Shown one piece after another: positions 1 to 64,000 of a stretch of DNA of 64,000 bases. Source of the DNA: Microbacterium ginsengiterrae. GTDB lineage: Bacteria > Actinomycetota > Actinomycetes > Actinomycetales > Microbacteriaceae. Both the position numbers and the translations under genes were made by a program. The stretch covers positions 1,984,001 to 2,048,000 of the forward strand of contig NZ_JACHMU010000001.1 of NCBI RefSeq assembly GCF_014205075.1, written 5' to 3'. Within the stretch, counting starts at the first letter, position 1. Each line of letters opens with the position of its first letter. A model generated the notes under the pieces. It made no database searches, was not told the DNA's origin, and was given only the letters and a program-made list of their open reading frames with translations.

Positions 1-942
1 ACCACCGCCGACCAGACCACGCCGCTGTCGCCGTACCGTGAGATCGGACGCGCGGAATGGGCGCGACTGGCCGCAGGGCTCGACCAGCCCCTCAGCGAGA
101 CGGAGGTCGTCGAGCTGCGCGGCATCGGCGACCGCCTCGACCTCACCGAGGTGCGTGAGGTGTACCTGCCGCTGAGCCGGCTGCTGAGTCTGTACGCCAC
201 CGCCACCAAGCAGCTCGGCGCGGCGACGAGCACCTTCCTCGAAGAGGAGGACGTCACCACGCCGTTCGTCGTCGGCGTCGCCGGATCCGTCGCGGTCGGC
301 AAGTCCACGATCGCTCGTCTGCTGCGCGAGCTGATGAGCCGGTGGCCGGGGACGCCCCGTGTCGAACTGGTGACAACGGACGGCTTCCTCTACCCGAACG
401 CCGAGCTCGAGCGCCGCGGCCTCATGGACCGCAAGGGCTTCCCCGAGTCGTACGACCGGCGGGCACTGCTGGAGTTCCTCACCGAAGTGAAGTCCGGCGC
501 GGAGGAGGTGCGCGCACCGTTCTATTCGCACATGCGGTACGACATCGTCCCCGACGCCACGGTCGTCGTTCGCCGCCCCGACGTCGTGATCGTCGAGGGG
601 CTCAACGTGCTGCAGCCGCCGCCGGCGCCCAACGACGTCGCCGTGAGCGACCTGTTCGACTTCTCCCTGTACGTCGACGCCGACCCCGACCACATCGAGA
701 AGTGGTACATCGACCGCTTCCTCGCCCTGCGGCAGGGCGCGTTCGCCAATCCGTCGTCCTACTTCAACGTGTTCGCGCAGCTCACCGACGACGAGGCCCG
801 TACGACCGCACGCGGATACTGGCGCGACATCAACATGCCCAACCTCCTCGAGAACGTCATGCCGACCAGGCACAGGGCGACCCTCGTGCTCAACAAGGGC
901 ATCGACCACAACGTCGAGAGCGTGCTGCTGCGCAAGCTTTGA
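1..942 (+). CDS. coaA: Pantothenate kinase, type I (5' end outside window)
   Basis: Phosphorylates pantothenate, the first and controlling step of coenzyme A synthesis, in the cytosol. The reading frame is open from base 1, and its first visible residues ([11 protein letters not shown]) fit the N-terminal region of bacterial CoaA, so the gene starts left of the window; an internal GTG at 151 is not the start. A P-loop [12 protein letters not shown] lies about 100 residues into the visible part, followed by TTDGFLYPN and the DIVPD region typical of the type I P-loop kinase family. The C-terminus is complete. A long nested hairpin follows directly, so the gene probably forms its own transcription unit separate from glmS. 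Confidence 0.96.
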
Positions 943-990
943 CAAGCGCCGGAGCAATGCGCGCAGCGCGTTGATGCGGCGGCTTGTCAA
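939..990 (+). terminator. Nested hairpin after coaA
   Basis: Outer arms TTGACAAGC (939-947) and GCTTGTCAA (982-990) enclose an inner stem CAATGCG/CGCGTTG (955-961 with 967-973, one wobble). The outer arm overlaps the coaA stop codon. No U-tract follows, as is usual for actinobacterial terminators. Confidence 0.6.
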
Positions 991-1018
991 GGTTGAGCGA
1001 GCGAAGCGAGTCGAAACC
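991..1018 (+). repeat. Copy of dispersed GAGCGAGC-N-GAGTCGAAAC repeat
   Basis: The 28-nt unit contains GAGCGAGCGAAGCGAGTCG. Closely related units occur inside two protein-coding genes in this window (9575-9664 and about 11262-11395). Here it is intergenic, between the coaA hairpin and the glmS promoter. Confidence 0.75.
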
Positions 1019-1069
1019 TCTGATCCGCGGCATCCAATTTCGTTCGGGATCCTCGCAAAAATCCGCGCT

Positions 1070-1075
1070 TATCCT
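1070..1075 (+). promoter_or_regulatory. -10 element of glmS, leaderless arrangement
   Basis: TATCCT lies 7 nt before the ATG at 1083 and no Shine-Dalgarno sequence is present. This spacing puts the expected transcription start at the start codon. No good -35 is visible. Confidence 0.55.
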
Positions 1076-1082
1076 TGACCGC

Positions 1083-2924
1083 ATGTGTGGAATCGTCGGA
1101 TACGTGGGCCCGCGCCCCAGCCAGGACATCCTTATCGCTGGGCTCGCCCGCCTCGAGTACCGCGGGTATGACTCCGCGGGCATCGCTGTCATCGACGGCG
1201 AAGGACACCTCGGCATGCGCAAGAAGGCCGGGAAGCTCAACGCGCTGCGCGACTCGCTCGCGGACGCGCCGCTCGGCGACGGCACGACCGGCATCGGTCA
1301 CACCCGCTGGGCGACGCACGGCGGGCCGACCGACGTCAACGCGCACCCGCACCTCGCAGACGGTGGCAAGCTCGCCGTCATCCACAACGGCATCATCGAG
1401 AACTTCGCCGCCCTCCGCGAAGAGCTCCTCGCCGACGGTGTGGAGTTCCTCAGCGAGACGGACACCGAGGTCGCCGCGGCCCTGCTCGGCCGCGAGTACG
1501 CCACGAGCGGCAACCTCCAGGACGCGTTCCAGCGCGTCGTGAACCGGCTGGAGGGGGCGTTCACGCTCCTCGCCATGCATCAGGACCACCCCGGTCTCGT
1601 CGTCGGCGCGCGCCGCAACTCGCCGCTGGTGATCGGCCTCGGCGAGGGGGAGAACTTCCTCGGATCCGACGTCGCCGCCTTCGTGGAGCACACGCGCAAG
1701 GCGCTCGCGATCGGACAGGACCAGATCGTCTCGATCACCCCGTCCGACGTCACCGTCACCGACTTCGAGGGCAACCCCGTCCAGGCGGAGCCGTTCGAGG
1801 TCTCCTGGGACGCCGCCGCCGCCGAGAAGGGCGGCTGGTCGTCGTTCATGGCCAAGGAGGTCGCCGAGCAGCCGGAGGCCGTCGCGAACACCATCCGCGG
1901 CCGCGTGCGCGACGGTGCCGTCGTCATCCCCGAACTCGACGGCCTCGATGAGCTCTTCATCGGCATCAACCGTGTGATCATCACCGCCTGCGGCACGGCG
2001 TCCTACGCCGCCCTCGTCGGCAAGTACGCCATCGAGCAGTGGGCGCGCGTCGCGACGGACGTCGAGCTCGCGCACGAGTTCCGCTATCGCGACCCCGTGA
2101 TCGGCGACGACACGCTCGTCATCTCGATCAGCCAGTCCGGCGAGACCATGGACACCCTCATGGCCGTCAAGTACGCCCGCGAGCGCGGAGCGCGGACGCT
2201 GTCCATCTGCAACACGCAGGGCGCCACCATCCCTCGCGAATCGGATGCCGTCGTCTACACCCACGCCGGACCGGAGGTCGCCGTGGCATCCACCAAGGCG
2301 TTCTCGGCGCAGATCACCGCGCTGTTGCTGCTCGGCCTGCACATGGGCCGCGTGCGCTCCACACTGACCGACACCACGGCCGTCGAAGAGCTCAGCACGC
2401 TCCCCGAGAAGATCGCGCAGGTGCTGGCGGAGGAGAACGAGCACGTCTCGCAGCTCGCCGGCTGGATGGCCGACACCCGCTCCGTGCTGTTCCTCGGGCG
2501 CCATGTCGGCTACCCGATCGCGCTGGAGGGTGCGCTCAAGCTCAAGGAGATCTCCTACATCCATGCCGAGGGCTTCGCCGCCGGCGAGCTCAAGCACGGT
2601 CCCATCGCGCTCATCGAGCCGGGCCAGCCCGTCTTCGTGATCGTCCCGTCGCCCCGGCACTCGGCGCTCATCCACTCCAAGGTCGTCTCGAACATCCAGG
2701 AGATCCGCGCCCGCGGCGCTCGCGTGATCGTCGTCGCCGAGGAAGGGGATGCCGCGGTCCTGCCCTTCGCGGACGAGGTCATCCGCATCCCGCTGGCGGG
2801 CGCCATGTTCGAGCCCGTCCTCGCCGTCGTCCCGCTGCAGATCTTCGCCATGGCGCTCGCCACGGCCAAGGGCCTCGACGTCGACCAGCCGCGCAACCTC
2901 GCGAAGTCCGTCACCGTGGAGTGA
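1083..2924 (+). CDS. glmS: Glutamine--fructose-6-phosphate aminotransferase (isomerizing)
   Basis: Makes glucosamine-6-phosphate from fructose-6-phosphate and glutamine, the entry step to UDP-GlcNAc and peptidoglycan. The start is fixed by MCGIVGYVG: Cys2 is the N-terminal nucleophile of the class II glutaminase domain, so the longer open frame beginning at 984 is not used. The N-terminal glutamine amidotransferase domain (about 1-225) is followed by two SIS sugar-isomerase domains (SISQSGETMDT and later LKEISYIHAEGFAAGELKHGP). The end is the conserved DQPRNLAKSVTVE. At 613 residues it has the family length. No glmS ribozyme is evident upstream, as expected outside Firmicutes. A strong hairpin separates it from acpS. 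Confidence 0.97.
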   Translation: MCGIVGYVGPRPSQDILIAGLARLEYRGYDSAGIAVIDGEGHLGMRKKAGKLNALRDSLADAPLGDGTTGIGHTRWATHGGPTDVNAHPHLADGGKLAVIHNGIIENFAALREELLADGVEFLSETDTEVAAALLGREYATSGNLQDAFQRVVNRLEGAFTLLAMHQDHPGLVVGARRNSPLVIGLGEGENFLGSDVAAFVEHTRKALAIGQDQIVSITPSDVTVTDFEGNPVQAEPFEVSWDAAAAEKGGWSSFMAKEVAEQPEAVANTIRGRVRDGAVVIPELDGLDELFIGINRVIITACGTASYAALVGKYAIEQWARVATDVELAHEFRYRDPVIGDDTLVISISQSGETMDTLMAVKYARERGARTLSICNTQGATIPRESDAVVYTHAGPEVAVASTKAFSAQITALLLLGLHMGRVRSTLTDTTAVEELSTLPEKIAQVLAEENEHVSQLAGWMADTRSVLFLGRHVGYPIALEGALKLKEISYIHAEGFAAGELKHGPIALIEPGQPVFVIVPSPRHSALIHSKVVSNIQEIRARGARVIVVAEEGDAAVLPFADEVIRIPLAGAMFEPVLAVVPLQIFAMALATAKGLDVDQPRNLAKSVTVE

Positions 2925-2942
2925 GTTCGTCGCTGTGACTCC

Positions 2943-2973
2943 GGGCCCCCGCATCCGCGTGATGCGGGGGCCC
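2943..2973 (+). terminator. Terminator of glmS
   Basis: Perfect 13-bp stem GGGCCCCCGCATC/GATGCGGGGGCCC with a 5-nt loop, 18 nt after the glmS stop codon. Confidence 0.85.
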
Positions 2974-2976
2974 GAG

Positions 2977-2982
2977 TAGTCT
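2977..2982 (+). promoter_or_regulatory. -10 element of acpS, leaderless arrangement
   Basis: TAGTCT lies 6 nt before the GTG at 2989 and directly behind the glmS terminator. It probably drives the acpS-alr-tsaE operon. Confidence 0.55.
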
Positions 2983-2988
2983 TGTGAG

Positions 2989-3354
2989 GTGATCATCGGG
3001 ACAGGTATCGACCTCGTCGACATCCCGCGGTTCGAGAACACCATGTCCCGGACGCCGCGGCTGATGGAGCGGCTGTTCGCTCCCACCGAGCGGGAGCTGC
3101 GACTGCCGTCGCTCGCCGCCCGCTACGCCGCGAAGGAAGCCCTCATCAAGGCGCTCGGCGGCTCGGACGGCGTGCACTGGATCGAGATCGAGATCGGTTC
3201 GGAGGAATCCGGCAAGCCGTACTTCCGCCTCGCCGGGTCCACAGCCGCCGCTGTCGAGGAGCGCGGCATCACGCACCTGCACCTGACGATGTCGCACGAC
3301 GCCGGTCTTGCCACCGCGTTCGTGATCGCCGAACGGATCGAGCAGGACGCATGA
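2989..3354 (+). CDS. acpS: Holo-[acyl-carrier-protein] synthase
   Basis: Transfers 4'-phosphopantetheine from CoA to apo-ACP, activating it for fatty acid synthesis. The 121-residue length and the motifs GTGIDLVDIPRF (Mg-binding Asp) and RYAAKEALIKALG (second metal ligand Glu, CoA contact Lys) are diagnostic of the AcpS-type phosphopantetheinyl transferases. GTG start at 2989, behind its own -10. The stop overlaps the alr start as ATGA, so the two are translationally coupled, a common actinobacterial arrangement. Confidence 0.95.
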   Translation: MIIGTGIDLVDIPRFENTMSRTPRLMERLFAPTERELRLPSLAARYAAKEALIKALGGSDGVHWIEIEIGSEESGKPYFRLAGSTAAAVEERGITHLHLTMSHDAGLATAFVIAERIEQDA

Positions 3355-4451
3355 CCGTGCCGTTCCGCGAGGCGACCATCGACATGGACGCGATCGCCGA
3401 CAACACCCGGCACCTCCGCCGTCTCACCGGCGTCGACGTCATCGCCGTCGTGAAGGCCGGTGCCTACGGCCACGGTGCCGCGGCCGCCGCCGTCGCCGCG
3501 CTGTCCGGAGGGGCGACGCGACTCGGCGTCGCCGATCTCGACGAGGCATCCGAACTGCGCCGTCAGGGCATCACCGCGCCGATCGTCGCCTGGCTGCACG
3601 CGCCGGACGAGCGGTTCGAATCCGCTGCCGCCGAGGGGATCGAGGTCGGCATCTCCTCGTTCCCGCAGCTCGAGGCCGCCGGATCCGTGCCGGGCGGGAA
3701 CCTCGCCGTGCACCTGAAACTCGAGACGGGCCTGTCGCGCAACGGCATCGCGCCGAGCGACTGGGGTCGCGTCTTCGCCGAGGCCGCCCGCCTCGAGCGC
3801 ATCGGCCGCATCCGCGTGGTCGGGATCTTCAGCCACCTCTCCAACACGTCACTGGACGACGACCGCGCAGCTCTCGCCCGCTTCGAGGAGGGCGTCGCGG
3901 CCGCGGCATCCGCAGGACTCCGCCCGGAGATCCGGCACATCGCCGCCACCGCTGCGGCGATCGATCTGCCGGAGGCGCGCCTCGACGCCGTGCGGATCGG
4001 CATCGGCCTGTACGGTCTGTCTCCCTTCGACGACCGGTCCTCCGCCGACCTCGGGCTGCGCCCGGCCATGACGCTGCGTGCCGCCGTCGCCGCGGTCCGG
4101 CGCGTCCCGGCCGGCGCCGGCGTCTCGTACGGCTATGAGCACCGCACCGACCGGGAGACGACGCTCGCGCTCGTGCCACTCGGCTACGCGGACGGCATTC
4201 CCCGTCAGGCATCCGGCCGCGGTCCCGTCGCCATCAACGGGCGCCGGTTCACCGTCGCCGGACGCGTCGCGATGGACCAGTTCGTCGTCGACGTGGGAGA
4301 CGCCCCGGTCGCCGTCGGCGACGAGGCGGTCCTCTTCGGAGACCCGACGCTCGGTCAGCCCGCCGCGACGGAATGGGCGGATGCCGCGGGCACCATCAAC
4401 TACGACATCGTCACGCGCATCGGCCGCCGGGTTCCGCGGAGTAACGCGTGA
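3351..4451 (+). CDS. alr: Alanine racemase
   Basis: PLP enzyme interconverting L- and D-alanine for peptidoglycan. The N-terminal TIM barrel carries the PLP lysine in AVVKAGAYGHGA (around residue 37), and the C-terminal beta domain supplies the catalytic tyrosine in VSYGYEHRT (around residue 263). The VAMDQFVVDVGD and GRRVPR motifs close the domain. At 366 residues it is full length. It overlaps acpS by 4 nt (ATGA) and tsaE by 4 nt (GTGA), a tight acpS-alr-tsaE unit. Confidence 0.96.
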   Translation: MTVPFREATIDMDAIADNTRHLRRLTGVDVIAVVKAGAYGHGAAAAAVAALSGGATRLGVADLDEASELRRQGITAPIVAWLHAPDERFESAAAEGIEVGISSFPQLEAAGSVPGGNLAVHLKLETGLSRNGIAPSDWGRVFAEAARLERIGRIRVVGIFSHLSNTSLDDDRAALARFEEGVAAAASAGLRPEIRHIAATAAAIDLPEARLDAVRIGIGLYGLSPFDDRSSADLGLRPAMTLRAAVAAVRRVPAGAGVSYGYEHRTDRETTLALVPLGYADGIPRQASGRGPVAINGRRFTVAGRVAMDQFVVDVGDAPVAVGDEAVLFGDPTLGQPAATEWADAAGTINYDIVTRIGRRVPRSNA

Positions 4452-4930
4452 GCGTCGACCCTGCCTTCCTCGGACGCCGCGACATCGCCACGTCGGACGA
4501 GATGGAGCACCTCGGGCACGTCATCGGCGAGCAGCTGGTCGCGGGTGACCTCATCGTGCTCACCGGGCCGCTCGGCGCGGGCAAGACGACCTTCACGCGC
4601 GGACTCGCGGAAGGGCTCGGCGTGCGCGGACCCGTGCAGAGCCCGACGTTCGTGATCGCCAGGACCCACCCCTCGCTCGTCGGGAGGGCCCCGCTCGTAC
4701 ACGTCGACGCCTACCGGCTCGGCTCCGCGGTCGAGCTCGACGACCTCGACATCGACTTCGCCCGCTCTGTCGTCGTCATCGAATGGGGTCGCGACATGGC
4801 CCCGGCGATCGCGGACACGTGGTGGGACATCGAGCTCGAGCGACCCGTCGGCGGCGCGGAGGGCATCGCCGACGAGGACCTCGACGCCGACGCTCCCCGC
4901 GTCGTCACGATCCAGCGCATCGGCGCCTAG
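4448..4930 (+). CDS. tsaE: tRNA threonylcarbamoyladenosine biosynthesis ATPase TsaE
   Basis: P-loop ATPase that works with TsaB and TsaD in t6A modification of ANN-decoding tRNAs. Motifs: GPLGAGKTTFTRGLAEGLG (Walker A), VQSPTFVIARTH, VHVDAYRLG and VVVIEWG, in the family order over 160 residues. The GTG start overlaps the alr stop. Its partners tsaB-rimI-tsaD follow only after an IS element and a repeat array. The IS inserted exactly at the TAG stop codon and duplicated it, so the protein is unaltered. Confidence 0.95.
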   Translation: MSVDPAFLGRRDIATSDEMEHLGHVIGEQLVAGDLIVLTGPLGAGKTTFTRGLAEGLGVRGPVQSPTFVIARTHPSLVGRAPLVHVDAYRLGSAVELDDLDIDFARSVVVIEWGRDMAPAIADTWWDIELERPVGGAEGIADEDLDADAPRVVTIQRIGA

Positions 4931-4931
4931 C
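4926..4931. repeat. Left target-site duplication of the IS481-type element
   Basis: CCTAGC, identical to 5986-5991. It contains the tsaE stop codon and matches the NCTAGN target reported for Bordetella IS481. Confidence 0.85.
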
Positions 4932-4957
4932 TGTTGTTCCTCGGGAGGTTGTGAACG
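4932..4957 (+). repeat. Left terminal inverted repeat of IS
   Basis: Begins TGTTGTTCC and ends AGGTTGTGAACG. The right end at 5960-5985 is its imperfect reverse complement, with 4 mismatches. Confidence 0.85.
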
Positions 4958-5024
4958 TTTGAGGTAGCGAAGACCTCCGGGACGATGTGGGTAACGACAC
5001 TCATATCGATCACCGGAGGTCTTC

Positions 5025-5990
5025 GTGACTCACGCTAATGCGCCCTTCACCCCTGAGGGCAGAACTCGTCTCGCCAGGTTGATCGTTGATGAGGGTTGGC
5101 CGGTGCGGCGGGCTGCTGAACGGTTCCAGTGTTCACCGGCGACAGCGTCGCGGTGGGCTCGTCGCTATCGCGCCGGGCAGCCGATGACGGACCGCAGCTC
5201 GCGGCCCCTGAGGTCCCCGTCGCGGCTGCCACAGCGGTTGGAGCGACGCATCATCGCGCTGCGGTTCACCCGCCGTTGGGGCCCTCACCGCATCAGCTAT
5301 CACCTGGGTGTTCCGCGATCGAGCGTCGGTCGAGTCATCGTCCGCTACAGGATGCCGTTGCTCGCGCACGTCGATCAGAGCACCGGCCTTCGAGTGCGCA
5401 AGCCGTCCGCGAACCGTTACGAGGCCGCCTCCCCGGGCGAACTGGTCCACGTCGATATCAAGAAGCTCGGCCGCATCCCCAACGGCGGCGGCTGGCGCAA
5501 ACTCGGCTTCACCGTCGGTCGCCGCAACAACGGACGGCGAGGCCTCGGTTACGCGTTCCTGCATCACGCCGTCGATGACCACTCACGGTTGGCCTACTCC
5601 GAGGTCCTCGACGACGAACGCAAAGAGACCGCTGCCGACTTCTGGATCCGAGCTCGATCGTTCTTCATCGAGCACGGAATCGAGGTCACCGCGGTCATGA
5701 CCGACAACGGCTCCTGCTACCGATCCCGCGCCTTCGCGGACGCCCTCGGCAGCCACGTCAAACACCGTCGGACAAGGCCCTACCGGCCGCAGACGAACGG
5801 GAAGGTCGAGCGCTTCAACCGCACCCTCGCAACCGAATGGGCCTACGCCGACACCTATACCTCGGAAGATGATCGAGTCGCCGCCTACCCAGCCTGGCTG
5901 CATCACTACAATCACCACCGACCCCACACCGGAATCGGCGGCTCAGTGCCCGCCTCCCGCGTTCACAACCTGCCAGGGAAGAACACCTAG
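5025..5990 (+). CDS. IS481-family transposase
   Basis: 321-residue DDE transposase. The N-terminal helix-turn-helix (residues about 12-50, LIVDEGWPVRRAAERF then SPATASRWARRY) binds the IS ends. The integrase core carries Asp144 (VHVDIKKLG), Asp227 (VMTDNGSCYRS) and Glu262 (NGKVERFNRTL), with the IS481 signature HRRTRPYRPQTNGK just before the Glu. GTG start at 5025. No stop codon lies inside the element: the frame runs through the right inverted repeat and ends at TAG 5988-5990, which belongs to the duplicated target CCTAGC. The element therefore borrows its stop codon from its insertion site. The gene looks intact and recently inserted. Confidence 0.93.
   Translation: MTHANAPFTPEGRTRLARLIVDEGWPVRRAAERFQCSPATASRWARRYRAGQPMTDRSSRPLRSPSRLPQRLERRIIALRFTRRWGPHRISYHLGVPRSSVGRVIVRYRMPLLAHVDQSTGLRVRKPSANRYEAASPGELVHVDIKKLGRIPNGGGWRKLGFTVGRRNNGRRGLGYAFLHHAVDDHSRLAYSEVLDDERKETAADFWIRARSFFIEHGIEVTAVMTDNGSCYRSRAFADALGSHVKHRRTRPYRPQTNGKVERFNRTLATEWAYADTYTSEDDRVAAYPAWLHHYNHHRPHTGIGGSVPASRVHNLPGKNT
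5960..5985 (-). repeat. Right terminal inverted repeat of IS
   Basis: Reverse complement begins TGTTCTTCC and ends AGGTTGTGAACG. It lies inside the transposase reading frame. Confidence 0.85.
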
Positions 5991-5991
5991 C
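5986..5991. repeat. Right target-site duplication of the IS481-type element
   Basis: CCTAGC. It supplies the transposase stop codon TAG. Confidence 0.85.
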
Positions 5992-6023
5992 CCGGGTCTG
6001 GTCCGTCGCATCGGCCCCATCCC

Positions 6024-6109
6024 GGGCATAACTCCGGAGAAACTGCGTTGCGGCAGGGGTGCGCGGCCGCAGTGGTGCGGATCTGCGAAGAATCTCCGGA
6101 GTTGTGCCC
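6024..6109. repeat. 86-bp inverted-repeat element, copy 1
   Basis: Arms GGGCATAACTCCGGAG (6024-6039) and CTCCGGAGTTGTGCCC (6094-6109; one mismatch). The interior has CTGCGTTGCGGC and GTGCGGATCTGCG. Confidence 0.85.
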
Positions 6110-6207
6110 AGGCTTCGGCGGCAGACGGCCGCCCAGTGCGCGCAGCTCGGCGCCTGTGTCGGCGTGCCTCGGCCGTGGCATCCGCGCCGCCCTATCCGCC
6201 CCGTCCC

Positions 6208-6293
6208 GGGCATAACTCCGGAGAAACTGTGTTGCGGCGGGGGCGAGTGGTCGCAGTGGTGCGGATCTGCGCAAAACCTCCGGAGTTATGCCC
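6208..6293. repeat. 86-bp inverted-repeat element, copy 2
   Basis: Perfect 16-bp arms: GGGCATAACTCCGGAG (6208-6223) and CTCCGGAGTTATGCCC (6278-6293). Confidence 0.85.
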
Positions 6294-6392
6294 AGGCTTC
6301 GGCGGCAGATGGCCGCCCAGCGCGCGCAGTTCGGCGCCGGTCGTCGGCGTGCCTCCGCCGCGGCACGCGCCCCGTCCTATCCGCCCCGTCCC

Positions 6393-6478
6393 GGGCATAA
6401 CTCCGGAGAAACTGCGTTGCGGCGGGAGTGGGTGGCCGCAACCGTGCGGATCTGCGCAAAACCTCCGGAGTTATGGCC
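6393..6478. repeat. 86-bp inverted-repeat element, copy 3
   Basis: Arms GGGCATAACTCCGGAG (6393-6408) and CTCCGGAGTTATGGCC (6463-6478; one mismatch). Same total length as copies 1 and 2. Confidence 0.85.
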
Positions 6479-6571
6479 ACCCCGGCACGGCCCGCACCGC
6501 CCGTCCCGGGCACCGGGCCGGGCAGGCACCCGCCGGGCAGGCGGCAACAGCCGTCTCGCGGCAACCCCGAC

Positions 6572-6577
6572 TACCCT
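6572..6577 (+). promoter_or_regulatory. -10 element of tsaB, leaderless arrangement
   Basis: TACCCT lies 6 nt before the GTG at 6584. It gives the tsaB operon its own promoter downstream of the IS and repeat array. Confidence 0.5.
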
Positions 6578-6583
6578 GGAGAG

Positions 6584-7204
6584 GTGATTCTCGCCGTCGA
6601 CACCTCGCTGGGTTCAGCCGTCGCCCTCATCGGTGATGACGGACGTCTCCTCGCCGACGCCTCCAGCCCCGATCCGCTCGGTCATGCCGAAGTCATCGGC
6701 ACACTGCTCGAGCGCGCCTTGGCCGAGGCCGGGCCGCACGAAGTCACCCACGTCGTCGCCGGCATGGGCCCCGGTCCCTTCACCGGCCTTCGCATCGGCA
6801 TCGCCACCGCACGTGCGTTCGCGCTGGGTCGCGGCATCCCCGTCGTCCCTGTTCCGAGCCACTTCGCCGCCGCGCTCGCCGTGATCGAGGCCGAGGCTCC
6901 GGACACCCCCTTCGCGATCGTCACCGATGCCCGCCGCCGCGAGGTCGCGATCAGCCTGTTCGACGGTGTGGATGCCGACGGCATCCCGCAGCTGGTCGAA
7001 CCCACCTTCCTCGTTCCCCGCGCCGAATCGGACGAGCGGCTGCGCGGCATCAACGCCATCGAGGTCGCCACGCTCGACGCGGCCGCTCTCGGCCGGGTCG
7101 CCCTCCGCGCCGTGCCCGCCGGTCGCACGCTGGCGGATGCCGAGCCGCTCTACCTGCGTCCGCCGGACGTCACGGTCCCCGGTGCGCCGAAGCGGGTGAG
7201 CTGA
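6584..7204 (+). CDS. tsaB: tRNA threonylcarbamoyladenosine biosynthesis protein TsaB
   Basis: Partner of TsaD and TsaE in t6A37 tRNA modification; an inactive ASKHA-fold homologue of TsaD. The N-terminus ILAVDTSLGSAVALI and the block GMGPGPFTGLRIGIATARAFALG are family signatures. The GTG at 6584, behind TACCCT with 6-nt spacing, gives 206 residues, a normal length; longer frames to the left only translate the repeat array. The stop and the rimI start overlap by one base (TGATG), starting a tsaB-rimI-tsaD operon. Confidence 0.93.
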   Translation: MILAVDTSLGSAVALIGDDGRLLADASSPDPLGHAEVIGTLLERALAEAGPHEVTHVVAGMGPGPFTGLRIGIATARAFALGRGIPVVPVPSHFAAALAVIEAEAPDTPFAIVTDARRREVAISLFDGVDADGIPQLVEPTFLVPRAESDERLRGINAIEVATLDAAALGRVALRAVPAGRTLADAEPLYLRPPDVTVPGAPKRVS

Positions 7205-7707
7205 TGACCATCCGCCGTGCGATCCCGGCCGACCTCGACGCGATCATGGCGATCGAGAACGCCTCCTTCCCCACCGACGCGTGGAGCAGCGAGTCGATGG
7301 CCGCCGAGCTCACCACCGACTACAGCCACTACATCGTCGATGAGGACGGCGGGTCGGTCATCGGATACGCGGGCCTGCGCGCGATCCGCGGCAGCGCGGA
7401 TGCCGACATCCAGACGATCGCCCTCACCGATGCGCGCCGGGGGGAGGGGCGCGGCCGAGCGATGCTGCGCACTCTGCTCGCCGAGGCCGTCGACCGGGGC
7501 GCACGCGAGGTCTTCCTCGAGGTGCGCGCCGACAACCCCTCCGCCGAGGGGCTGTACGTCTCCGAGGGGTTCGAGGAGATCGGCAGACGCCCCGGGTACT
7601 ACCAACCGGACGGAGTGGATGCCATCGTGATGAAGGTGGATCTGCGCGCTTGGCAGGCCCGCGTCCACACGGACACCGCGACGGATGCACAGGAGGAACT
7701 GCGATGA
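7204..7707 (+). CDS. rimI: Ribosomal protein S18 alanine N-acetyltransferase (GNAT)
   Basis: GNAT-fold acetyltransferase of the RimI type, which acetylates the N-terminal alanine of ribosomal protein S18 in E. coli. The acetyl-CoA site is in the segment [20 protein letters not shown] (RxxGxG/A), followed by [29 protein letters not shown], the usual end of the domain. At 167 residues it is slightly long because of a C-terminal tail. Position between tsaB and tsaD supports the call. It overlaps tsaD by ATGA. Confidence 0.9.
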
Positions 7708-8795
7708 CCGGACCTCTCGTCCTGGGGATCGAGACGAGCTGCGACGAGACCGGGATCGGCATCGTCCGCGGCCGCACGCTGCTGTCCAACACGATCGCCT
7801 CCAGCATGGACGAGCACGCACGCTATGGCGGCGTCGTCCCCGAGGTCGCCGCGCGTGCGCACCTCGAGGCCCTGCAGCCGGCGATCCAGGCCGCGCTCGC
7901 CGAGGCACAGGTCGACCTCGACGACCTCGACGCCATCGCCGTGACGAGCGGGCCGGGGCTCGCCGGTGCGCTCATGGTGGGCGTCGGCGCCGCCAAGGGG
8001 CTCGCGGTGTCGCTCGGCAAGCCGCTGTACGCGGTGAATCACCTCGTCGGTCACATCGCCGCCGACATCGTCACGCCGGACTCCGATCCGCTGGAGTATC
8101 CGACGATCGCGCTGCTCGTCTCCGGCGGGCACACCTCTCTTCTGCACGTCCGTGATCTCACCACCGATGTCGAACTGCTCGGCGAGACGATCGACGACGC
8201 CGCTGGTGAGGCGTTCGACAAGGTCGCCCGTCTCCTGTCGCTGCCGTACCCCGGCGGTCCGGAGATCGACCGGGCGGCCGTCGGCGGTGACCCGAAGGCG
8301 ATCCGGTTCCCCCGCGGGCTCTCCAAGCCGCAGGACATGGCGCGGCACCGCTACGACTTCTCGTTCTCCGGGCTCAAGACGGCCGTCGCGCGGTGGGTCG
8401 AGCGCCAGGAGGAGGAGGGCGGCGAACTCCCCGTCGCCGATGTCGCAGCGAGCTTCCGCGAGGCCGTCGTCGACGTACTCGTGACGAAGGCGCTCGCGGC
8501 CTGCGAGGACCGCGGCGTCCCGCGCCTCCTGCTCGGGGGCGGCGTCATCGCGAATCGTCGACTGCGCGAGGTCGCGATCGAGCGCGCCGCGGCCGCCGGG
8601 GTGACCGTCCGCATCCCGCCGCTGAGTCTGTGCACCGACAACGGCGCCATGATCGCCGCCCTCGCGGCCGACCTCATCGCCTCGGGCCGGCGCCCGTCGA
8701 CGCTCGCGTTCGGTGCGGACTCGACGCTCCCCGTCACCGAGATCCAGGTCGCGGAGCGCACGGATGCGGATGCCGACCAGGGACGCGTCGCATGA
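7704..8795 (+). CDS. tsaD: tRNA N6-adenosine threonylcarbamoyltransferase
   Basis: Catalytic subunit that transfers threonylcarbamoyl to A37 of tRNA. It begins [17 protein letters not shown], carries the metal-binding His pair in [13 protein letters not shown], and has the ASKHA phosphate motifs ([26 protein letters not shown]). ATG at 7704 is preceded by AGGAGG at 7691-7696 and overlaps the rimI stop as ATGA; the 363-residue product is typical. The stop overlaps the next gene (ATGA), extending the operon. Confidence 0.97.
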
Positions 8796-9271
8796 CCGAT
8801 CCGTCGCAGCGGCGGCGTCGACGCGACGGATCGCAGCCGCGCGTCGAGGCTCCGAGCCCTGACGTCGAACACCCGGCGGACTCGGCGCAGGTGCCGGGCG
8901 CCAGACAGGCGGGATACACGCGGATGCCGACCGGGCCCCTCGACGTGATGCCCCTGGTCGCCAGCGGCCCCGCCGACACCGCGGGGTCCCCGGCGGTGCA
9001 GTGGGCACCGGCGGACGAGTCCGTCGACGACTCCGGTCGCCTCGCACCGTGGGCGCTGGTGGCCGCGATCGTGGCGCTCATCGCATCGTGGTTCGTCGGA
9101 TGGGGCATCCCGCTCGCGATCATCGCCGTCGTCGCGGCGATCATGTCGCTGCGCCGCCCGGTCGAGAGCCGCTCGATCGCGACGTGGGCACTCGTGCTCG
9201 GCCTGGCCGCCACGGTCTTCAGTCTCGGCTGGTTGATCTGGGCTGCGATGCAGTTCGAACAGATGGGATAG
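8792..9271 (+). CDS. Small two-helix membrane protein (DUF4190-like)
   Basis: 159 residues. An Arg-rich and then Pro/Ala-rich disordered N-terminus (1-85) precedes two hydrophobic segments around 88-112 ([20 protein letters not shown] and beyond) and 122-150, separated by [13 protein letters not shown]. This layout resembles the small two-helix DUF4190-type actinobacterial membrane proteins; the family assignment is tentative. It overlaps tsaD by 4 nt, so it is translated with the t6A operon. Function unknown. Confidence 0.75.
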
Positions 9272-9275
9272 CAGG

Positions 9276-10508
9276 ATGTCGGATGCCGACGAACTGCGGA
9301 TGCTGCGGGCCAAAGCCTATGGGCCCGGCGGTGGGTTGTCGGCGCAGGAGCTCGAGCGTCTGCGCGCGCTCGAGGGGCGGCTTCGACTCCCTTCGGTCGC
9401 TCAGCCCGTTTCGTCTGCGGCTGCTCCGCAGCCTCCGCTCAACGACCCGCAAAAGGCGGCTGCTCCGCAGCCTCCGCTCAACGACCCGCAACAGGAGGAG
9501 CTCCCTGACCGGGGTCCCTCGCAGGAGGAGGCGAGAGGGGAGGCCTCCGTCGCCGATGAACTCGTGTCGCGGAGCGTTGAGCGAGCCGAAGGCGAGTCGA
9601 AACCGGGTGAGCGAGCCGAAGGCGAGTCGAAACGGGTTGAGCGAGCCGAGCGAGTGGAAACCGGGGCCCCGAGCCCGAACGGCCGCCGCTGGCCGCGCCT
9701 GGCAGTGTCCGCATTGGCGACCCTTGCGATCGGCGTCGGCATCGGGTGGGGGATGTGGGGCTGGGACGGCCGTGCATCCGCCCTCGCCGCCGCGCACAGC
9801 GACACCCTCGCGGAGATCGAAGCACAGATGCTCTACGACCCGGGGACGGTCGTCCCGCTCGCCGAGGAGCGGGGCGTCGTCATCTGGCGTGCGGAGCGAT
9901 CAGACGGCACGGAGCTGTGCGTGATCGCCACAGCGCCGGAGCGGACCGCTTATGGCTGCATGACCCACGAGGAGTTCGACACCACCGGATGGGTGAACGC
10001 GACGATCATGGTCCCCGATGGCGAGGAGAACGCCGGCGACATGATGATGGCTGCATTGGTGCGCATGCCGGACGGCGAGCTGAACGCCTACACACAGGTG
10101 TGGGTGCAGACCATGGAGCCCGACTGGCAATCGCGGTACAGCGAGGACGAGCTCACGCAGCTGCGCGAGATCGAGGCCGCCGGGTACGACCCGCAGTCGC
10201 TGGAACTGCTCGGATACGACGGCCGGCGCGCGGTGTGGAGCCAGTGGACGGCCGGCGGGTTCTGCCTCATCGCGCTGGCTGACGACGGAGTCGTCGAAGC
10301 CTGTGGAGAGGACCCGGAGGCGGGGCTGTCGATGCAGATCATCGTGGACGGACTGCCCACACGCTACGTGGTGCAGTCATCGTCCATGCGCGGTCCGCAA
10401 CTGACGGTCTTCAAGGATGTCGACACCGAGTACTCGGTTGGCGCCGACGACGACCCGATGTTCGACGACTTCTTCGTCGACGACACGACCGGGGAGTTCT
10501 CCGGGTGA
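9276..10508 (+). CDS. Membrane-anchored hypothetical protein with internal repeat expansion
   Basis: 410 residues, function not recognised. A short acidic N-terminus rich in Leu/Glu (1-36) is followed by a low-complexity linker (about 38-130), one transmembrane helix (about 141-163) and an extracytoplasmic domain of about 245 residues containing three cysteines. The linker is made of DNA repeats: two 36-nt copies encoding AAPQPPLNDPQ (9417-9452, 9456-9491) and three 30-nt copies encoding ERAEGESK-type peptides (9575-9664). These belong to the dispersed repeat seen upstream of glmS and in the neighbouring methyltransferase. The ATG is 4 nt after the preceding gene. Its TGA abuts the stop of the convergent methyltransferase (TGATCA). 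Confidence 0.8.
   Translation: MSDADELRMLRAKAYGPGGGLSAQELERLRALEGRLRLPSVAQPVSSAAAPQPPLNDPQKAAAPQPPLNDPQQEELPDRGPSQEEARGEASVADELVSRSVERAEGESKPGERAEGESKRVERAERVETGAPSPNGRRWPRLAVSALATLAIGVGIGWGMWGWDGRASALAAAHSDTLAEIEAQMLYDPGTVVPLAEERGVVIWRAERSDGTELCVIATAPERTAYGCMTHEEFDTTGWVNATIMVPDGEENAGDMMMAALVRMPDGELNAYTQVWVQTMEPDWQSRYSEDELTQLREIEAAGYDPQSLELLGYDGRRAVWSQWTAGGFCLIALADDGVVEACGEDPEAGLSMQIIVDGLPTRYVVQSSSMRGPQLTVFKDVDTEYSVGADDDPMFDDFFVDDTTGEFSG
9417..9491 (+). repeat. Two 36-nt tandem repeats inside a gene (period 39)
   Basis: Units 9417-9452 and 9456-9491 are identical and encode a Pro/Asn-containing peptide. They contain CCGCTCAACGACC, the core of the dispersed repeat in its reverse orientation. 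Confidence 0.85.
9575..9664 (+). repeat. Three tandem 30-nt units of the dispersed repeat, in frame
   Basis: Units 9575-9604, 9605-9634 and 9635-9664, each around GAGCGAGCCGAAGGCGAGTC. The 30-nt length keeps frame and adds 10 residues per copy. Confidence 0.85.
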
Positions 10509-11819
10509 TCAGACCCGATCGGCGAGGATCGCGATCCGCCGATCCCCGACGCGCGTGAGGATCAGCGTCGCCGACGCCGCGCCCTGCAGATTCAGCTTCT
10601 TCCGGAAGGCGGCCGGGTCGATGTCCATGCCGCGCTTCTTGATCTCCAGCGTCCCGACGTCCGCACGGCGCAGCACCGCGTTGATCGCTTTGGGGTTGGC
10701 CGCCGTGACCTCCCGCACGCGGAACGACTGCACGAACGGACTCGTCAGCGCGGCATCCCCGGTGAGATAGGCGATCTTCTCGTCCAGCATCCCGGCGTCC
10801 AGACTCCGGGCGACATCGCCGATCAGGCGTGCGCGGATCACCGCGCCATCCGGTTCGTGCACGAATGCCCCGAGCTCACGGACCTCGGCATCCTCGGCAT
10901 CCGCTCCGGCGGTGAGCTCATGCGACTGATCGCCGCGGATCACCAGCGCCGACCGGCGCACGCCGTCGCGGGCCAGGACGCCCGACCACACGACGAGCTC
11001 GACGACGCTGCCGTCGGCGCTCACCCACTGCGCCTCGGCATCTGCGGGGAGCGCCTCCCGGTCGTGCGCGGGGCCGAGCTTGATGCCGGTCGGCACGCGC
11101 TCGGCGAGGGCGAACGCCCAGTCCAGCGAAGGGGAGTAGTCGGATGCCGTGACCCGTCGCGTCTCGCTGTGACCGGCCGTCCGACGTGCCGGATCGAGCC
11201 ACACCGCGTCGACGCCGGTGACGTCGAAGTCCTCGGCGGTGCCGTGCTGCACGGTGACGGACGCTTCGATTCCCTGCGGTCGCTCAGCGCGTTTCGTCTC
11301 GCTCCGCTCGCTCAACGACCCTCGGGAGTCGTCCCGATCGCTGAAGGACCCGCGGGGGTCATCCCGCTCGCTCGGCGACCCGGGGGCACCGAACGGGGCA
11401 AGGTTGTATGCGGCGATCGCGGCGGTGACGTCGTCGGCATCCACTGCGCGGACGCGAAGGCCCGCACCGGCGAAGGCGAGCGAATCGCCGCCGATCCCGC
11501 ACCCGAGATCCGCGACCGTCTCGATCCCTGCGCGGCGCATGCGCCCGGCGTGCCGTGCGGCGACACCGAGGCGCGTCGCCTGCTCGAGGCCGGCCCTCGT
11601 GAACAGCATCCGCTCCGCGAAGCCGCCGAACTTCGCGGCACCCTTCGCGCGCAGGTGCGCCTGGCCGACGACCCCGGACACGAGTTCGGGGGAGTGGCCG
11701 GCCGCGCGCAGCTGCGACACGGTCTGCGCCACATCTGCGGTCGACGACACGGTGCCGACCTGGTCGAGAAGCCGAAGCCCCTCCGGGGTCAGCAGCGCGG
11801 TCAGCTCGGTCATCTCCAC
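10509..11819 (-). CDS. Class I SAM methyltransferase with THUMP-like C-terminus, carrying a repeat insertion
   Basis: 436 residues. A helical N-terminus (1-95) is followed by a Rossmann-type methyltransferase core with SAM motif I at VADLGCGIGGDSLAFA (102-117) and AVDADD (125-130), then VWLDPARRT. The C-terminal part (TLEIKKRGMDIDPAAFRKKL) looks like the THUMP-like domain found in this actinobacterial family. Substrate unknown; RNA is plausible. Residues about 146-186, between the second strand of the core and VTVQHGTAEDFDV, are a low-complexity 10-residue-periodic insert (GSPSERDDPR, GSFSDRDDSR, GSLSERSETK) encoded by the dispersed repeat. GTG start at 11819 behind a -10 with 6-nt spacing; ATG at 11813 is the alternative. 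Confidence 0.82.
   Translation of the reverse strand: MEMTELTALLTPEGLRLLDQVGTVSSTADVAQTVSQLRAAGHSPELVSGVVGQAHLRAKGAAKFGGFAERMLFTRAGLEQATRLGVAARHAGRMRRAGIETVADLGCGIGGDSLAFAGAGLRVRAVDADDVTAAIAAYNLAPFGAPGSPSERDDPRGSFSDRDDSRGSLSERSETKRAERPQGIEASVTVQHGTAEDFDVTGVDAVWLDPARRTAGHSETRRVTASDYSPSLDWAFALAERVPTGIKLGPAHDREALPADAEAQWVSADGSVVELVVWSGVLARDGVRRSALVIRGDQSHELTAGADAEDAEVRELGAFVHEPDGAVIRARLIGDVARSLDAGMLDEKIAYLTGDAALTSPFVQSFRVREVTAANPKAINAVLRRADVGTLEIKKRGMDIDPAAFRKKLNLQGAASATLILTRVGDRRIAILADRV
11262..11395 (-). repeat. Dispersed-repeat block inserted in frame into methyltransferase gene
   Basis: About four units of 30-36 nt in tandem (for example 11331-11360 'CTCGGGAGTC...' and 11361-11390 'CGCGGGGGTC...'). 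They include GTTTCGTCTCGCTCCGCTCG (11291-11310), the reverse-strand form of the unit found at 991-1018. Confidence 0.75.
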
Positions 11820-11825
11820 GGATTC

Positions 11826-11831
11826 AGACTA
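11826..11831 (-). promoter_or_regulatory. -10 element of the methyltransferase gene
   Basis: TAGTCT on the minus strand, 6 nt before the GTG at 11819. Confidence 0.5.
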
Positions 11832-11846
11832 CGCGGATGCCACGAG

Positions 11847-11873
11847 TTGGCACTCGCATTGCATGAGTGCCAG
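11847..11873 (+). promoter_or_regulatory. CIRCE operator 1 upstream of groES
   Basis: TTGGCACTC-N9-GAGTGCCAG, an HrcA-binding CIRCE inverted repeat (consensus TTAGCACTC-N9-GAGTGCTAA). It overlaps the likely -35 region. Confidence 0.85.
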
Positions 11874-11882
11874 CGGACCGCC

Positions 11883-11888
11883 TACACT
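11883..11888 (+). promoter_or_regulatory. -10 element of groES between the two CIRCE boxes
   Basis: TACACT with a possible -35 TTGCAT at 11859-11864 (18-bp spacer). Confidence 0.5.
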
Positions 11889-11893
11889 TGTGA

Positions 11894-11920
11894 TTAGCAC
11901 TCTCGGGTTGAGAGTGCGAA
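11894..11920 (+). promoter_or_regulatory. CIRCE operator 2 upstream of groES
   Basis: TTAGCACTC-N9-GAGTGCGAA, a close match to CIRCE, just downstream of the -10. Bound HrcA would block initiation. Confidence 0.92.
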
Positions 11921-11960
11921 CGAGTCTTTCGTGTCAGCGTCAAGAAAGAAGAGGTAGACC

Positions 11961-12257
11961 GTGTCGGTTTCCATCAAGCCGCTCGAAGACCGCATCGTCA
12001 TCCAGCAGGTCGAGGCAGAGCAGACCACCGCGAGTGGCCTGGTCATTCCTGACACCGCCAAGGAGAAGCCCCAGGAGGGCGAGGTCGTGGCAGTCGGCCC
12101 CGGCCGCATCGACGACAACGGCAACCGCGTTCCGCTCGACGTCGCCGTCGGCGACCGCGTTCTCTACAGCAAGTACGGCGGCACCGAGGTGAAGTTCGGC
12201 GCAGACGAGTACCTCGTGCTCTCCGCGCGCGACGTCCTCGCCGTCGTCGTTCGCTGA
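11961..12257 (+). CDS. groS: Co-chaperonin GroES
   Basis: Lid of the GroEL chaperonin. The 98-residue product starts [41 protein letters not shown]: the mobile loop ([10 protein letters not shown]) and the ending [21 protein letters not shown] are standard. GTG start with AAGAAGAGG upstream. Two CIRCE boxes imply heat-shock control by HrcA. No groEL follows: a terminator comes at once, then an unrelated locus, so the groEL gene must be elsewhere. Confidence 0.97.
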
Positions 12258-12280
12258 TCCGCTCAGCGACCAACGTCGCG

Positions 12281-12310
12281 AAGGCCCGGATGCTTCGGCA
12301 TCCGGGCCTT
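12281..12310 (+). terminator. Terminator of groES
   Basis: Perfect 13-bp stem AAGGCCCGGATGC/GCATCCGGGCCTT with TTCG loop. Confidence 0.9.
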
Positions 12311-12378
12311 CGTCGTTCCCGGATGCGGCGGCACCCCACCCCGCCCCCATCGGACCCCCGATGATCCCCCGGGGGAGT

Positions 12379-12408
12379 CCCCTAAGCCTCGGGGTGCCCC
12401 CCGATGCC
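12379..12408 (+). promoter_or_regulatory. Putative operator of the IniB-like operon (plus strand)
   Basis: CCCCTA-N4-TCGGGG followed after 3 nt by CCCCCGATGCC. The same ungapped 30-bp block (23/30 identical) lies upstream of the second IniB-like gene at 18839-18868. It ends 71 nt before the ATG at 12480. The near-palindromic half (arms CCCCTA and CCCCGA) suits a dimeric LuxR-type HTH, and such a regulator is encoded at 18875-21418. Confidence 0.6.
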
Positions 12409-12479
12409 GTGAGAGAGCCCGAGTCCCAGACTCATAACACGACGCCACTCCGGCACTCTCACGAACAGAGGAAATCATC

Positions 12480-13616
12480 ATGGCTGTGGAAGACAACCTG
12501 AATGTTATGGGTCTCCAGTGGAATCTGGGCGTCCAGGACAGCGGGAATGCAGTAGGCAACTCGAACGTCGAGGACAACGTCTGGGTTGAGGACTCGGGAA
12601 ACACCGACACCGACGTGGACTTCGACATCGATGACGATCACTCGAACAACGCGGACGACTCGTTCAACGACGACCACTCCAATCACGCGAACGACTCGTT
12701 CAACGACGATCACTCGAACCACGCGAACGACTCGTTCAACGACGACGAGTCCATCAACGACTCGTTCCAGGTCAACGACTCGTTCCAGGACAACTCCGTC
12801 CGTGACTCCGCGAACGACTTCTCGGTCAACGCCGGCATCCGCCAGTACGACACGGGGATCAACGAACTGAACCTGAACCTGGCCGGCGCCGGTGGCGGAG
12901 GTGCACTGGGCGGCGGCAACGTCAGCATCGATGCACGCACGCACCTCAACGACCAGTCCGTGAACCAGAACATCACGACCTCTTCCGGGTCGGGTGGCGC
13001 GGCTCTCGCCGTCGGCGGTGACTCCTCGGGAGGCTGGGGCGGACCCGGACTCTCCGGAGCGGGTAGCGGCGACGGCGGCGCAGGCGGGTCCGGCGGCGCT
13101 GGCACCGGCGGCGACGGCGGCACGGGAGGTCTGGGATCCGGCGGCGCCGGCGGCGCGGGGACGGGCGGCGCTGGGGCTGCCGGTGGGGGCTCCGGGGCAG
13201 CGGGTTCGCTCGCTGACGGAGGCAACGCCAACGGCGGCGACGCCGGCGGCGCCGGTGCGGTCGGTGGCGGTGCGTACGGCGGCAACGTGTCGCAGTACTT
13301 CGGTCAGAGCAGTGTCTCCGCCTCCGGCGACGGCTCTGTGGCGGCCGGCAACGACGCCGTCATCACGAACACCGACATCCGCGTGGAGATCGGCGACATC
13401 AACATCGGAAACGAGTACTACGACAACTCGTTCAACGACGACTTCTCGGACAACTGGTCGATCAACGACTCGTTCCAGGACAACTCGATGAACGACTTCT
13501 CGGACAACTGGAACGTGGAGGACTCGTTCCAGGACAACTCGATGAACATGGATCTCGATGTCGACAACTCCAACATCGACAGCCCGTTCGGCGACGCGAA
13601 CGAGATCGACTTCTGA
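12480..13616 (+). CDS. IniB-like Asn/Asp-rich repeat protein
   Basis: 378 residues, very acidic, no signal peptide and no membrane segment. Residues about 59-100 are near-identical 12-residue repeats (NDSFNDDHSNHA). Residues about 128-265 are Gly/Ala-rich with two conserved patches. The C-terminus again repeats SFQDNS/DFSDNW. The patches DARTHLNDQSVNQNI and SASGDGSVAAGNDAVITNTD, plus GDINIGN, are shared with the IniB-domain protein at 17942-18760, so the two are paralogues, although this one lacks the N-terminal IniB helix domain. It heads an operon with a small acidic protein and two dynamin-like GTPases, as iniB does in mycobacteria. ATG at 12480 has AGAGGAAA upstream. Probable role: cytoplasmic polymer or scaffold for the GTPases (inference). 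Confidence 0.75.
   Translation: MAVEDNLNVMGLQWNLGVQDSGNAVGNSNVEDNVWVEDSGNTDTDVDFDIDDDHSNNADDSFNDDHSNHANDSFNDDHSNHANDSFNDDESINDSFQVNDSFQDNSVRDSANDFSVNAGIRQYDTGINELNLNLAGAGGGGALGGGNVSIDARTHLNDQSVNQNITTSSGSGGAALAVGGDSSGGWGGPGLSGAGSGDGGAGGSGGAGTGGDGGTGGLGSGGAGGAGTGGAGAAGGGSGAAGSLADGGNANGGDAGGAGAVGGGAYGGNVSQYFGQSSVSASGDGSVAAGNDAVITNTDIRVEIGDINIGNEYYDNSFNDDFSDNWSINDSFQDNSMNDFSDNWNVEDSFQDNSMNMDLDVDNSNIDSPFGDANEIDF
12654..12760 (+). repeat. 36-nt tandem repeats within the IniB-like gene
   Basis: Roughly three 36-nt copies encoding NDSFNDDHSNHA, the last degenerating into ESINDSFQ. Codon-level differences are few, suggesting recent expansion. Confidence 0.8.
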
Positions 13617-13634
13617 GTCGACCTCTGCACGACC

Positions 13635-13665
13635 TGCCCGGCCCTCCCTTTCGGAGGGCCGGGCA
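13635..13665 (+). terminator. Hairpin between IniB-like gene and rest of operon
   Basis: Perfect 13-bp stem TGCCCGGCCCTCC/GGAGGGCCGGGCA, 5-nt loop, 18 nt after the stop. It probably lowers read-through into the GTPase genes, so the repeat protein would be made in excess. A TACACT at 13672-13677 may start a secondary transcript. Confidence 0.75.
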
Positions 13666-13706
13666 TACCAGTACACTCCGAAGCACCTTGATGAAAGCGT
13701 GACGCG

Positions 13707-13940
13707 ATGTCCAGCGACGAGCTCGGCGGGACCGGTTCATCCGGCTTCGACGACGAGCCGTGGGAGGGGCCGGCTGACCCGTTCGCCGACCCGTCGGGGC
13801 TGAACGCCTTCACCCAGGAGATCGAGAACGTCGACGCGTCCGACTGGGACGTCGACAGCGATTCCCTGTGGGGCGATACGGGGGTGGACACCGTCATCGA
13901 TGACGATGGCGGGACGTTCGAGACGGACTTCCCCGGCTGA
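13707..13940 (+). CDS. Small acidic protein in the dynamin operon
   Basis: 77 residues, strongly acidic, with Asp-Trp/Asp-Val repeats near the C-terminus (DWDVDSDSLWGDTGVDTVIDDD-like composition). No recognised domain. Position between the IniB-like gene and the first GTPase, and its composition, suggest a partner of the same system. The gene ends 19 nt before the GTPase start. Possibly a remnant or mini-version of an IniB-like C-terminus. Not proven to be expressed; coding-like codon usage supports it. Confidence 0.6.
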   Translation: MSSDELGGTGSSGFDDEPWEGPADPFADPSGLNAFTQEIENVDASDWDVDSDSLWGDTGVDTVIDDDGGTFETDFPG

Positions 13941-13959
13941 CGGGAAGAGGCAGCGGGAC

Positions 13960-15885
13960 ATGGGGGTTCACGTGCCGGACAGAGAAGAAGAACACAGCGC
14001 CGCGATCGTCGATGTCGTCCGCGATGTCGGCGATCTCGCCGCGTCGAGCGGGCGCGCCGACCTCGCAGAGCGCCTCGACCAGACCAGGGCCCGTCTGCGC
14101 GACCCCGGTGTGCGGGTGATCGTCGTCGGTGAGTTCAAGCAGGGCAAGAGCAAGCTCATCAACGCCTTGGTGAACGCGCCGGCATGCCCTGTCGACGACG
14201 ACGTGGCCACGAGCGTGCCGATGACGGTCGGCTATGCGGAGGTGCCGTCGGCATGGGTGCTCATGCAGTCGGATCCGACGGCGCCGCGCTCCGCTCCACT
14301 CTCGGTCACCCCTGCCGTCGAACGGCAGGAGATCGCGCTCGAGGACCTGCCGCAGTTCGTCTCCGAGCACGGCAACCCGTCGAACGAGCGCAACCTCCTC
14401 TCCGCCGAGGTGATGCTGCCGCGCGAGATCCTCAAGGGCGGCCTCAAACTCGTCGACTCACCAGGGGTCGGCGGGCTCGACTCGTCCAATGCGCTGGCGA
14501 CCCTGTCGGCGCTCTCCACCGCGCATGCCGTCCTCGTCGTCTCCGACGCCTCGCAGGAGTACACCGAACCCGAGGTGCAGTTCCTCAAGCACGCCATGCG
14601 CATCTCGCCGAACGTCGCCGCCGTGCTGGCCAAGACCGACCTGTATCCGCAGTGGCGGCAGGTCGAGCAGATCGATCGAGGACACCTCGAGCAGGTCGGC
14701 GACGTGCCGATGTTCTCCGTCTCGAGCGACCTGCGGCTGCTCGCGGCGCAGACGCAGGACCGCGAACTCAACGAGGAGTCCGGCTTCCCCGCGCTCGTCG
14801 CACACCTGCGTCGCGAGGTCCTCGGCCGTGCCGAGGTCATCCATGAACGCAGCGCCGTGCACGACCTGCACTCGGTCGTCGAGCAGCTCTCGGTCTCTCT
14901 GCGCGCGGAGCTCCACGCCCTGCAGAACCCGCAGGACACCCCGCGCATGATCGCGGAGTTGGAGGACGCCAAGGCCAAGGCGGACGAGTTCCGCGGTCGC
15001 TCAGCGCGCTGGCAGGTGACCCTCACCGACGGGATCACGGATCTCATCGCCGACATGGAGCACGACCTGCGCGACCGGCTCCGGACCGTGCAGCGGGAGG
15101 CGGAGCAGGCCATCGACGAGGGCGACCCCGGGCCGATCTGGGATCAGATCACCGAGTGGCTCGACCAGCGCACGACAGCCGCGATCACCGAGACCTTCGT
15201 GTGGACGGACGAGCGCTCACGGTGGATCTCCGAGGAGGTCGCCGATCTGTTCAGTCAGGGCGAATCCGCGATCCCGGCGATCGACGTCGGCGGCACCGAC
15301 GGCGTGCTCGACCCGGTCGACCCGATCTCCGGGTTGGATGCCGGAACTCTGAGTGCGGGCGAGAAGATCTTCATCGGCGTGCGCGGATCGTACGGCGGGG
15401 TGCTCATGGTCGGACTCGCAACCGGCCTGATCGGTATGGCACTGATCAACCCGCTCTCGCTCCTTGCCGGTGTCCTGGTCGGGCGCCGTGCCTATCGCGA
15501 GGACATGAGCGCACGCCTGAACCGACGACAGCAGGAGGCGAAGCAACTCGTCCGCCGCTACATCGACGAGGTGATCTTCCAGGTCGGCAAGCAGCTCAAG
15601 GATCGGTTGCGCCTCGTGCAGCGGACGGCCCGTGACCACTTCGGCTCGATGGCGGAGGAGCTGCATCGGTCGTTGTCCGACGCGCTCACCTCGGCGAAGG
15701 CCGCAGCGGGGACCTACACGGCGACGCGCGACGATCGTGTCGAGGCGCTGCAGGACAAGATCGCCCGCCTCGATCGCATCCGTGATCTCATCCCCGTCCT
15801 CCCGCCGCCGGTCATGCAGAGTCTGCCTGCCCCGCCCAGCCGGAAGGATGCCGACACTCCCGTCGACGCGGAGATCGTCGGATGA
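13960..15885 (+). CDS. Dynamin-like GTPase 1 (IniA-like)
   Basis: 641 residues. GTPase domain: P-loop GEFKQGKSK (57-65), a candidate switch Thr in DDDVATSVPMT, DSPG (about 165-168) and AKTD (about 224-227). A long helical region follows, then a hydrophobic segment (about 480-515, VLMVGLATGLIGMALINP) like the membrane paddle of bacterial dynamin-like proteins, then a return helical bundle. Family knowledge: mycobacterial IniA binds membranes and promotes fission, and is induced by cell-wall inhibitors. ATG at 13960 is chosen (AAGAGG upstream, just after the small gene); an in-frame ATG upstream would overlap it. Overlaps the second GTPase by ATGA, consistent with a heteromeric pair. Confidence 0.88.
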   Translation: MGVHVPDREEEHSAAIVDVVRDVGDLAASSGRADLAERLDQTRARLRDPGVRVIVVGEFKQGKSKLINALVNAPACPVDDDVATSVPMTVGYAEVPSAWVLMQSDPTAPRSAPLSVTPAVERQEIALEDLPQFVSEHGNPSNERNLLSAEVMLPREILKGGLKLVDSPGVGGLDSSNALATLSALSTAHAVLVVSDASQEYTEPEVQFLKHAMRISPNVAAVLAKTDLYPQWRQVEQIDRGHLEQVGDVPMFSVSSDLRLLAAQTQDRELNEESGFPALVAHLRREVLGRAEVIHERSAVHDLHSVVEQLSVSLRAELHALQNPQDTPRMIAELEDAKAKADEFRGRSARWQVTLTDGITDLIADMEHDLRDRLRTVQREAEQAIDEGDPGPIWDQITEWLDQRTTAAITETFVWTDERSRWISEEVADLFSQGESAIPAIDVGGTDGVLDPVDPISGLDAGTLSAGEKIFIGVRGSYGGVLMVGLATGLIGMALINPLSLLAGVLVGRRAYREDMSARLNRRQQEAKQLVRRYIDEVIFQVGKQLKDRLRLVQRTARDHFGSMAEELHRSLSDALTSAKAAAGTYTATRDDRVEALQDKIARLDRIRDLIPVLPPPVMQSLPAPPSRKDADTPVDAEIVG

Positions 15886-17513
15886 CGGCCGACGTCATCG
15901 CCGACACGGACTCGGTGCTGGCCGCCGCCGCAGACATCTATCACCGGGACTCCGCCGCGCTCGCGGAGATCACGGCGCTGCGTAACCGGCTCCATGAGCC
16001 ACTCCGACTCGCGATCGCCGGGATGGTCAAGGCCGGCAAGTCGACGCTGCTGAACGCGATCCTCGGCGAGCAGATCGCCCCGACGGACACCGGGGAGTGC
16101 ACGCGCGTGGTGACCTGGTACCGCTACAGCGCGACACCCTCCATCACCCTGCATCCCCGCCGTGGTGTGCCGCGCCGCATGCCGATCCGCCGCGAGGGCG
16201 GCCGGCTGGTGCTGAGCCTCGGCGATCTCACGGCCGAAGAGGTCGAATGGATCGACATCGGCTGGCCGCTGGACGGGCTGAAGGACGTGATCCTCATCGA
16301 CACCCCGGGGATCGCCTCGCTGTCTGAGGACACCTCCGCCCGCACCCGGCGGTTCCTCACCCCCGACGAATCCCCGTCCACCGCGGATGCCGTGGTGTAC
16401 CTCATGCGGCATCTGCACGGCGCCGACGTGCACTTCCTCGAGGCGTTCCGCGACACGGCCGCGGGCAGCGCGCGCAGCGTCTGCGCCGTCGGTGTGCTCT
16501 CGCGCGCCGACGAGATCGGGTCGGGGCGCATCGACTCTCTGCTGTCGGCGGGCAAGGTCGCCCAGCGCTATGAGCGCGACGGCGATCTCGCCTCGCTGGT
16601 GCTGCGCGTCGTGCCGGTGGCGGGCCTCCTCGCCGAGGGAGCCCGCACGCTGCGCGAGAGCGAATACATCGCGCTGCGCGAGCTCGCCGGGCTCGAGCGA
16701 GGTGCCAGGGACAGGCTGCTCGTCTCCGCGGACCGGTTCACCCGGCCGACGTCTGCCACGGCACTGAGCACCGCCGTCCGCGAGGACCTGCTCGCGCGGT
16801 TCGGCATCTTCGGAGTGCGTCTGGCGACCGCGCTCATCCGCGGCGGCGTGCGCTCCTCCTCCGAGCTGTCCGAGCAGATGGTGCAGCAGAGCGGTCTGAT
16901 CGAGCTGCAGGACTTCGTCGCGGCGCAGTTCCACGCCAGGGCGGCGACGTTGAAGACGCGCGGTGTGCTCCTCGAGCTGCAGCGGGTGCTCGGCGAGCAC
17001 CCGCGGGACGGGCTCGACGAGGTGCACGCCGGGATCGAGCGCATCACCCTCGGCGCGCACACCCTGCGCGAGTTGGATCTGCTGGCGATGGCGCGCTCGG
17101 ACGGCCTCCCGCTGCCGGAGGGCGAGGTCGACGCGGCCGAGCGCATCGCCGGTGTCGACGGCATCGGCGCGGCCACCCGGCTGGGTCTTCCGGAGGACGC
17201 CGACGGCGACACCCTGCGTGCGCGTGTCACCGAGGAGATCGACCACTGGCGTCACCTCGCAGCGTCTCCGCTCGCGGAGCGAGCGACCGTCGGCGTGTGC
17301 CAGGTGATCCTCCGCAGCCTGGAGGCGATCGCCTCAGAAGTCGGCGCCGGCCGGGCTCTCGGGTCCGCGTCGGACGTCGTGCTTGCGGGCGGTCCAGCGG
17401 ATGGCGCGGGGCATGATGCTGCTGAACAGGGCGAGCAGCACCAGCGCGGCCTGCGCCGCAAGAAGGGGTGGGATCGACTCGCCGCGCTCACCCAGCGCCA
17501 CCCATTCCGGTGA
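15882..17513 (+). CDS. Dynamin-like GTPase 2 (IniC-like), 3' end overlaps opposing gene
   Basis: 543 residues as read. P-loop GMVKAGKST (47-55), DTPG (about 140-143), SRAD (about 207-210), then a helical domain. No clear membrane segment, unlike its upstream partner. Start ATG overlaps the previous stop (ATGA). Mycobacterial IniC is about 490 residues; here homologous-looking sequence ends near residue 485 (17334) and the final 60 residues (Gly/Gln/Arg-rich) lie antisense to the C-terminus of the membrane-protein gene at 17334-17945. Either the true overlap is 180 bp or the native stop was lost; codon 17334-17336 is TCA, opposite the neighbour's TGA. Core assignment is secure, the C-terminus is not. 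Confidence 0.82.
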   Translation: MTADVIADTDSVLAAAADIYHRDSAALAEITALRNRLHEPLRLAIAGMVKAGKSTLLNAILGEQIAPTDTGECTRVVTWYRYSATPSITLHPRRGVPRRMPIRREGGRLVLSLGDLTAEEVEWIDIGWPLDGLKDVILIDTPGIASLSEDTSARTRRFLTPDESPSTADAVVYLMRHLHGADVHFLEAFRDTAAGSARSVCAVGVLSRADEIGSGRIDSLLSAGKVAQRYERDGDLASLVLRVVPVAGLLAEGARTLRESEYIALRELAGLERGARDRLLVSADRFTRPTSATALSTAVREDLLARFGIFGVRLATALIRGGVRSSSELSEQMVQQSGLIELQDFVAAQFHARAATLKTRGVLLELQRVLGEHPRDGLDEVHAGIERITLGAHTLRELDLLAMARSDGLPLPEGEVDAAERIAGVDGIGAATRLGLPEDADGDTLRARVTEEIDHWRHLAASPLAERATVGVCQVILRSLEAIASEVGAGRALGSASDVVLAGGPADGAGHDAAEQGEQHQRGLRRKKGWDRLAALTQRHPFR

Positions 17514-17945
17514 CAACAGGACCAGGAGCACCTGCAGGCACAGCGTCGCCAGTTGCCACCACCGCACATGCGGACGCCTGCTCATGAACGACACCATGAG
17601 GGTGATCTGGACGAGAAGCACCCCGATCATCAGGGCGAACACCACCCAGAAGATGATGTCGGCCGCTGATTCATACGTCGCCTCACCGCGACCGGCGGTG
17701 ACCTTCTCCGCCCGTTCGGCGATGAGCGGCAGCAGGTCCTCCCGGATGACGAAGAAGTACACCAGGGTGAACGCGCCGACGGTGAAGCTGATGATCCAGA
17801 AGAACTGACTGAACCGTACGGAGAACGGCGGCGGGACTTTGACGAGCACCGGTGCGGCGTTGACGCCACGGACGGGAGGCCGCCCCGGGGCCTCCCGTCG
17901 TGGCGGGCTCCCGTTGCCGGGAGCCGGGTTCGACTGGATGGTCAC
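17334..17945 (-). CDS. Four-helix membrane protein linked to IniB-like gene
   Basis: 203 residues. A Pro/Arg-rich N-terminus (1-40) is followed by four hydrophobic helices at about 45-67, 95-120, 127-145 and 153-175, with a charged loop (REDLLPLIAERAEKV) after the first. No family recognised. The GTG start overlaps the stop of the IniB-like gene by 4 nt (GTGA), so the two are co-translated. Likely the membrane partner of the IniB-like protein or of the GTPases converging on it from the other side (inference). Confidence 0.75.
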   Translation of the reverse strand: MTIQSNPAPGNGSPPRREAPGRPPVRGVNAAPVLVKVPPPFSVRFSQFFWIISFTVGAFTLVYFFVIREDLLPLIAERAEKVTAGRGEATYESAADIIFWVVFALMIGVLLVQITLMVSFMSRRPHVRWWQLATLCLQVLLVLLSPEWVALGERGESIPPLLAAQAALVLLALFSSIMPRAIRWTARKHDVRRGPESPAGADF

Positions 17946-18760
17946 TGCTCTGCCGGTGCGTCCTCGTAGACGGTGTCGTCGACGACCGCGGCGGTGGCAT
18001 CCGCCTCGTACGACTCCTCGGGAGCCGCGGTCATGTCCGACTCGAGCACATCGGCGGGCTCGTCCATCATGACGACCGCGACCGGCTGCGGCGCGACCAC
18101 GACGTTGCTGTCGGCGACATTGCTGTCGGTGGCGGCGACGCCGACGTCCGTGGAGTTGTCCTGGAAGGAATCGTCGACCGTGGCGTTGTTCGAGGCGTCG
18201 TCGGTCGAGTTGTCCTGGAAGGAGTCGTCGATGGTCGAGTTGTCGGAGTTGTCCTGGTTGAAGGAGTCGTTGAACTCGTCGTTGCCGATGGAGATGTCAC
18301 CGGTGGTGATGTCGGTGTCGGAGTGGGTGACCGTCGCGTTGTTGCCGGCGGCGACGGAGTCATCGCCGGAGGCGACGACGGCCTCCTGGTCGAAGATCTG
18401 CGTGACGTCTCCGCCGTTGGTCCAGATGTTCTGATTCACCGACTGGTCGACGATCGTCGAGCGGGCGTCGATGGACGTGAACGAACTCACCAGGCGGATG
18501 ATCTCCTTGACGACGGGGTCCGGCGGCTCCGGCGGGTTCGGCGGGTTCGGAGGCCCAGGAGGCTTCGGAGTGACGGAAGGGTGATCGACGATGACGGGCG
18601 CGACCGCGCGCACGTCGGCGGCGCAGGCGTCCTGCACTCCGCCGCGGAACATCGCCCCCTCCGGATCGGCTTCGAACTCCTCGACCGCATCCGGGTCGCG
18701 CAGGAGGCTGAGGATGAAGGCGATCAGCGCGTCTGCGATGACCGCGACAGGTGAACTCAT
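17942..18760 (-). CDS. IniB N-terminal-domain protein with Asn/Asp repeats
   Basis: 272 residues, acidic, no signal peptide. Residues 1-50 (ALIAFILSLLRDPDAVEEFEADP and following) match the short amphipathic IniB N-terminal domain of mycobacterial IniB. A Pro-rich hinge (about 62-85) precedes the block shared with the 12480-13616 protein: DARSTIVDQSVNQNI, VASGDDSVAAGNNATVTHSD, GDISIGN, then SFNQDNSDN/DDSFQDNS repeats (about 155-190) and an acidic tail. ATG at 18760 has AGAGGT upstream. The promoter region carries the same 30-bp block as the other IniB-like gene. Role inferred: scaffold or regulator for dynamin-like proteins at the membrane. Confidence 0.82.
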   Translation of the reverse strand: MSSPVAVIADALIAFILSLLRDPDAVEEFEADPEGAMFRGGVQDACAADVRAVAPVIVDHPSVTPKPPGPPNPPNPPEPPDPVVKEIIRLVSSFTSIDARSTIVDQSVNQNIWTNGGDVTQIFDQEAVVASGDDSVAAGNNATVTHSDTDITTGDISIGNDEFNDSFNQDNSDNSTIDDSFQDNSTDDASNNATVDDSFQDNSTDVGVAATDSNVADSNVVVAPQPVAVVMMDEPADVLESDMTAAPEESYEADATAAVVDDTVYEDAPAEQ

Positions 18761-18838
18761 GAGGTGACCTCTTCGTCTGTACCGAGTATCGAATCACGTG
18801 GGGAGCTGTTGACGAGCGTATTGGCTCGTGTGCGGGCG

Positions 18839-18868
18839 GGCATCGGGGGTGGCCCCGATAGATAGGGG
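18839..18868 (-). promoter_or_regulatory. Putative operator of the IniB-domain operon (minus strand)
   Basis: On the minus strand: CCCCTA-TCTA-TCGGGG, 3 nt, CCCCCGATGCC. Ends 78 nt before the ATG at 18760. Matches 12379-12408 without gaps. Confidence 0.6.
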
Positions 18869-18874
18869 GGGTGC

Positions 18875-21418
18875 TCAGGGGGGTCCTGCTCTGTCCCCGG
18901 GGTGCGGACCGTTGGCGCTCGGAGAGGAGGCCTCCGGCCCGAGCAGCTGGCGCAGTTTCGCGATGACCTCCGACCGCGAGTTCGCGCCCAGCCGGCGCCG
19001 GATGTGCGCGATGTGGTGCTCCGCGGTCCGCGGCGAGATGAAGATCGCCTCGCCGATCTCGGCGTAGGTCTTACCCTCCACGACGAGACGGGCGACCTCG
19101 AGTTCCCGCTCACTGAGGATCTGATTCGGCGCAGCCTCCGCGGACGCTGACGCCCCGGTGGCGCCCGCCGCCATCGCGCGCCGCGAGCCGTCCAGCGGGT
19201 GCAGTTCGCGTGCACAGGCGAGCAGGCGCGACGAGACCTTCCGATCCTGCGAACGAGCGGCGCCGTGCCCCGCCAACCGGGCGGCATCCCACACCAGACC
19301 GATCGAGGCGAGACCGTGTGCGCCCTTCTCGACCGCATCGGCGTCGACCGTCCCGCCGAGGACCGCCGTCCACACCCGCCCCGCCTTCGCCATCGTCGCT
19401 GCGACGCGGCTGTTCGAGGAAGCCGCCACGAGTGCCTTCGCGTGCGGCCGCAGCGACTCGGGCCTGTTGAGGAGGATGCCGTTCTGGATGCCGGCCCAGT
19501 GCAGATGCGCCGACCACAGGGCCGGTTCGTCGATCCGCGCGATGATGTCCAGCGCACGACGGAACTGCGGACGGATGCGGTCGGTGTCACCCACGCGCGA
19601 TGCCGAACTGACGAGCTCGGCGAGGGGATGCAGCAGGAAGAGGTCGACGTCGACGCGCAGCAGCACCGCCCTCGCCTGGCGCCAGGCGCTCTCAAGTCCG
19701 GCGGCGTCCTCGTAGCGCCGCGCGATGGCGACGTGGACGGCGTGCGCGAGCAGTTCGTCCCTCGGGCATCGGATCGGGACCGCGTCGGCGAGAGCGCTCT
19801 TGGCCTCTGCGGGTCGCGCCATCTGCACGGCGATCCACGCGCGCCACAGCAGCAGTCTCGACCGCGCCCAGCGGCCGCCCTGTTCGCCGGCGATCGCGTC
19901 GTCGATGATCGAGCGCGCCGTGGCGAGACCACCGAGGTTCAGCGCGACGTTCGCCGCGATCACTGCCGGGAGCTCCGGAATGCCATCGGGGGAGTGCGAG
20001 GCGGTGAACATCTCGGAAGCGCGTACGAGATCAGCCAGTGCCGCCTCCGCCTGATCGGGGGCGAGCGAGGCGTCGAGTCCCCGACGCATCATGCTCATCG
20101 CGACGCCGAGGGTGGACGGCGCCACGGTCTCGGTTGCCGCATCCGTCTCGATGCTTCCGACGGCGAACCCGGCCATCCGCGCGCGCACCGCCGAGATGGG
20201 ATCCGCCGGCGGTGCCGATCGGTACACCGTGACGGCCTGATGCATCATGCCGCGCGCCGACCAGATCGCGGCTGCCGTGTCGACGAGGCGGTCACGGTCC
20301 GCGGCATCCCCGTCCGATGCCGGTGGACGAGTGCCCGGAGCGCCGACCTCGTCGATGAGCGCGCTCGCCGCATCGAGGTCACCCACCGACCACGCGGCCG
20401 CGGCCCGGCGCCCGGCGAGCGAGGCGATGGGGACACCGAGCTGCGCGGCGCTCTCGTACAGTTCCGCCGCGCGCGTGGGATGCGACGCCAGCAGAGTATC
20501 CGCATGTCGCACCAGCGCATCGGCGGGGTCGGTACCGGTCGCACGTCCCAGGTCCACGAGGCGCTCCGTCGGGGTGTCTGCCTGCACGGCTGTCCGCACG
20601 AGCGGCACAGGCTGGCCGCTGCGCAGCAGCAGGCCCTCCGCGTATGCCTGGATGCCGAGGTCCGAAGTCTCGGCCGTACCGCCACTCCCGAGCGTTCCGA
20701 GGCAGGCCTGTTCGACGTGTGCACGCAGCGGCGGGGCCAGCATGCTGAGCCGGTGGGCGATGCGCTCCTCGATGAGTTCACGCACGCCGCGATGCCGACC
20801 ATCGCCGCCGCAGCCAAGATCGTCGTGCAGCCGGATCACGTCGGCGACGAGCCACGCCACGCCGCCGGTGAACTCGAGGATGTCACGCAGGCACGAATCG
20901 GGCATCGCGACGCCGAGCGTTCGCGCGAAGTCCGCAGCATCGACCGCGGAGACGTGCCCGAGCACGATCGTCGGCCCTCCTCGTTCGAGCAGCCGCGTGA
21001 CCTCGACGAGCCGTTCGTTCCACGCGGAGGGGCGCAGGGCAACGATGAGCCCCGCATCAGGGTCGGCGGCGCGCTCGAGGAGACGCGTGAGCTGCGCGTC
21101 GTCGGCGAGGTGCAGGTCGTCGACGATCAGCGATCGCGACGGCGGGTTGCCGCCGATGTCAGGACTGCGCGGGCCGACGAGGAGGGTGTCCCGAGAACGG
21201 TCGTCGAGGAGGTCTCGCAGATGGTGCAGCGTGACGGTCTTCCCGGACCCGGCATTGCCGACGATCACGGCCCGCGGTGTAGCCTCGCGTACGGCGTCCA
21301 CGGCCGGGGCGATCATGCGCTCCCACACGGCCGCACCCGGTCTGTGGTGCGGCGCGGGGCGTGCGTCTTCCCTCGTCGCCGTGGCGGGCGCGTGCGGAGC
21401 GTCGGTGAGGAGCGTCAT
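18875..21418 (-). CDS. Large LuxR-type ATPase regulator (IniR-like)
   Basis: 847 residues. N-terminal AAA/STAND-type ATPase with Walker A GNAGSGKT (54-61) and Walker B-like SLIVDDLHLAD (about 96-106). A long helical TPR-like middle follows, then a C-terminal LuxR HTH (about 780-835: SERELEVARLVVEGKTYAEIG, SPRTAEHHIAHIRRRLG). Architecture and size match the large LuxR-type regulators, including mycobacterial IniR (Rv0339c, adjacent to iniBAC). Likely activates the two flanking IniB-like promoters after ligand or ATP-driven oligomerisation (inference). It starts 12 nt after the Hsp70-like gene and is co-transcribed with it. Confidence 0.87.
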   Translation of the reverse strand: MTLLTDAPHAPATATREDARPAPHHRPGAAVWERMIAPAVDAVREATPRAVIVGNAGSGKTVTLHHLRDLLDDRSRDTLLVGPRSPDIGGNPPSRSLIVDDLHLADDAQLTRLLERAADPDAGLIVALRPSAWNERLVEVTRLLERGGPTIVLGHVSAVDAADFARTLGVAMPDSCLRDILEFTGGVAWLVADVIRLHDDLGCGGDGRHRGVRELIEERIAHRLSMLAPPLRAHVEQACLGTLGSGGTAETSDLGIQAYAEGLLLRSGQPVPLVRTAVQADTPTERLVDLGRATGTDPADALVRHADTLLASHPTRAAELYESAAQLGVPIASLAGRRAAAAWSVGDLDAASALIDEVGAPGTRPPASDGDAADRDRLVDTAAAIWSARGMMHQAVTVYRSAPPADPISAVRARMAGFAVGSIETDAATETVAPSTLGVAMSMMRRGLDASLAPDQAEAALADLVRASEMFTASHSPDGIPELPAVIAANVALNLGGLATARSIIDDAIAGEQGGRWARSRLLLWRAWIAVQMARPAEAKSALADAVPIRCPRDELLAHAVHVAIARRYEDAAGLESAWRQARAVLLRVDVDLFLLHPLAELVSSASRVGDTDRIRPQFRRALDIIARIDEPALWSAHLHWAGIQNGILLNRPESLRPHAKALVAASSNSRVAATMAKAGRVWTAVLGGTVDADAVEKGAHGLASIGLVWDAARLAGHGAARSQDRKVSSRLLACARELHPLDGSRRAMAAGATGASASAEAAPNQILSERELEVARLVVEGKTYAEIGEAIFISPRTAEHHIAHIRRRLGANSRSEVIAKLRQLLGPEASSPSANGPHPGDRAGPP

Positions 21419-21430
21419 CTGCCTGGCGGG

Positions 21431-23380
21431 TCAGACGGCTTCCGGCGCGGGGCCGGGCGTCGCTTCCGGGGTCGGTGGCGTCTCGACGTACGGGGCCGGG
21501 TCCTCCGCCGGCTGCTCCGGCGCCGGATCGACGGGCGTCGGATCCACCGGCGTCGGATCGGCCGGCGGCGGGTCGACCGGCGTCGGTTCGGGGTCGGCCG
21601 GTGTCTCCGGCTGCGACGGCCCTGGATCGGTCGTCACCGGTGGCGTGTCCGGGGTGGATCCGCCCGGCGTCCCCTCCTGTGTCCCTGGATCGGCGGGCGG
21701 GTTGCCGGAGGCGGGCGGATTCGTCGTCCCGGACGATCCGCCGTCGTTCGGCGAGCCGGGGGTGGGCTTGGACCCGGACGACGGCGCGCCCGGGGAGGAC
21801 TTGAGGCCGGAGCTCTTCGACGGCTTCGACGACGTCGACGACGTCGACGACGAGTCCGCCTGCGGCCGGTTGGACTTGCGCGCCGGCGCGGCGGTCGAGC
21901 GCGTTTCCGACTTCGCGGTGGTGCGGTCGGTTCGGCTCTGCGGCTGCTGCTCGGAGACGGGGACGGCCTGCGGGGGCCCATCGGCGGGCCCCGACTGCGC
22001 CGACGGGCCGCTGGTGCTGCTCGCCATCGGCAGGTGGAGCAGAGCGGCCGCGGCCTCCTGCACATAATCGGGCCAGCGGGTGCCGGCGGCGGTGGTGCTG
22101 CTGAAGACGATGGTGATCGCGATGAACGCGGCGGCCCCTGCCAGCAGCACAGGGGAGGTCGACCGCGACTTGCCGGCGAGGACCGGGCGCAGGAACGCGA
22201 GGACACGGCCTCGCTCCGGCTCGGCCTGCGGCCGAGGAGCGGGGGCCTTCTCGGTGGCTGCGATCGTCGCCAGGGCAGTGCTGGGGGCAGCGGAGGCGTC
22301 CTCGCGCATCTGCTCCCCGACGATCCGCGCCGCACCGAGCGCCACGGTGGACTGCGGGTCCGCCTCGGCGACGATCGGCAGATCGAAGCGCTGCGACAGA
22401 CGCTGCGCCACGAGCGGGATGCGAGACGATCCGCCGGTGAGCATGATCGCCTCGACGTGGTCGACGCCGCCGGTCGCCGATTCGATCGCGAGGTCGAGTG
22501 CCTCGACGGTGCGCTCCAGGTCGGCGTCGATCATGGCCTCGAACTCCGAGCGCGTGATGCGCACACTCGCCTCGCCCGTCGGCATCGTGAGGTGGACGGT
22601 GGCATCGCCGGCCGAGGAGAGCAGCTCCTTCGCGGCGACGACGTCGTGACGGGCGCGCGCGAGTGCTTTGCGTGTGGCGTCGTCGACGACCATCGGCCCG
22701 GTGCCGAGCACATGCCGCAGCAGCGCATCATCGAAGTTCGCGCCGCCGAGCTGGTCGATGCGCACGAGTTCGCCGACGGGCTGGTACCGGCCGCTGGAAC
22801 GGCGGCGTCGCAGCACGCGCGCGTCGAATCGCGTGCCCCCGAGGTCGTACATGGCGACCAGCCGCCCCGCGTCGACCGGGTGCGATGCTTCGAGCTGCGC
22901 GGCCGCCGCCGCGGGTTCGCTCACGAGGATCGCCTCACCGATGCCCGCTCGGCTCAGCGCGGCGCCCAGCCGTTCGATGCGGTGGCCGCCCCACGACGCC
23001 GGGTGTGTGACGGCGACGCGGTCGGGTCGATCACCCATCGCCGTGGTGACCTCGTCCGCGATCCAGGCGCACATCCGAGCGACGAGGTCGTCAGGGGAGA
23101 CGGCACGAGCCCCGACGACGACGGGGGTGTCGGTTCCGACGTCATGCGCGAACTCGCGAGTCAGACGGTGAGGTTCGAGGATTCCGCGCTGCTCGGCGTC
23201 CACGCCGAAGAGGAGTCCGCCCTGCTCGTCGACGAACGCAGCCGAAGGAGCGCTGTGCCCACTAGCGCCTAGCGAGAACAGTGTCGGATCGTCGTATGCC
23301 TCGCGCGCGATGTGGACGACGGCCGCTGTGACACGGCTGCTGCCGACATCGATGGCGAGAGCGAAAGGAACGTCTCTCAC
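21431..23380 (-). CDS. Membrane-anchored Hsp70-like protein with Pro/Ser-rich tail
   Basis: 649 residues. Hsp70-type actin-fold ATPase domain (1-370): phosphate-1 loop AIDVGSSRVTAAV, phosphate-2 YDLGGTRFD, adenosine motif LTGGSSRIPLVAQRL. There is no substrate-binding domain. Instead a single transmembrane helix (about 405-430) leads to a roughly 200-residue, presumably extracellular, Ser/Pro/Thr-rich tail ending in PxDP/PTPV-type repeats. This is not DnaK; such proteins are probably sensors or signalling ATPases. It heads an operon with the LuxR-type regulator, suggesting it relays an envelope signal to it (inference). Start GTG at 23380; an in-frame ATG upstream was not found. Confidence 0.85.
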   Translation of the reverse strand: MRDVPFALAIDVGSSRVTAAVVHIAREAYDDPTLFSLGASGHSAPSAAFVDEQGGLLFGVDAEQRGILEPHRLTREFAHDVGTDTPVVVGARAVSPDDLVARMCAWIADEVTTAMGDRPDRVAVTHPASWGGHRIERLGAALSRAGIGEAILVSEPAAAAAQLEASHPVDAGRLVAMYDLGGTRFDARVLRRRRSSGRYQPVGELVRIDQLGGANFDDALLRHVLGTGPMVVDDATRKALARARHDVVAAKELLSSAGDATVHLTMPTGEASVRITRSEFEAMIDADLERTVEALDLAIESATGGVDHVEAIMLTGGSSRIPLVAQRLSQRFDLPIVAEADPQSTVALGAARIVGEQMREDASAAPSTALATIAATEKAPAPRPQAEPERGRVLAFLRPVLAGKSRSTSPVLLAGAAAFIAITIVFSSTTAAGTRWPDYVQEAAAALLHLPMASSTSGPSAQSGPADGPPQAVPVSEQQPQSRTDRTTAKSETRSTAAPARKSNRPQADSSSTSSTSSKPSKSSGLKSSPGAPSSGSKPTPGSPNDGGSSGTTNPPASGNPPADPGTQEGTPGGSTPDTPPVTTDPGPSQPETPADPEPTPVDPPPADPTPVDPTPVDPAPEQPAEDPAPYVETPPTPEATPGPAPEAV

Positions 23381-23555
23381 GTCATCATGAGATCCAGGAC
23401 TGGGGGCGCAGTCGGAGGACCGGGTAGAGCTTCACTGCTTAGGTGTGCTCACTATAGGCCTCTTTCGAGGGGAACGCCAGAGAGATAATCGATTCGACGG
23501 AGAAATCTTGCGACCGCGCTCGGACCGCTCACTCCGGAGCATGTTCGAAGGGCTC

Positions 23556-23561
23556 TAAGGT
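23556..23561 (+). promoter_or_regulatory. -10 element of rarD, leaderless arrangement
   Basis: TAAGGT lies 6 nt before the GTG at 23568. The 187-bp gap to the divergent Hsp70-like gene shows no other clear motif. Confidence 0.45.
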
Positions 23562-23567
23562 GTATCG

Positions 23568-24497
23568 GTGAGCATCGTTTCCACCCCGCGAACCCGCGCG
23601 ACCGGAGTCGCCTACGCCGGCGGCGCCTATCTGCTCTGGGGCGTTCTGCCGCTGTACTTCCTGCTCCTCGTGCCGGCCGGCCCGTGGGAGATCGTGGCCG
23701 CCCGGGTGCTGTTCTCCTTCGCGTTCTGCATCGCGCTCCTCACGGTGACCCGTGGATGGCGGCGCATCATCGCGATCATGCGTCAGCCGCGTCTGCTCGG
23801 TTGGACGGCTCTTGCCGGAGCGCTCATCTACGTCAACTGGCAGGTGTTCGTCATCGGTACGCTCACCGGCCACGTCGTGGAGACGTCGCTCGGCTACTTC
23901 ATCAACCCGATCGCCACCGTCCTGCTCGGCGTCTTCGTGCTGCACGAGCGCATCCGCCGGCTCCAGTGGGTGGCGATCGCCATCGCGATGGTCGCCGTGG
24001 TCGTCATCATCGTCGCCTACGGCGCGTTCCCCTGGATCGCGCTGTCGCTGACCGCCTCGTTCGGCATCTACGGGCTCGTCAAGAAGAAGATCGGCCCCTC
24101 CGTCGACGCACTCAGCGGACTCACCCTCGAGTCCCTGTGGCTGCTCCCCGTCGCCATCGTCCAGCTCGTCATCGTCGGGCAGACCACCGGCATCACGCTG
24201 GGTACGGTCAGCCCGTGGCACACCCTTCTGATGGTCTTCGCCGGTGTGGTCACCGCGGTTCCGCTGCTGATGTTCGCAGCAGGCACCCGGCGCATCGACC
24301 TCACCGTGATCGGCATGATCCAGTTCATGACGCCGATCATGCAGTTCCTCACCGGTGTGCTCATCCTGCACGAGCCGATGCCCACCGAGCGATGGATCGG
24401 ATTCGCCATCGTGTGGATCGCCGTGGCCGTGTTCATCGTCGACCTCGTCATCGCCGCACGCCGCGGTCGCCGCATCCGGCCCGCTCCGATCACCTGA
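23568..24497 (+). CDS. rarD: EamA-family transporter RarD
   Basis: 309-residue, ten-helix drug/metabolite transporter superfamily protein. The opening AYAGGAYLLWGVLPLYFLLL, LTGHVVETSLGYFINPIATVLLGVFVLHERI and YGLVKKKIGPSVD are characteristic of RarD (chloramphenicol-sensitive protein family). Substrate not established. GTG start with upstream -10 and no ribosome-binding site. Single gene unit between the Hsp70-like operon and the livK-type gene. Confidence 0.92.
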   Translation: MSIVSTPRTRATGVAYAGGAYLLWGVLPLYFLLLVPAGPWEIVAARVLFSFAFCIALLTVTRGWRRIIAIMRQPRLLGWTALAGALIYVNWQVFVIGTLTGHVVETSLGYFINPIATVLLGVFVLHERIRRLQWVAIAIAMVAVVVIIVAYGAFPWIALSLTASFGIYGLVKKKIGPSVDALSGLTLESLWLLPVAIVQLVIVGQTTGITLGTVSPWHTLLMVFAGVVTAVPLLMFAAGTRRIDLTVIGMIQFMTPIMQFLTGVLILHEPMPTERWIGFAIVWIAVAVFIVDLVIAARRGRRIRPAPIT

Positions 24498-24658
24498 GCA
24501 CCTTGCGGAGCGAGCGCGTAGCAGACGTTATCGATCCGAGATGTTCCTGTTTCACACCGTTAACGCATCGCAACATTCCGGGGTACCTTTCGCGTATAGC
24601 TTGGTGTCACGGACGGCGCCCGAGTCGTTCGGGAATCATGAAATAGCAAGGGAGCACC

Positions 24659-25921
24659 ATGAGCGTCTTCACAAGCAAGCGCGCGCGAAAGGTCCTCGGC
24701 GGCATCGCCGTGGTCAGCGCGAGCGCGATGATCCTGGCGGGTTGCAGCGGCGGAACGACCGACGAGGGGTCCGAGCCGTCGGCACCCACTGACCGTGAGG
24801 ACCTCACGCTCAGCATCGGAACCGTCCTGCCGCAGACCGGTCAGCTCGCCTACCTCGGCCCGCCCGAGGAGGCCGGTGTCGGTCTCGCCGTCGCCGAGAT
24901 CAACGCCGCCGACATGGGCATCACCGTCGAGGTCGAGTACGGCGACTCGGGCGACCCCGACAACAAGGCCTTCGAGACCACGGTCCCGCGTCTGATCGAC
25001 TCCGGGGTGTCCGCCCTCATCGGTGCGGCATCCTCCGGCGTGACGAAGCTGTTCCTCGACGAGGCGGTCAGCGCCGGTGTCATCACCTTCTCGCCGGCGA
25101 ACACGTCGCCGGACTTCACCGACTGGCCCGATGAGAACCTCTACTGGCGCACCGCTCCGAGCGACCTGCTCCAGGGTGAGGTCCTCGCCAGCGAGATCGG
25201 TCTCGACGGCTACGCCAACCTCGGCATCATCTACCTCAACGACGCGTACGGCTCCGGCCTCGAGGCCTCGCTGACGGAGAACTTCGAAGCGGGTGGCGGC
25301 ACGGTCGTCGCATCCGAGGCGTACAACGCCAACGACACCTCGTTCGACGCCCAGGTCTCGACGATCCTCGCGCAGAACCCCGACGCCATCGCGGTGATCG
25401 GCTTCGAGGAGACCTCGACGATCGTCCCGGCCTTCATCTCCAACGGCTTCGACGGCAGCAAGTTCTACTTCGTCGACGGCAACACGCAGCAGTGGGGCGA
25501 GAACATGCCGGTCTCGATCGAGGGCAGCAAGGGCACCCAGCCGGGTCCCGTGCTCGCCGACGACTTCCAGCAGCGTCTGATCGACCAGTGGCAGGAGCAG
25601 TCGGGCGAAGAGCTCGAGGACTTCAACTACGCCGCTGAGTCCTACGACGCGGTCGTCCTGCTCGCTCTTGCCTCCCTGGTGGCGAACTCCACGGAGGGCG
25701 CCGACATCGCCGGCGCGCTGCAGGAGGTCTCCGGTGGCTCCGGCGACGGCGAGAAGTGCGACTCGTTCGAGGCGTGCGCCCAGATCATCCTCGACGGCGG
25801 CACGGCCGACTACGACGGCTACTCCGGCGCCATCACGTTCGACGACAACGGCGACCCGACCGAGGCCACCATCGGTGTCTTCCAGTACGGCGCGGACAAC
25901 ACCCACGAGCGCATCAACTGA
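24659..25921 (+). CDS. livK: Branched-chain amino-acid-type ABC transporter substrate-binding lipoprotein
   Basis: 420 residues. A signal peptide with lipobox LAGC places the mature N-terminal Cys at about residue 28, anchoring it to the outer face of the membrane. The body is a Leu/Ile/Val-binding-protein fold (GTVLPQTGQLAYLGPPEEAGVGLAVAEIN, ANTSPDFT, IIYLNDAYGSGL). ATG with AAGGGAG at optimal spacing. The permease and ATPase genes lie 1.1 kb further right on the opposite strand (27005-31083) and are presumed partners. A symmetric hairpin follows. Confidence 0.9.
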   Translation: MSVFTSKRARKVLGGIAVVSASAMILAGCSGGTTDEGSEPSAPTDREDLTLSIGTVLPQTGQLAYLGPPEEAGVGLAVAEINAADMGITVEVEYGDSGDPDNKAFETTVPRLIDSGVSALIGAASSGVTKLFLDEAVSAGVITFSPANTSPDFTDWPDENLYWRTAPSDLLQGEVLASEIGLDGYANLGIIYLNDAYGSGLEASLTENFEAGGGTVVASEAYNANDTSFDAQVSTILAQNPDAIAVIGFEETSTIVPAFISNGFDGSKFYFVDGNTQQWGENMPVSIEGSKGTQPGPVLADDFQQRLIDQWQEQSGEELEDFNYAAESYDAVVLLALASLVANSTEGADIAGALQEVSGGSGDGEKCDSFEACAQIILDGGTADYDGYSGAITFDDNGDPTEATIGVFQYGADNTHERIN

Positions 25922-25931
25922 TACGCCTGAG

Positions 25932-25966
25932 AAGAACGCCGGGTGCCGATGGCATCCGGCGTTCTT
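25932..25966. terminator. Bidirectional terminator between livK and epimerase
   Basis: AAGAACGCCGGGTGCC / GGCATCCGGCGTTCTT with a 3-nt loop (one G-T wobble), between convergent genes. Confidence 0.88.
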
Positions 25967-25981
25967 CGCGTGTGCGCGGAG

Positions 25982-26968
25982 CTAGGCGACCGAGCGGGCG
26001 TGCGCGACCAAGCGGTCGAACTGCGCGTCGAGCTGCTGGTCCACGACCTGCGCCTCGGCGTGGGCGTCGTAGTAGGCGAGGATCCGCCTGGCACCCTCGT
26101 CGAAGGTGATCGTGGTGGCGAACTCCGGCACGAGCGCCTGGACCTTCGCGTTGTCGAACAGCATGGAGTGCGCCTTGTCGCCCACCAGCCCAGGGCCCAG
26201 GTCGGGGGCGACGAGGGCGATCGTCTCTGAGGCGACGTGGACGAGATCCGCCTCCGCGCCTGCGGCCTGGGCGAGCCACTCGTAGATCTGGTTCCAGGTC
26301 GGGGCATGCGAGCCCGTGATCGTGAAGTCCTCACCGATCGCTCCGGGGTGCCCGATGAGGCCGGTGAAGGCCACCGCGAAGTCGTCGGAATGGGTGATGG
26401 TCCACAGGCTCGTGCCATCGCCGTGCACGACGACAGGCCGGCCCGTACGCATGCGCACGATGTCGGTCCACCCGCCGAGCGTGGGGAACAGCTGCTCGTC
26501 GTAGGTGTGCGACGGGCGGATGATCGTCAGCGGCAGGCCCCGCTCGTCCGCGGCGGCCGTCAGCATGTCCTCGCACGCGATCTTGTCGCGCGAGTACTTC
26601 CAGAACGGGTTCTCCAGCGGTGTCCGCTCGGTGACCGGCACCCGGGCAGGCGGCTTCTGGTACGCGGACGCCGAGCTGATGAACACGTACTGTCCCGTGC
26701 GCTCGCCGAACACGTCGAGGCCGGTGGAGACGTGGGCGGGGGTGAAGGAGAGGAAGTCGGCGACCGCGTCGAACTCCCGCCCGCCCAGCGCCTCCTGGAG
26801 GGCTGCCGCGTCGCGCACGTCCGCCGACACGGCGGTGACCCCGTCCGGCAGGTCGCGCCGCGCGTTCCCCCGGTTGACGACCGTGACGTCGTGTCCGCGC
26901 TCGACCGAGCGGCGGACGCATGCCGCGCTGATCGTGCCTGTTCCGCCCAGATAAAGGATGCTCGTCAT
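25982..26968 (-). CDS. NAD-dependent epimerase/dehydratase family protein
   Basis: 328-residue extended SDR. N-terminal dinucleotide motif ILYLGGTGTISAACV (GGTGxxS form), VDV-like NRG segment and the active-site region VFISSASAYQKP (serine) with YSRDKIACED in the YxxxK position. Similar proteins act on sugar nucleotides or are called reductases; substrate unknown. ATG at 26968 is preceded by TAGGCT with 7-nt spacing, so a longer N-terminus (start 26995) is less likely. Convergent with livK. Confidence 0.82.
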   Translation of the reverse strand: MTSILYLGGTGTISAACVRRSVERGHDVTVVNRGNARRDLPDGVTAVSADVRDAAALQEALGGREFDAVADFLSFTPAHVSTGLDVFGERTGQYVFISSASAYQKPPARVPVTERTPLENPFWKYSRDKIACEDMLTAAADERGLPLTIIRPSHTYDEQLFPTLGGWTDIVRMRTGRPVVVHGDGTSLWTITHSDDFAVAFTGLIGHPGAIGEDFTITGSHAPTWNQIYEWLAQAAGAEADLVHVASETIALVAPDLGPGLVGDKAHSMLFDNAKVQALVPEFATTITFDEGARRILAYYDAHAEAQVVDQQLDAQFDRLVAHARSVA

Positions 26969-26975
26969 GCGCACG

Positions 26976-26981
26976 AGCCTA
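26976..26981 (-). promoter_or_regulatory. -10 element of the epimerase gene, leaderless arrangement
   Basis: TAGGCT on the minus strand, 7 nt before the ATG at 26968. Confidence 0.5.
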
Positions 26982-27004
26982 TGGCCCGTGCGCATGACTG
27001 CGGG

Positions 27005-27775
27005 TCATTCCTCCCCGAGCGTGCCCAGATACAGTCCGATCACCTTCGGATCGTTCAGCAGCTCGCGTCCCGTGCCGGTGTACGCGTCGTGGCCCTGGTC
27101 GAGGACGTACCCGCGATCGCAGATCTGCAGGCAACGCCGCGCGTTCTGCTCGACCATGATCGTCGTGACGCCGGCCTTGTTGATGTCGGAGACTCGGATG
27201 AAGGCGTCGTCCTGGCGCACGGGGGAGAGCCCGGCGGACGGCTCGTCCAACAGCAGGACGGACGGATCCATCATCAGCGCCCGTGACATCGCGACCATCT
27301 GCCGCTCGCCGCCGGAGAGCGACCCGGCGCGCTGCTTCAGACGAGCGCTCAGCTCGGAGAAGATGCCGGTGACGAACTCCAACCGCTCCCGGTACGCCTT
27401 CGGCCGCTGGATGATCCCCATCTGCAGGTTCTCCTCGATGGTCAGCGAGGGGAACACGTTGTTGGTCTGCGGGACGAAGCCGACACCGCGCTGGACGAGT
27501 TCGTTCGCCTTCAGACCGACGATGCTCTCGCCGTTGACGAGGATGTCGCCCCCTCGGACCTTCACCTGGCCGAAGATCGCCTTGAGCAGCGTCGACTTGC
27601 CGGCACCGTTGGGGCCGATGATGCCGATGAGCTCGCCCTTGGCGGCCGTGAGGTTGGTGTCGGTGAGGATGTTCACCCCTGGCAGATATCCCGCGGTGAG
27701 GCCCTTGACCTCGACGACGATCTCGCCCGAGCTCGGGACGTGCGCCTCGGATGATGCGGTGGCCGGCGTGCTCAT
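27005..27775 (-). CDS. livF: Branched-chain amino acid ABC transporter ATP-binding protein LivF
   Basis: 256-residue ABC ATPase energising high-affinity branched-chain amino acid (or related) uptake. Walker A GPNGAGKST, Q-loop FVPQTNNVF, signature LSGGERQMVAMSRALM, Walker B VLLLDEPSAGLSP, switch His replaced by Gln in IMVEQNA as is usual in LivF. ATG at 27775 overlaps the livG stop (ATGA). Last gene of the livH-livM-livG-livF operon. Confidence 0.94.
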   Translation of the reverse strand: MSTPATASSEAHVPSSGEIVVEVKGLTAGYLPGVNILTDTNLTAAKGELIGIIGPNGAGKSTLLKAIFGQVKVRGGDILVNGESIVGLKANELVQRGVGFVPQTNNVFPSLTIEENLQMGIIQRPKAYRERLEFVTGIFSELSARLKQRAGSLSGGERQMVAMSRALMMDPSVLLLDEPSAGLSPVRQDDAFIRVSDINKAGVTTIMVEQNARRCLQICDRGYVLDQGHDAYTGTGRELLNDPKVIGLYLGTLGEE

Positions 27776-28761
27776 GAGTTCTCCTCTTCGGCCGCCTGCA
27801 CGGCGGCTTCGTGCTCCTCGCGGATCTCCGCCAGCATCTCGGACGCGGACTCGTCGAGCTCGCCCGAGTACCGACCGGTGACGACTCCGAGATCGACATC
27901 CTGGTGGCTGCCGAGGTAGGCGTCGATCACGGCCTGGTCCTGCATGACCGACTCCGGCGGCCCCTCTGCCACGACACGACCCTCGGCCATCACCACCACC
28001 CAGTCGGCGATATGCCGGACCATGTTCATGTCGTGCTCGACGAACAGCACCGTCATCCCGAGCTCCTTGAGGTCGAGGATGTGGTCCAGGAGCGACTGCG
28101 TCAGCGCCGGGTTGACGCCGGCCATCGGCTCGTCGAGCATCACGAGGTTGGGATCGCGCATGAGCGCCCTGGCCATCTCGAGGAGCTTGCGCTGCCCGCC
28201 GGACAGGCTCGCCGCGTAGTCCTGCGCCTTGTTGTCGAGCTTGAACCGGGCGAGCAGGTCCATCGCCTTGGCCTCGAGCTCCGTGTCCTGCGTGCGCCAG
28301 ATGGCGGGGATGAGGCTTCGGAAGAAGCTCTCGCCCTTCTGGTCCGGCGCACCGAGCTTCATGTTCTCGAGGACCGTGAGCAGCGACAGGGCCTTGGTGA
28401 GTTGGAACGTGCGCACCTGGCCCATGCGGGCGACCTTGAACGAGGGGATTCCGGAGAGCTGATGCCCGTCGAAGCTCCACTTGCCGGTGTTCGGCTTGTC
28501 GAACCCGCACAGGAGGTTGAACAGGGTCGTCTTTCCGGCACCGTTCGGGCCGATCAGCGCCGTGATCGCGTTGCGCGGGATCTCCAGATGGTCGACGTCG
28601 ACCGCGGTCAGTCCGCCGAAGCGGCGTGTCACGTGGTCGGCGACGAGGATCGGATCGTTCTTCTCGCACCCGGGGACGGCCTCGCCCTTGTGCAGCCCGA
28701 CGGTCTTGATCCGTCCGGTGCGCGGAGCCGCGGGGTCCGCGGGGATGTTGTTATTTGACAA
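27772..28761 (-). CDS. livG: Branched-chain amino acid ABC transporter ATP-binding protein LivG
   Basis: 329 residues: an extra charged N-terminus of about 38 residues, then an ABC ATPase with Walker A GPNGAGKTT, signature LSGGQRKLLEMARALM, Walker B LVMLDEPMAGVNP and FVEHDMNMV. The C-terminal extension (about 270-329) is acidic and longer than in typical LivG. Start is TTG at 28761, supported by GAGGGAG 7 nt upstream; it overlaps livM by 11 nt. Partner of LivF in the transporter. Confidence 0.93.
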   Translation of the reverse strand: MSNNNIPADPAAPRTGRIKTVGLHKGEAVPGCEKNDPILVADHVTRRFGGLTAVDVDHLEIPRNAITALIGPNGAGKTTLFNLLCGFDKPNTGKWSFDGHQLSGIPSFKVARMGQVRTFQLTKALSLLTVLENMKLGAPDQKGESFFRSLIPAIWRTQDTELEAKAMDLLARFKLDNKAQDYAASLSGGQRKLLEMARALMRDPNLVMLDEPMAGVNPALTQSLLDHILDLKELGMTVLFVEHDMNMVRHIADWVVVMAEGRVVAEGPPESVMQDQAVIDAYLGSHQDVDLGVVTGRYSGELDESASEMLAEIREEHEAAVQAAEEENS

Positions 28762-29728
28762 AGGTCAGCTCCCTCTTGTTTCCGAGGAGTCCCTGCGGCC
28801 GGAAGATGACCAGCAGCATGAGGGCGATTCCGACGATGACGAACCGGAGGGTGGCCGCCTGGATCGACGACATGGGCAGGATGCCCTCCGAGGCGAGGCT
28901 CGGGAGCACGCCCTCGAGGAACGCCATGATGACCCAGAAGATCAGCGCGCCCAGCGCGGGACCGAACACGGTCGCCGCACCACCGAGCAGCAGGATCGTC
29001 CAGATGAAGAACGTCAGCGACGTCGTGTAACTGGCCGGCACCACCGCGGAGGGGAGGGCGAAGACCGCGCCTCCGAGTCCGCCCATGACACCACCGATGA
29101 CGAGCGCCTGCATCTTGTACGAGAAGACGTTCTTGCCGAGCGACCGGACGGCGTCCTCATCCTCGCGGATGCCCTTGAGCACGCGGCCCCACGGGCTGCG
29201 CATGAGTGCCCACACCAGATAGATGCACACCGCGAGCACGAGCAGGCCGAACACTCGCACCCACAGCTGGTTGGCGTTGTAGGTCCAGGGTCCGAAGCCG
29301 TACGTGCCCTCGGGGAAGGGGTTCGCCGCCCGGAATCCCGCGTGGTAGCCGCCGAGGCCGTCGGCCGCGTTGGTGAACTCCTCGAACGCCGTAGACGTGA
29401 ACAGCAGGCGGACGATCTCGGCCGCCGCGATGGTCGCGATGGCAAGGTAGTCGGCCCGCAGCCGCAGGGTCGGGATGCCGAGGATGAGGGCGAAGAGCGT
29501 CGACATGACCATGCCGACGAGGATTCCGACCCACCACGGGAGTCCGAACGAGAGGATCGAGATCGCGTAGCTGTACGCGCCGATCGCCATGAACCCCGCC
29601 ATACCGAAGTTGAGCAGTCCGGCGTAGCCGAAGTGCACCGCGAGACCCGTCGCCGCGATCGCGTAGGCGATCGTCGTCGGGCTCAGCATCCATGCTGCCG
29701 TGTTACTGAAAATCGCTCCCCAGTCCAT
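28751..29728 (-). CDS. livM: Branched-chain amino acid ABC transporter permease LivM
   Basis: 325-residue integral membrane protein with 8-10 helices; begins MDWGAIFSNTAAWMLSPTTIAYAIAATGLAVHFGYAGLLNFG-like, and carries the family EAA-type loop (RLRADYLAIATIAAAEIVRL) and a second conserved segment (GRVLKGIREDEDAVRSLGKN). ATG at 29728 starts 2 nt after the livH stop. The C-terminus ends LVIFRPQGLLGNKRELTFV, standard for LivM. Confidence 0.94.
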   Translation of the reverse strand: MDWGAIFSNTAAWMLSPTTIAYAIAATGLAVHFGYAGLLNFGMAGFMAIGAYSYAISILSFGLPWWVGILVGMVMSTLFALILGIPTLRLRADYLAIATIAAAEIVRLLFTSTAFEEFTNAADGLGGYHAGFRAANPFPEGTYGFGPWTYNANQLWVRVFGLLVLAVCIYLVWALMRSPWGRVLKGIREDEDAVRSLGKNVFSYKMQALVIGGVMGGLGGAVFALPSAVVPASYTTSLTFFIWTILLLGGAATVFGPALGALIFWVIMAFLEGVLPSLASEGILPMSSIQAATLRFVIVGIALMLLVIFRPQGLLGNKRELTFVK

Positions 29729-29730
29729 GG

Positions 29731-31083
29731 TCAACCGATCCTCTCTTTTCGACCGAGGATGCCCTGTGGTCGGAACAGCAGCACCAGAATGAGGACGGCC
29801 AGCGCCCCGACGTACTTCAGGTCGGAGGGCAGCCAGAGTGTCGAGAGCTCGACGAGCACCCCGACGACGATCGCGCCGATGAGCGCACCGAACGCGGTGC
29901 CGAGGCCGCCGAGCGTGACGGCGGCGAAGATCAGCAGCAGGATGTGCACGCCCATGTCCCAGCGGACGCCGGGGCGGAAGTACGCCCACAGGATGCCGCC
30001 GAGTGCGGCCAGCGCTGCCGCGAGGATCCACACGATGCGGATGACCCGGTCGACGTTGATGCCGGATGCCGCCGCGAGCGTGGGATTGTCGGAGATCGCT
30101 CGCGTCGCCTTACCGGTCCGAGTGCGCAGCAGCCAGAAGGCGACGGCGACGAGGACGACGATGCTGAGCCCCATCGACATCATGTCGATCACGCTGAGGC
30201 GGATGGGGCCCCAGATCTGGATCTTCGGTGCACCGGCGTTCGGCAGCTGCACCGTGCCGCCGCCGAAGAAGAACAGGAACACGTAGCGCAGCGCGAACGA
30301 GAAGCCGATGCTGACGATCATGAGCGGGATGATGCCCATCCCACGTTTTCGCAGCGGTTTCCACAGGCCCACGTCCATGAGGAGTCCGAAGATCCCACCG
30401 CAGACGACCACGAGGGGGATCGTCAGCCACATCGGCAGTGCCAGGCTCACCCCGAACACGACCGCCATCACCGCGCCGAAGGTGACCATCTCGGCGTGCG
30501 CGAAGTTCGTCAGGTTCATCGTGCCGAAGATCAGCGAGACGCCGATCGCGGCGAGGGCGAGCAGCAGCCCGAAGTTCAGGCCGTTGATGAGGCGCTCGAC
30601 GAACTGGTCGAGGAAGGTCGTCGTCTCGCGCACCCCCTCGCCGAGGAAGAGGTTGATGATGACGCGGTTGCCGAGTCCGAACTCCACCTCCTGCGAGGCG
30701 GAGTCGCCTTCGACGATCACGCCGTCGGGGAGGGTCGACTCGTCGACCGTCAGAGTGTAGGTGTCGCGTTCGGGGACGTACAGCGTCCACCGGCCGGTCT
30801 CGTCCGTCTCGGTCTCGGCCTCGAAGCCGTTGCCCTCGATCGAGACGGTCACGTCGGGGACCGGGTCGTCCTCGAAACGGATGACGCCGGCGAAGAAGAA
30901 GTCGGTGACCTCCTGCTCGTCGGCGCCCTCATCGCTGTCTGCGCTCGTGCTCGTGCTGCTGTCATCGCTCTCGGCATGTGCGGCCGGAGCAGCGATGAAC
31001 AGCATCGCCGCTGCGAGCAGAGCACTCAACAGCATGACTATCAGCGGCACCGCCCGACGCTTGTGGCCAGTCGTCAGTTCCAC
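29731..31083 (-). CDS. livH: LivH permease with secreted N-terminal Ig/TTR-like domain
   Basis: 450 residues. The C-terminal 300 are a normal LivH permease (LVFGTMNLTNFAHAEM-type motif as SLIFGTMNLTNFAHAEM, RAISDNPTLAAASGINVDRV, LFRPQGILGRKE). The first 150 are unusual: a signal-type hydrophobic segment (11-37) ending AHA, an acidic Ser/Asp linker, then a beta-rich domain (about 58-140: GVIRFEDDPVPDVTVSIEGN, ETDETGRWTLYVPERDTYTLTVDE) resembling carboxypeptidase-regulatory/transthyretin-like folds, predicted outside the cell. GTG at 31083 is supported by GAGGGAGG just upstream; the frame continues further left but without a better signal. Confidence 0.88.
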   Translation of the reverse strand: MELTTGHKRRAVPLIVMLLSALLAAAMLFIAAPAAHAESDDSSTSTSADSDEGADEQEVTDFFFAGVIRFEDDPVPDVTVSIEGNGFEAETETDETGRWTLYVPERDTYTLTVDESTLPDGVIVEGDSASQEVEFGLGNRVIINLFLGEGVRETTTFLDQFVERLINGLNFGLLLALAAIGVSLIFGTMNLTNFAHAEMVTFGAVMAVVFGVSLALPMWLTIPLVVVCGGIFGLLMDVGLWKPLRKRGMGIIPLMIVSIGFSFALRYVFLFFFGGGTVQLPNAGAPKIQIWGPIRLSVIDMMSMGLSIVVLVAVAFWLLRTRTGKATRAISDNPTLAAASGINVDRVIRIVWILAAALAALGGILWAYFRPGVRWDMGVHILLLIFAAVTLGGLGTAFGALIGAIVVGVLVELSTLWLPSDLKYVGALAVLILVLLFRPQGILGRKERIG

Positions 31084-31215
31084 GAAACCTCCCTCGTCGT
31101 CACAGGGGCGCCGAGGCTCGGGTCGCATCGGCATTGGTGAACGACGGTATGAGCGTAATGTGTCGCTTTTGTTTCGTGCCAGTGTCAGGCGTGTCGTTAT
31201 CAAACGGTGCCGTGA

Positions 31216-32790
<1,575 letters not shown>

Positions 32791-32801
32791 GTCTTCTCTC
32801 G

Positions 32802-32837
32802 GGAAGGGGGCGGATGCTGCGGCATCCGCCCCCTTCC
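32802..32837 (+). terminator. Terminator of guaB
   Basis: Perfect 16-bp stem GGAAGGGGGCGGATGC/GCATCCGCCCCCTTCC, loop TGCG. Confidence 0.92.
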
Positions 32838-32856
32838 TTCTGCCGTCGGCGCGGCG

Positions 32857-32862
32857 TAGCGT
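32857..32862 (+). promoter_or_regulatory. -10 element of the DUF2277 gene
   Basis: TAGCGT lies 6 nt before the ATG at 32869. Confidence 0.5.
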
Positions 32863-32868
32863 GCTGGG

Positions 32869-33183
32869 ATGTGCCGCAACATCCACACCCTGCACAACTT
32901 CGAACCGGCCGCGACGTCCGATGAGGTGCATGCCGCCGCCCTCCAGTACGTGCGCAAGATCGCCGGGACGACGAAGCCGTCCAAGGCCAACCGGGAGGCG
33001 TTCGATCGCGCCGTCGCGGAGATCGCACACGCCACACAGCATCTGCTGAACGACCTCGTCGCGTCGACCCCGCCGAAGAACCGCGAGGAGGAGGCGGCGA
33101 AGAATCGCGCCCGCTCAGCCGACCGGTACGAGGCGCTCCGCGCGTTCCAGGAGCAGAAACGCGCCGCCCGGGCCGCGTCCTGA
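32869..33183 (+). CDS. DUF2277 family protein
   Basis: 104-residue cytosolic protein. It opens MCRNIHTLHNFEPAAT, the near-invariant start of DUF2277, followed by VHAAALQYVRKIAGTTKPSKANREAFDRAV. Function unknown. The family start motif with Cys2 and a -10 with 6-nt spacing fix the start. Stand-alone between guaB and guaB3. Confidence 0.9.
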   Translation: MCRNIHTLHNFEPAATSDEVHAAALQYVRKIAGTTKPSKANREAFDRAVAEIAHATQHLLNDLVASTPPKNREEEAAKNRARSADRYEALRAFQEQKRAARAAS

Positions 33184-33229
33184 GATCGCCGGTCCGCACT
33201 GGCGGGAGCGGTGGCGGGAGTGCGCCGGG

Positions 33230-33235
33230 TAGGCT
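33230..33235 (+). promoter_or_regulatory. -10 element of guaB3
   Basis: TAGGCT lies 6 nt before the GTG at 33242. Confidence 0.5.
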
Positions 33236-33241
33236 GAAGGG

Positions 33242-34366
33242 GTGAGCATGGACATCGAACTCGGCCGAGCCAAGCGTGCGCGTCGCGCATACACGTTCGA
33301 CGACATCGCCGTGGTGCCGTCGCGACGGACCCGCAACCCCGAAGACGTCTCGACCGCATGGACGATCGACGCGTTCTCCTTCGACACCCCCGTCATCGGT
33401 GCGCCGATGGACTCCGTCGTGAGTCCGCAGACGGCGATCATGCTCGGCAGGCTCGGTGGCCTCGGCGTCCTCGACCTCGAAGGTCTGTGGACGCGGTACG
33501 AGGATCCGGAGGCTCTGCTCGCGGAGATCGCCGCGCTGCCGGCCGAGAAGGCCACCGTGCGGATGCAGGAGCTGTACTCCGAGCCGATCAAACCGGAGCT
33601 CATCGCCTCGCGCCTGGCGGAGATCCGCGAGGGCGGCGTCACCGTCGCCGGCTCCCTCACCCCGCAGCGCACCCAGGAGCTCTACGACACCGTCGCGGCT
33701 GCCGGTGTCGACCTGTTCGTCATCCGCGGCACCACGGTGTCCGCCGAGCACGTCTCCAGCGTCGCCGAGCCGCTGAACCTCAAGAAGTTCATCTACGACC
33801 TCGACGTGCCCGTCATCGTCGGCGGCGCAGCGACGTACACCACCGCCCTGCACCTCATGCGTACCGGCGCAGCGGGTGTCCTCGTCGGGTTCGGCGGGGG
33901 AGCGGCATCGACGACGCGCGCCACCCTCGGCGTCCACGCGCCGATGGCGACCGCCGTCTCCGATGTCGCCGCCGCGCGCCGCGACTACCTCGACGAGTCC
34001 GGCGGGCGCTACGTGCACGTCATCGCCGACGGCGGGGTCGGCACGTCGGGCGACATCGTCAAGGCGATCGCCATGGGTGCGGATGCCGTGATGCTCGGCG
34101 TCGCCCTCGCGCGGGCGACGGACGCCCCAGGTCGCGGCTTCCACTGGGGGCCCGAAGCGCACCACCCGCATCTTCCCCGCGGGCGCCGCGTCGAGACGCC
34201 GGGAATCGCGACGCTCGAGCAGATCCTCTACGGGCCGGCTCCCGTGGCCGACGGCACCGCGAACCTCATCGGGGCGCTGCGCAAGTCGATGGCCACCACC
34301 GGATACTCCGACCTGAAGGAGTTCCAGCGCGTCGAGGTCGTGCTCGCGCCTTACCAGCAGTCATGA
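33242..34366 (+). CDS. guaB3: GuaB3-family IMP dehydrogenase-related protein
   Basis: 374 residues, an IMPDH/GMPR-fold TIM barrel without CBS domains. It opens MDIELGRAKRARRAYTFDDIAVVPSRRTR, the signature of the actinobacterial GuaB3 branch. The catalytic-loop Cys seen in GuaB (GSICTT) is not present in that form: the corresponding region reads GFGGGAASTTRATLGVHAP. Some members of this family have been reported to act as GMP reductase rather than IMPDH, so a role in purine recycling is likely. GTG start, leaderless-type promoter. guaB lies 0.45 kb upstream. Confidence 0.92.
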   Translation: MSMDIELGRAKRARRAYTFDDIAVVPSRRTRNPEDVSTAWTIDAFSFDTPVIGAPMDSVVSPQTAIMLGRLGGLGVLDLEGLWTRYEDPEALLAEIAALPAEKATVRMQELYSEPIKPELIASRLAEIREGGVTVAGSLTPQRTQELYDTVAAAGVDLFVIRGTTVSAEHVSSVAEPLNLKKFIYDLDVPVIVGGAATYTTALHLMRTGAAGVLVGFGGGAASTTRATLGVHAPMATAVSDVAAARRDYLDESGGRYVHVIADGGVGTSGDIVKAIAMGADAVMLGVALARATDAPGRGFHWGPEAHHPHLPRGRRVETPGIATLEQILYGPAPVADGTANLIGALRKSMATTGYSDLKEFQRVEVVLAPYQQS

Positions 34367-34382
34367 CGGCGGTCCTGTACCC

Positions 34383-35180
34383 GTGACGCCCCAGGAGTTC
34401 CCTCCGACCCTGCGCGAGGTCATGCTGCGCGGGCGTTGGATCGCCGTGCTGTGCGCGTGCCTCGTCGTGGCCGGTGTCTTCGCCTTCCTCGGCCAGTGGC
34501 AGTTGGAGCGCGCGATCGACACCGATCCACCACCCGCCGGCATCACCGAGGAGGTCCGCCCGCTCGCCGATGTCCTCGAGCCGGGCGAGTACCTGCCGGA
34601 GCCCCTCGTCGGACAACGAGTCGAGGTCGCAGGGGAGTGGATCCCCGGAGACTTCCTCATCGTCTCGTCCCGCTTCAACGACGACGCGGAAGGCTTCTGG
34701 GTGACCGGTCAGCTGCGCGTCGCCGAGCAGACGTCGATCGCCGTGGCGCTCGGTTGGGCACCGGATCGGGACAGTGCGGATGCCGCTGCTGACGCCCTGG
34801 AGCGCGACGCCGCCGGTGCAGAGGCGACGATCACCGGGCGCATCATCTCGGACGAGGGCACGTCCCTGCCTCGGAGGGACGACCCGTTCGGGATGGACCG
34901 GATGTCGCCCGCGATGCTTCTGGGCCAGTGGCACGACACCGAGCAGCTGTCCGTCTACCGTCCGTACCTCGCTTCGGTGGAAGCACCGACCGGGCTGGTG
35001 GACATCGTCTCCCCGGCGCCGGACGAGCTGGGGACGGTCAACTGGTTGAACATCTTCTACGCCATCGAGTGGGCGGTGTTCGCCGGGTTCGCGTTCTACA
35101 TCTGGTATCGCCTCGCCAAGGACAGATGGCAGCTCGAGGTCGAGGAGTTCGAGGAGCGGTCGGGAACACCCGCACCCTGA
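34383..35180 (+). CDS. SURF1-family membrane protein
   Basis: 265 residues with two transmembrane helices, near the N-terminus (about 18-38, WIAVLCACLVVAGVFAFLGQWQLER) and C-terminus (about 220-242), enclosing a soluble extracytoplasmic domain. The GxWQxxR-like motif right after helix 1 and the two-helix layout define SURF1/Shy1, which helps assemble haem-copper cytochrome c oxidase. GTG at 34383 follows guaB3 by 16 nt, so it may be co-transcribed. Confidence 0.88.
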   Translation: MTPQEFPPTLREVMLRGRWIAVLCACLVVAGVFAFLGQWQLERAIDTDPPPAGITEEVRPLADVLEPGEYLPEPLVGQRVEVAGEWIPGDFLIVSSRFNDDAEGFWVTGQLRVAEQTSIAVALGWAPDRDSADAAADALERDAAGAEATITGRIISDEGTSLPRRDDPFGMDRMSPAMLLGQWHDTEQLSVYRPYLASVEAPTGLVDIVSPAPDELGTVNWLNIFYAIEWAVFAGFAFYIWYRLAKDRWQLEVEEFEERSGTPAP

Positions 35181-35261
35181 TCGACGAAGGTCGTCGTCGC
35201 GATTCGTCTTTCCGCCAGCATCGGACGACGTCTCTCCGAGGAAGGTCGTAGGCCGCCGTCC

Positions 35262-35283
35262 CCCGGGTGAACTTCCGGTTAGC
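35262..35283 (-). promoter_or_regulatory. PHO-box-like direct repeats upstream of secreted nuclease
   Basis: On the minus strand two adjacent 11-mers, GCTAACCGGAA and GTTCACCCGGG. The second matches the actinobacterial PhoP repeat (GTTCACC core); the first is weaker (GCTAACC). Located about 150 nt before the start of a phosphate-scavenging enzyme. The rest of the 250-bp gap shows nothing else clear. Confidence 0.4.
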
Positions 35284-35430
35284 GATGTACGAACTCGCTC
35301 GGGAATGTCTCAGGGCGCTCATAAGCTCGCTCCGGGTGACCGCAGCATCCGACGAGGTATGACTGCAGGCGCCGCCTCGCGTGCCCGACCCCGGCGCGCG
35401 GGAATCCCCGACGTCGAGGAGACCAACCGC

Positions 35431-38400
35431 ATGATGTCCACTTCCGACGGTGCCGCGCTGAGCGCGGGAGCGTCATCCGTTCGCAGGCGGGTGCGCATCG
35501 GCGCCCTCGCCCTCACCACCGCGTGCGCGATGGGCTTCGGCACGCTCGTCGTGTCGCCGGCCTTCGCCGCCCCTGACGGCTCCGGTGTCGTCATCAACGA
35601 GGCCTACCTCTCCGGAGGCAGTGCCGGCGCGGCCTTCAAGAACAAGTTCGTCGAGCTGTACAACCCCACAGACGCCGACATCGAGCTGGACGGCCTCTCG
35701 TTGCAGTACCGGTCGGCCACCGGCACCGGCAACTTCACCGGAGTCGTCGCCCTGAGCGGCACGATCCCCGCCGGTGGATACTTCCTCGTGCAGGGCGGCA
35801 GCAACGGAGCTGCCGGCGCGACGCTGCCCGAGGCGGACGCGAGCGGAAACCTCAATCCGAGTGGGACGACGGGAACGCTCGCGCTCGTGCAGGGCACCTC
35901 CGCGGTGAACCTCACCCCCGGCTCCGTCGCCGGCGCCGACGGTGTCGTCGACGTCCTCGGCTACGGCAGCTCGAACACCTTCGAAGGGGCGGTGGCGTCG
36001 GCGCCGGCGAACAACCAGGACGTCCGGTCGCTCCAGCGCACCGACGGGGTGGACACCGACGACAACTCCGTCGACTTCAGCCTTTCGACCAGCATCACCC
36101 CGCAGGGCTCCGGCGCGGAAGAGCCCGGCGACCCCGGTGACCCCGGTGACCCGGAGGAGCCGACGATCGCCACGATCGCCGAGGTGCAGGGCACCGAGGA
36201 CGTCGCGGCGATGAACGGCCGCACGGTCACCGTGGAGGGTGTGATCACCGCGGACCACCGCACCGGCGGTTACGCGGGCATCGTCATCCAGACCGAGGGC
36301 TCCGGCGGTGCAGAGGACGCGACCCCCGGCGCCTCCGACGGCATCTTCATCCACCTCGACGGCAAGACCGTCCCCGGCGAGATCGGCGATCTCGTCTCCG
36401 TCACCGGAGTCGTCTCCGAGTACTTCGGTCAGACCCAGATCGCTCCCGCATCCGCGGACGGCGTCGCGCTCGTCACGGCGGGCGTCGGTGTCCCCGACGT
36501 CACGCCCCTGCCCGACTCGGTCGTCGGAGCGGATCGTGAGGCGTACGAGAACATGCTCGTCGCGCCGTCCGGCACGTACCGGGTGGCATCCAGCCACCAG
36601 CTCTACAACTACGGGACGCTGTGGCTGAACCCGGGGGAGCTCAACGTCAAGAGCACCGAGACCACGCGCCCCGGCGACGACGCCGCACAGATCGCTGCGG
36701 CGAACCGCGCCGCGCGCATCCTGCTCGACGACGGATACAACATCCAGACCAGCAACAGTGCGCACCCCGGCGAGCAACCGTACTTCACGGCGGACACCGT
36801 GGTACGCAACGGCGACATCGTCGACTTCGCCGAGGCGGGCTACGTGCTCCAGTACGGCTTCGACGACTGGCGCCTGCAGCCGGTCACGCCGATCGATGAC
36901 GCGACCCCCGCGGCCGAGAAGGCGACCTTCACGGTCGACGACCCGCGTCCCGAGTCGGCGCCCGAGGTGGGCGGCGACGTGCAGGTCGCGGCCTTCAACG
37001 TCTTCAACTACTTCACGACGATGAGCGATGACGACTCCACCGCCCGCGGCGCGAAGAACGAGGAGTTCTTCGAGGTGCAGCGGTCGAAGATCGTCAGCGC
37101 CATCAGCGGCCTCGATGCCGAGGTCGTCGCCCTGATGGAGATCGAGAACTCGATCCACTTCGGAGACGGCACCCCCGACGTCGCCCTCGCCGACCTCGTC
37201 GACGGTCTCAACGACGCGGCGGGCTCGGAGGTCTGGGACTTCGTCCCCATGCCCGAGGAACTGCTCTCCACGGACACCGACGTCATCACCAGCGCCATCA
37301 TCTACCGGAGCGATGCGGTCACCCCCGTCGGCGACAGCATGGCCAAGATCGACGAGTCGGTGTGGGGCAACGCGCGTGAGCCGATCGCGCAGGCGTTCGA
37401 CATGGACGGGCGGACGGTCTCCGTCGTCGCCAACCACTTCAAGTCGAAGTCCGGCACCGGCACGGAGCCGGCCGACGGGCAGGGGCACTTCAACGCCGAC
37501 CGCACCGCTCAGGCGCAGTCGCTGCTGGAGTTCACCGGAGAGATCGAGGAGGCCAGCGGCAGCGACGACATCCTGCTGCTCGGCGACTTCAACGCCTACG
37601 GCCAGGAGGACCCGATCCACGTGTTCGCGGAAGCGGGGTGGACCGATCTCGTCCCGACGCTCGCGCCGGGGCAGTACACGTACTCGTTCGACGGGGAGCT
37701 GGGCTCGCTCGACCACGCGATCGCCTCGCCCGGTCTGACGGACTCGGTCACCGGGACCGGCGTGTGGACGATCAACTCGCCGGAGTGGAGCGACCGCGGC
37801 TACGCGTTCGCGGCCGCTGAGCCGGGCACGCCGTTCCGCTCGAGCGATCACGACCCGATCATCGTCGGCATCTCCAGCGATGTCCCGCCGGTCGACATCG
37901 ACATCGTGACGATCAACGACTTCCACGGTCGCATCGAGGCGGACGGCGCCGCGGCAGGCGCAGCCGTCCTCGCCGGCGCAGTGCAGTCGGTGCGGGATGC
38001 GAACCCGAACACCGTGTTCGCGGCGGCGGGTGACCTCATCGGCGCGTCGACCTTCACGTCGTTCATCGACAGCGACAACCCGACGATCGACGCACTCAAC
38101 GCCGCCGGCCTCGAGGTGAGCGCGGCGGGCAACCACGAGTTCGACCAGGGTTGGGAGGATCTCGAGGGCCGCGTACAGGATCGCGCGGACTGGGAGTACA
38201 TCTCCTCCAACGTCTTCCTCACCGAGACCGGCGAGCCGGCACTCGCCCCGGCATGGGTGAAGGAGATGGACGGCGTGCGCGTCGGATTCATCGGTGCCGT
38301 CACCGAAGAGCTCGACTCGCTCGTCTCTCCGGAGGGGATCGCCGATCTCGAGGTGCGCAGCATCGTCGACTCCGTCAACGCGGTGGCCGACGACCTCACC

Positions 38401-40059
38401 GACGGTGACGCGGCCAACGGTGAGGCGGACGTCCTCATCCTGCTCGTCCATGAGGGCGCGGCGTCGACGGATGTCACCAGCATCACCCCTGATTCGCCGC
38501 TCGGCGAGATCGTCGACGGCGTCGACGAGCGGGTGAGCGCGATCGTCTCGGCGCACACCCACCTCGCGTACAACCACGTCATCGACGGTCGACCCGTCGT
38601 GTCGGCGGGGCAGTACGGCGAGAACTTCGGCCTGATGAACCTGCAGGTCGACCCCGCGACGAAGGAACTGCTCTCGATCACCAACGAGATCAAGCCCCTC
38701 ACCGCTGACGGCGTGGCCCTGTACGAGCCCGTCGGAGCCGTCCAGGAGATCGTCGACGCCGCGAAGGCTCAGGCCGACATCCTCGGCGCGGAGCCCGTCG
38801 GCGACATCACCGGCGACTTCACGAGGGCACGACAGAGCGACGGCTCGGAGAACCGTGGCGGGGAGTCGACCATCGGCAACTTCGTCGCCGACGTCCAGAA
38901 GTGGGCGACGGGTGCCGACATCGCACTGATGAACCCCGGCGGGATCCGTGCGAACCTCACGTACGCCTCCTCCGGAGCGTCCGATCCCGACGGGAACGTG
39001 ACCTTCCGCGAGGCCGCCACGGTGCAGCCGTTCGCCAACACTCTGGTGACGCTGAACCTCACCGGCGCACAGCTGAAGGACGTGCTGGAGGAGCAGTGGC
39101 AGCCCGAGGGTGCCAGTCGCCCCTTCCTGAAGCTCGGCGTGTCGGAGGGCCTGCAGTACACCTACGACCCGTCCGGTGCGGTGGGCGAGCGGATCACCTC
39201 GATCACGCTCGACGGCACGCCGATCGACCAGGAGGCGACGTACGTCATCGCCGCGAACTCGTTCCTCGCCGCGGGTGGAGACAACTTCTTCACTCTCGCC
39301 GAGGGCATGGACAAGGCCGACACGGGCAAGATCGACCTGCAGTCCATGGTCGACTGGTTCGACGCCAACGGGACGGCGACGCCTGACCTCGCGCAGCGCG
39401 CGGTCGGTGTGACGCTCAGCGCCCCGGACGGCGACGGGTACAGCGCGGGCGACGAGGTCACCATCGACCTCTCCTCGCTCGCCTTCAGCGGCGCAGACCC
39501 AGCACCCGGCGAGGTGACCGTGTCGCTCGGCGACGTCGTCCTGGCCAGCGGCCCCGTCGACCCGACCATCGTCGACACCACCGACGAGGCCGGGCGCGCG
39601 AGCCTGACGTTCACGGTTCCGGATGGCGTCTCCGGCGAGCAGCAGCTCACCGTGGCCGTCGCGGACTCCGGCACGAGCGTCCAGGTGCCGATCACGTTCG
39701 CCGAGCAGGGCGGCGGCGAGTTCGCCGGCGTCATCGACGTGCAGGGCAACACCGTCAGCGCGGGCAAGAAGCTCAGCCTCTCCGGCACCGCGTTCGACGC
39801 CGGGGAGACCCTCACCGTCACGCTCGAGTCGAAGAAGGGCGCCACCATCGAGCTCGGCACGGTCGTGGTCGACGCGGACGGCACCTTCTCGGCCTCCCTC
39901 ACGGTTCCGAAGAACACCGATGCCGGCCGCTACACGGTCATCGTCGCCCAGGCCGACGGTGACCAAGCGACCGACATGGTCACCGTCAACCGCGGAGCGG
40001 GCGGGGTCGTCAAGGTGATCATCGACTGGCTGTGGGATCTCATCACCGGCTGGTTCTGA
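35431..40059 (+). CDS. Giant secreted ExeM/NucH-type nuclease fused to 5'-nucleotidase
   Basis: 1542 residues. Signal peptide (VRRRVRIGALALTTACAMGF and on to SPAFA; cleavage near residue 48). Domains: lamin-tail (about 50-175), an OB-like nuclease region (about 245-400), endonuclease/exonuclease/phosphatase domain (about 513-815, with LMEIEN, LLGDFNAYG and SSDHDPI), metallophosphoesterase (about 821-1120, INDFHGRIEADG, AAGDLIGAS, AGNHEFDQG, AHTHL), 5'-nucleotidase C-terminal domain (about 1130-1320, NPGGIRANL), then Ig-like repeats and a hydrophobic end. Degrades extracellular DNA and then removes phosphate from nucleotides: a complete phosphate/nucleoside scavenging machine. Start ATG chosen at 35431 with GGAG upstream. 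Confidence 0.92.
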   Translation: MMSTSDGAALSAGASSVRRRVRIGALALTTACAMGFGTLVVSPAFAAPDGSGVVINEAYLSGGSAGAAFKNKFVELYNPTDADIELDGLSLQYRSATGTGNFTGVVALSGTIPAGGYFLVQGGSNGAAGATLPEADASGNLNPSGTTGTLALVQGTSAVNLTPGSVAGADGVVDVLGYGSSNTFEGAVASAPANNQDVRSLQRTDGVDTDDNSVDFSLSTSITPQGSGAEEPGDPGDPGDPEEPTIATIAEVQGTEDVAAMNGRTVTVEGVITADHRTGGYAGIVIQTEGSGGAEDATPGASDGIFIHLDGKTVPGEIGDLVSVTGVVSEYFGQTQIAPASADGVALVTAGVGVPDVTPLPDSVVGADREAYENMLVAPSGTYRVASSHQLYNYGTLWLNPGELNVKSTETTRPGDDAAQIAAANRAARILLDDGYNIQTSNSAHPGEQPYFTADTVVRNGDIVDFAEAGYVLQYGFDDWRLQPVTPIDDATPAAEKATFTVDDPRPESAPEVGGDVQVAAFNVFNYFTTMSDDDSTARGAKNEEFFEVQRSKIVSAISGLDAEVVALMEIENSIHFGDGTPDVALADLVDGLNDAAGSEVWDFVPMPEELLSTDTDVITSAIIYRSDAVTPVGDSMAKIDESVWGNAREPIAQAFDMDGRTVSVVANHFKSKSGTGTEPADGQGHFNADRTAQAQSLLEFTGEIEEASGSDDILLLGDFNAYGQEDPIHVFAEAGWTDLVPTLAPGQYTYSFDGELGSLDHAIASPGLTDSVTGTGVWTINSPEWSDRGYAFAAAEPGTPFRSSDHDPIIVGISSDVPPVDIDIVTINDFHGRIEADGAAAGAAVLAGAVQSVRDANPNTVFAAAGDLIGASTFTSFIDSDNPTIDALNAAGLEVSAAGNHEFDQGWEDLEGRVQDRADWEYISSNVFLTETGEPALAPAWVKEMDGVRVGFIGAVTEELDSLVSPEGIADLEVRSIVDSVNAVADDLTDGDAANGEADVLILLVHEGAASTDVTSITPDSPLGEIVDGVDERVSAIVSAHTHLAYNHVIDGRPVVSAGQYGENFGLMNLQVDPATKELLSITNEIKPLTADGVALYEPVGAVQEIVDAAKAQADILGAEPVGDITGDFTRARQSDGSENRGGESTIGNFVADVQKWATGADIALMNPGGIRANLTYASSGASDPDGNVTFREAATVQPFANTLVTLNLTGAQLKDVLEEQWQPEGASRPFLKLGVSEGLQYTYDPSGAVGERITSITLDGTPIDQEATYVIAANSFLAAGGDNFFTLAEGMDKADTGKIDLQSMVDWFDANGTATPDLAQRAVGVTLSAPDGDGYSAGDEVTIDLSSLAFSGADPAPGEVTVSLGDVVLASGPVDPTIVDTTDEAGRASLTFTVPDGVSGEQQLTVAVADSGTSVQVPITFAEQGGGEFAGVIDVQGNTVSAGKKLSLSGTAFDAGETLTVTLESKKGATIELGTVVVDADGTFSASLTVPKNTDAGRYTVIVAQADGDQATDMVTVNRGAGGVVKVIIDWLWDLITGWF

Positions 40060-40070
40060 GCCGCATGACA

Positions 40071-40102
40071 CGGAGGCCGTCGGGACATCCCGGCGGCCTC
40101 CG
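40071..40102 (+). terminator. Terminator of the nuclease gene
   Basis: Stem CGGAGGCCGTCGGG / CCCGGCGGCCTCCG with ACAT loop and one wobble pair. Confidence 0.88.
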
Positions 40103-40163
40103 TCGTGCTGACGGTCCCCGGCCGGGGTGTGATCGCCGCGGCGGGCCCGTCCCTGCGCGCGGG

Positions 40164-40169
40164 TAGACT
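40164..40169 (+). promoter_or_regulatory. -10 element of the DUF3817-guaA operon
   Basis: TAGACT lies 7 nt before the ATG at 40177. Confidence 0.5.
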
Positions 40170-40176
40170 TGAGAGC

Positions 40177-40692
40177 ATGCCCGAACCGAAAGCCGCCTCG
40201 TTTCCGAAGATCCGCGGTGCGCTGAAGTTCTACCAGATCGCCTCGATCATCACCGGCGTCATGTTGCTCCTGCTGCTGACCGAGATGATCCTGAAGTACA
40301 GCCCCAGCCACATCGAACTGTTCGCCGGAGGATCGGGCGGGCCTCTCTGGTTCGCCGGCGTCCTCGTCGGGGACGGATGCGAGTGGTACTCGCTGTTCTT
40401 CCCCGGTGGCATGGGGTGCGAACTCACCTCGCTGGGGGACGGCACGAACATCTCGTTGCTGATCCTCGTCGGACACGGGTGGTTCTACGTCCTGTACCTG
40501 TTCGCGATCTTCCGGCTGTGGAGCCTGATGCGCTGGCGCTTCGGCCGGTTCATCCTGCTCGCCCTCGGCGGCGTCATCCCCGCGCTGTCGTTCTTCATGG
40601 AGGTGCGGGTCTCCCGCGAGGTCACGGCGTACCTCGCATCCCGTGAGGCCGCGATGGCCGCAGACACATCGATTCAGGAGGCAGCGCGATGA
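40177..40692 (+). CDS. DUF3817 membrane protein
   Basis: 171 residues. Three hydrophobic helices at about 18-36, 93-112 and 121-140, with the pattern [19 protein letters not shown] and [17 protein letters not shown] typical of DUF3817. The loop between helices 1 and 2 is lengthened by about 35 residues with two cysteines (GDGCEWY, GGMGCEL). ATG at 40177 behind its -10. It overlaps guaA by ATGA, so it is co-expressed with GMP synthase; this pairing recurs in Actinobacteria. Function unknown. Confidence 0.88.
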
Positions 40693-42266
40693 GCGCAGAC
40701 ACCGCCCAGCGCCCCGTTCTCGTCGTCGACTTCGGCGCCCAGTACGCGCAGCTGATCGCCCGCCGCGTCCGTGAGGCCGGCGTCTACAGCGAAATCGTCC
40801 CGCACACGGCGACGGCCGAAGAGATCTCGGCGAAGAACCCCGTCGCGCTCATCCTCTCCGGCGGACCGTCCTCGGTCTACGAAGAGGGCGCCCCGTCCCT
40901 GGACGGCGGCATCTTCGACCTCGAGGTCCCCACCCTCGGCATCTGCTACGGATTCCAGGTGATGGCGCGCGCGCTCGGCGGCGAGGTCGCCAACACGGGG
41001 CTGCGCGAGTACGGCGCGACCGACGCGGTGATCGCGAACGACGGCGGCGTCCTCCTCGGCGGGCAGCCGAGCACGCAGAACGTGTGGATGAGCCACGGCG
41101 ACCAGGTCTCCCGGGCCCCCGAGGGCTTCGAGGTACTGGCCTCCACTCCCGACACCCCGGTGGCCGCATTCGGCAGTGACGACAAGGGCTTCTACGGTGT
41201 GCAGTGGCACCCCGAGGTGAAGCACTCCGACCACGGACAGACCGTCCTGGAGAACTTCCTGCACAAGGCCGCCGGGCTCGCGTCCGACTGGAACAGCGGA
41301 AACGTCATCGAGGAGCAGGTGGCCCGTATCCGCGAGCAGGTCGGATCCGCCCGTGTGATCTCCGCACTCTCCGGCGGCGTCGACTCCGCCGTCTCCACGG
41401 CTCTCGTGCACAAGGCCATCGGCGACCAGCTCACCGCGGTGTTCGTCGATCACGGTCTGCTGCGCAAGGGTGAGCGCGAGCAGGTCGAGAAGGATTACGT
41501 CGCCTCCACCGGTGTGCGACTCATCACCGTGGATGCCGCAGACACCTTCCTCGGCCACCTCAAGGGCGTCAGCGACCCGGAGCAGAAGCGCAAGATCATC
41601 GGTCGCGAGTTCATCCGCGCCTTCGAGAAGGTCCAGCGCGACCTCGTCGAAGAGGCCAAGGCCGAAGGTGAGCCGATCAAGTTCCTCGTGCAGGGCACCC
41701 TCTACCCTGACGTCGTCGAGTCCGGCGGCGGAACCGGCACCGCGAACATCAAGTCGCACCACAACGTCGGCGGGCTCCCCGAGGATCTCGACTTCGAACT
41801 CATCGAGCCGCTGCGCACCCTGTTCAAGGACGAGGTGCGGGCGATCGGTCGCGAACTGGGTCTCCCGGAGGCCATCGTCGGACGCCAGCCGTTTCCGGGG
41901 CCCGGCCTCGGAATCCGCATCGTGGGCGAGGTCACCGCTGACCGTCTCGAGATCCTGCGTGAGGCCGACGCCATCGCCCGCGAGGAGCTGACCAAGGCCG
42001 GCCTCGACAGTGAGATCTGGCAGTGCCCCGTCGTCCTCCTCGCCGACGTCCGCTCGGTGGGCGTGCAGGGTGACGGCCGCACCTACGGACACCCCATCGT
42101 GCTGCGCCCCGTCTCCAGCGAGGACGCCATGACGGCGGACTGGACCCGGTTGCCCTACGACGTGCTGTCGAAGATCTCCAACCGGATCACCAACAGCGTC
42201 CGCGACGTCAACCGCGTCGTCCTCGACGTGACCTCCAAGCCCCCGGGGACCATCGAGTGGGAGTGA
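40689..42266 (+). CDS. guaA: GMP synthase (glutamine-hydrolysing)
   Basis: Converts XMP to GMP with glutamine and ATP. 525 residues: class I glutamine amidotransferase domain ([18 protein letters not shown], catalytic Cys in LGICYGFQ, His in GVQWHPEV), ATP pyrophosphatase P-loop [11 protein letters not shown], and the C-terminal dimerisation domain ([17 protein letters not shown], ending [10 protein letters not shown]). Completes the purine set with guaB and guaB3. Terminator follows. Confidence 0.98.
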
Positions 42267-42273
42267 CCCATCG

Positions 42274-42299
42274 GGCTCCGCTCGGCACAGAGCGGAGCC
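42274..42299 (+). terminator. Terminator of guaA
   Basis: Perfect 10-bp stem GGCTCCGCTC/GAGCGGAGCC with a 6-nt loop, 7 nt after the stop. Confidence 0.85.
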
Positions 42300-42375
42300 T
42301 GCCCCGCGACCGCGCACGCGGACGCGGGAAGGCGGAGCGAGCCCTCCGCCGGTGAGGGGAAGAGGGGAGCGATCC

Positions 42376-43755
42376 GTGACCGGTGCGCATGATGATGCCG
42401 TCCTTCCGGACGCCGCCTACCTCGTCCTCTCCAGCCGTCTCATCCCCGATCTCGACGGCGGCTACACGATCGCGACGCTTGCGCGCGCTCGCGCGCTGGC
42501 CGCGGCCGGCGCTGCGCCACAGCTGCTGACGTTCGACCCGGGAGGCCCCGCGGCGCACGCCGGGCACCGCGAGACCTTCGCCCGACGCGGGGCGATCGCC
42601 GAGCCCGCCGTCCTGCGGAACCTCTTCGACGAGGCCGTCGCCCCCGGCGGTGGCGCGGCATCATGGCTGCGCGCAGCGGCATCCGTCTCGATGGACACGC
42701 CGCATGACGGCCGCGAGTACCGGGTCCTCCGCGACGCCGAGGAGCGGCCGTTCGCCGCACTGCCCGTCCTCCCCGGCGACCCGGACTGGCATCTCACCGA
42801 CGAGCCGGTGCTCGTGTACGACGAGACGGCGCGCGTCGTGGGGGGCGTGGCCGGATTCCGCGGGCTCTACCTCGCCTGGCTGGCCCACGTCGCGGCAGCG
42901 GTGGGCGATCGTCCGATCGTCATCATCTGCGAGTCGCGACAGATCGGCGAGCTCATCGCCGACTGGTCCGATGAGCGGGTCCGCATCATCCACACGATCC
43001 ACACCATGCATCTCGAGGCGCCGTACACGCAGGATGCCGACCTGAACGCGCTCTGGACGCGATGGTTCACGGTCGCGGATCGCTTCGACGCCGTCGCCTG
43101 GCCGACCGCGTCACAGCGCGACGACGTCGTGTCGCGGTTCGGTGACGGGGCGCTGCACGTCGTCGTCCCCAACGTCGTCCCCGCGCCGGGGGAGCGGACA
43201 CTCGCACGGGAACCCGGCCTCGTCGTCGTCCTCGGACGCCTGGCGCCCGGCAAACGCGTCGACCACGCCGTCCGTGCGTTCGTCCGCGCGGATGTGCCGG
43301 GGACCCGGATGGAGATCTGGGGCGGAGGAGCGGAGCGCGAGCGCCTGCAGACACTCATCGATTCCCTCGGCGCCGGATCGCGCATCATGCTCGCCGGACA
43401 CACGGACGCCCCGGACCGGGTGCTGCAACGGGCCTCGCTCGTCGTCACGGCCACCGCGTTCGAGGGGCAGGGGATGTCGATCCTCGAGGCGCTCCAGCAC
43501 GGTGTGCCCGTCGTCGCATACGACGTCCGATACGGCCCGTCCGACCTGCTCGGCTCCGGCGGCGGCATCCTCGTCCCTGACGCGGACGAGAGCGGGATGG
43601 CCGACGCGATCCGACGCATCCTCACCGACGACGGCCTGCGCGCGCGGCTGTCGTCCGAGGCCCCCGTCGAGGCATCCGCCTGGGATGAGGAGCACGCGCT
43701 GTCCGCCCTCGCCGACGCGGTCCGCCGTGTCCTCGCCGCGTCGCCGCGGCGCTGA
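42376..43755 (+). CDS. GT4-family glycosyltransferase (TagE/TarM-like)
   Basis: 459 residues, GT-B fold. The N-terminal half contains VLSSRLIPDLDGGYTIATLARA; the C-terminal half has GRLAPGKRVDHAVRAF, IWGGGAERERLQTLI and the donor-site stretch TATAFEGQGMSILEALQHGVPVVAYD (EX7E form of GT4 retaining enzymes). Similar enzymes (poly(glycerol-phosphate) alpha-glucosyltransferases) decorate teichoic acids; the acceptor here is unknown. GTG at 42376 is preferred for its GGGGAG 7 nt upstream; a GTG at 42352 is possible. Confidence 0.82.
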   Translation: MTGAHDDAVLPDAAYLVLSSRLIPDLDGGYTIATLARARALAAAGAAPQLLTFDPGGPAAHAGHRETFARRGAIAEPAVLRNLFDEAVAPGGGAASWLRAAASVSMDTPHDGREYRVLRDAEERPFAALPVLPGDPDWHLTDEPVLVYDETARVVGGVAGFRGLYLAWLAHVAAAVGDRPIVIICESRQIGELIADWSDERVRIIHTIHTMHLEAPYTQDADLNALWTRWFTVADRFDAVAWPTASQRDDVVSRFGDGALHVVVPNVVPAPGERTLAREPGLVVVLGRLAPGKRVDHAVRAFVRADVPGTRMEIWGGGAERERLQTLIDSLGAGSRIMLAGHTDAPDRVLQRASLVVTATAFEGQGMSILEALQHGVPVVAYDVRYGPSDLLGSGGGILVPDADESGMADAIRRILTDDGLRARLSSEAPVEASAWDEEHALSALADAVRRVLAASPRR

Positions 43756-43770
43756 CCCCGGCATCCATCT

Positions 43771-43833
43771 CGCAGAACTGCACGAATCTCGCAGGAAATC
43801 CGCGAATTCCTGCGTCAAGGATGCTGTTCTGCG
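43771..43833. repeat. Nested inverted-repeat element
   Basis: Outer arms CGCAGAAC (43771-43778) and GTTCTGCG (43826-43833); inner arms CGCAGGAA (43790-43797) and TTCCTGCG (43807-43814). 63 bp, intergenic, distinct from the terminator that follows. Confidence 0.7.
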
Positions 43834-43848
43834 CGAAGCGTGCGCACA

Positions 43849-43884
43849 CGAAGGGGCCCGCCCCTGACGGAGCGGGCCCCTTCG
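43849..43884. terminator. Bidirectional terminator, glycosyltransferase/GlsB
   Basis: CGAAGGGGCCCGC / GCGGGCCCCTTCG, 13-bp stem with a 10-nt loop between convergent genes. Confidence 0.88.
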
Positions 43885-43899
43885 GCGAGGGCGGCGGTG

Positions 43900-44166
43900 T
43901 CAGTCGCGCGCCTTGCGGCCGACGATCAGCCCGTAGATCAGCAGCACGATGAGCGAACCACCGATCGCGAGAGCCCAGGTGCCGAGGTCGAAGAACTCCT
44001 CGAGCCCTCGCCCGAACAGCAGGCCGCCGATCCAGCCGCCCAGGAGAGCGCCGACGACACCGAGCAGCAGCGTGACGAACCAGCCGCCGCCCTGCTTGCC
44101 CGGCAGGATCAGTTTCGCGATCGCGCCGGCGATGAGACCGAGAAGAAGAAATCCGAGGAATCCCAT
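43900..44166 (-). CDS. GlsB/YeaQ/YmgE-family stress membrane protein
   Basis: 88 residues, three helices with glycine zippers (FLGFLLLGLIAGAIAKLILPG, VGALLGGWIGGLLFG and ALAIGGSLIVLLIYGLI). Transglycosylase-associated/GlsB family; linked to general stress in other bacteria, mechanism unknown. ATG at 44166 with AAGGAG. Longer upstream readings run antisense into other genes and are not credible. Confidence 0.92.
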   Translation of the reverse strand: MGFLGFLLLGLIAGAIAKLILPGKQGGGWFVTLLLGVVGALLGGWIGGLLFGRGLEEFFDLGTWALAIGGSLIVLLIYGLIVGRKARD

Positions 44167-44261
44167 GATGTGCTCCTTTGCGTCGTTGGTGACGATGCAG
44201 TCATGATCCACCCGTGCGGAGAAAACCGGCAACCCGTTGACGGTGAGTCGGGGATACGGCA

Positions 44262-44293
44262 AAAGGCCCCACCTCCGAGGAGATGGGGCCTTT
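44262..44293 (-). terminator. Terminator of the BI-1 family gene
   Basis: AAAGGCCCCA/TGGGGCCTTT with an inner CTCC/GGAG stem. On the minus strand the arm lies just after the stop at 44307. Confidence 0.8.
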
Positions 44294-44306
44294 CGCGCGA
44301 GTGATG

Positions 44307-45218
44307 TCAGTTGCTGCGCGCGATCGCGATGATGCGCAGGATCTCGACGTACAGCCAGACGACCGTCACCATGATGCCGAAACCGCCGACCCAGCCGTAC
44401 ACGCGCGGTGCGCCGTTGCGGACGCCCTGCTGGATCTGGTCGAAGTCGAGCACCAGCGAGTACGCGGCCATGAAGACGACGAGGACACCGATGATGATGC
44501 CGAGCGGAATGCCCATGACCTCGACGCTGCGAAGGCCGAACGCGTTCTGGTTGATTCCGGTCCACATCAGGACGAGGTTCAGCAGCGAGAAGACCAGGTA
44601 GCCGATCATGGCGATCATGAAGACCTTGGTCATCTTCTTCGAGGCGCGGATCTTGCCGCTGGCGAAGAGGGCGAGGGTCACACCGACCACGGCGAGGGTC
44701 GCGAGCGTCGCCTGCAGGACGATCCCGGGGTAGAGGACCTCGAAGAACGCCGAGATTCCACCGACGAACAGACCCTCGAGCGCGGCGTACCCGAAGATGA
44801 GCGCGGGGCGCACCTTCTTGCGCGACGTGAAGGTGATGACCATCGCGAGGACGAAACCACCCAGCGCGCCGACGATCATCGGCAGCAGCGAGACGCCGCC
44901 GCGCGGGTCGAAGTTCGTGCCGCCGAGGGTCCACACCCAGCCGACGGCCGCGGTGACGACGAGGATGGCGAACAGTCCCGCGGTCTTCCAGACGGTGTCC
45001 TCGACACTCATCCGGTCGGTCTCGATGGCGCCGGCGGGAGGCGCGGCGTACATGCCCTCGAGCCGGGCATTGGTCGCGGCATCCACGGCGCCGTGCTGGA
45101 AGGACGCCGCCTGCGCGCCCTGAACACCGGGCTGCGGTCCGGGGGCGCCGGGGTAGGTCGCGACATTGCGCGGATCCTGCTTCTGGAACGCCGGGTTGTT
45201 GAAGGCGAAATTGCTCAT
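44307..45218 (-). CDS. Bax inhibitor-1/YccA family membrane protein
   Basis: 303 residues: disordered Pro/Gln/Ala-rich N-terminus (1-65) then seven helices (TMBIM fold), with the family features FGYAALEGLFVGGISAFFE and the C-terminal DFDQIQQGV preceding the last helices (acidic residues of the pH-sensing pair region). Homologues are cation leak channels or stress proteins. ATG at 45218 with GTGAGG; single gene. Confidence 0.92.
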   Translation of the reverse strand: MSNFAFNNPAFQKQDPRNVATYPGAPGPQPGVQGAQAASFQHGAVDAATNARLEGMYAAPPAGAIETDRMSVEDTVWKTAGLFAILVVTAAVGWVWTLGGTNFDPRGGVSLLPMIVGALGGFVLAMVITFTSRKKVRPALIFGYAALEGLFVGGISAFFEVLYPGIVLQATLATLAVVGVTLALFASGKIRASKKMTKVFMIAMIGYLVFSLLNLVLMWTGINQNAFGLRSVEVMGIPLGIIIGVLVVFMAAYSLVLDFDQIQQGVRNGAPRVYGWVGGFGIMVTVVWLYVEILRIIAIARSN

Positions 45219-45293
45219 GGTGGGCCTCACTCCGAGAGGTTTGAAGGTCGCTTTCCTCCACGATACCGGCGGAACTCTATGCATGGGGTGTTC

Positions 45294-45299
45294 TACCCT
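45294..45299 (+). promoter_or_regulatory. -10 element of the GDPD gene
   Basis: TACCCT lies 6 nt before the ATG at 45306. Confidence 0.5.
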
Positions 45300-45305
45300 G
45301 AAACC

Positions 45306-46292
45306 ATGCCCAGGAAGCCGCCGCTCGTCATCGGGCATCGGGGCGCGCCGGGCTATCGCCCCGAGCACAGCAGGTCCTCCTACGAACTCGCCTTCGCGAT
45401 GGGCGTGGATGCTGTGGAGCCGGACGTCGTCGCCACCAGGGACGGCGTCCTCGTCATCCGACACGAGAACGAGATCTCCGGCACGACCGATGTGGCGGAG
45501 CATCCGGAGTTCGCGGACCGCAGGACGACCAAGCGGATCGACGGGCATCCCCTCACAGGGTGGTTCACCGAGGACTTCACCTGGGACGAGCTCGCCACGC
45601 TGCGCACGAGGGAGCGCCTCCCGCAGGTGCGCGCATCCAGCGCCTCGTTCGACGGCGCGCAGCCCATCCTGCGGCTGATCGATCTCCTCGATCTCGTCCG
45701 CGCCGGCTCCATCGAGCACGGCCGCGAGATCGGCGTCGTGCTCGAGGTGAAGCACGCCACGTACTTCGCGAGCGTCGGCCTCGATCTCGCCCGTCTCATC
45801 GTGCGCGATCTCCGAGCGACGGGATGGGCGGACGGCGAATCGCCCCTGATCATCGAGTCGTTCGAGAAGACCGTGCTCGGGCAGCTGCGAGCACAGGGGA
45901 TCGCCGCCTCGTACATCTACCTGATCGAGGCGTCCGGCCGGCCGTTCGATCAGGTCACAGCCCTCGGACGGCACGCCGCCACGTACAAGGCCACCGTCCT
46001 GCCACGAGGGCTGGACGCCCTGGCCGGCGAGGTCGACGGGATCAGCGTCGACAAGCGGATGCTGCTGGTGCCGGGGAACACGATCGTCGAGGACGCGCAT
46101 GCGCGAGGACTGCGCGTGTTCACGTGGACGGCGCGACCCGAGAACGCGTTCCTCGCCGCGGAGTTCCGTGGCAGGGGCGGCCGGCAGGAGTTCGGCGACT
46201 ACGAATCGGAGTGGACCGTGATCGCCCGCAGCGGCGTCGACGGCGTCTTCGTGGATCACCCCGATCTGGGCGTGTCGTTCTTCCGCGGGTGA
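45306..46292 (+). CDS. Glycerophosphodiester phosphodiesterase, cytosolic
   Basis: 328 residues, TIM-barrel GDPD. Catalytic start IGHRGAPGYRPEHS (usual HRG...PENT, here PEHS), metal ligands in VEPDVVATRDGVLVIRHE, and LEVKHATYF. No signal peptide, unlike the second GDPD at 62872-63846. Hydrolyses glycerophosphodiesters to glycerol-3-phosphate and an alcohol. ATG at 45306 behind a -10 with 6-nt spacing. Confidence 0.92.
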   Translation: MPRKPPLVIGHRGAPGYRPEHSRSSYELAFAMGVDAVEPDVVATRDGVLVIRHENEISGTTDVAEHPEFADRRTTKRIDGHPLTGWFTEDFTWDELATLRTRERLPQVRASSASFDGAQPILRLIDLLDLVRAGSIEHGREIGVVLEVKHATYFASVGLDLARLIVRDLRATGWADGESPLIIESFEKTVLGQLRAQGIAASYIYLIEASGRPFDQVTALGRHAATYKATVLPRGLDALAGEVDGISVDKRMLLVPGNTIVEDAHARGLRVFTWTARPENAFLAAEFRGRGGRQEFGDYESEWTVIARSGVDGVFVDHPDLGVSFFRG

Positions 46293-46312
46293 TGCACTGA
46301 CAGACTGTCCGC

Positions 46313-47245
46313 ATGAACGGAATCGTCGTGGACGGCGTCAGCAGATCGTTCGGCGCGGTCCGCGCCGTCGCAGACGTCACCTTCCGGGCGGAGCAGGGGA
46401 GCGTGACGGGTCTGGTCGGCCCCAACGGCGCGGGGAAGACGACGCTGCTGCTCATGCTCGCCTCGCTCCTCGCCCCCGACACCGGGACGATCCGTCTCGA
46501 CGGCATCGATCCGATGGACGACCCGCGCGGTGCTCGCCGACTGCTCGGGTGGATGCCGGATGCCCTCGGCGCCTGGCCCTCCCTCACCGCGCGCGAGACG
46601 ATCGCCACCACGGCCAGGCTGTACGACATCGACAAGGCCGCTGCGAAGGCGAGAGCCGATGAGCTTTTGGCCCTCGTCGGGCTCAGCGAGTTCACCGACA
46701 CCCAGGCCAAGGTCCTCTCGCGCGGGCAGAAGCAGAAGCTCGGCCTCGCCCGAGCGCTCGTACACGACCCGAGGGTGCTGCTGCTCGACGAGCCGGCGTC
46801 GGGGCTGGACCCTGAGGCCCGAGTGCAGTTGCGCGGCCTGCTCCGGCGCCTCGCCGCCGATGGACGGACGGTACTGATCTCCAGCCACGTGCTCTCCGAG
46901 CTCGAAGAGGTCGTCGACGACACGGTGTTCCTCGTGGCCGGGGCCGTCGTTGACGCGGCTCCGGCGCAGGACGCGGCGCGTGCGTGGCGGATCCGGCTGG
47001 TCGGCGCGGACGGCGAGCAGCCGTCGGCGGTCGCGGACCGGATCGCCGTCGCACTCGGCGTCGCCCCTGGCACGGTCGGGGTCGACCGCGCCGCGGCGAT
47101 CGCCCGCTTCGATTCCGAGTGGGATGCCGCGGCCGGCCTTCGACGGATGATCGAGGCGGGGCTGGATGTCGGCGAGTTCGCGCCGGCGCAGAGCGCACTG
47201 GAGCATGCCTTCCTCCACCTCCCGCGGACGGAGCCCGACGCATGA
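46313..47245 (+). CDS. ABC-2 type exporter ATP-binding protein
   Basis: 310 residues. Walker A GPNGAGKTT, signature LSRGQKQKLGLARALV (LSxGQ), Walker B VLLLDEPASGLDPEA, switch ISSHVLSELEE. C-terminal accessory domain (about 215-310) as in DrrA-like or CcmA-like exporters. Substrate unknown. CAGACT 6 nt before the ATG is a weak -10. Overlaps the permease gene by ATGA. Confidence 0.92.
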   Translation: MNGIVVDGVSRSFGAVRAVADVTFRAEQGSVTGLVGPNGAGKTTLLLMLASLLAPDTGTIRLDGIDPMDDPRGARRLLGWMPDALGAWPSLTARETIATTARLYDIDKAAAKARADELLALVGLSEFTDTQAKVLSRGQKQKLGLARALVHDPRVLLLDEPASGLDPEARVQLRGLLRRLAADGRTVLISSHVLSELEEVVDDTVFLVAGAVVDAAPAQDAARAWRIRLVGADGEQPSAVADRIAVALGVAPGTVGVDRAAAIARFDSEWDAAAGLRRMIEAGLDVGEFAPAQSALEHAFLHLPRTEPDA

Positions 47246-48267
47246 GCATCGCCCACATCGGCACGATCGCCCGTCTCGAACTGACGCAGCGCCTTCGGAG
47301 TGTCGGCTGGTTCGTCCTCCTGGGAGTGTTCGCCGTGCTCCTGCTCGGGATCACAGGACTGTCGTTCAGCGTCTATTCGTTCGCGGACCAGGCCGGAGCC
47401 GGTGTCTACTCGCTGGTGGTCAACGTCGTGCTGCTGCTCGTCGTCCTCGTCTCACCGACCCTCAGCGGCAACGCGATCAACGGCGACAGGGACGCGGCCA
47501 CTCTCGCGGCGGTGCAGGTGACGGCGGCATCCACCGGCGACATCATGGTCGGCAAGCTCGTCGCCGCCGTCGCCACCGGCGGCGCCTTCCTGCTCGTGGC
47601 CGTCCCGTTCCTCGCCCTCTCTCTTCTGGGCGGAGGGGTGCGACCGGGCACGTTCGCGGTGTCGCTGGTGGTCCTCGCCGCCGAGATCATCGTGGTCGCC
47701 GCCATCGGAGTCGGGCTGAGCGGGCTGGTCGCCAGGCCGCTGTTCTCCGTCGCGGCGACCTACCTCGTCGTCGCAGCGCTGACGATCGGCACGCTGATCG
47801 GGTTCGGCCTCGGGGGAGCGGCGCTGCGCACCGAGACGACGCACAGCTATCGCCCGTATGACAGCCAGGGCGAGGTGATCTGCGAGCGGTGGGAGACCTA
47901 CACCGAGCTGACGCCGCGGTTCGATCGGGTGTGGTGGATCCTCGCGGCCAACCCGTTCGTCGTGCTGGCCGACGCCACTCCGACCGTGTACGACGCCGAC
48001 GGCTGGCCGGTGGATCTGTTCGGTCAGATCAAGTACGGCCTGCGCAGCGCGCAGATGCCGCCGGAGGACTATTCGTGGGATGAGTGCGCCCCCTACGCGG
48101 GGCAGGACGATTCCCAGACCGGTCGCGAGGTCATCGAGAGCACCGTGCCGAGCTGGTTCGTCGGGCTCGGCATCCAGATCGTGATCGCCGGTGGCCTGTT
48201 CGCCGGGGCGTGGGCGCGGACGAGGACCCCTGCCCGCATGCTTCCGCCCGGCACGCGCATCGCCTGA
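47242..48267 (+). CDS. ABC-2 type exporter permease
   Basis: 341 residues, about six helices (at 23-50, 60-85, 100-130, 138-165, 170-195 and 300-325). A long extracytoplasmic loop of about 110 residues between the last two contains two Cys. Starts MSIAHIGTIARLELTQRLRS, an ABC-2 permease style. Partner of the preceding ATPase through the 4-nt overlap. Possible NatB-like role but unproven. Confidence 0.87.
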   Translation: MSIAHIGTIARLELTQRLRSVGWFVLLGVFAVLLLGITGLSFSVYSFADQAGAGVYSLVVNVVLLLVVLVSPTLSGNAINGDRDAATLAAVQVTAASTGDIMVGKLVAAVATGGAFLLVAVPFLALSLLGGGVRPGTFAVSLVVLAAEIIVVAAIGVGLSGLVARPLFSVAATYLVVAALTIGTLIGFGLGGAALRTETTHSYRPYDSQGEVICERWETYTELTPRFDRVWWILAANPFVVLADATPTVYDADGWPVDLFGQIKYGLRSAQMPPEDYSWDECAPYAGQDDSQTGREVIESTVPSWFVGLGIQIVIAGGLFAGAWARTRTPARMLPPGTRIA

Positions 48268-48358
48268 CGGCGGGGCGCCGCCGCTTCGCGGCGACGCGGG
48301 ATGGATCGTGTCGGTTCTCGGGGGCCGTGACCGGCAAAATCCATACCCGCCGGCGGGC

Positions 48359-48364
48359 TAGAGT
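48359..48364 (+). promoter_or_regulatory. -10 element of the 48371 membrane-protein gene
   Basis: TAGAGT lies 6 nt before the ATG at 48371. Confidence 0.5.
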
Positions 48365-48370
48365 CCTGGT

Positions 48371-49342
48371 ATGGGTGCCAGGATGCAGTTGCGTGCGCGA
48401 GGGACGGTCGCTCTCATCGTCGCCGCGCTGCTGATCATCGTCGGGGTCGGTGTCTCACTGCTCGTCTCGGACGTCGTCGACACGGCGTCGGTCGGTGTCG
48501 GCGCACCGGAGGATGACGGCGCCGACGATCTCACGATGGCATGGTGCGCTCGTGTCCTGCTCGTCCTGGCCGTCGCATGGCTCGTGATCGGGATGCTGGC
48601 CGCACGGACCCGTCTCGTCCGCCGTCCGGGCGCGGCCGCCGCGCGAGCGAGCTGGGTGAGCGCCACGCGCCCGTGGCGCGCGGTGGAGTCGATGCTCGGG
48701 ATGCTCCCCGCCGATCGGCTGCTGCTCGTCTCCGTGCCCGCTGCGCTGCTCGTCGCCACTCGTGCGGTGCAGACCTCGCTGACCGACTGGGCGCACCTCG
48801 TCGTGATCCTCGTGGCGTGGCTCGCGTTCCTCGCCGTGACGATCCTCATCGCCCGTCGACGGTCGCCGTGGGCGCTCATCGCCACGGTCGGCGGCGTCAT
48901 CGTGCTGCGCTGCGTCGTGACACTCGCCGCACTCGCCGTGGCGGGGCCCGTCGGCGTGCGGGCAGCGCTGTGGAACGAGCCCTTCCTGCGCTCCGCGTAC
49001 ATCACGATCGCCTTCACGTTGTTCGTCTGGCTGTTCGTGGCGACGGCGTGGGCGCTGTCGCTGCGGTGGGGACGCCGCAGGTCCTGGGGCATCGTGCTCC
49101 TCGGCGCCGGTGCGGGCCTCACCCTCTCCGCCGCGGTCGCGGCTCTCGCGGGCGTCGGTGCCGCCACCGGGCCCGCAGGCGCGGCATCCGCCCTGTTCCC
49201 CTGGGCGCTCGGCCCCGCGCTCGATGCGGCCGGCTACGTCGACGGCACGGCATCCTCTGCCCTCGTCGCGCTGCTCAGCGGCGTCGGGGTCTGCGTCCTC
49301 GGTGCGTTACTGGCGCTACCGCCGCGGAACGCAGTCGACTGA
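48371..49342 (+). CDS. Polytopic membrane protein, unknown
   Basis: 323 residues with about eight hydrophobic helices, Ala/Val/Leu-rich, and short charged loops (RLVRRPGAAAARASW, ARRRSPWALIA). No recognised motif. Codon use is typical of the neighbourhood. ATG follows a -10 by 6 nt. Convergent with the YccF gene, with a 3-bp gap. Confidence 0.72.
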   Translation: MGARMQLRARGTVALIVAALLIIVGVGVSLLVSDVVDTASVGVGAPEDDGADDLTMAWCARVLLVLAVAWLVIGMLAARTRLVRRPGAAAARASWVSATRPWRAVESMLGMLPADRLLLVSVPAALLVATRAVQTSLTDWAHLVVILVAWLAFLAVTILIARRRSPWALIATVGGVIVLRCVVTLAALAVAGPVGVRAALWNEPFLRSAYITIAFTLFVWLFVATAWALSLRWGRRRSWGIVLLGAGAGLTLSAAVAALAGVGAATGPAGAASALFPWALGPALDAAGYVDGTASSALVALLSGVGVCVLGALLALPPRNAVD

Positions 49343-49345
49343 GCG

Positions 49346-49741
49346 TCACTTCGTGTCGAAGGGGCCTCTACGGGTCCGCACGATGTCCTTGCCGAGCGGC
49401 ATGAGCGAGATCGGCACCATCTTGAAGTCGGCGATGGCCATCGGGATGCCGATGATCGTCAGGCACAGGGCGATGCCGGAGACGATGTGCCCCAGGGCCA
49501 GCCACCAGCCGGCGAGGACCACCCACACGACGTTGCCGAGGAACGCCCCCACGCCGCTGGTCGGCTTCTCGACGATCTGGCGACCGAACGGCCAGAGCGC
49601 GTACCCGGCGGTGCGGAACGAGGCGATCGCCCAGGGGATGGTGATGATCGGGATGCACAGCAGGACGCCGGCGAGGACGTAGCCGAGGAACAGCACCCAC
49701 CCCGCGAAGACGACCCAGATGATGTTGAGGATGGTGCGCAT
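49346..49741 (-). CDS. YccF-domain inner-membrane protein
   Basis: 131 residues with two repeats of the YccF domain, each a pair of hydrophobic helices (NIIWVVFAGWVLFLGYVLAG and NVVWVVLAGWWLALGHIVSG), followed by IPWAIASFRTAGYALWPFGRQ and IPMAIADFKMVPISLMPLGK. Function unknown. ATG at 49741 is 1 nt beyond the stop of the upstream gene, so the two are co-transcribed. Confidence 0.92.
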   Translation of the reverse strand: MRTILNIIWVVFAGWVLFLGYVLAGVLLCIPIITIPWAIASFRTAGYALWPFGRQIVEKPTSGVGAFLGNVVWVVLAGWWLALGHIVSGIALCLTIIGIPMAIADFKMVPISLMPLGKDIVRTRRGPFDTK

Positions 49742-49742
49742 G

Positions 49743-50135
49743 TCAGGGCCTCTCGCGTCGCACACGCCGTCCGGCGATGGTCTCGATCCGCACGCTCAGC
49801 ATCGACTCGCGCTCGCCGCCCGCCCATGCCGAGACGTGCCGGGCGGACGCTGCAGAGCGCTCATCGGTCGGCGACAGGCGGCCCTGGATCAGGACGCTCC
49901 ATCCTCCGCCGCCGAGGTCATCGTGGTAGTCGATCTCGAACGCGACGGCGGGTTCCTCGTCGCTCAGGCGATGCAGGACGCCGTCCGATGAGGTGCGCAG
50001 CACGATGGCGTCGCCGGATACGGCGTAGTTCACGGGAAAGATGTGGACGCGGTCGTCCGCGACGAACCCGATCCTCCCCACCGTCGTCGTCGCCAACAGC
50101 TCACGGCACTCCCGCTCGGGCAGTTCGGTGATCAT
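49743..50135 (-). CDS. Pyridoxamine 5'-phosphate oxidase family (flavin-binding split-barrel) protein
   Basis: 130 residues. The order LATTTVGRIGFVADDRVHIFPVNYAVSGDAIVLRTS, VAFEIDYHDDLGGGGWSVLIQGR is the FMN-binding split-barrel pattern of Rv-type F420/FMN proteins (nitroreductase-like PPOX). Reaction unknown. AGGAGG just upstream of the ATG. Forms a two-gene unit with the YccF gene. Confidence 0.85.
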   Translation of the reverse strand: MITELPERECRELLATTTVGRIGFVADDRVHIFPVNYAVSGDAIVLRTSSDGVLHRLSDEEPAVAFEIDYHDDLGGGGWSVLIQGRLSPTDERSAASARHVSAWAGGERESMLSVRIETIAGRRVRRERP

Positions 50136-50197
50136 CTCGTCCTCCTCGATCCGGATCGTATCCGGGCGTCTGCGGCCCAGCCTAGACTCGTAGGGTC

Positions 50198-52642
50198 ATG
50201 ACCGAAGCCCCTCTCATCGTTCCGTCCACCGCCGGTCCGTCCGGCCCGCAGGACCAGGACGACCTCCTCGCAGGCCTCAACCCCCAGCAGCTCGCCGCCG
50301 TGACCTATCGCGGACCGGCGCTGCTCATCGTCGCCGGTGCGGGGTCGGGGAAGACGAGCGTCCTCACCCGCCGGATCGCGTCGTTGCTGCGCAGCCGTGA
50401 GGCGTGGCCGAGTCAGATCCTCGCGATCACTTTCACCAACAAGGCGGCCGGTGAGATGCGCGAGCGCGTCGGGCAGCTCGTCGGCGAGGCTGCCCGCGGC
50501 ATGTGGATCTCGACCTTCCACTCCGCGTGCGTGCGGATCCTGCGTCGCGAGGCCGAGCACTTCGGGTTCACGAAGTCGTTCACGATCTACGACTCCGGCG
50601 ACTCCCGCGCCCTCATCAAGCGCCTCGTCAAGGAGCACGAGGCCGACGCGTACGGGCTCACGCCGGCATCTGTGCAGGGCCGGATCTCGAAGCTGAAGAA
50701 CGAACTGCAGGACTCCGAGTCCTATGCGCGCGATGCGAACATGAGCGACCCGGCCGAGCGGGTCTTCGTCGAGATCTTCGCCGACTACCAGCGGCGCCTG
50801 CGCAAGGCGAACGCGTTCGACTTCGACGATCTCATCGGGCAGACCGTCTACCTGTTCCGCGCGTTCCCGAAGGTCGCCGACACCTACCGGCGGCGCTTCC
50901 GGCACATCCTCGTCGACGAGTATCAGGACACCAACCACGCGCAGTACGCGCTCATCCACGAGCTCACCCGTCCCGTCTCCGCCGACGCTCCCGACCCGTA
51001 TGCCTCGAACGGCATGATGATCTTCGAGCCGGAGACGACCCCTGAGCTGGCCGGTGCATCGCTCACCGTGGTGGGCGACTCCGACCAGTCCATCTACGCG
51101 TTCCGCGGCGCCGACATCCGCAACATCAGCGAGTTCGAGCGTGATTTCCCCGGTGCGAAGGTAGTGCTGCTCGAGCAGAACTACCGGTCGACGCAGAACA
51201 TCCTCTCGGCGGCGAACGCCGTCATCGGGCACAACTTCGACCGCAAGGACAAGAAGCTCTGGAGCGATCGAGGCGACGGCGACAAGATCGTCGGCTTCAC
51301 CGGCTACTCGCAGCACGATGAGGCCCAGTTCGTCGCCGACGAGGTCGAGGCGCTGCACAGGGCGGGGATGCCGTACTCCGAGATGGCGGTCTTCTACCGC
51401 ACGAACTCGCAGTCGCGTGCGCTGGAGGAGATCTTCATCCGCTCGGCGGTGCCGTACAAGATCATGGGCGGGACGAAGTTCTACGAGCGCGCCGAGATCA
51501 AGGACGCCCTGGCGTACCTCATCTCCGTCGCGAACCCGGCCGACGAGATGTCGGTGCGCCGCATCCTCAACAAGCCGCGCCGCGGCATCGGCGACGTGAC
51601 CGAGACGGCGATCGCCCGGTTCGCCGACGATCAGGGCATCAGCTTCCGCGACGCGCTCTCCATGCCGTCGCAGCTCGGCGTCGGCCCCAAGATCCAGGCC
51701 GCCATCGGTCAGCTCGACGCCGTCCTCACGGAGGCGACGGCACTGATGCTGCCGGCCTCCGGCGAGGTGCCGCCGCCCACGGTCGTCGCCGACGGCCTCA
51801 GCCTGCTGCTGGCCAAGAGCGGGTACCTCGACGCCCTGCGCGCCAGCCGTGATCCGCAGGACGAGGCACGTGTCGAGAACCTCGACGAGTTCGTCGCGGT
51901 CGCCCGCGACTTCGCGCGCAACAACCCCGAGGGCACGATCGCCGACTTCCTCACCGAGGTCGCGCTGGTGTCGGACGCCGACGATCTGGACGACGAGTCC
52001 GGCTCGGTGTCGATGATGACCATGCACACCGCGAAGGGCCTGGAGTTCGACGCGGTGTTCGTCACCGGTGTCGAGGAGGACCTCATCCCGCACCGCATCT
52101 CCGCGGGCGAGCCGGGCGGTCCTCAGGAGGAGCGCCGGCTCTTCTACGTCGGCATCACGCGTGCGCGCAAGCGCCTCCACCTGTCGCTCGCGATGACTCG
52201 CGCGCAGTTCGGTGAGGTCTCCGTGGCGATGCCCAGCCGCTTCCTGCAGGAGATCCCCGCCGAGCTCGTCGACTGGAGGCAGTCGCCGGGGGATGTGAAC
52301 TCCCGCGGCGGAACGCAGTCGCGTGCGCTCAACGCGCGTCGCGGCGGCGGCTTCGGCGGCAGCGGGGGAGACCGGTTCGGCGTGAAGCCGCTCGCGCCGC
52401 GCGATCGCATCACACCGCTGTCGACCGCCATGGACAAGTTCCCGAACAAGGTCACCGGCAAGGTGCGCGACAACGGCGATCTCGAGCTGGCGGCGGGGGA
52501 CCGCATTCGGCACGACGACTTCGGTGAGGGACGAGTGGACGCCGTGACGGGCGAGGGTGCCAAGCGCATCGCCCACGTGCGCTTCGACGCCGCAGGACTG
52601 AAGAAGCTCCTCATCAAGATCGCGCCGATCGAGAAGCTCTGA
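50198..52642 (+). CDS. pcrA: ATP-dependent DNA helicase PcrA/UvrD
   Basis: 814-residue SF1 3'-5' helicase for repair and replication restart. Motif I VAGAGSGKTSVLTRRIASLL, Ia AITFTNKAAGEMRERV, II ILVDEYQDTNHAQY, III GDSDQSIYAFRGADI, IV EQNYRSTQNIL, V MTMHTAKGLEFDAVF, VI RLFYVGITRARKRLHLSL. The C-terminal tail has a Gly/Arg-rich hinge and a Tudor-like end (GDRIRHDDFGEGRVDAVTGEG). TAGACT lies 9 nt before the ATG. Confidence 0.96.
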   Translation: MTEAPLIVPSTAGPSGPQDQDDLLAGLNPQQLAAVTYRGPALLIVAGAGSGKTSVLTRRIASLLRSREAWPSQILAITFTNKAAGEMRERVGQLVGEAARGMWISTFHSACVRILRREAEHFGFTKSFTIYDSGDSRALIKRLVKEHEADAYGLTPASVQGRISKLKNELQDSESYARDANMSDPAERVFVEIFADYQRRLRKANAFDFDDLIGQTVYLFRAFPKVADTYRRRFRHILVDEYQDTNHAQYALIHELTRPVSADAPDPYASNGMMIFEPETTPELAGASLTVVGDSDQSIYAFRGADIRNISEFERDFPGAKVVLLEQNYRSTQNILSAANAVIGHNFDRKDKKLWSDRGDGDKIVGFTGYSQHDEAQFVADEVEALHRAGMPYSEMAVFYRTNSQSRALEEIFIRSAVPYKIMGGTKFYERAEIKDALAYLISVANPADEMSVRRILNKPRRGIGDVTETAIARFADDQGISFRDALSMPSQLGVGPKIQAAIGQLDAVLTEATALMLPASGEVPPPTVVADGLSLLLAKSGYLDALRASRDPQDEARVENLDEFVAVARDFARNNPEGTIADFLTEVALVSDADDLDDESGSVSMMTMHTAKGLEFDAVFVTGVEEDLIPHRISAGEPGGPQEERRLFYVGITRARKRLHLSLAMTRAQFGEVSVAMPSRFLQEIPAELVDWRQSPGDVNSRGGTQSRALNARRGGGFGGSGGDRFGVKPLAPRDRITPLSTAMDKFPNKVTGKVRDNGDLELAAGDRIRHDDFGEGRVDAVTGEGAKRIAHVRFDAAGLKKLLIKIAPIEKL

Positions 52643-52710
52643 CCGCGGGCGGTCCCGAACCTCTGACGGCGGGCGACCCCTGCGGTGGCGTCCGGCCCGT
52701 TCGCGCGGGC

Positions 52711-52716
52711 TAGGCT
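52711..52716 (+). promoter_or_regulatory. -10 element of the SseB-like gene
   Basis: TAGGCT lies 7 nt before the ATG at 52724. Confidence 0.5.
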
Positions 52717-52723
52717 GAGCCAT

Positions 52724-53833
52724 ATGGCATTGTTCTCCCGCCGCAAGAAGACCGACGAGACCCCTGACGAGACGCAGACGCCGCCCGCGGATGCGCCGGA
52801 TCAGGCCACCGCCGAGGACGCCGCACCGGCCGAAGCGGTCCCTCAGATCGGCATCTCCGTGCAGGCCTTCCGCGGCGTCGGCGCAGAGGCCGGCCCCGAG
52901 GTCTCGCTTCCCGACCCGAATGCGGCCCCCGCCCCTGCGCGCGCGACAGCGCCGAAGGCGGCGTCTGCTCCCCGTCCGCAGACCGCGCAGAAGCGCGTGC
53001 TGCCCCTCGCGCCCGCGCTGCCCCCTGCACCGACGGAGTCGGTCCCCGGCATGAAGGACAACACACTCCTGCGGGCGGCGCTCGCGGAGATCGAACAGGG
53101 TGCGACGAACGAGCAGCTCATCGGCGTGCTCCGTCAGATGATGCAGAACCATCTCTACCTGCGTGTGCACGGCGACGCGCGTGCGCAGCTGGCAGAGGGG
53201 AAGCCGCTGTCCATCGCCGTCGTCCGCGACGGAGAACGCAGCTACATGCTCGCATTCAGCTCTGCCGAGGCAGTGCGCGAGTCCGTGCAGCGCGAGTCCG
53301 AACCGTCGGCGACCTCCGCGATCGCCCAGCCCGTCACGGCCGTCCTCCAGCAGCTCATCGCGGGCGACTTCGCCGGCCTCATCCTCGACAACGCCTCCGG
53401 CGTCCACCGGGCGGTGTTCCCCGTCGAGGTGCTGACGAAGGCCCTGGAGCAGGCGGATCCGAACATGACGATCAAGACACTGCTGGCCGCCCCCCGCGAG
53501 GAGGACACCATGCAGCTCGTCGGCGACGCTCTCGCGAAGACGAAGATGTGGGTCGCCGTCAACGACGGCAGCGGGAACGGTCAGGTCGGCATCGCCGAAG
53601 CGCAGACCGCCGACGGGCGCCGCTTCCTGCAGCTGTTCTCGCACCCGCTGGAGATCGTCGCGCTGGGACGCGGCGACAAGCCGCTGCCGTTCGAGCCGGA
53701 CCAGCTGGCGAAGGTGCTCGCCGGGCATGACACCCTCGCGGGCGTCATCGTGGACTCGGCCGGACCGTCGATCGTCGTCGAGCGAGCGGCGCTCGGTGCG
53801 GTGATGGTGCGCGCGGTCGACGTCAGCGACTGA
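52724..53833 (+). CDS. SseB-family protein
   Basis: 369 residues. Ala/Pro-rich disordered N-terminus (1-110), then two SseB N-terminal-like domains: about 112-225 (LRAALAEIEQGATNEQLIGVLRQM; VVRDGERSYMLAFSSAEAVRE) and about 230-369. Actinobacterial SseB-like proteins have no established enzymatic function. ATG with -10 at 7-nt spacing. Single gene, 38 nt before the next. Confidence 0.8.
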   Translation: MALFSRRKKTDETPDETQTPPADAPDQATAEDAAPAEAVPQIGISVQAFRGVGAEAGPEVSLPDPNAAPAPARATAPKAASAPRPQTAQKRVLPLAPALPPAPTESVPGMKDNTLLRAALAEIEQGATNEQLIGVLRQMMQNHLYLRVHGDARAQLAEGKPLSIAVVRDGERSYMLAFSSAEAVRESVQRESEPSATSAIAQPVTAVLQQLIAGDFAGLILDNASGVHRAVFPVEVLTKALEQADPNMTIKTLLAAPREEDTMQLVGDALAKTKMWVAVNDGSGNGQVGIAEAQTADGRRFLQLFSHPLEIVALGRGDKPLPFEPDQLAKVLAGHDTLAGVIVDSAGPSIVVERAALGAVMVRAVDVSD

Positions 53834-53859
53834 CCCTACCGTCCGAGAGCCCCCGCCCA

Positions 53860-53865
53860 TAGGGT
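53860..53865 (+). promoter_or_regulatory. -10 element of the polymerase-domain gene
   Basis: TAGGGT lies 6 nt before the ATG at 53872. Confidence 0.5.
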
Positions 53866-53871
53866 CGGAGC

Positions 53872-54930
53872 ATGGCCTCCGAACGCGTGACCCTGTCCGT
53901 CTCCGATCCTGGCGGGACGCAGGACGTCGACCTGTCGAGCCCGAACAAGGTCATCTGGCCCGAGGCGGGGATCACGAAAGCCGAACTCGCGGAGTACGTG
54001 CAGACGGTCTCGGAGCCGTTCCTCGGCGCGAACGGGGGCCGACCTGTCTCACTGGAGCGGTTCCGCAACGGCGTCACCGACGGATCCGAGAGCTTCTTCT
54101 CCAAGAACCCGCCGAAGGGGACGCCGGAGTTCGTCGATGCCGTGACGGTGACGTACAACAGCGGTCGGCAGCATCCGCAGATCGTCCTGAACCGCCCCAG
54201 TGCGATCGTCTGGGCCGTGCAGATGAACACGATCGTGTTCCATCCGTGGGCATCGCTCGCCTCCGACACCGACAATCCGATCGAGCTGCGCATCGACCTC
54301 GACCCGCAGCCGGGCACGGACTTCGCGGATGCCGTCACGGCGGCTCACGGGCTCCGCGAGGTGCTGCGCGACGCCGAGCTCGAGCCGTTCATCAAGACCA
54401 GCGGCAACCGCGGGCTGCATGTGTTCTGCCCGATCGAACCGACGCATGAGTTCCTCGATGTCCGTCACGCCGTCATCGCCGCGGGGCGGGAGCTCGAGCG
54501 GCGGATGCCGACGCAGGTGACGACGAACTGGTGGAAGGAGGAGCGGGGCGAGCGCATCTTCGTCGACTTCAATCAGGCCAACCGCGACCGGACGATGGCC
54601 GGTGCCTACAGCCCGCGCGCGCTGCCCGGCGCGACGGTCTCGACACCGGTCGCGTGGGACGAGCTCGACGACGTCGATCCTCGCAGCTTCACCGTGCGCA
54701 CCGTCCCGCAGCGGGTCGCGGACTCTGGCGACCCGTGGGCGGACATGCAGGCGCATCCCGGCCGCATCGACACGCTCTTGTCGTGGTGGGAGCGCGATGT
54801 GGAGAACGGGCTGGGCGAACTGCCCTTCCCGCCCGAGTTCCCGAAGATGCCCGGTGAACCGCCGAGGGTGCAGCCGAGCAAGCGCGTCGCCGAGAACTGG
54901 GATGCCGACGGCAATCGCGTCGAGGACTGA
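53872..54930 (+). CDS. Stand-alone LigD-type polymerase domain (archaeo-eukaryotic primase fold)
   Basis: 352 residues. Opening LSSPNKVIWPEAGITKAELAEYV, then the AEP catalytic carboxylates in ELRIDLDPQPGTDFADAV, KTSGNRGLHVFCPI and WWKEERGERIFVDFNQANRDRTMAGAYSPR are the polymerase module of bacterial NHEJ ligase D, here without nuclease or ligase domains. Makes short RNA/DNA fills at double-strand breaks. A ligase gene faces it across a 9-bp gap. Ku is not in the window. Confidence 0.92.
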   Translation: MASERVTLSVSDPGGTQDVDLSSPNKVIWPEAGITKAELAEYVQTVSEPFLGANGGRPVSLERFRNGVTDGSESFFSKNPPKGTPEFVDAVTVTYNSGRQHPQIVLNRPSAIVWAVQMNTIVFHPWASLASDTDNPIELRIDLDPQPGTDFADAVTAAHGLREVLRDAELEPFIKTSGNRGLHVFCPIEPTHEFLDVRHAVIAAGRELERRMPTQVTTNWWKEERGERIFVDFNQANRDRTMAGAYSPRALPGATVSTPVAWDELDDVDPRSFTVRTVPQRVADSGDPWADMQAHPGRIDTLLSWWERDVENGLGELPFPPEFPKMPGEPPRVQPSKRVAENWDADGNRVED

Positions 54931-54939
54931 TCGACCGCC

Positions 54940-55983
54940 TCACTCCAGGACGTCGGCGAGGTCGTAGCCCGCGACGGTGTCCAGCTGGTCGTAGGTGCAC
55001 GAGCGGGCGTCGCGGTCGGGCCGCCAGCGTTCGAACTGCACGGTGTGGCGGAACCGAGCGCCCTCGAGCTGGTCGTAGCGCACCTCGAGGACGCGCTCGG
55101 GACGGAGCCGCACGAACGAGACGTCCTTCGCCCCGGAGAAGCGGCTGCGCTCACCGCCGCCGGTCACCACGTCACCTGCGTCGTCCCGCTCCACCAGCGG
55201 TGCGAGTTCGTCGACGAGCTCCTGTCGGCGTCGGTCGCTCCACGCCGCCACCCCGCCGACCTGTCGCAGCGTGCCGTCGGTGTCGTACAGGCCGACGAGG
55301 AGGGAACCGACCCCCGAACCCGATTTGTGGATGCGGTAACCGAGGGCGACCACGTCCGCGGTACGGGCATGCTTGATCTTCACCAGTGTGCGCTTGCCCG
55401 GTGCGTACGGCTGGTCGAGCGGCTTGGCCACCACTCCGTCGAGGCCGGCGCCCTCGAACTCCTCGAGCCACCGCACGGCCGTGCCGCGGTCGGTCGTCGT
55501 GCGGGTGAGATGGAGCGGGTGTGACGCGTCGGCGAGGAGCTCCTCGAGCTGTGCGCGACGCCGGTGGAACGGCTGGTCGATCAGGCTCTCCTCGCCGAGA
55601 GCGAGCAGGTCGAACGCGATGAACATCGCCGGCGTCTGCTCCGAAAGCATCTCGACGCGGGATGCCGCGGGGTGGATGCGCTGGCTCAGCGCCTCCCAGT
55701 CCAGCCGCTGGGCACCGGGGCGACCGGTGGCGACGACGATCTCTCCGTCGAGCAGGCACGGCTCGGGGAGGATCCGGGGCAGCGCCGCGACGAGTTCGGG
55801 GAAGTACCGCGTGAGCGGCTTCGCGCCGCGCGAGCCGATCTCGACCGTGTCGCCGTCCCACGCGATGAGTCCGCGGAACCCGTCCCACTTCGGCTCGAAC
55901 GAGAGCCCGCCGGAGGTCTTCGCAGGGTCGGGAACAGCGGCTGCCGCCTTCGCGAGCATGGGCGCGGGGATGTCGTAGCGCAT
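54940..55983 (-). CDS. ATP-dependent DNA ligase (LigD ligase-domain type)
   Basis: 347 residues. Adenylation motif EPKWDGFRGL (Lys nucleophile), SRGAKPLTRYFPEL, LDGEIVV, FIAFDLLAL, GLDGVVAKPLDQPYAPGKR and KIKHARTADVVALGYRIHK (motif V), followed by an OB-fold. Seals nicks with ATP; by fold and by neighbourhood it is likely the ligase partner of the polymerase-domain gene for end joining (inference). ATG at 55983. Confidence 0.92.
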   Translation of the reverse strand: MRYDIPAPMLAKAAAAVPDPAKTSGGLSFEPKWDGFRGLIAWDGDTVEIGSRGAKPLTRYFPELVAALPRILPEPCLLDGEIVVATGRPGAQRLDWEALSQRIHPAASRVEMLSEQTPAMFIAFDLLALGEESLIDQPFHRRRAQLEELLADASHPLHLTRTTTDRGTAVRWLEEFEGAGLDGVVAKPLDQPYAPGKRTLVKIKHARTADVVALGYRIHKSGSGVGSLLVGLYDTDGTLRQVGGVAAWSDRRRQELVDELAPLVERDDAGDVVTGGGERSRFSGAKDVSFVRLRPERVLEVRYDQLEGARFRHTVQFERWRPDRDARSCTYDQLDTVAGYDLADVLE

Positions 55984-56024
55984 GCGTCCATCCTCGCGCC
56001 GCACCGGCGGCAGCGGAAGGGCGG

Positions 56025-57476
56025 CTATCGGAAGAGCTCCTGCAGGCCGGCGGGCGTGCCGGCATCCCCGAGCACCGTTCGTGCGGCGTGCCAGCCCGCC
56101 ATGCCGTTCACGCCGGGCCCCGGCGGGGTCGACGCCGATGCGAGGTAGACGCCTCGCATCGGGGTGCGCCACGGATGCGTCGAGAGCACGGGGCGCCGCA
56201 GGGCCTGTCCGATCGTGAACGCCCCGCCGAGGATGTCGCCGCCGATGTTCGACGGGTTGAACGCCACGCGCGCGGTCGCGGGTGTGACGGTGCGGGCGAT
56301 GATGCGGTCGCGGAAACCGGGCGCGAAGCGTTCGATCTGCCGCGTGATGAGTTCCGTGGGGTCCAGATCGGAGTGGGCCGGCACATGGATGTACGTCCAG
56401 AGCACCGCCTTGCCCTCCGGGGCGCGGGTGTCGTCGAGGACCGACGGCTGCACGGCGAGCACATACGGGCGGTCGGCCACATGTCCCTGAGCCACGGCGT
56501 TCTCGCTGGCCCAGACCTCCGCCTGCGTTCCGCCGACGTGCACGGTGGGGGACTGGGCGACCAGCGGATGCGACCAGGGGACAGGGCCGTCGAGGGCGAA
56601 GTCGACCTTGGCCGCGCCGGGTCCGTACCGGTAGTCCGAGATCGCTCTGGCGTATCGCGCGGGGATGTCGGGGTGCGTGAGGGCGAGTCTGGGGGAGGAG
56701 TTCAGCAGCAGCACATCACCGCGACGCGGGTCGCCCCAGTCGAACGTCGCAAGATCCGTGACGTGCACGCCGGTCTCGACCGTGCCGCCGTTCGCCTCGA
56801 GGTCGGCGACCATGGCATCGGTGATCCGCTGAGCGCCCCCGCGCGGATACATCCATCCGCCAGCGTGGCCCTGGGCGGCCAGCAGCAACCCGGCTGCGGC
56901 GCCGGCGAGCGAGGGGAGCGGCGTGTTCGCATGGGCGAGAACGCCGGACAGGAGTCCCGCGGCCTCCTCCGTGCGGAAGGAGCGGCGCGCGAGGCCGGAC
57001 CCCTGATCCAGCATCCGCAGGGCGTAGCGCACGGCGGTGACCGGATCGCGGGGGATGCGCAGCATCTGATTGCCGGTGAAGTCGACGGTCCCCTCGATGT
57101 GCCGGCTCAACGGCCTCAGGCGGGACACCCAGGCGCGACCGTCCGCGCCGAGGCCCTCGGCGGTGCGGTCGATGTCGCGCCAGGCGATGCCGGCGCGACC
57201 GTCGTCGAGCGGGTGGGCGTAGGAGATCTCCGGGCGGATCCACTCGATCCGTTCCGCGAGGCCGAACGCCTGGAAGAACGGCGACGCCAGGGCGGCGGGA
57301 TGTGCCGAGGACCCGACGTCGTACCGGAAGCCGGGCACATCGGCGTCGATCGTGCTGGCACCGCCGCCGATGACGTCGGCCGCCTCCACCACACGCACCC
57401 GGTAACCCGCACGGGCGAGTGTCACCGCCGCGGCCAGGCCGTTCGGCCCGCTGCCGATGATGGTCGCTCGCGTCAT
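56025..57476 (-). CDS. FAD-dependent NAD(P)-binding oxidoreductase, CrtI/PYROXD2-like
   Basis: 483 residues. N-terminal dinucleotide fold TIIGSGPNGLAAAVTLARAGYRVRVVEAADVIGGGASTID-type (GxGxxG and E at strand end) and C-terminal FAD motif GVYLASASTPPGPGVNGMAGWHAA. Relatives include phytoene desaturases and PYROXD2; no other carotenoid genes are nearby, so the substrate is unknown. AAGACT lies 6 nt before the ATG. Confidence 0.87.
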   Translation of the reverse strand: MTRATIIGSGPNGLAAAVTLARAGYRVRVVEAADVIGGGASTIDADVPGFRYDVGSSAHPAALASPFFQAFGLAERIEWIRPEISYAHPLDDGRAGIAWRDIDRTAEGLGADGRAWVSRLRPLSRHIEGTVDFTGNQMLRIPRDPVTAVRYALRMLDQGSGLARRSFRTEEAAGLLSGVLAHANTPLPSLAGAAAGLLLAAQGHAGGWMYPRGGAQRITDAMVADLEANGGTVETGVHVTDLATFDWGDPRRGDVLLLNSSPRLALTHPDIPARYARAISDYRYGPGAAKVDFALDGPVPWSHPLVAQSPTVHVGGTQAEVWASENAVAQGHVADRPYVLAVQPSVLDDTRAPEGKAVLWTYIHVPAHSDLDPTELITRQIERFAPGFRDRIIARTVTPATARVAFNPSNIGGDILGGAFTIGQALRRPVLSTHPWRTPMRGVYLASASTPPGPGVNGMAGWHAARTVLGDAGTPAGLQELFR

Positions 57477-57522
57477 GCGCTCAGTCTTTCAGACCCCTCG
57501 GGGACGTGCGATCCTGGAGGGG

Positions 57523-58005
57523 ATGAAAGAAATCCAGGGCCCGACGCCCGCCGGCACTTCCCGTCCATACCGAAACCTCGCCGAGGCGCTGCGTGCGCAC
57601 CGGATCGACCCGGCGAACCACGAGTTCATCGGCGCGATCGTCGACGCCGTCGGCGTCAGCTCACTGATCGACCGCGGGCGCTACATCGAGGCGATCCGAC
57701 GCGGAGAGGGCGCCCCGCTGCACATCGGGAAGACGTACACGAACGGGTTCACCGCTGATGAGCGGATCGTCATCGGCGCCGCGCCGCTGCGCCTCCAGCC
57801 CAGCGAGGGTCGCGAGCCCTACTTCTACGTGACGCATCCGAGCGAGTTCCGGCCCGTCACTCCGGCGAAGAAGGCGCCGCGCGCCCGCACGGCCCCTGCC
57901 GCACCGGTCGCACCCAAGGCGACGCCGGTGTCCGAGCGCGACTACGGCGTCTGCGACGCGTGCTTCATGGTGCGCAACGCCGCCGGCCGCTGCAACTGCG
58001 ACTGA
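57523..58005 (+). CDS. Hypothetical protein with C-terminal Cys cluster
   Basis: 160 residues. Residues 1-120 are compact, with an Ile/Ala-rich helical N-terminus (NLAEALRAHRIDPANHEFIGAIVDAVG); an Ala/Pro/Lys linker follows (about 117-138). The C-terminal 22 residues form CDACFMVRNAAGRCNC, four Cys in CxxC-N8-CxC spacing, likely a zinc knuckle. GGAGGGG sits just before the ATG. No family recognised; the layout suggests an RNA/DNA-binding accessory protein (speculative). Confidence 0.7.
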   Translation: MKEIQGPTPAGTSRPYRNLAEALRAHRIDPANHEFIGAIVDAVGVSSLIDRGRYIEAIRRGEGAPLHIGKTYTNGFTADERIVIGAAPLRLQPSEGREPYFYVTHPSEFRPVTPAKKAPRARTAPAAPVAPKATPVSERDYGVCDACFMVRNAAGRCNCD

Positions 58006-58017
58006 CCGCGTCGGCGC

Positions 58018-58809
58018 TCACGTGTGAGGCGTCCCGGCCTCCGCAGGTCGCTCGATGATCGCAGCGAGCCCGTCGAGCACTCTCTCCAGGCCGAAGGACC
58101 AGGCGCGCTCGTCACTCCATGCCGATTGCTGCGCCTCGCCGACCGCTGCGCCGATCCGTACGGCGCGCGGATAGACCTCGGCGTCGAACGCTTGCGCAAG
58201 GATCGGCTGGTTCGCCGCCCACCAATCAGCGTCGCTCATCGCGGAATCCGTGGTGGCCCGGCGCGCATCATGAGCGGCACGGCAGTGGGCCTGCACGAAC
58301 CCGAGCAGGAAGGTCAGCGCGGCGTCGACGTCGCGGTCGGCGAGTCCGGTCCCGTCGAACGCGGACAGCTCATGCTCGTACTTCGCCATCAGGCCCGGAC
58401 CGAGGGGTGGTCGGCTGAGGGCGGCGATCTCGGTGACCCAGGCGTGCTCGGAGAGAAGTCCACGATTCGCCTCCGCCACTGCGGTGAGACGATCGCGCCA
58501 GGATCCTGATTGCCACCGAGGCCGGTCCATGCGCGCGTACAGCGCATCGAGCATGAGGTCGATCAATTCCGGCTTTCCCGGGACGTAGGTGTACACGGAC
58601 ATCGCAGATATCCCGACACGCTCGGCGACCGCGCGCACGGTGACGGCGCCAAGGCCGCTCTCATCGGCCAGCGCCACCGCACCGTTGACGATCTGGGCCA
58701 CCGTGGCCGACCTGGCGGGGCCCTTCCTGCGCGTCGGACGGGGAGGCAGTCCCCACAGCAGGCCGAGCGTGGTACTGGGTTCCCCCGAACCGGTGCGGTG
58801 ATCCGTCAT
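58018..58809 (-). CDS. TetR-family regulator (TetR class C-terminus)
   Basis: 263 residues. The HTH is preceded by a 40-residue Pro/Arg-rich tail: VAQIVNGAVALADESGLGAVTVRAVAERVGISAMSVYTYVPGKPELIDLMLDALYARM is the AcrR/TetR N-terminal domain with the TetR-like recognition helix. ATG at 58809. Divergent from the VOC gene across a palindrome with 15-bp arms (58832-58876), so it probably represses itself and the VOC/Vat-like pair in response to a small molecule. Confidence 0.9.
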   Translation of the reverse strand: MTDHRTGSGEPSTTLGLLWGLPPRPTRRKGPARSATVAQIVNGAVALADESGLGAVTVRAVAERVGISAMSVYTYVPGKPELIDLMLDALYARMDRPRWQSGSWRDRLTAVAEANRGLLSEHAWVTEIAALSRPPLGPGLMAKYEHELSAFDGTGLADRDVDAALTFLLGFVQAHCRAAHDARRATTDSAMSDADWWAANQPILAQAFDAEVYPRAVRIGAAVGEAQQSAWSDERAWSFGLERVLDGLAAIIERPAEAGTPHT

Positions 58810-58831
58810 GGTGACATCCTTGCACATTTAC

Positions 58832-58876
58832 TCCGTACGTTGTACATTGTAACCCGTACAGTGTACAACGTACGGA
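58832..58876. promoter_or_regulatory. Perfect inverted-repeat operator between TetR and VOC genes
   Basis: Arms TCCGTACGTTGTACA (58832-58846) and TGTACAACGTACGGA (58862-58876), spacer 15 nt with the additional half-like CGTACAG. It lies in the divergent promoter region. Confidence 0.85.
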
Positions 58877-58897
58877 AATCAATCGCCGAGGAGACGC

Positions 58898-59296
58898 ATG
58901 CACATCACCGAATCCGCCATCTCGCTCAATGTCACCGACGTCGAAGCCTCTGCGAACTGGGTGCAGACGCACCTGGGGTTCTCCGTCGCCATGCAGGCTG
59001 ACGGGTTCTGTTCGCTCAGCCACCCCGACGCCGGGTTCCACCTCATCTACCTGCGCACCGGGCTTCCCACGTTCAAGCCGGCATCCGCGGCGGGACGTGC
59101 CGATGGCCTGCTCGTGGTGTTCACGGTGTCCGACATCGATGCCGACTATGCCCGTCTGCAGAGTGAGGGCGTTCAGATCATCACGCCGATCGAGACGGAA
59201 CCGTGGGGGGAGCGCTACTTCCAGATGGCAGACCCGAACGGCATCGTCTACCAGCTCGTGCAGTGGGTGACCCCCACGCCGCAGGAGCAGTCCTGA
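58898..59296 (+). CDS. VOC-family (glyoxalase/bleomycin-resistance fold) protein
   Basis: 132 residues, one pair of beta-alpha-beta-beta-beta modules: ISLNVTDVEASANWVQTHLGFS and DIDADYARLQSEGVQIITPIETEPWGERYFQMADPNGIVYQLVQW. Metal ligand pattern partly kept (final Glu position is Gln in YQLVQW), so it may bind ligand rather than catalyse. ATG with GAGGAG. First gene of a pair with the Vat-like gene, 26 nt apart, under the TetR operator. Confidence 0.88.
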   Translation: MHITESAISLNVTDVEASANWVQTHLGFSVAMQADGFCSLSHPDAGFHLIYLRTGLPTFKPASAAGRADGLLVVFTVSDIDADYARLQSEGVQIITPIETEPWGERYFQMADPNGIVYQLVQWVTPTPQEQS

Positions 59297-59322
59297 GCCC
59301 GGATCGAGTTCGAAGGATCGCC

Positions 59323-59964
59323 ATGCAGTCATTACCTGATCCCGACCAGCCCACACCGACCTCTCGGGCGGACCTGACGAACGTGATCTTCCTGAAGAAC
59401 GCGATCGAATCGCCGCTCATCGACGTCGGAGACTTCACGTACTACGACGATGAGGGGTTCCGTCCTCCGTTCGAGCAGGCGAATGTCAAGTATCTCTACG
59501 GGCCTCAGCGACTCGTTCTGGGGCGATTCACCGCGATCGCACCCGGTGCGACGTTCCTCATGCCGGGCGGGAACCATCCGATGATCGGTCCGTCGACGTA
59601 CCCGTTCACGATGTTCGGCGGCGCGTGGCAGGAAGCGACCCTCGAGGCGTTCCTGGCCATCGAACAGCCGGGGGACACCGTCGTCGGCAACGACGTGTGG
59701 ATCGGGCGCGATGCGACCGTCCTGCCCGGTGTGACGATCGGCGACGGCGCGATCATCGGGGCGCACAGCGTGGTCACGAAGGATGTGCACCCATACGAGG
59801 TGGTCGCGGGCAATCCTGCGAGGCACGTTCGCATGCGCTTCGACGCCCGCGACGTCGAGCGGCTGCTCGCCGTGCGCTGGTGGGACTGGCCCGTCGAGAA
59901 GATCACCGAGTACGCCGCGGTCATCATGGCCGGCTCCCCGCAGGAGTTGGAGCGCCTGAGCTGA
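59323..59964 (+). CDS. Vat-like xenobiotic acetyltransferase (left-handed beta-helix)
   Basis: 213 residues. Hexapeptide-repeat acetyltransferase of the CatB/Vat group: [38 protein letters not shown] (catalytic His in NHPM) and the repeats [47 protein letters not shown]. Close relatives acetylate streptogramin A or chloramphenicol; a resistance function here is plausible but not shown by sequence alone. AAGGAT before the ATG. Co-transcribed with the VOC gene. Confidence 0.87.
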
Positions 59965-59965
59965 T

Positions 59966-60628
59966 TCAGGACAGTTCGGCCTGAACCCGGCGCGACATCT
60001 CGGCGACGGGCATCGCGCGGGGGAACACCGCCACCACGAGGTCGTCCTCCCTGGCTCCCGCGGAGTCGGGAAGGACGCCGTAGCGGCGACGCACGTCGTC
60101 GAGGGCCTTCTGCAGGACCGCAGGCGCGACCGGCTTCGTCCCGCGCAGCAGTTGCCGCAGAACGTGGTTGTGCACGGCGGTGACGCCGGCGGCGAACCCC
60201 ACCGCATCCAGAGGGTCGATGCCGGGGAGCGCACGGCGCAGGTAGTCGTCGAACAGCCGCTCGTACCGGAAGACGGTGACGATCTCGCGTTCCCGGAGAG
60301 CGGGAACCTCCCGCACGACCTGATAGCGGAGGCGGGCGAGTTCCGGGTCGTTCGCGAAATGTGCGAAGACGAGTTGGGACGCACGGCAGACCGCTTCCCA
60401 CGGGTCGGGGTGGGAGCCGGCGAGGAACTCGCGCAGTTCCCCGAGGAGCACCTCGTGATCAGGGAAGACGACGTCCTCCTTGCCGCCGAACTGGCGGAAG
60501 AACGTCGAGCGCGAGACGCCAGCGGCCTTCGCGATCTGCTCCACCGAGGTCTGGTCGAATCCCTGCGACCGGAACAGGTCGAGAGCGGCGGCGACGACAC
60601 CGCCCGGCATCTGCGCGGACTCCTGCAT
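59966..60628 (-). CDS. TetR/AcrR-family regulator
   Basis: 220 residues. [48 protein letters not shown]-terminal ligand domain includes [14 protein letters not shown] and the MftR-type ending. ATG at 60628 with TAGGCT 7 nt upstream. Convergent with the Vat-like gene (1-nt gap), divergent from sucCD. Target unknown. Confidence 0.9.
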
Positions 60629-60635
60629 AGCGAGA

Positions 60636-60641
60636 AGCCTA
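60636..60641 (-). promoter_or_regulatory. -10 element of the second TetR gene
   Basis: TAGGCT on the minus strand, 7 nt before the ATG. Confidence 0.5.
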
Positions 60642-60714
60642 GTGCGCGGTCAAGCCTGACCGTCCCCGGCGGAGCGGTTCAGGCAGGAGTAGTAAGCTTT
60701 GTTCCTGGTCGATA

Positions 60715-60728
60715 TCTCGACATCGAGA
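60715..60728. promoter_or_regulatory. Palindrome upstream of sucC
   Basis: TCTCGA-CA-TCGAGA, 35 nt before the sucC GTG; candidate operator for an unidentified regulator of the TCA-cycle genes. Confidence 0.4.
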
Positions 60729-60763
60729 GACTTTCCGGACCGCAGCCCAGTGAAGGAAGCACA

Positions 60764-61930
60764 GTGGATCTGTACGAGTACCAGGCACGAGACGTTTTCG
60801 AGAAGTACGGAGTGCCGGTCCTCGCCGGCATCGTCGCGGACACCCCCGAGGAGGTGAAAGCGGCGGCCGAGAAGCTCGGCGGCGTCGTCGTCGTCAAGGC
60901 TCAGGTCAAGACCGGTGGTCGTGGCAAGGCCGGTGGCGTCAAGGTCGCCAAGACGCCCGATGAGGCGTACGAGGCCGCCAAGTCCATCCTCGGCCTCGAC
61001 ATCAAGGGCCACATCGTCAAGCGCGTCATGGTCGCCGCCGGAGCCCGCATCGCCGAGGAGTTCTACTTCTCCGTGCTCCTGGACCGCGCCAACCGTTCGT
61101 ACCTCTCGCTGTGCAGCGTCGAGGGCGGCATGGAGATCGAGCAGCTCGCCGTCGAGAAGCCCGAAGCCCTCGCCCGCGTCGAGGTCGACCCGCTGACCGG
61201 CATCGACAAGACCAAGGCGGTCGAGATCGCCCGCGCGGCGAACTTCCCGGAGGACCTCATCGAGAAGGTCTCCGACGTGTTCGTCAAGCTGTTCGAGGTC
61301 TACAAGGGCGAGGACGCCACCCTCGTCGAGGTCAACCCGCTCGTCCGCACCGAAGAGGGCGACATCATCGCGCTCGACGGCAAGGTCACCCTGGACGACA
61401 ACGCCTCCGAGATCCGCCACCCCGAGCACGAGGCGCTCGAGGACAAGGGTGCCGCAGACCCGCTCGAGGCCAAGGCGAAGGAGTCCGGCCTCAACTACGT
61501 CAAGCTCGACGGCCAGGTCGGCATCATCGGAAACGGCGCCGGTCTCGTCATGTCGACGCTCGACGTCGTCGCATACGCCGGTGAGGGCCACGGCGGCGTC
61601 AAGCCCGCCAACTTCCTCGACATCGGCGGCGGCGCCTCGGCCGAGGTCATGGCCAACGGCCTCGACGTCATCCTCGGCGACCCGCAGGTCAAGAGCGTGT
61701 TCGTGAACGTCTTCGGTGGCATCACGGCGTGCGACGCGGTCGCCAACGGCATCAAGGGTGCTCTCGAGACCCTCGGTGACACGGCCTCGAAGCCGCTCGT
61801 CGTGCGACTGGACGGCAACCGCGTGGATGAGGGTCGTGCGATCCTCGCCGAGTACGCCCACCCGCTCGTGACTCTCGCCGCCACCATGGACGAGGGCGCC
61901 GACAAGGCCGCCGCGCTGGCGAACGCCTGA
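60764..61930 (+). CDS. sucC: Succinyl-CoA synthetase beta subunit (ADP-forming)
   Basis: 388 residues; ATP-grasp nucleotide-binding domain and C-terminal ligase domain. [69 protein letters not shown] and [14 protein letters not shown] are family hallmarks. TCA cycle, interconverts succinyl-CoA and succinate with substrate-level ATP formation. GTG start with GAAGGAA. Followed 32 nt later by sucD. Confidence 0.97.
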
Positions 61931-61962
61931 CTCTTCGATACCTCAGAAAAGGAATAAGAGAA

Positions 61963-62865
61963 ATGTCGATCTTCCTGAACAAGGATTCCAAGGTCATCGT
62001 CCAGGGCATCACCGGCGGTGAGGGCACCAAGCACACCGCCCTCATGCTCAAGGCCGGCACCCAGGTCGTGGGCGGCGTCAACGCCCGCAAGGCGGGCACG
62101 ACCGTCTCGCACACCGACAAGGACGGCAACGCCGTCGAGCTCCCCGTCTTCGGCTCCGTCGAGGAGGCCATGAAGGAGACCGGCGCAGACGTGTCGATCG
62201 CCTTCGTCCCCGGTGCCTTCACCAAGTCGGCCATGATCGAGGCGATCGACGCCGAGATCCCGCTGCTTGTGGTCATCACCGAGGGCGTGCCCGTCGGCGA
62301 CGCCGCCGAGGCATGGGCCTACGCGAAGAGCAAGGGCAACAAGACGCGCATCATCGGCCCGAACTGCCCCGGCATCATCACGCCGGGCGAGTCGCTCGTG
62401 GGCATCACCCCCGCGAACATCACCGGCAAGGGCCCGATCGGCCTCGTCTCGAAGTCCGGCACCCTGACCTACCAGATGATGTTCGAGCTGCGCGACCTCG
62501 GCTTCTCGACCGCCATCGGCATCGGTGGCGACCCGGTCATCGGGACGACGCACATCGACGCCCTCGAGGCGTTCGAGGCCGACCCGGAGACGAAGGCCAT
62601 CGTCATGATCGGTGAGATCGGCGGAGACGCCGAGGAGCGCGCGGCCGAGTACATCAAGGCGCACGTCACCAAGCCGGTCGTCGGCTACGTCGCCGGCTTC
62701 ACCGCTCCTGAGGGCAAGACCATGGGTCACGCCGGTGCGATCGTCTCCGGTTCGGCCGGTACGGCGCAGGCGAAGAAGGAGGCCCTCGAGGCCGCCGGAG
62801 TCAAGGTCGGAAAGACCCCGTCCGAGACCGCTGACCTCATGCGCGCGATCGTCGAGTCGCTCTGA
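61963..62865 (+). CDS. sucD: Succinyl-CoA synthetase alpha subunit
   Basis: 300 residues; CoA-binding Rossmann domain ([15 protein letters not shown]) and ligase domain with the phosphohistidine loop [21 protein letters not shown]. Forms the enzyme with SucC. ATG with AAAGGAA. Strong terminator after a short gap. Confidence 0.98.
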
Positions 62866-62871
62866 TCTGAG

Positions 62872-63846
62872 CTATGCTTGATCTGAAGGCCCCGGGCTCC
62901 ACCCCGGGGCCTTCTCCTTTGTCCGCACCCATTCCCTGAGGGCATCGGGCCGGTTCGTTATGATGCCATCGACGCCCATGCGGGTGAGCATCTCCCAGTC
63001 GTCTTCCGTGTCAGGGGTCCACGCGAGCACGCCGAGGCCCGCGCGGTGCGCCAGCGCGACGCCCCGAGCCGTGACCCGGCGGGCGTTGACGGCATGCGCG
63101 CCGATCGAGACGGCCTCCGCGATCGTGGCCGGATCCATCACGTGAGTGAGCAGCCCCACCCTCAGGCCGGGGGCCGTTCGCACGATGTTCGCCGCGGTCT
63201 TCTCACTGAAGCTCTGGGCGATCACCGAGCGCCGAAGTCCGTAGGCGGTGAGCAGGTCGACCGTCGTCCGGACCTCCGCTCTGGTCCAGGTGCCCTTGTA
63301 CTCCACGATCAGGTCGATGTCGCTCCCGGCGACCACATCGAGCACCTCGCGAAGCGTCGGAATCCTCGCTCCGGCGAAATCGTCGGACCACCATGCACCG
63401 GCGTCCAGCCCGCGCAGCTGCGCCAGCGTCATCTCGGCCACGACGCCAGAGCCGTCCGTCGTACGATCGACGGTCTCATCATGGATGACGACCGGGACTC
63501 CGTCCGCAGACATCCGGATGTCGATCTCGACGTACTCCGCGCCGGAAGAGATCGATGACAGGACGGCGGGCATCGTGTTCTCGGGGGCGACGGAGGAGTG
63601 ACCGCGGTGTGCGACGACGGCACCGGTCTCGCCGGGGGTGCGGAGGACCGTCAAGGGCCGCAGGATCACGCCCTCCATGGCGGCCAGCGAGGAGACGGGG
63701 TGCGTGTCGGTGCGCGCGGGAACCGCGGTCACCGGAGGAACGGCGAGGATTGCGCCGGCCGCGCTCGGAGCGATCCCGAGCACGGCCAGCCATGCGGAGA
63801 CGACGAGCGAGCCTGCGCCCCACAGACGTCGTCGTCGACACCCCAT
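62872..63846 (-). CDS. Secreted glycerophosphodiester phosphodiesterase
   Basis: 324 residues. Signal peptide-like N-terminus (RRRRLWGAGSLVVSAWLAVL, cleavage near residue 31 after SAAGA), then GDPD TIM barrel: VVAHRGHSSVAPENT, YVEIDIRMSADGVPVVIHDE, LIVEYKG, WTPDTEDDWEMLTRMGVDGIITN. Second GDPD in the window, extracellular. Its last ten or so residues (after WVRTKEK) are encoded by the sucD terminator hairpin and the TAG at 62872 lies beyond it, showing that convergent gene ends and terminator overlap. Confidence 0.9.
   Translation of the reverse strand: MGCRRRRLWGAGSLVVSAWLAVLGIAPSAAGAILAVPPVTAVPARTDTHPVSSLAAMEGVILRPLTVLRTPGETGAVVAHRGHSSVAPENTMPAVLSSISSGAEYVEIDIRMSADGVPVVIHDETVDRTTDGSGVVAEMTLAQLRGLDAGAWWSDDFAGARIPTLREVLDVVAGSDIDLIVEYKGTWTRAEVRTTVDLLTAYGLRRSVIAQSFSEKTAANIVRTAPGLRVGLLTHVMDPATIAEAVSIGAHAVNARRVTARGVALAHRAGLGVLAWTPDTEDDWEMLTRMGVDGIITNRPDALREWVRTKEKAPGWSPGPSDQA
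62886..62913. terminator. Bidirectional terminator of sucD, overlapping the opposing GDPD gene
   Basis: AAGGCCCCGGG/CCCGGGGCCTT, 11-bp stem with a 6-nt loop. Confidence 0.9.
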
Positions 63847-63900
63847 GGACGCATCTTGGCAGACGATCGCGACGGCGTCGAGGGGCGGATGGCGATATAC

Positions 63901-63938
63901 GACGAGGGGGCGGATGCCGCAGCATCCGCCCCCTCGTC
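63901..63938. terminator. Terminator of the right-edge gene
   Basis: Perfect 17-bp stem GACGAGGGGGCGGATGC/GCATCCGCCCCCTCGTC, loop CGCA. Confidence 0.9.
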
Positions 63939-63947
63939 ACGACGGGA

Positions 63948-64000
63948 TCAGGCGACGCCGAAAGCCGCCTCGATCGGTCCACGTGCGAAGAAGAGCACGA
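63948..64000 (-). CDS. Unidentified gene, C-terminus only (clipped by window edge)
   Basis: Only the final 16 codons and TGA are in the window: VLFFARGPIEAAFGVA. The ARGPIE context is reminiscent of the C-terminus of DUF418-type membrane proteins, but too short for a call. A strong terminator follows its stop, supporting a real gene end. Confidence 0.55.
   Translation of the reverse strand, partial: VLFFARGPIEAAFGVA

Follow-up and report, generated by a model that had tools for sequence, protein, structure and literature searches.

An iniBAC/iniR-type locus in Microbacterium ginsengiterrae with predicted IniR operators and an Hsp70-like candidate sensor

Among the responses of mycobacteria to drugs acting on the cell wall, the iniBAC operon stands out. 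In the part of PMC5760070 drawn on here, IniR is described as having a MalT-like domain composition (section 10) and as bound directly upstream of iniBAC by ChIP-seq (section 11), while iniBAC is separated from iniR by an iniB-related gene, iniB*, and iniR of M. smegmatis has a dnaK-like gene next to it (both section 10). The same part reports that trehalose induces iniBAC in M. marinum, that IniR multimers are found without trehalose, and that its authors place the sensing system in the periplasm, which they concluded from a transporter mutant. Periplasmic sensing and trehalose-free IniR multimers together leave room for a membrane sensor. The route by which damage outside the membrane reaches IniR would become a question open to tests in harmless bacteria with the recurrent membrane partner, the candidate operator and the mycolate-free host group described here.

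Gene content of the Microbacterium locus

The window is a 64,000-nucleotide stretch of the M. ginsengiterrae genome, in whose numbering all positions are given. The original prediction was of an iniBAC-like envelope-stress locus, and all eight of its ORFs were found in place in 12379..23380. Homology searches on the locus proteins, together with a tree of the GTPases, identified the IniA, IniC, IniB, IniR-like and HSP70 families, and judged by these results the locus is an iniBAC/iniR system in Microbacterium. The IniA-type dynamin-like GTPase (13960..15885, plus strand) matches M. smegmatis IniA (PDB 6j72) over residues 35-622 with 425 bits (E 4.5e-126). Its ORF opens at 13900, and on reading by eye the ATG at 13960 is preferred because the acidic ORF, which runs to 13940, overlaps the earlier start. 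The adjoining IniC-type GTPase (543 aa, 15882..17513, plus strand) scores 45.7 bits against the Pfam profile Dynamin_N (cut-off 27). In a tree built from 56 hand-chosen loci out of 136, one branch with a support of 100 splits the IniA rows from the IniC-type rows (56 each), and the Mycobacterium-like rows fall on the matching sides. The predicted relationship of the two GTPases to IniA and IniC is borne out by the 6j72 match and the tree, by which both are orthologues of these proteins.

A pair of dynamin-like GTPases could also belong to an anti-phage system of the Leo/Eleos kind. PADLOC matches are present for IniA (LeoBC 57.1 bits, LeoA 46.1 bits) and IniC (LeoA 32.9 bits and another of 20 bits), all weak and from a library without cut-offs, and the patchy presence of the locus in the genus (15 of 59 genomes, its own included) would fit such a system and counts against the ini reading favoured below. 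However, the match of IniA to its mycobacterial namesake is far stronger, the repeat, acidic (full 77 aa), four-helix, IniB and Hsp70-like proteins gave no PADLOC match, and IniR gave only a weak one (18.7 bits) at its HTH end. We consider an anti-phage role highly improbable and continue with the ini assignment.

IniB (272 aa, 17942..18760) is encoded on the minus strand and carries the IniB N-terminal domain (IniB_NTERM, NF038175, 63.6 bits, cut-off 40, NCBIfam search). In its model an ordered helical domain precedes a repeat tail predicted to be disordered, an arrangement which is new as far as we searched the literature. Structure prediction gave no confident fold for the tail, and a Pfam scan of 43 IniB proteins returned no family common to more than two members. 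It is conceivable that IniB-type proteins are substrates and not scaffolds, with a leader-like N-terminal docking domain and a disordered tail that forms a modified or exported polymer, but such a role seems improbable to us.

The place directly before iniA in one operon is occupied not by iniB but by the gene of an Asn/Asp/Ser/Gly-rich repeat protein (378 aa, 12480..13616, plus strand), which gave no Pfam, NCBIfam or IniB-domain profile match. Its only likeness to the opposing IniB lies in a core around DQSVNQNI...SGDxSVAAGN and in NDSFQDNS-like repeats. The predicted pairing of IniB-like proteins on both sides of the locus thus stands for the core and repeats and falls for the domain, and a doubling of IniB is an imprecise description. 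The novelty claimed for the doubling is reduced as well, iniB* being already known in mycobacteria (PMC5760070). According to the part of that paper cited here, M. smegmatis lacks iniB, and therefore the order iniB before iniA varies within the family.

Two further proteins have no assigned family. The small acidic protein (77 aa, 13707..13940, plus strand) gave no Pfam or NCBIfam match for its first 65 codons. The four-helix membrane protein (203 aa, 17334..17945, minus strand), whose gene overlaps the IniC-type gene tail to tail by 180 bp, gave no Pfam family over the cut-off and no Foldseek match at E <= 0.001.

The regulator (847 aa, 18875..21418, minus strand) is, from NCBIfam and Pfam profiles, an ATPase with a LuxR-type HTH. 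It matches the IniR profile NF038181 with 338 bits, under the equivalog cut-off of 750, so that its family resemblance to IniR appears clear while the strict equivalog level is missed; the predicted IniR-like regulator is upheld at family level. This sub-cut-off score counts against the explanation that we favour below.

Distribution of the locus and predicted operators

Among 393 genomes of the class, IniA was detected in 51 and IniR in 41, all of the latter with IniA, and IniB_N exceeded the cut-off in 40, all with IniR; by these profile counts the ini module is widespread in the class. For comparison of gene content, 141 sequences less 5 duplicates left 136, of which 104 had enough flank to be counted. 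They were assigned by hand, after viewing the maps, to Microbacterium-type, Arthrobacter-type, Mycobacterium-like, f20, other f11 and other loci, where Mycobacterium-like is our inferred label for genus g102 (19 genomes with IniR over the cut-off). All 35 complete Microbacterium-type loci had been retrieved with IniA as the sole query, and each contains the remaining six main genes, IniC among them. The acidic gene was detected in 7 of the 35, so that the predicted co-occurrence of eight genes in relatives is realised except for this one. Complete Arthrobacter-type loci contain IniC, IniB and IniR in 48 of 48 cases and the four-helix gene in 44 of 48. The two outcomes named beforehand as refuting the original prediction, unrelated GTPases and a lack of co-occurrence, both failed to appear.

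In the 3.04-Mb genome, exact matches to the dyad TCGGGG-N3-CCCCCGA number just two, and these lie immediately before the two operons. We predict this dyad to be the IniR operator, which is new as far as the literature was searched. Operator 1 (12379..12408, plus strand) consists of a CCCCTAA box at 12379-12385 followed by TCGGGGTGCCCCCCGATGCC, and the far edge of its core (12389-12404) lies 91 bp upstream of the repeat-protein start. Operator 2 (18843..18858, minus strand) reads TCGGGGCCACCCCCGA, followed by TGCC, and its far edge lies 98 bp upstream of the IniB start.

Similar sites are seen again upstream of iniB genes in other genera. A matrix made from IniB promoters alone gave the repeat-protein promoter the top rank in 16 of 38 loci, where about one is expected; the other 22, not ranked first, count against the prediction. 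With a matrix from Microbacterium-type sites, the best match falls before iniB in 30 of the 54 Arthrobacter-type loci and in all 5 f20 loci, and the iniB promoter is found in 1 of 12 Mycobacterium-like, 0 of 8 other f11 and 3 of 9 other loci, several in these last three groups having no iniB gene. The idea of one universal dyad fails on the Mycobacterium-like loci. CCCCTAA, a sign of the Mycobacterium-like loci, is rare in the Microbacterium type (4 of 43 IniB and 2 of 53 repeat-protein upstream regions), which indicates that the predicted site is not one fixed sequence. The dyad loosened to at most one mismatch is present in every one of 30 genomes, of which 15 have a detected IniA and 15 do not, and in similar numbers among the matches listed; loose matches are thus not specific. 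The pattern reads the same backwards, hence a reversed-pattern control carries no information.

The Hsp70-like protein and a proposed mechanism

The Hsp70-like protein (649 aa, 21431..23380, minus strand) matches HSP70 (PF00012) with 93.8 bits over profile positions 105-370 of 599 only. The ATPase domain is followed not by the substrate-binding domain of an Hsp70 chaperone but by one membrane helix (411-429) and a Pro/Ser/Thr-rich tail. Its gene is present in all 35 complete loci of the Microbacterium type and in 47 of the 48 complete ones of the Arthrobacter type, counts which rest on similarity and may include ordinary DnaK, as one match in L071 appears to be. A mycobacterial query located it at the locus in all six Mycobacterium-like genomes tested, each having 3-4 matches; in L081 the M. 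ginsengiterrae query missed the gene and the mycobacterial query found it. The gene had been predicted to be new; it is real and recurrent, but a dnaK-like gene beside iniR is known in M. smegmatis (PMC5760070). The recurrence of this partner in the two main layouts is new, as far as we searched the literature.

These properties make the Hsp70-like protein a candidate for the transmembrane link to IniR that is missing from the pathway. It is possible, although we think it unlikely, that IniR alone senses a cytoplasmic ligand (trehalose or another sugar) and that the product of the neighbouring Hsp70-like gene is not the input but a co-regulated or structural protein, such as an actin-like membrane scaffold. 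The MalT resemblance and the trehalose induction in M. marinum (PMC5760070) agree with this, as do the several Hsp70-like matches in each of the six Mycobacterium-like genomes. The gene also lies apart from iniR in the five f20 loci and L084, which counts against a sensor, and the cited part of PMC5760070 mentions it for M. smegmatis only, although stress responses occur in M. marinum and M. tuberculosis too. On the other hand, the authors infer that trehalose can act without passing the inner membrane, and they saw IniR multimers in its absence, and the gene is kept with nearly all complete loci of the two layouts. Microbacterium is not known to have mycolic acids, and the trehalose cue therefore need not apply there.

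We give somewhat better than an even chance to the reading that the locus is the Microbacterium-type version of an actinobacterial ini envelope-stress module with Hsp70-like sensing, an IniR-operator switch and membrane repair by GTPases. The regulation, sensing and repair that we infer would proceed as follows. Damage outside the membrane, or a wall component set free by it, would be sensed by the Pro/Ser/Thr-rich tail, and the cytoplasmic ATPase domain might hold or release the MalT-like activator IniR as MalK holds MalT. Freed IniR would bind the GGGG/CCCC dyads which conserved DNA predicts before the two operons. This would activate two sets of genes, one strand giving the repeat and acidic proteins with IniA and IniC, the opposite strand IniB and the four-helix protein. 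The two GTPases would in turn remodel the cytoplasmic membrane or seal it; published evidence of membrane fission concerns IniA of mycobacteria alone. IniB-type proteins, with a small docking domain and a long disordered tail, may arrange the GTPases where the damage lies, perhaps by way of the four-helix protein.

Yeast Wsc and Mid2 are wall sensors. By analogy, an Hsp70-type ATPase with a membrane helix and a wall-reaching Pro/Ser/Thr-rich tail might be a wall-damage receptor that gates a MalT-like activator across Actinobacteria and governs a dynamin regulon for membrane repair, using a shared operator which in mycobacteria also extends to unlinked iniB paralogues; we put this forward tentatively, as rather less probable than not. 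The ini locus, the Hsp70-like protein and the matching predicted sites hint at an old and widespread system of envelope-damage sensing and repair.

Comparison with known systems

From its gene content, the locus is a rearranged relative of the drug-induced mycobacterial ini locus. It shares IniA, IniC, the IniB N-terminal domain, IniR and an extra IniB-like gene with mycobacterial iniBAC/iniR/iniB*, and further likenesses are CCCC/GGGG-rich DNA before iniB genes and the Hsp70-like gene of the Mycobacterium-like genomes tested. However, it comprises two opposed operons instead of one, its gene before IniA has no IniB domain, it adds the acidic and four-helix proteins, and it has the dyad where mycobacteria have CCCCTAA repeats. 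Its host group is also not known to have mycolic acids, and an ini pathway there would show that the response is not specific to mycolate walls. Arthrobacter/Agromyces-type loci have all main genes except a separate repeat protein, but they are arranged as HSP-IniR-IniB-IniA-IniC in one direction with a convergent four-helix gene, and usually a single IniB carries both domain and repeats. Leo/Eleos bacterial dynamins likewise have paired dynamin-like GTPases, whereas their sequence match is much weaker and their partner genes are different. E. coli MalT-MalK is comparable through the MalT-like composition of IniR (PMC5760070, in the part cited), but the partner there is an ABC transporter ATPase, whereas the one proposed here would be an Hsp70-type ATPase.

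Gene content and the two GTPases

The ini locus occupies positions 12379–23380 of the window, and the eight genes of the original prediction are present there. Rightward genes encode an Asn/Asp/Ser/Gly-rich protein of 378 aa (the repeat protein), an acidic protein of 77 aa and two dynamin-like GTPases, and leftward genes encode an Hsp70-like protein (649 aa), an ATPase/LuxR-type regulator (847 aa), an IniB-domain protein (272 aa) and a four-helix membrane protein (203 aa). The proposed relationship to IniA is borne out by the first GTPase, which matches M. smegmatis IniA (PDB 6j72) with an E-value of 4.5e-126. The second exceeds the Dynamin_N cut-off and has weak PDB matches. The regulator scores 338 bits against the IniR profile NF038181 (equivalog cut-off 750), and the 272-aa protein 63.6 bits against IniB_NTERM (cut-off 40). 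The IniC-like and four-helix genes share a long, convergent, tail-to-tail overlap of 180 bp (window 17334–17513). Directly upstream of the locus lies a groES gene as read by eye (window 11961–12257), preceded by an inverted repeat, TTAGCACTC...GAGTGC (window 11894–11919), which we take to be CIRCE-like.

A quick maximum-likelihood tree was built from 112 rows, 56 IniA and 56 IniC-type, taken from 56 hand-picked loci; one of its branches, with support 100, parts IniA from IniC-type rows. GTPases of each kind from Mycobacterium-like loci sit in the corresponding half, and the 16 rows of the Microbacterium type cluster together within each half. Because of this branch and the matching placement of the Mycobacterium-like rows, we take the second GTPase as an IniC orthologue, and the IniA/IniC pair as predating the split of these lineages.

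Distribution and layouts

In a class sample of 393 genomes, each at least 90% complete, IniA is found in 51 (E <= 1e-60), IniR in 41 (E <= 1e-20; 19 over cut-off) and IniB_N in 43 (40 over cut-off); these and the other distribution counts include the window's own genome. Every IniR genome of this sample contains IniA, and every genome with IniB_N over cut-off contains IniR. IniB_N is missing from one of the genomes with IniR, and ten of those with IniA contain neither IniR nor IniB_N. IniA is also present in 15/59 genus genomes (E <= 1e-60) and in 10/100 family-sample genomes (8 strong and 2 weak, E <= 1e-10). Sixteen aligned IniA proteins served as the query in a scan of named genomes, and the best 80 loci of at least 573 confirmed candidates come from Microbacterium, Arthrobacter, Pseudarthrobacter, Paenarthrobacter, Agromyces, Georgenia, Agreia, Naasia and others.

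Maps of 141 sequences reveal three main layouts. In the Microbacterium type, a single repeat-protein gene, or a pair of them, is followed on one strand by IniA and IniC, in some loci with the acidic gene in between; the other strand carries the Hsp70-like gene, IniR, IniB and the four-helix gene. In the Arthrobacter type, the Hsp70-like gene, IniR, IniB, IniA and IniC share one direction and the four-helix gene is convergent. Mycobacterium-like loci have IniR and the Hsp70-like gene leftward and iniB*, iniB, IniA and IniC rightward.

Gene content was counted in 104 loci with sufficient flank. The association claimed from the window holds among its relatives, all seven main genes being present in 35/35 Microbacterium-type loci (acidic gene in 7/35). 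Arthrobacter-type loci contain IniA, IniC, IniB and IniR in 48/48, the Hsp70-like gene in 47/48 (within a single ORF with IniR in locus L174) and the four-helix gene in 44/48. IniC, IniB and IniR occur in 11/11 Mycobacterium-like loci and the Hsp70-like gene in 10/11. The f20 group has IniC, the Hsp70-like gene, IniR and IniB in 4/4 loci and the four-helix gene in 0/4; the remaining "other" group has IniC in 4/4, the Hsp70-like gene in 3/4 and IniR and IniB in 1/4, and two "f11 other" loci have IniA alone. Two f20 genomes (L198, L199) carry very long, repeat-rich IniB_N ORFs of 1586 and 1553 aa adjoining an Hsp70-like gene. Three Microbacterium-type loci (L120, L127, L159) come from records assigned to Actinomycetales, Propionibacteriaceae and Phycicoccus, which suggests inter-family transfer or mislabelled bins.

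Promoter DNA

In the window, the starts of the two operons have a dyad in common, TCGGGG-N3-CCCCCGA. With up to one mismatch allowed, 6 matches are found in the window, where shuffles predict 0.54; 4 of the 6 are the two operon sites read on both strands. At the same tolerance the pattern is read 27 times in the 3.04-Mb genome and its reversed form 3 times. The genome contains no exact copy apart from the two at the operon starts; the pattern was derived from these sites, and the independent evidence is only their isolation elsewhere. As a specific sign the loosened dyad was rejected, being present in 30/30 Microbacteriaceae genomes, 15 without detected IniA, and sometimes exact. In a held-out test, a matrix was built on 34 IniB promoter sites of the Microbacterium type, with the tested locus omitted; it ranked the repeat-protein promoter top of the whole locus in 16/38 loci (about 1 expected) and among the top ten in 28/38. 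The best match of a second matrix, from 43 Microbacterium-type sites, lies ahead of an IniB or repeat-protein gene in 37/48 loci of its own type (the training set), 30/54 Arthrobacter-type, 5/5 f20, 3/9 other, 1/12 Mycobacterium-like and 0/8 f11 other.

The sign common to Mycobacterium-like loci is CCCCTAA, with at least one copy within 300 bp upstream of 24/24 IniB-domain genes; the same region contains it in 41/54 Arthrobacter-type, 3/3 f11 other, 3/3 other and 3/9 f20 cases. It precedes only 4/43 IniB and 2/53 repeat-protein genes of the Microbacterium type and 4/121 Hsp70-like genes, and none of the tested IniA, IniC, IniR, acidic and four-helix genes. The sequence ATCCCCTAATCCCCTA occurs 11 times, in 10/19 Mycobacterium-like genomes, each time ahead of an IniB_N gene, which belongs to the ini locus in 9 cases and is unlinked in 2. 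CCCCTAA repeats also precede 5/5 unlinked Mycobacterium-like IniB_N genes retrieved (L193–L197; ORFs of 331–977 aa), and their resemblance to those at the ini locus suggests one wider regulon. We predict that IniR binds both the dyad and the CCCCTAA sites.

The Hsp70-like protein and the mycobacterial system

The PF00012 match covers the ATPase part only (profile 105–370 of 599), in which the nucleotide-binding motifs IDVGSS, DLGGTRFD and LTGGSSRIP are kept as judged by eye. After it come a single membrane helix and a tail rich in Pro, Ser and Thr. Most relatives inspected have the same build, the exceptions being some "other" loci with further sequence in the tail and L071, where one of two matches resembles ordinary DnaK. 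By a simple hydropathy cut, a helix follows residue 250 in 35/42 Microbacterium-type, 41/48 Arthrobacter-type, 15/15 Mycobacterium-like, 3/5 f20, 3/5 f11 other and 4/7 other matches. A mycobacterial query gave three to four matches per genome in six Mycobacterium-like genomes and placed the gene at the ini locus in 6/6, adjoining iniR in five and following iniC in G416; in G409 the window's query had missed it. The tail of L083 beyond the helix resembles beta-propeller repeats by eye and is possibly a sensor head.

Our analysis establishes gene identity, a conserved partnership and conserved promoter DNA. In mycobacteria, iniBAC is activated by IniR, which is required for its induction and was bound directly upstream of it in ChIP-seq (PMC5760070); IniA has the scission activity that cuts membranes, and IniC was too unstable for analysis (PMC6715688). 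Trehalose still induces when the known inner-membrane transporter is missing, and multimers of IniR form without trehalose (PMC5760070). The Hsp70-like protein may be the input to the system, IniR might be held in a MalK-MalT-like manner, IniB could act as organiser, and the four-helix protein would be the membrane partner.

The passages of PMC5760070 on motif, palindrome and repeat give no IniR site, and the motif to which HpoR binds at the iniBAC promoter is a different one (PMC13413693). A limited literature search, at the level of titles and abstract beginnings, found no ini locus described for bacteria other than mycobacteria; iniB* and the dnaK-like neighbour in M. smegmatis have already been named (PMC5760070). 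The locus is real, well conserved and of a known kind, with another layout and in another host group, and two leads, the candidate operator and the candidate transmembrane sensor, go further than the published work covered by our search.
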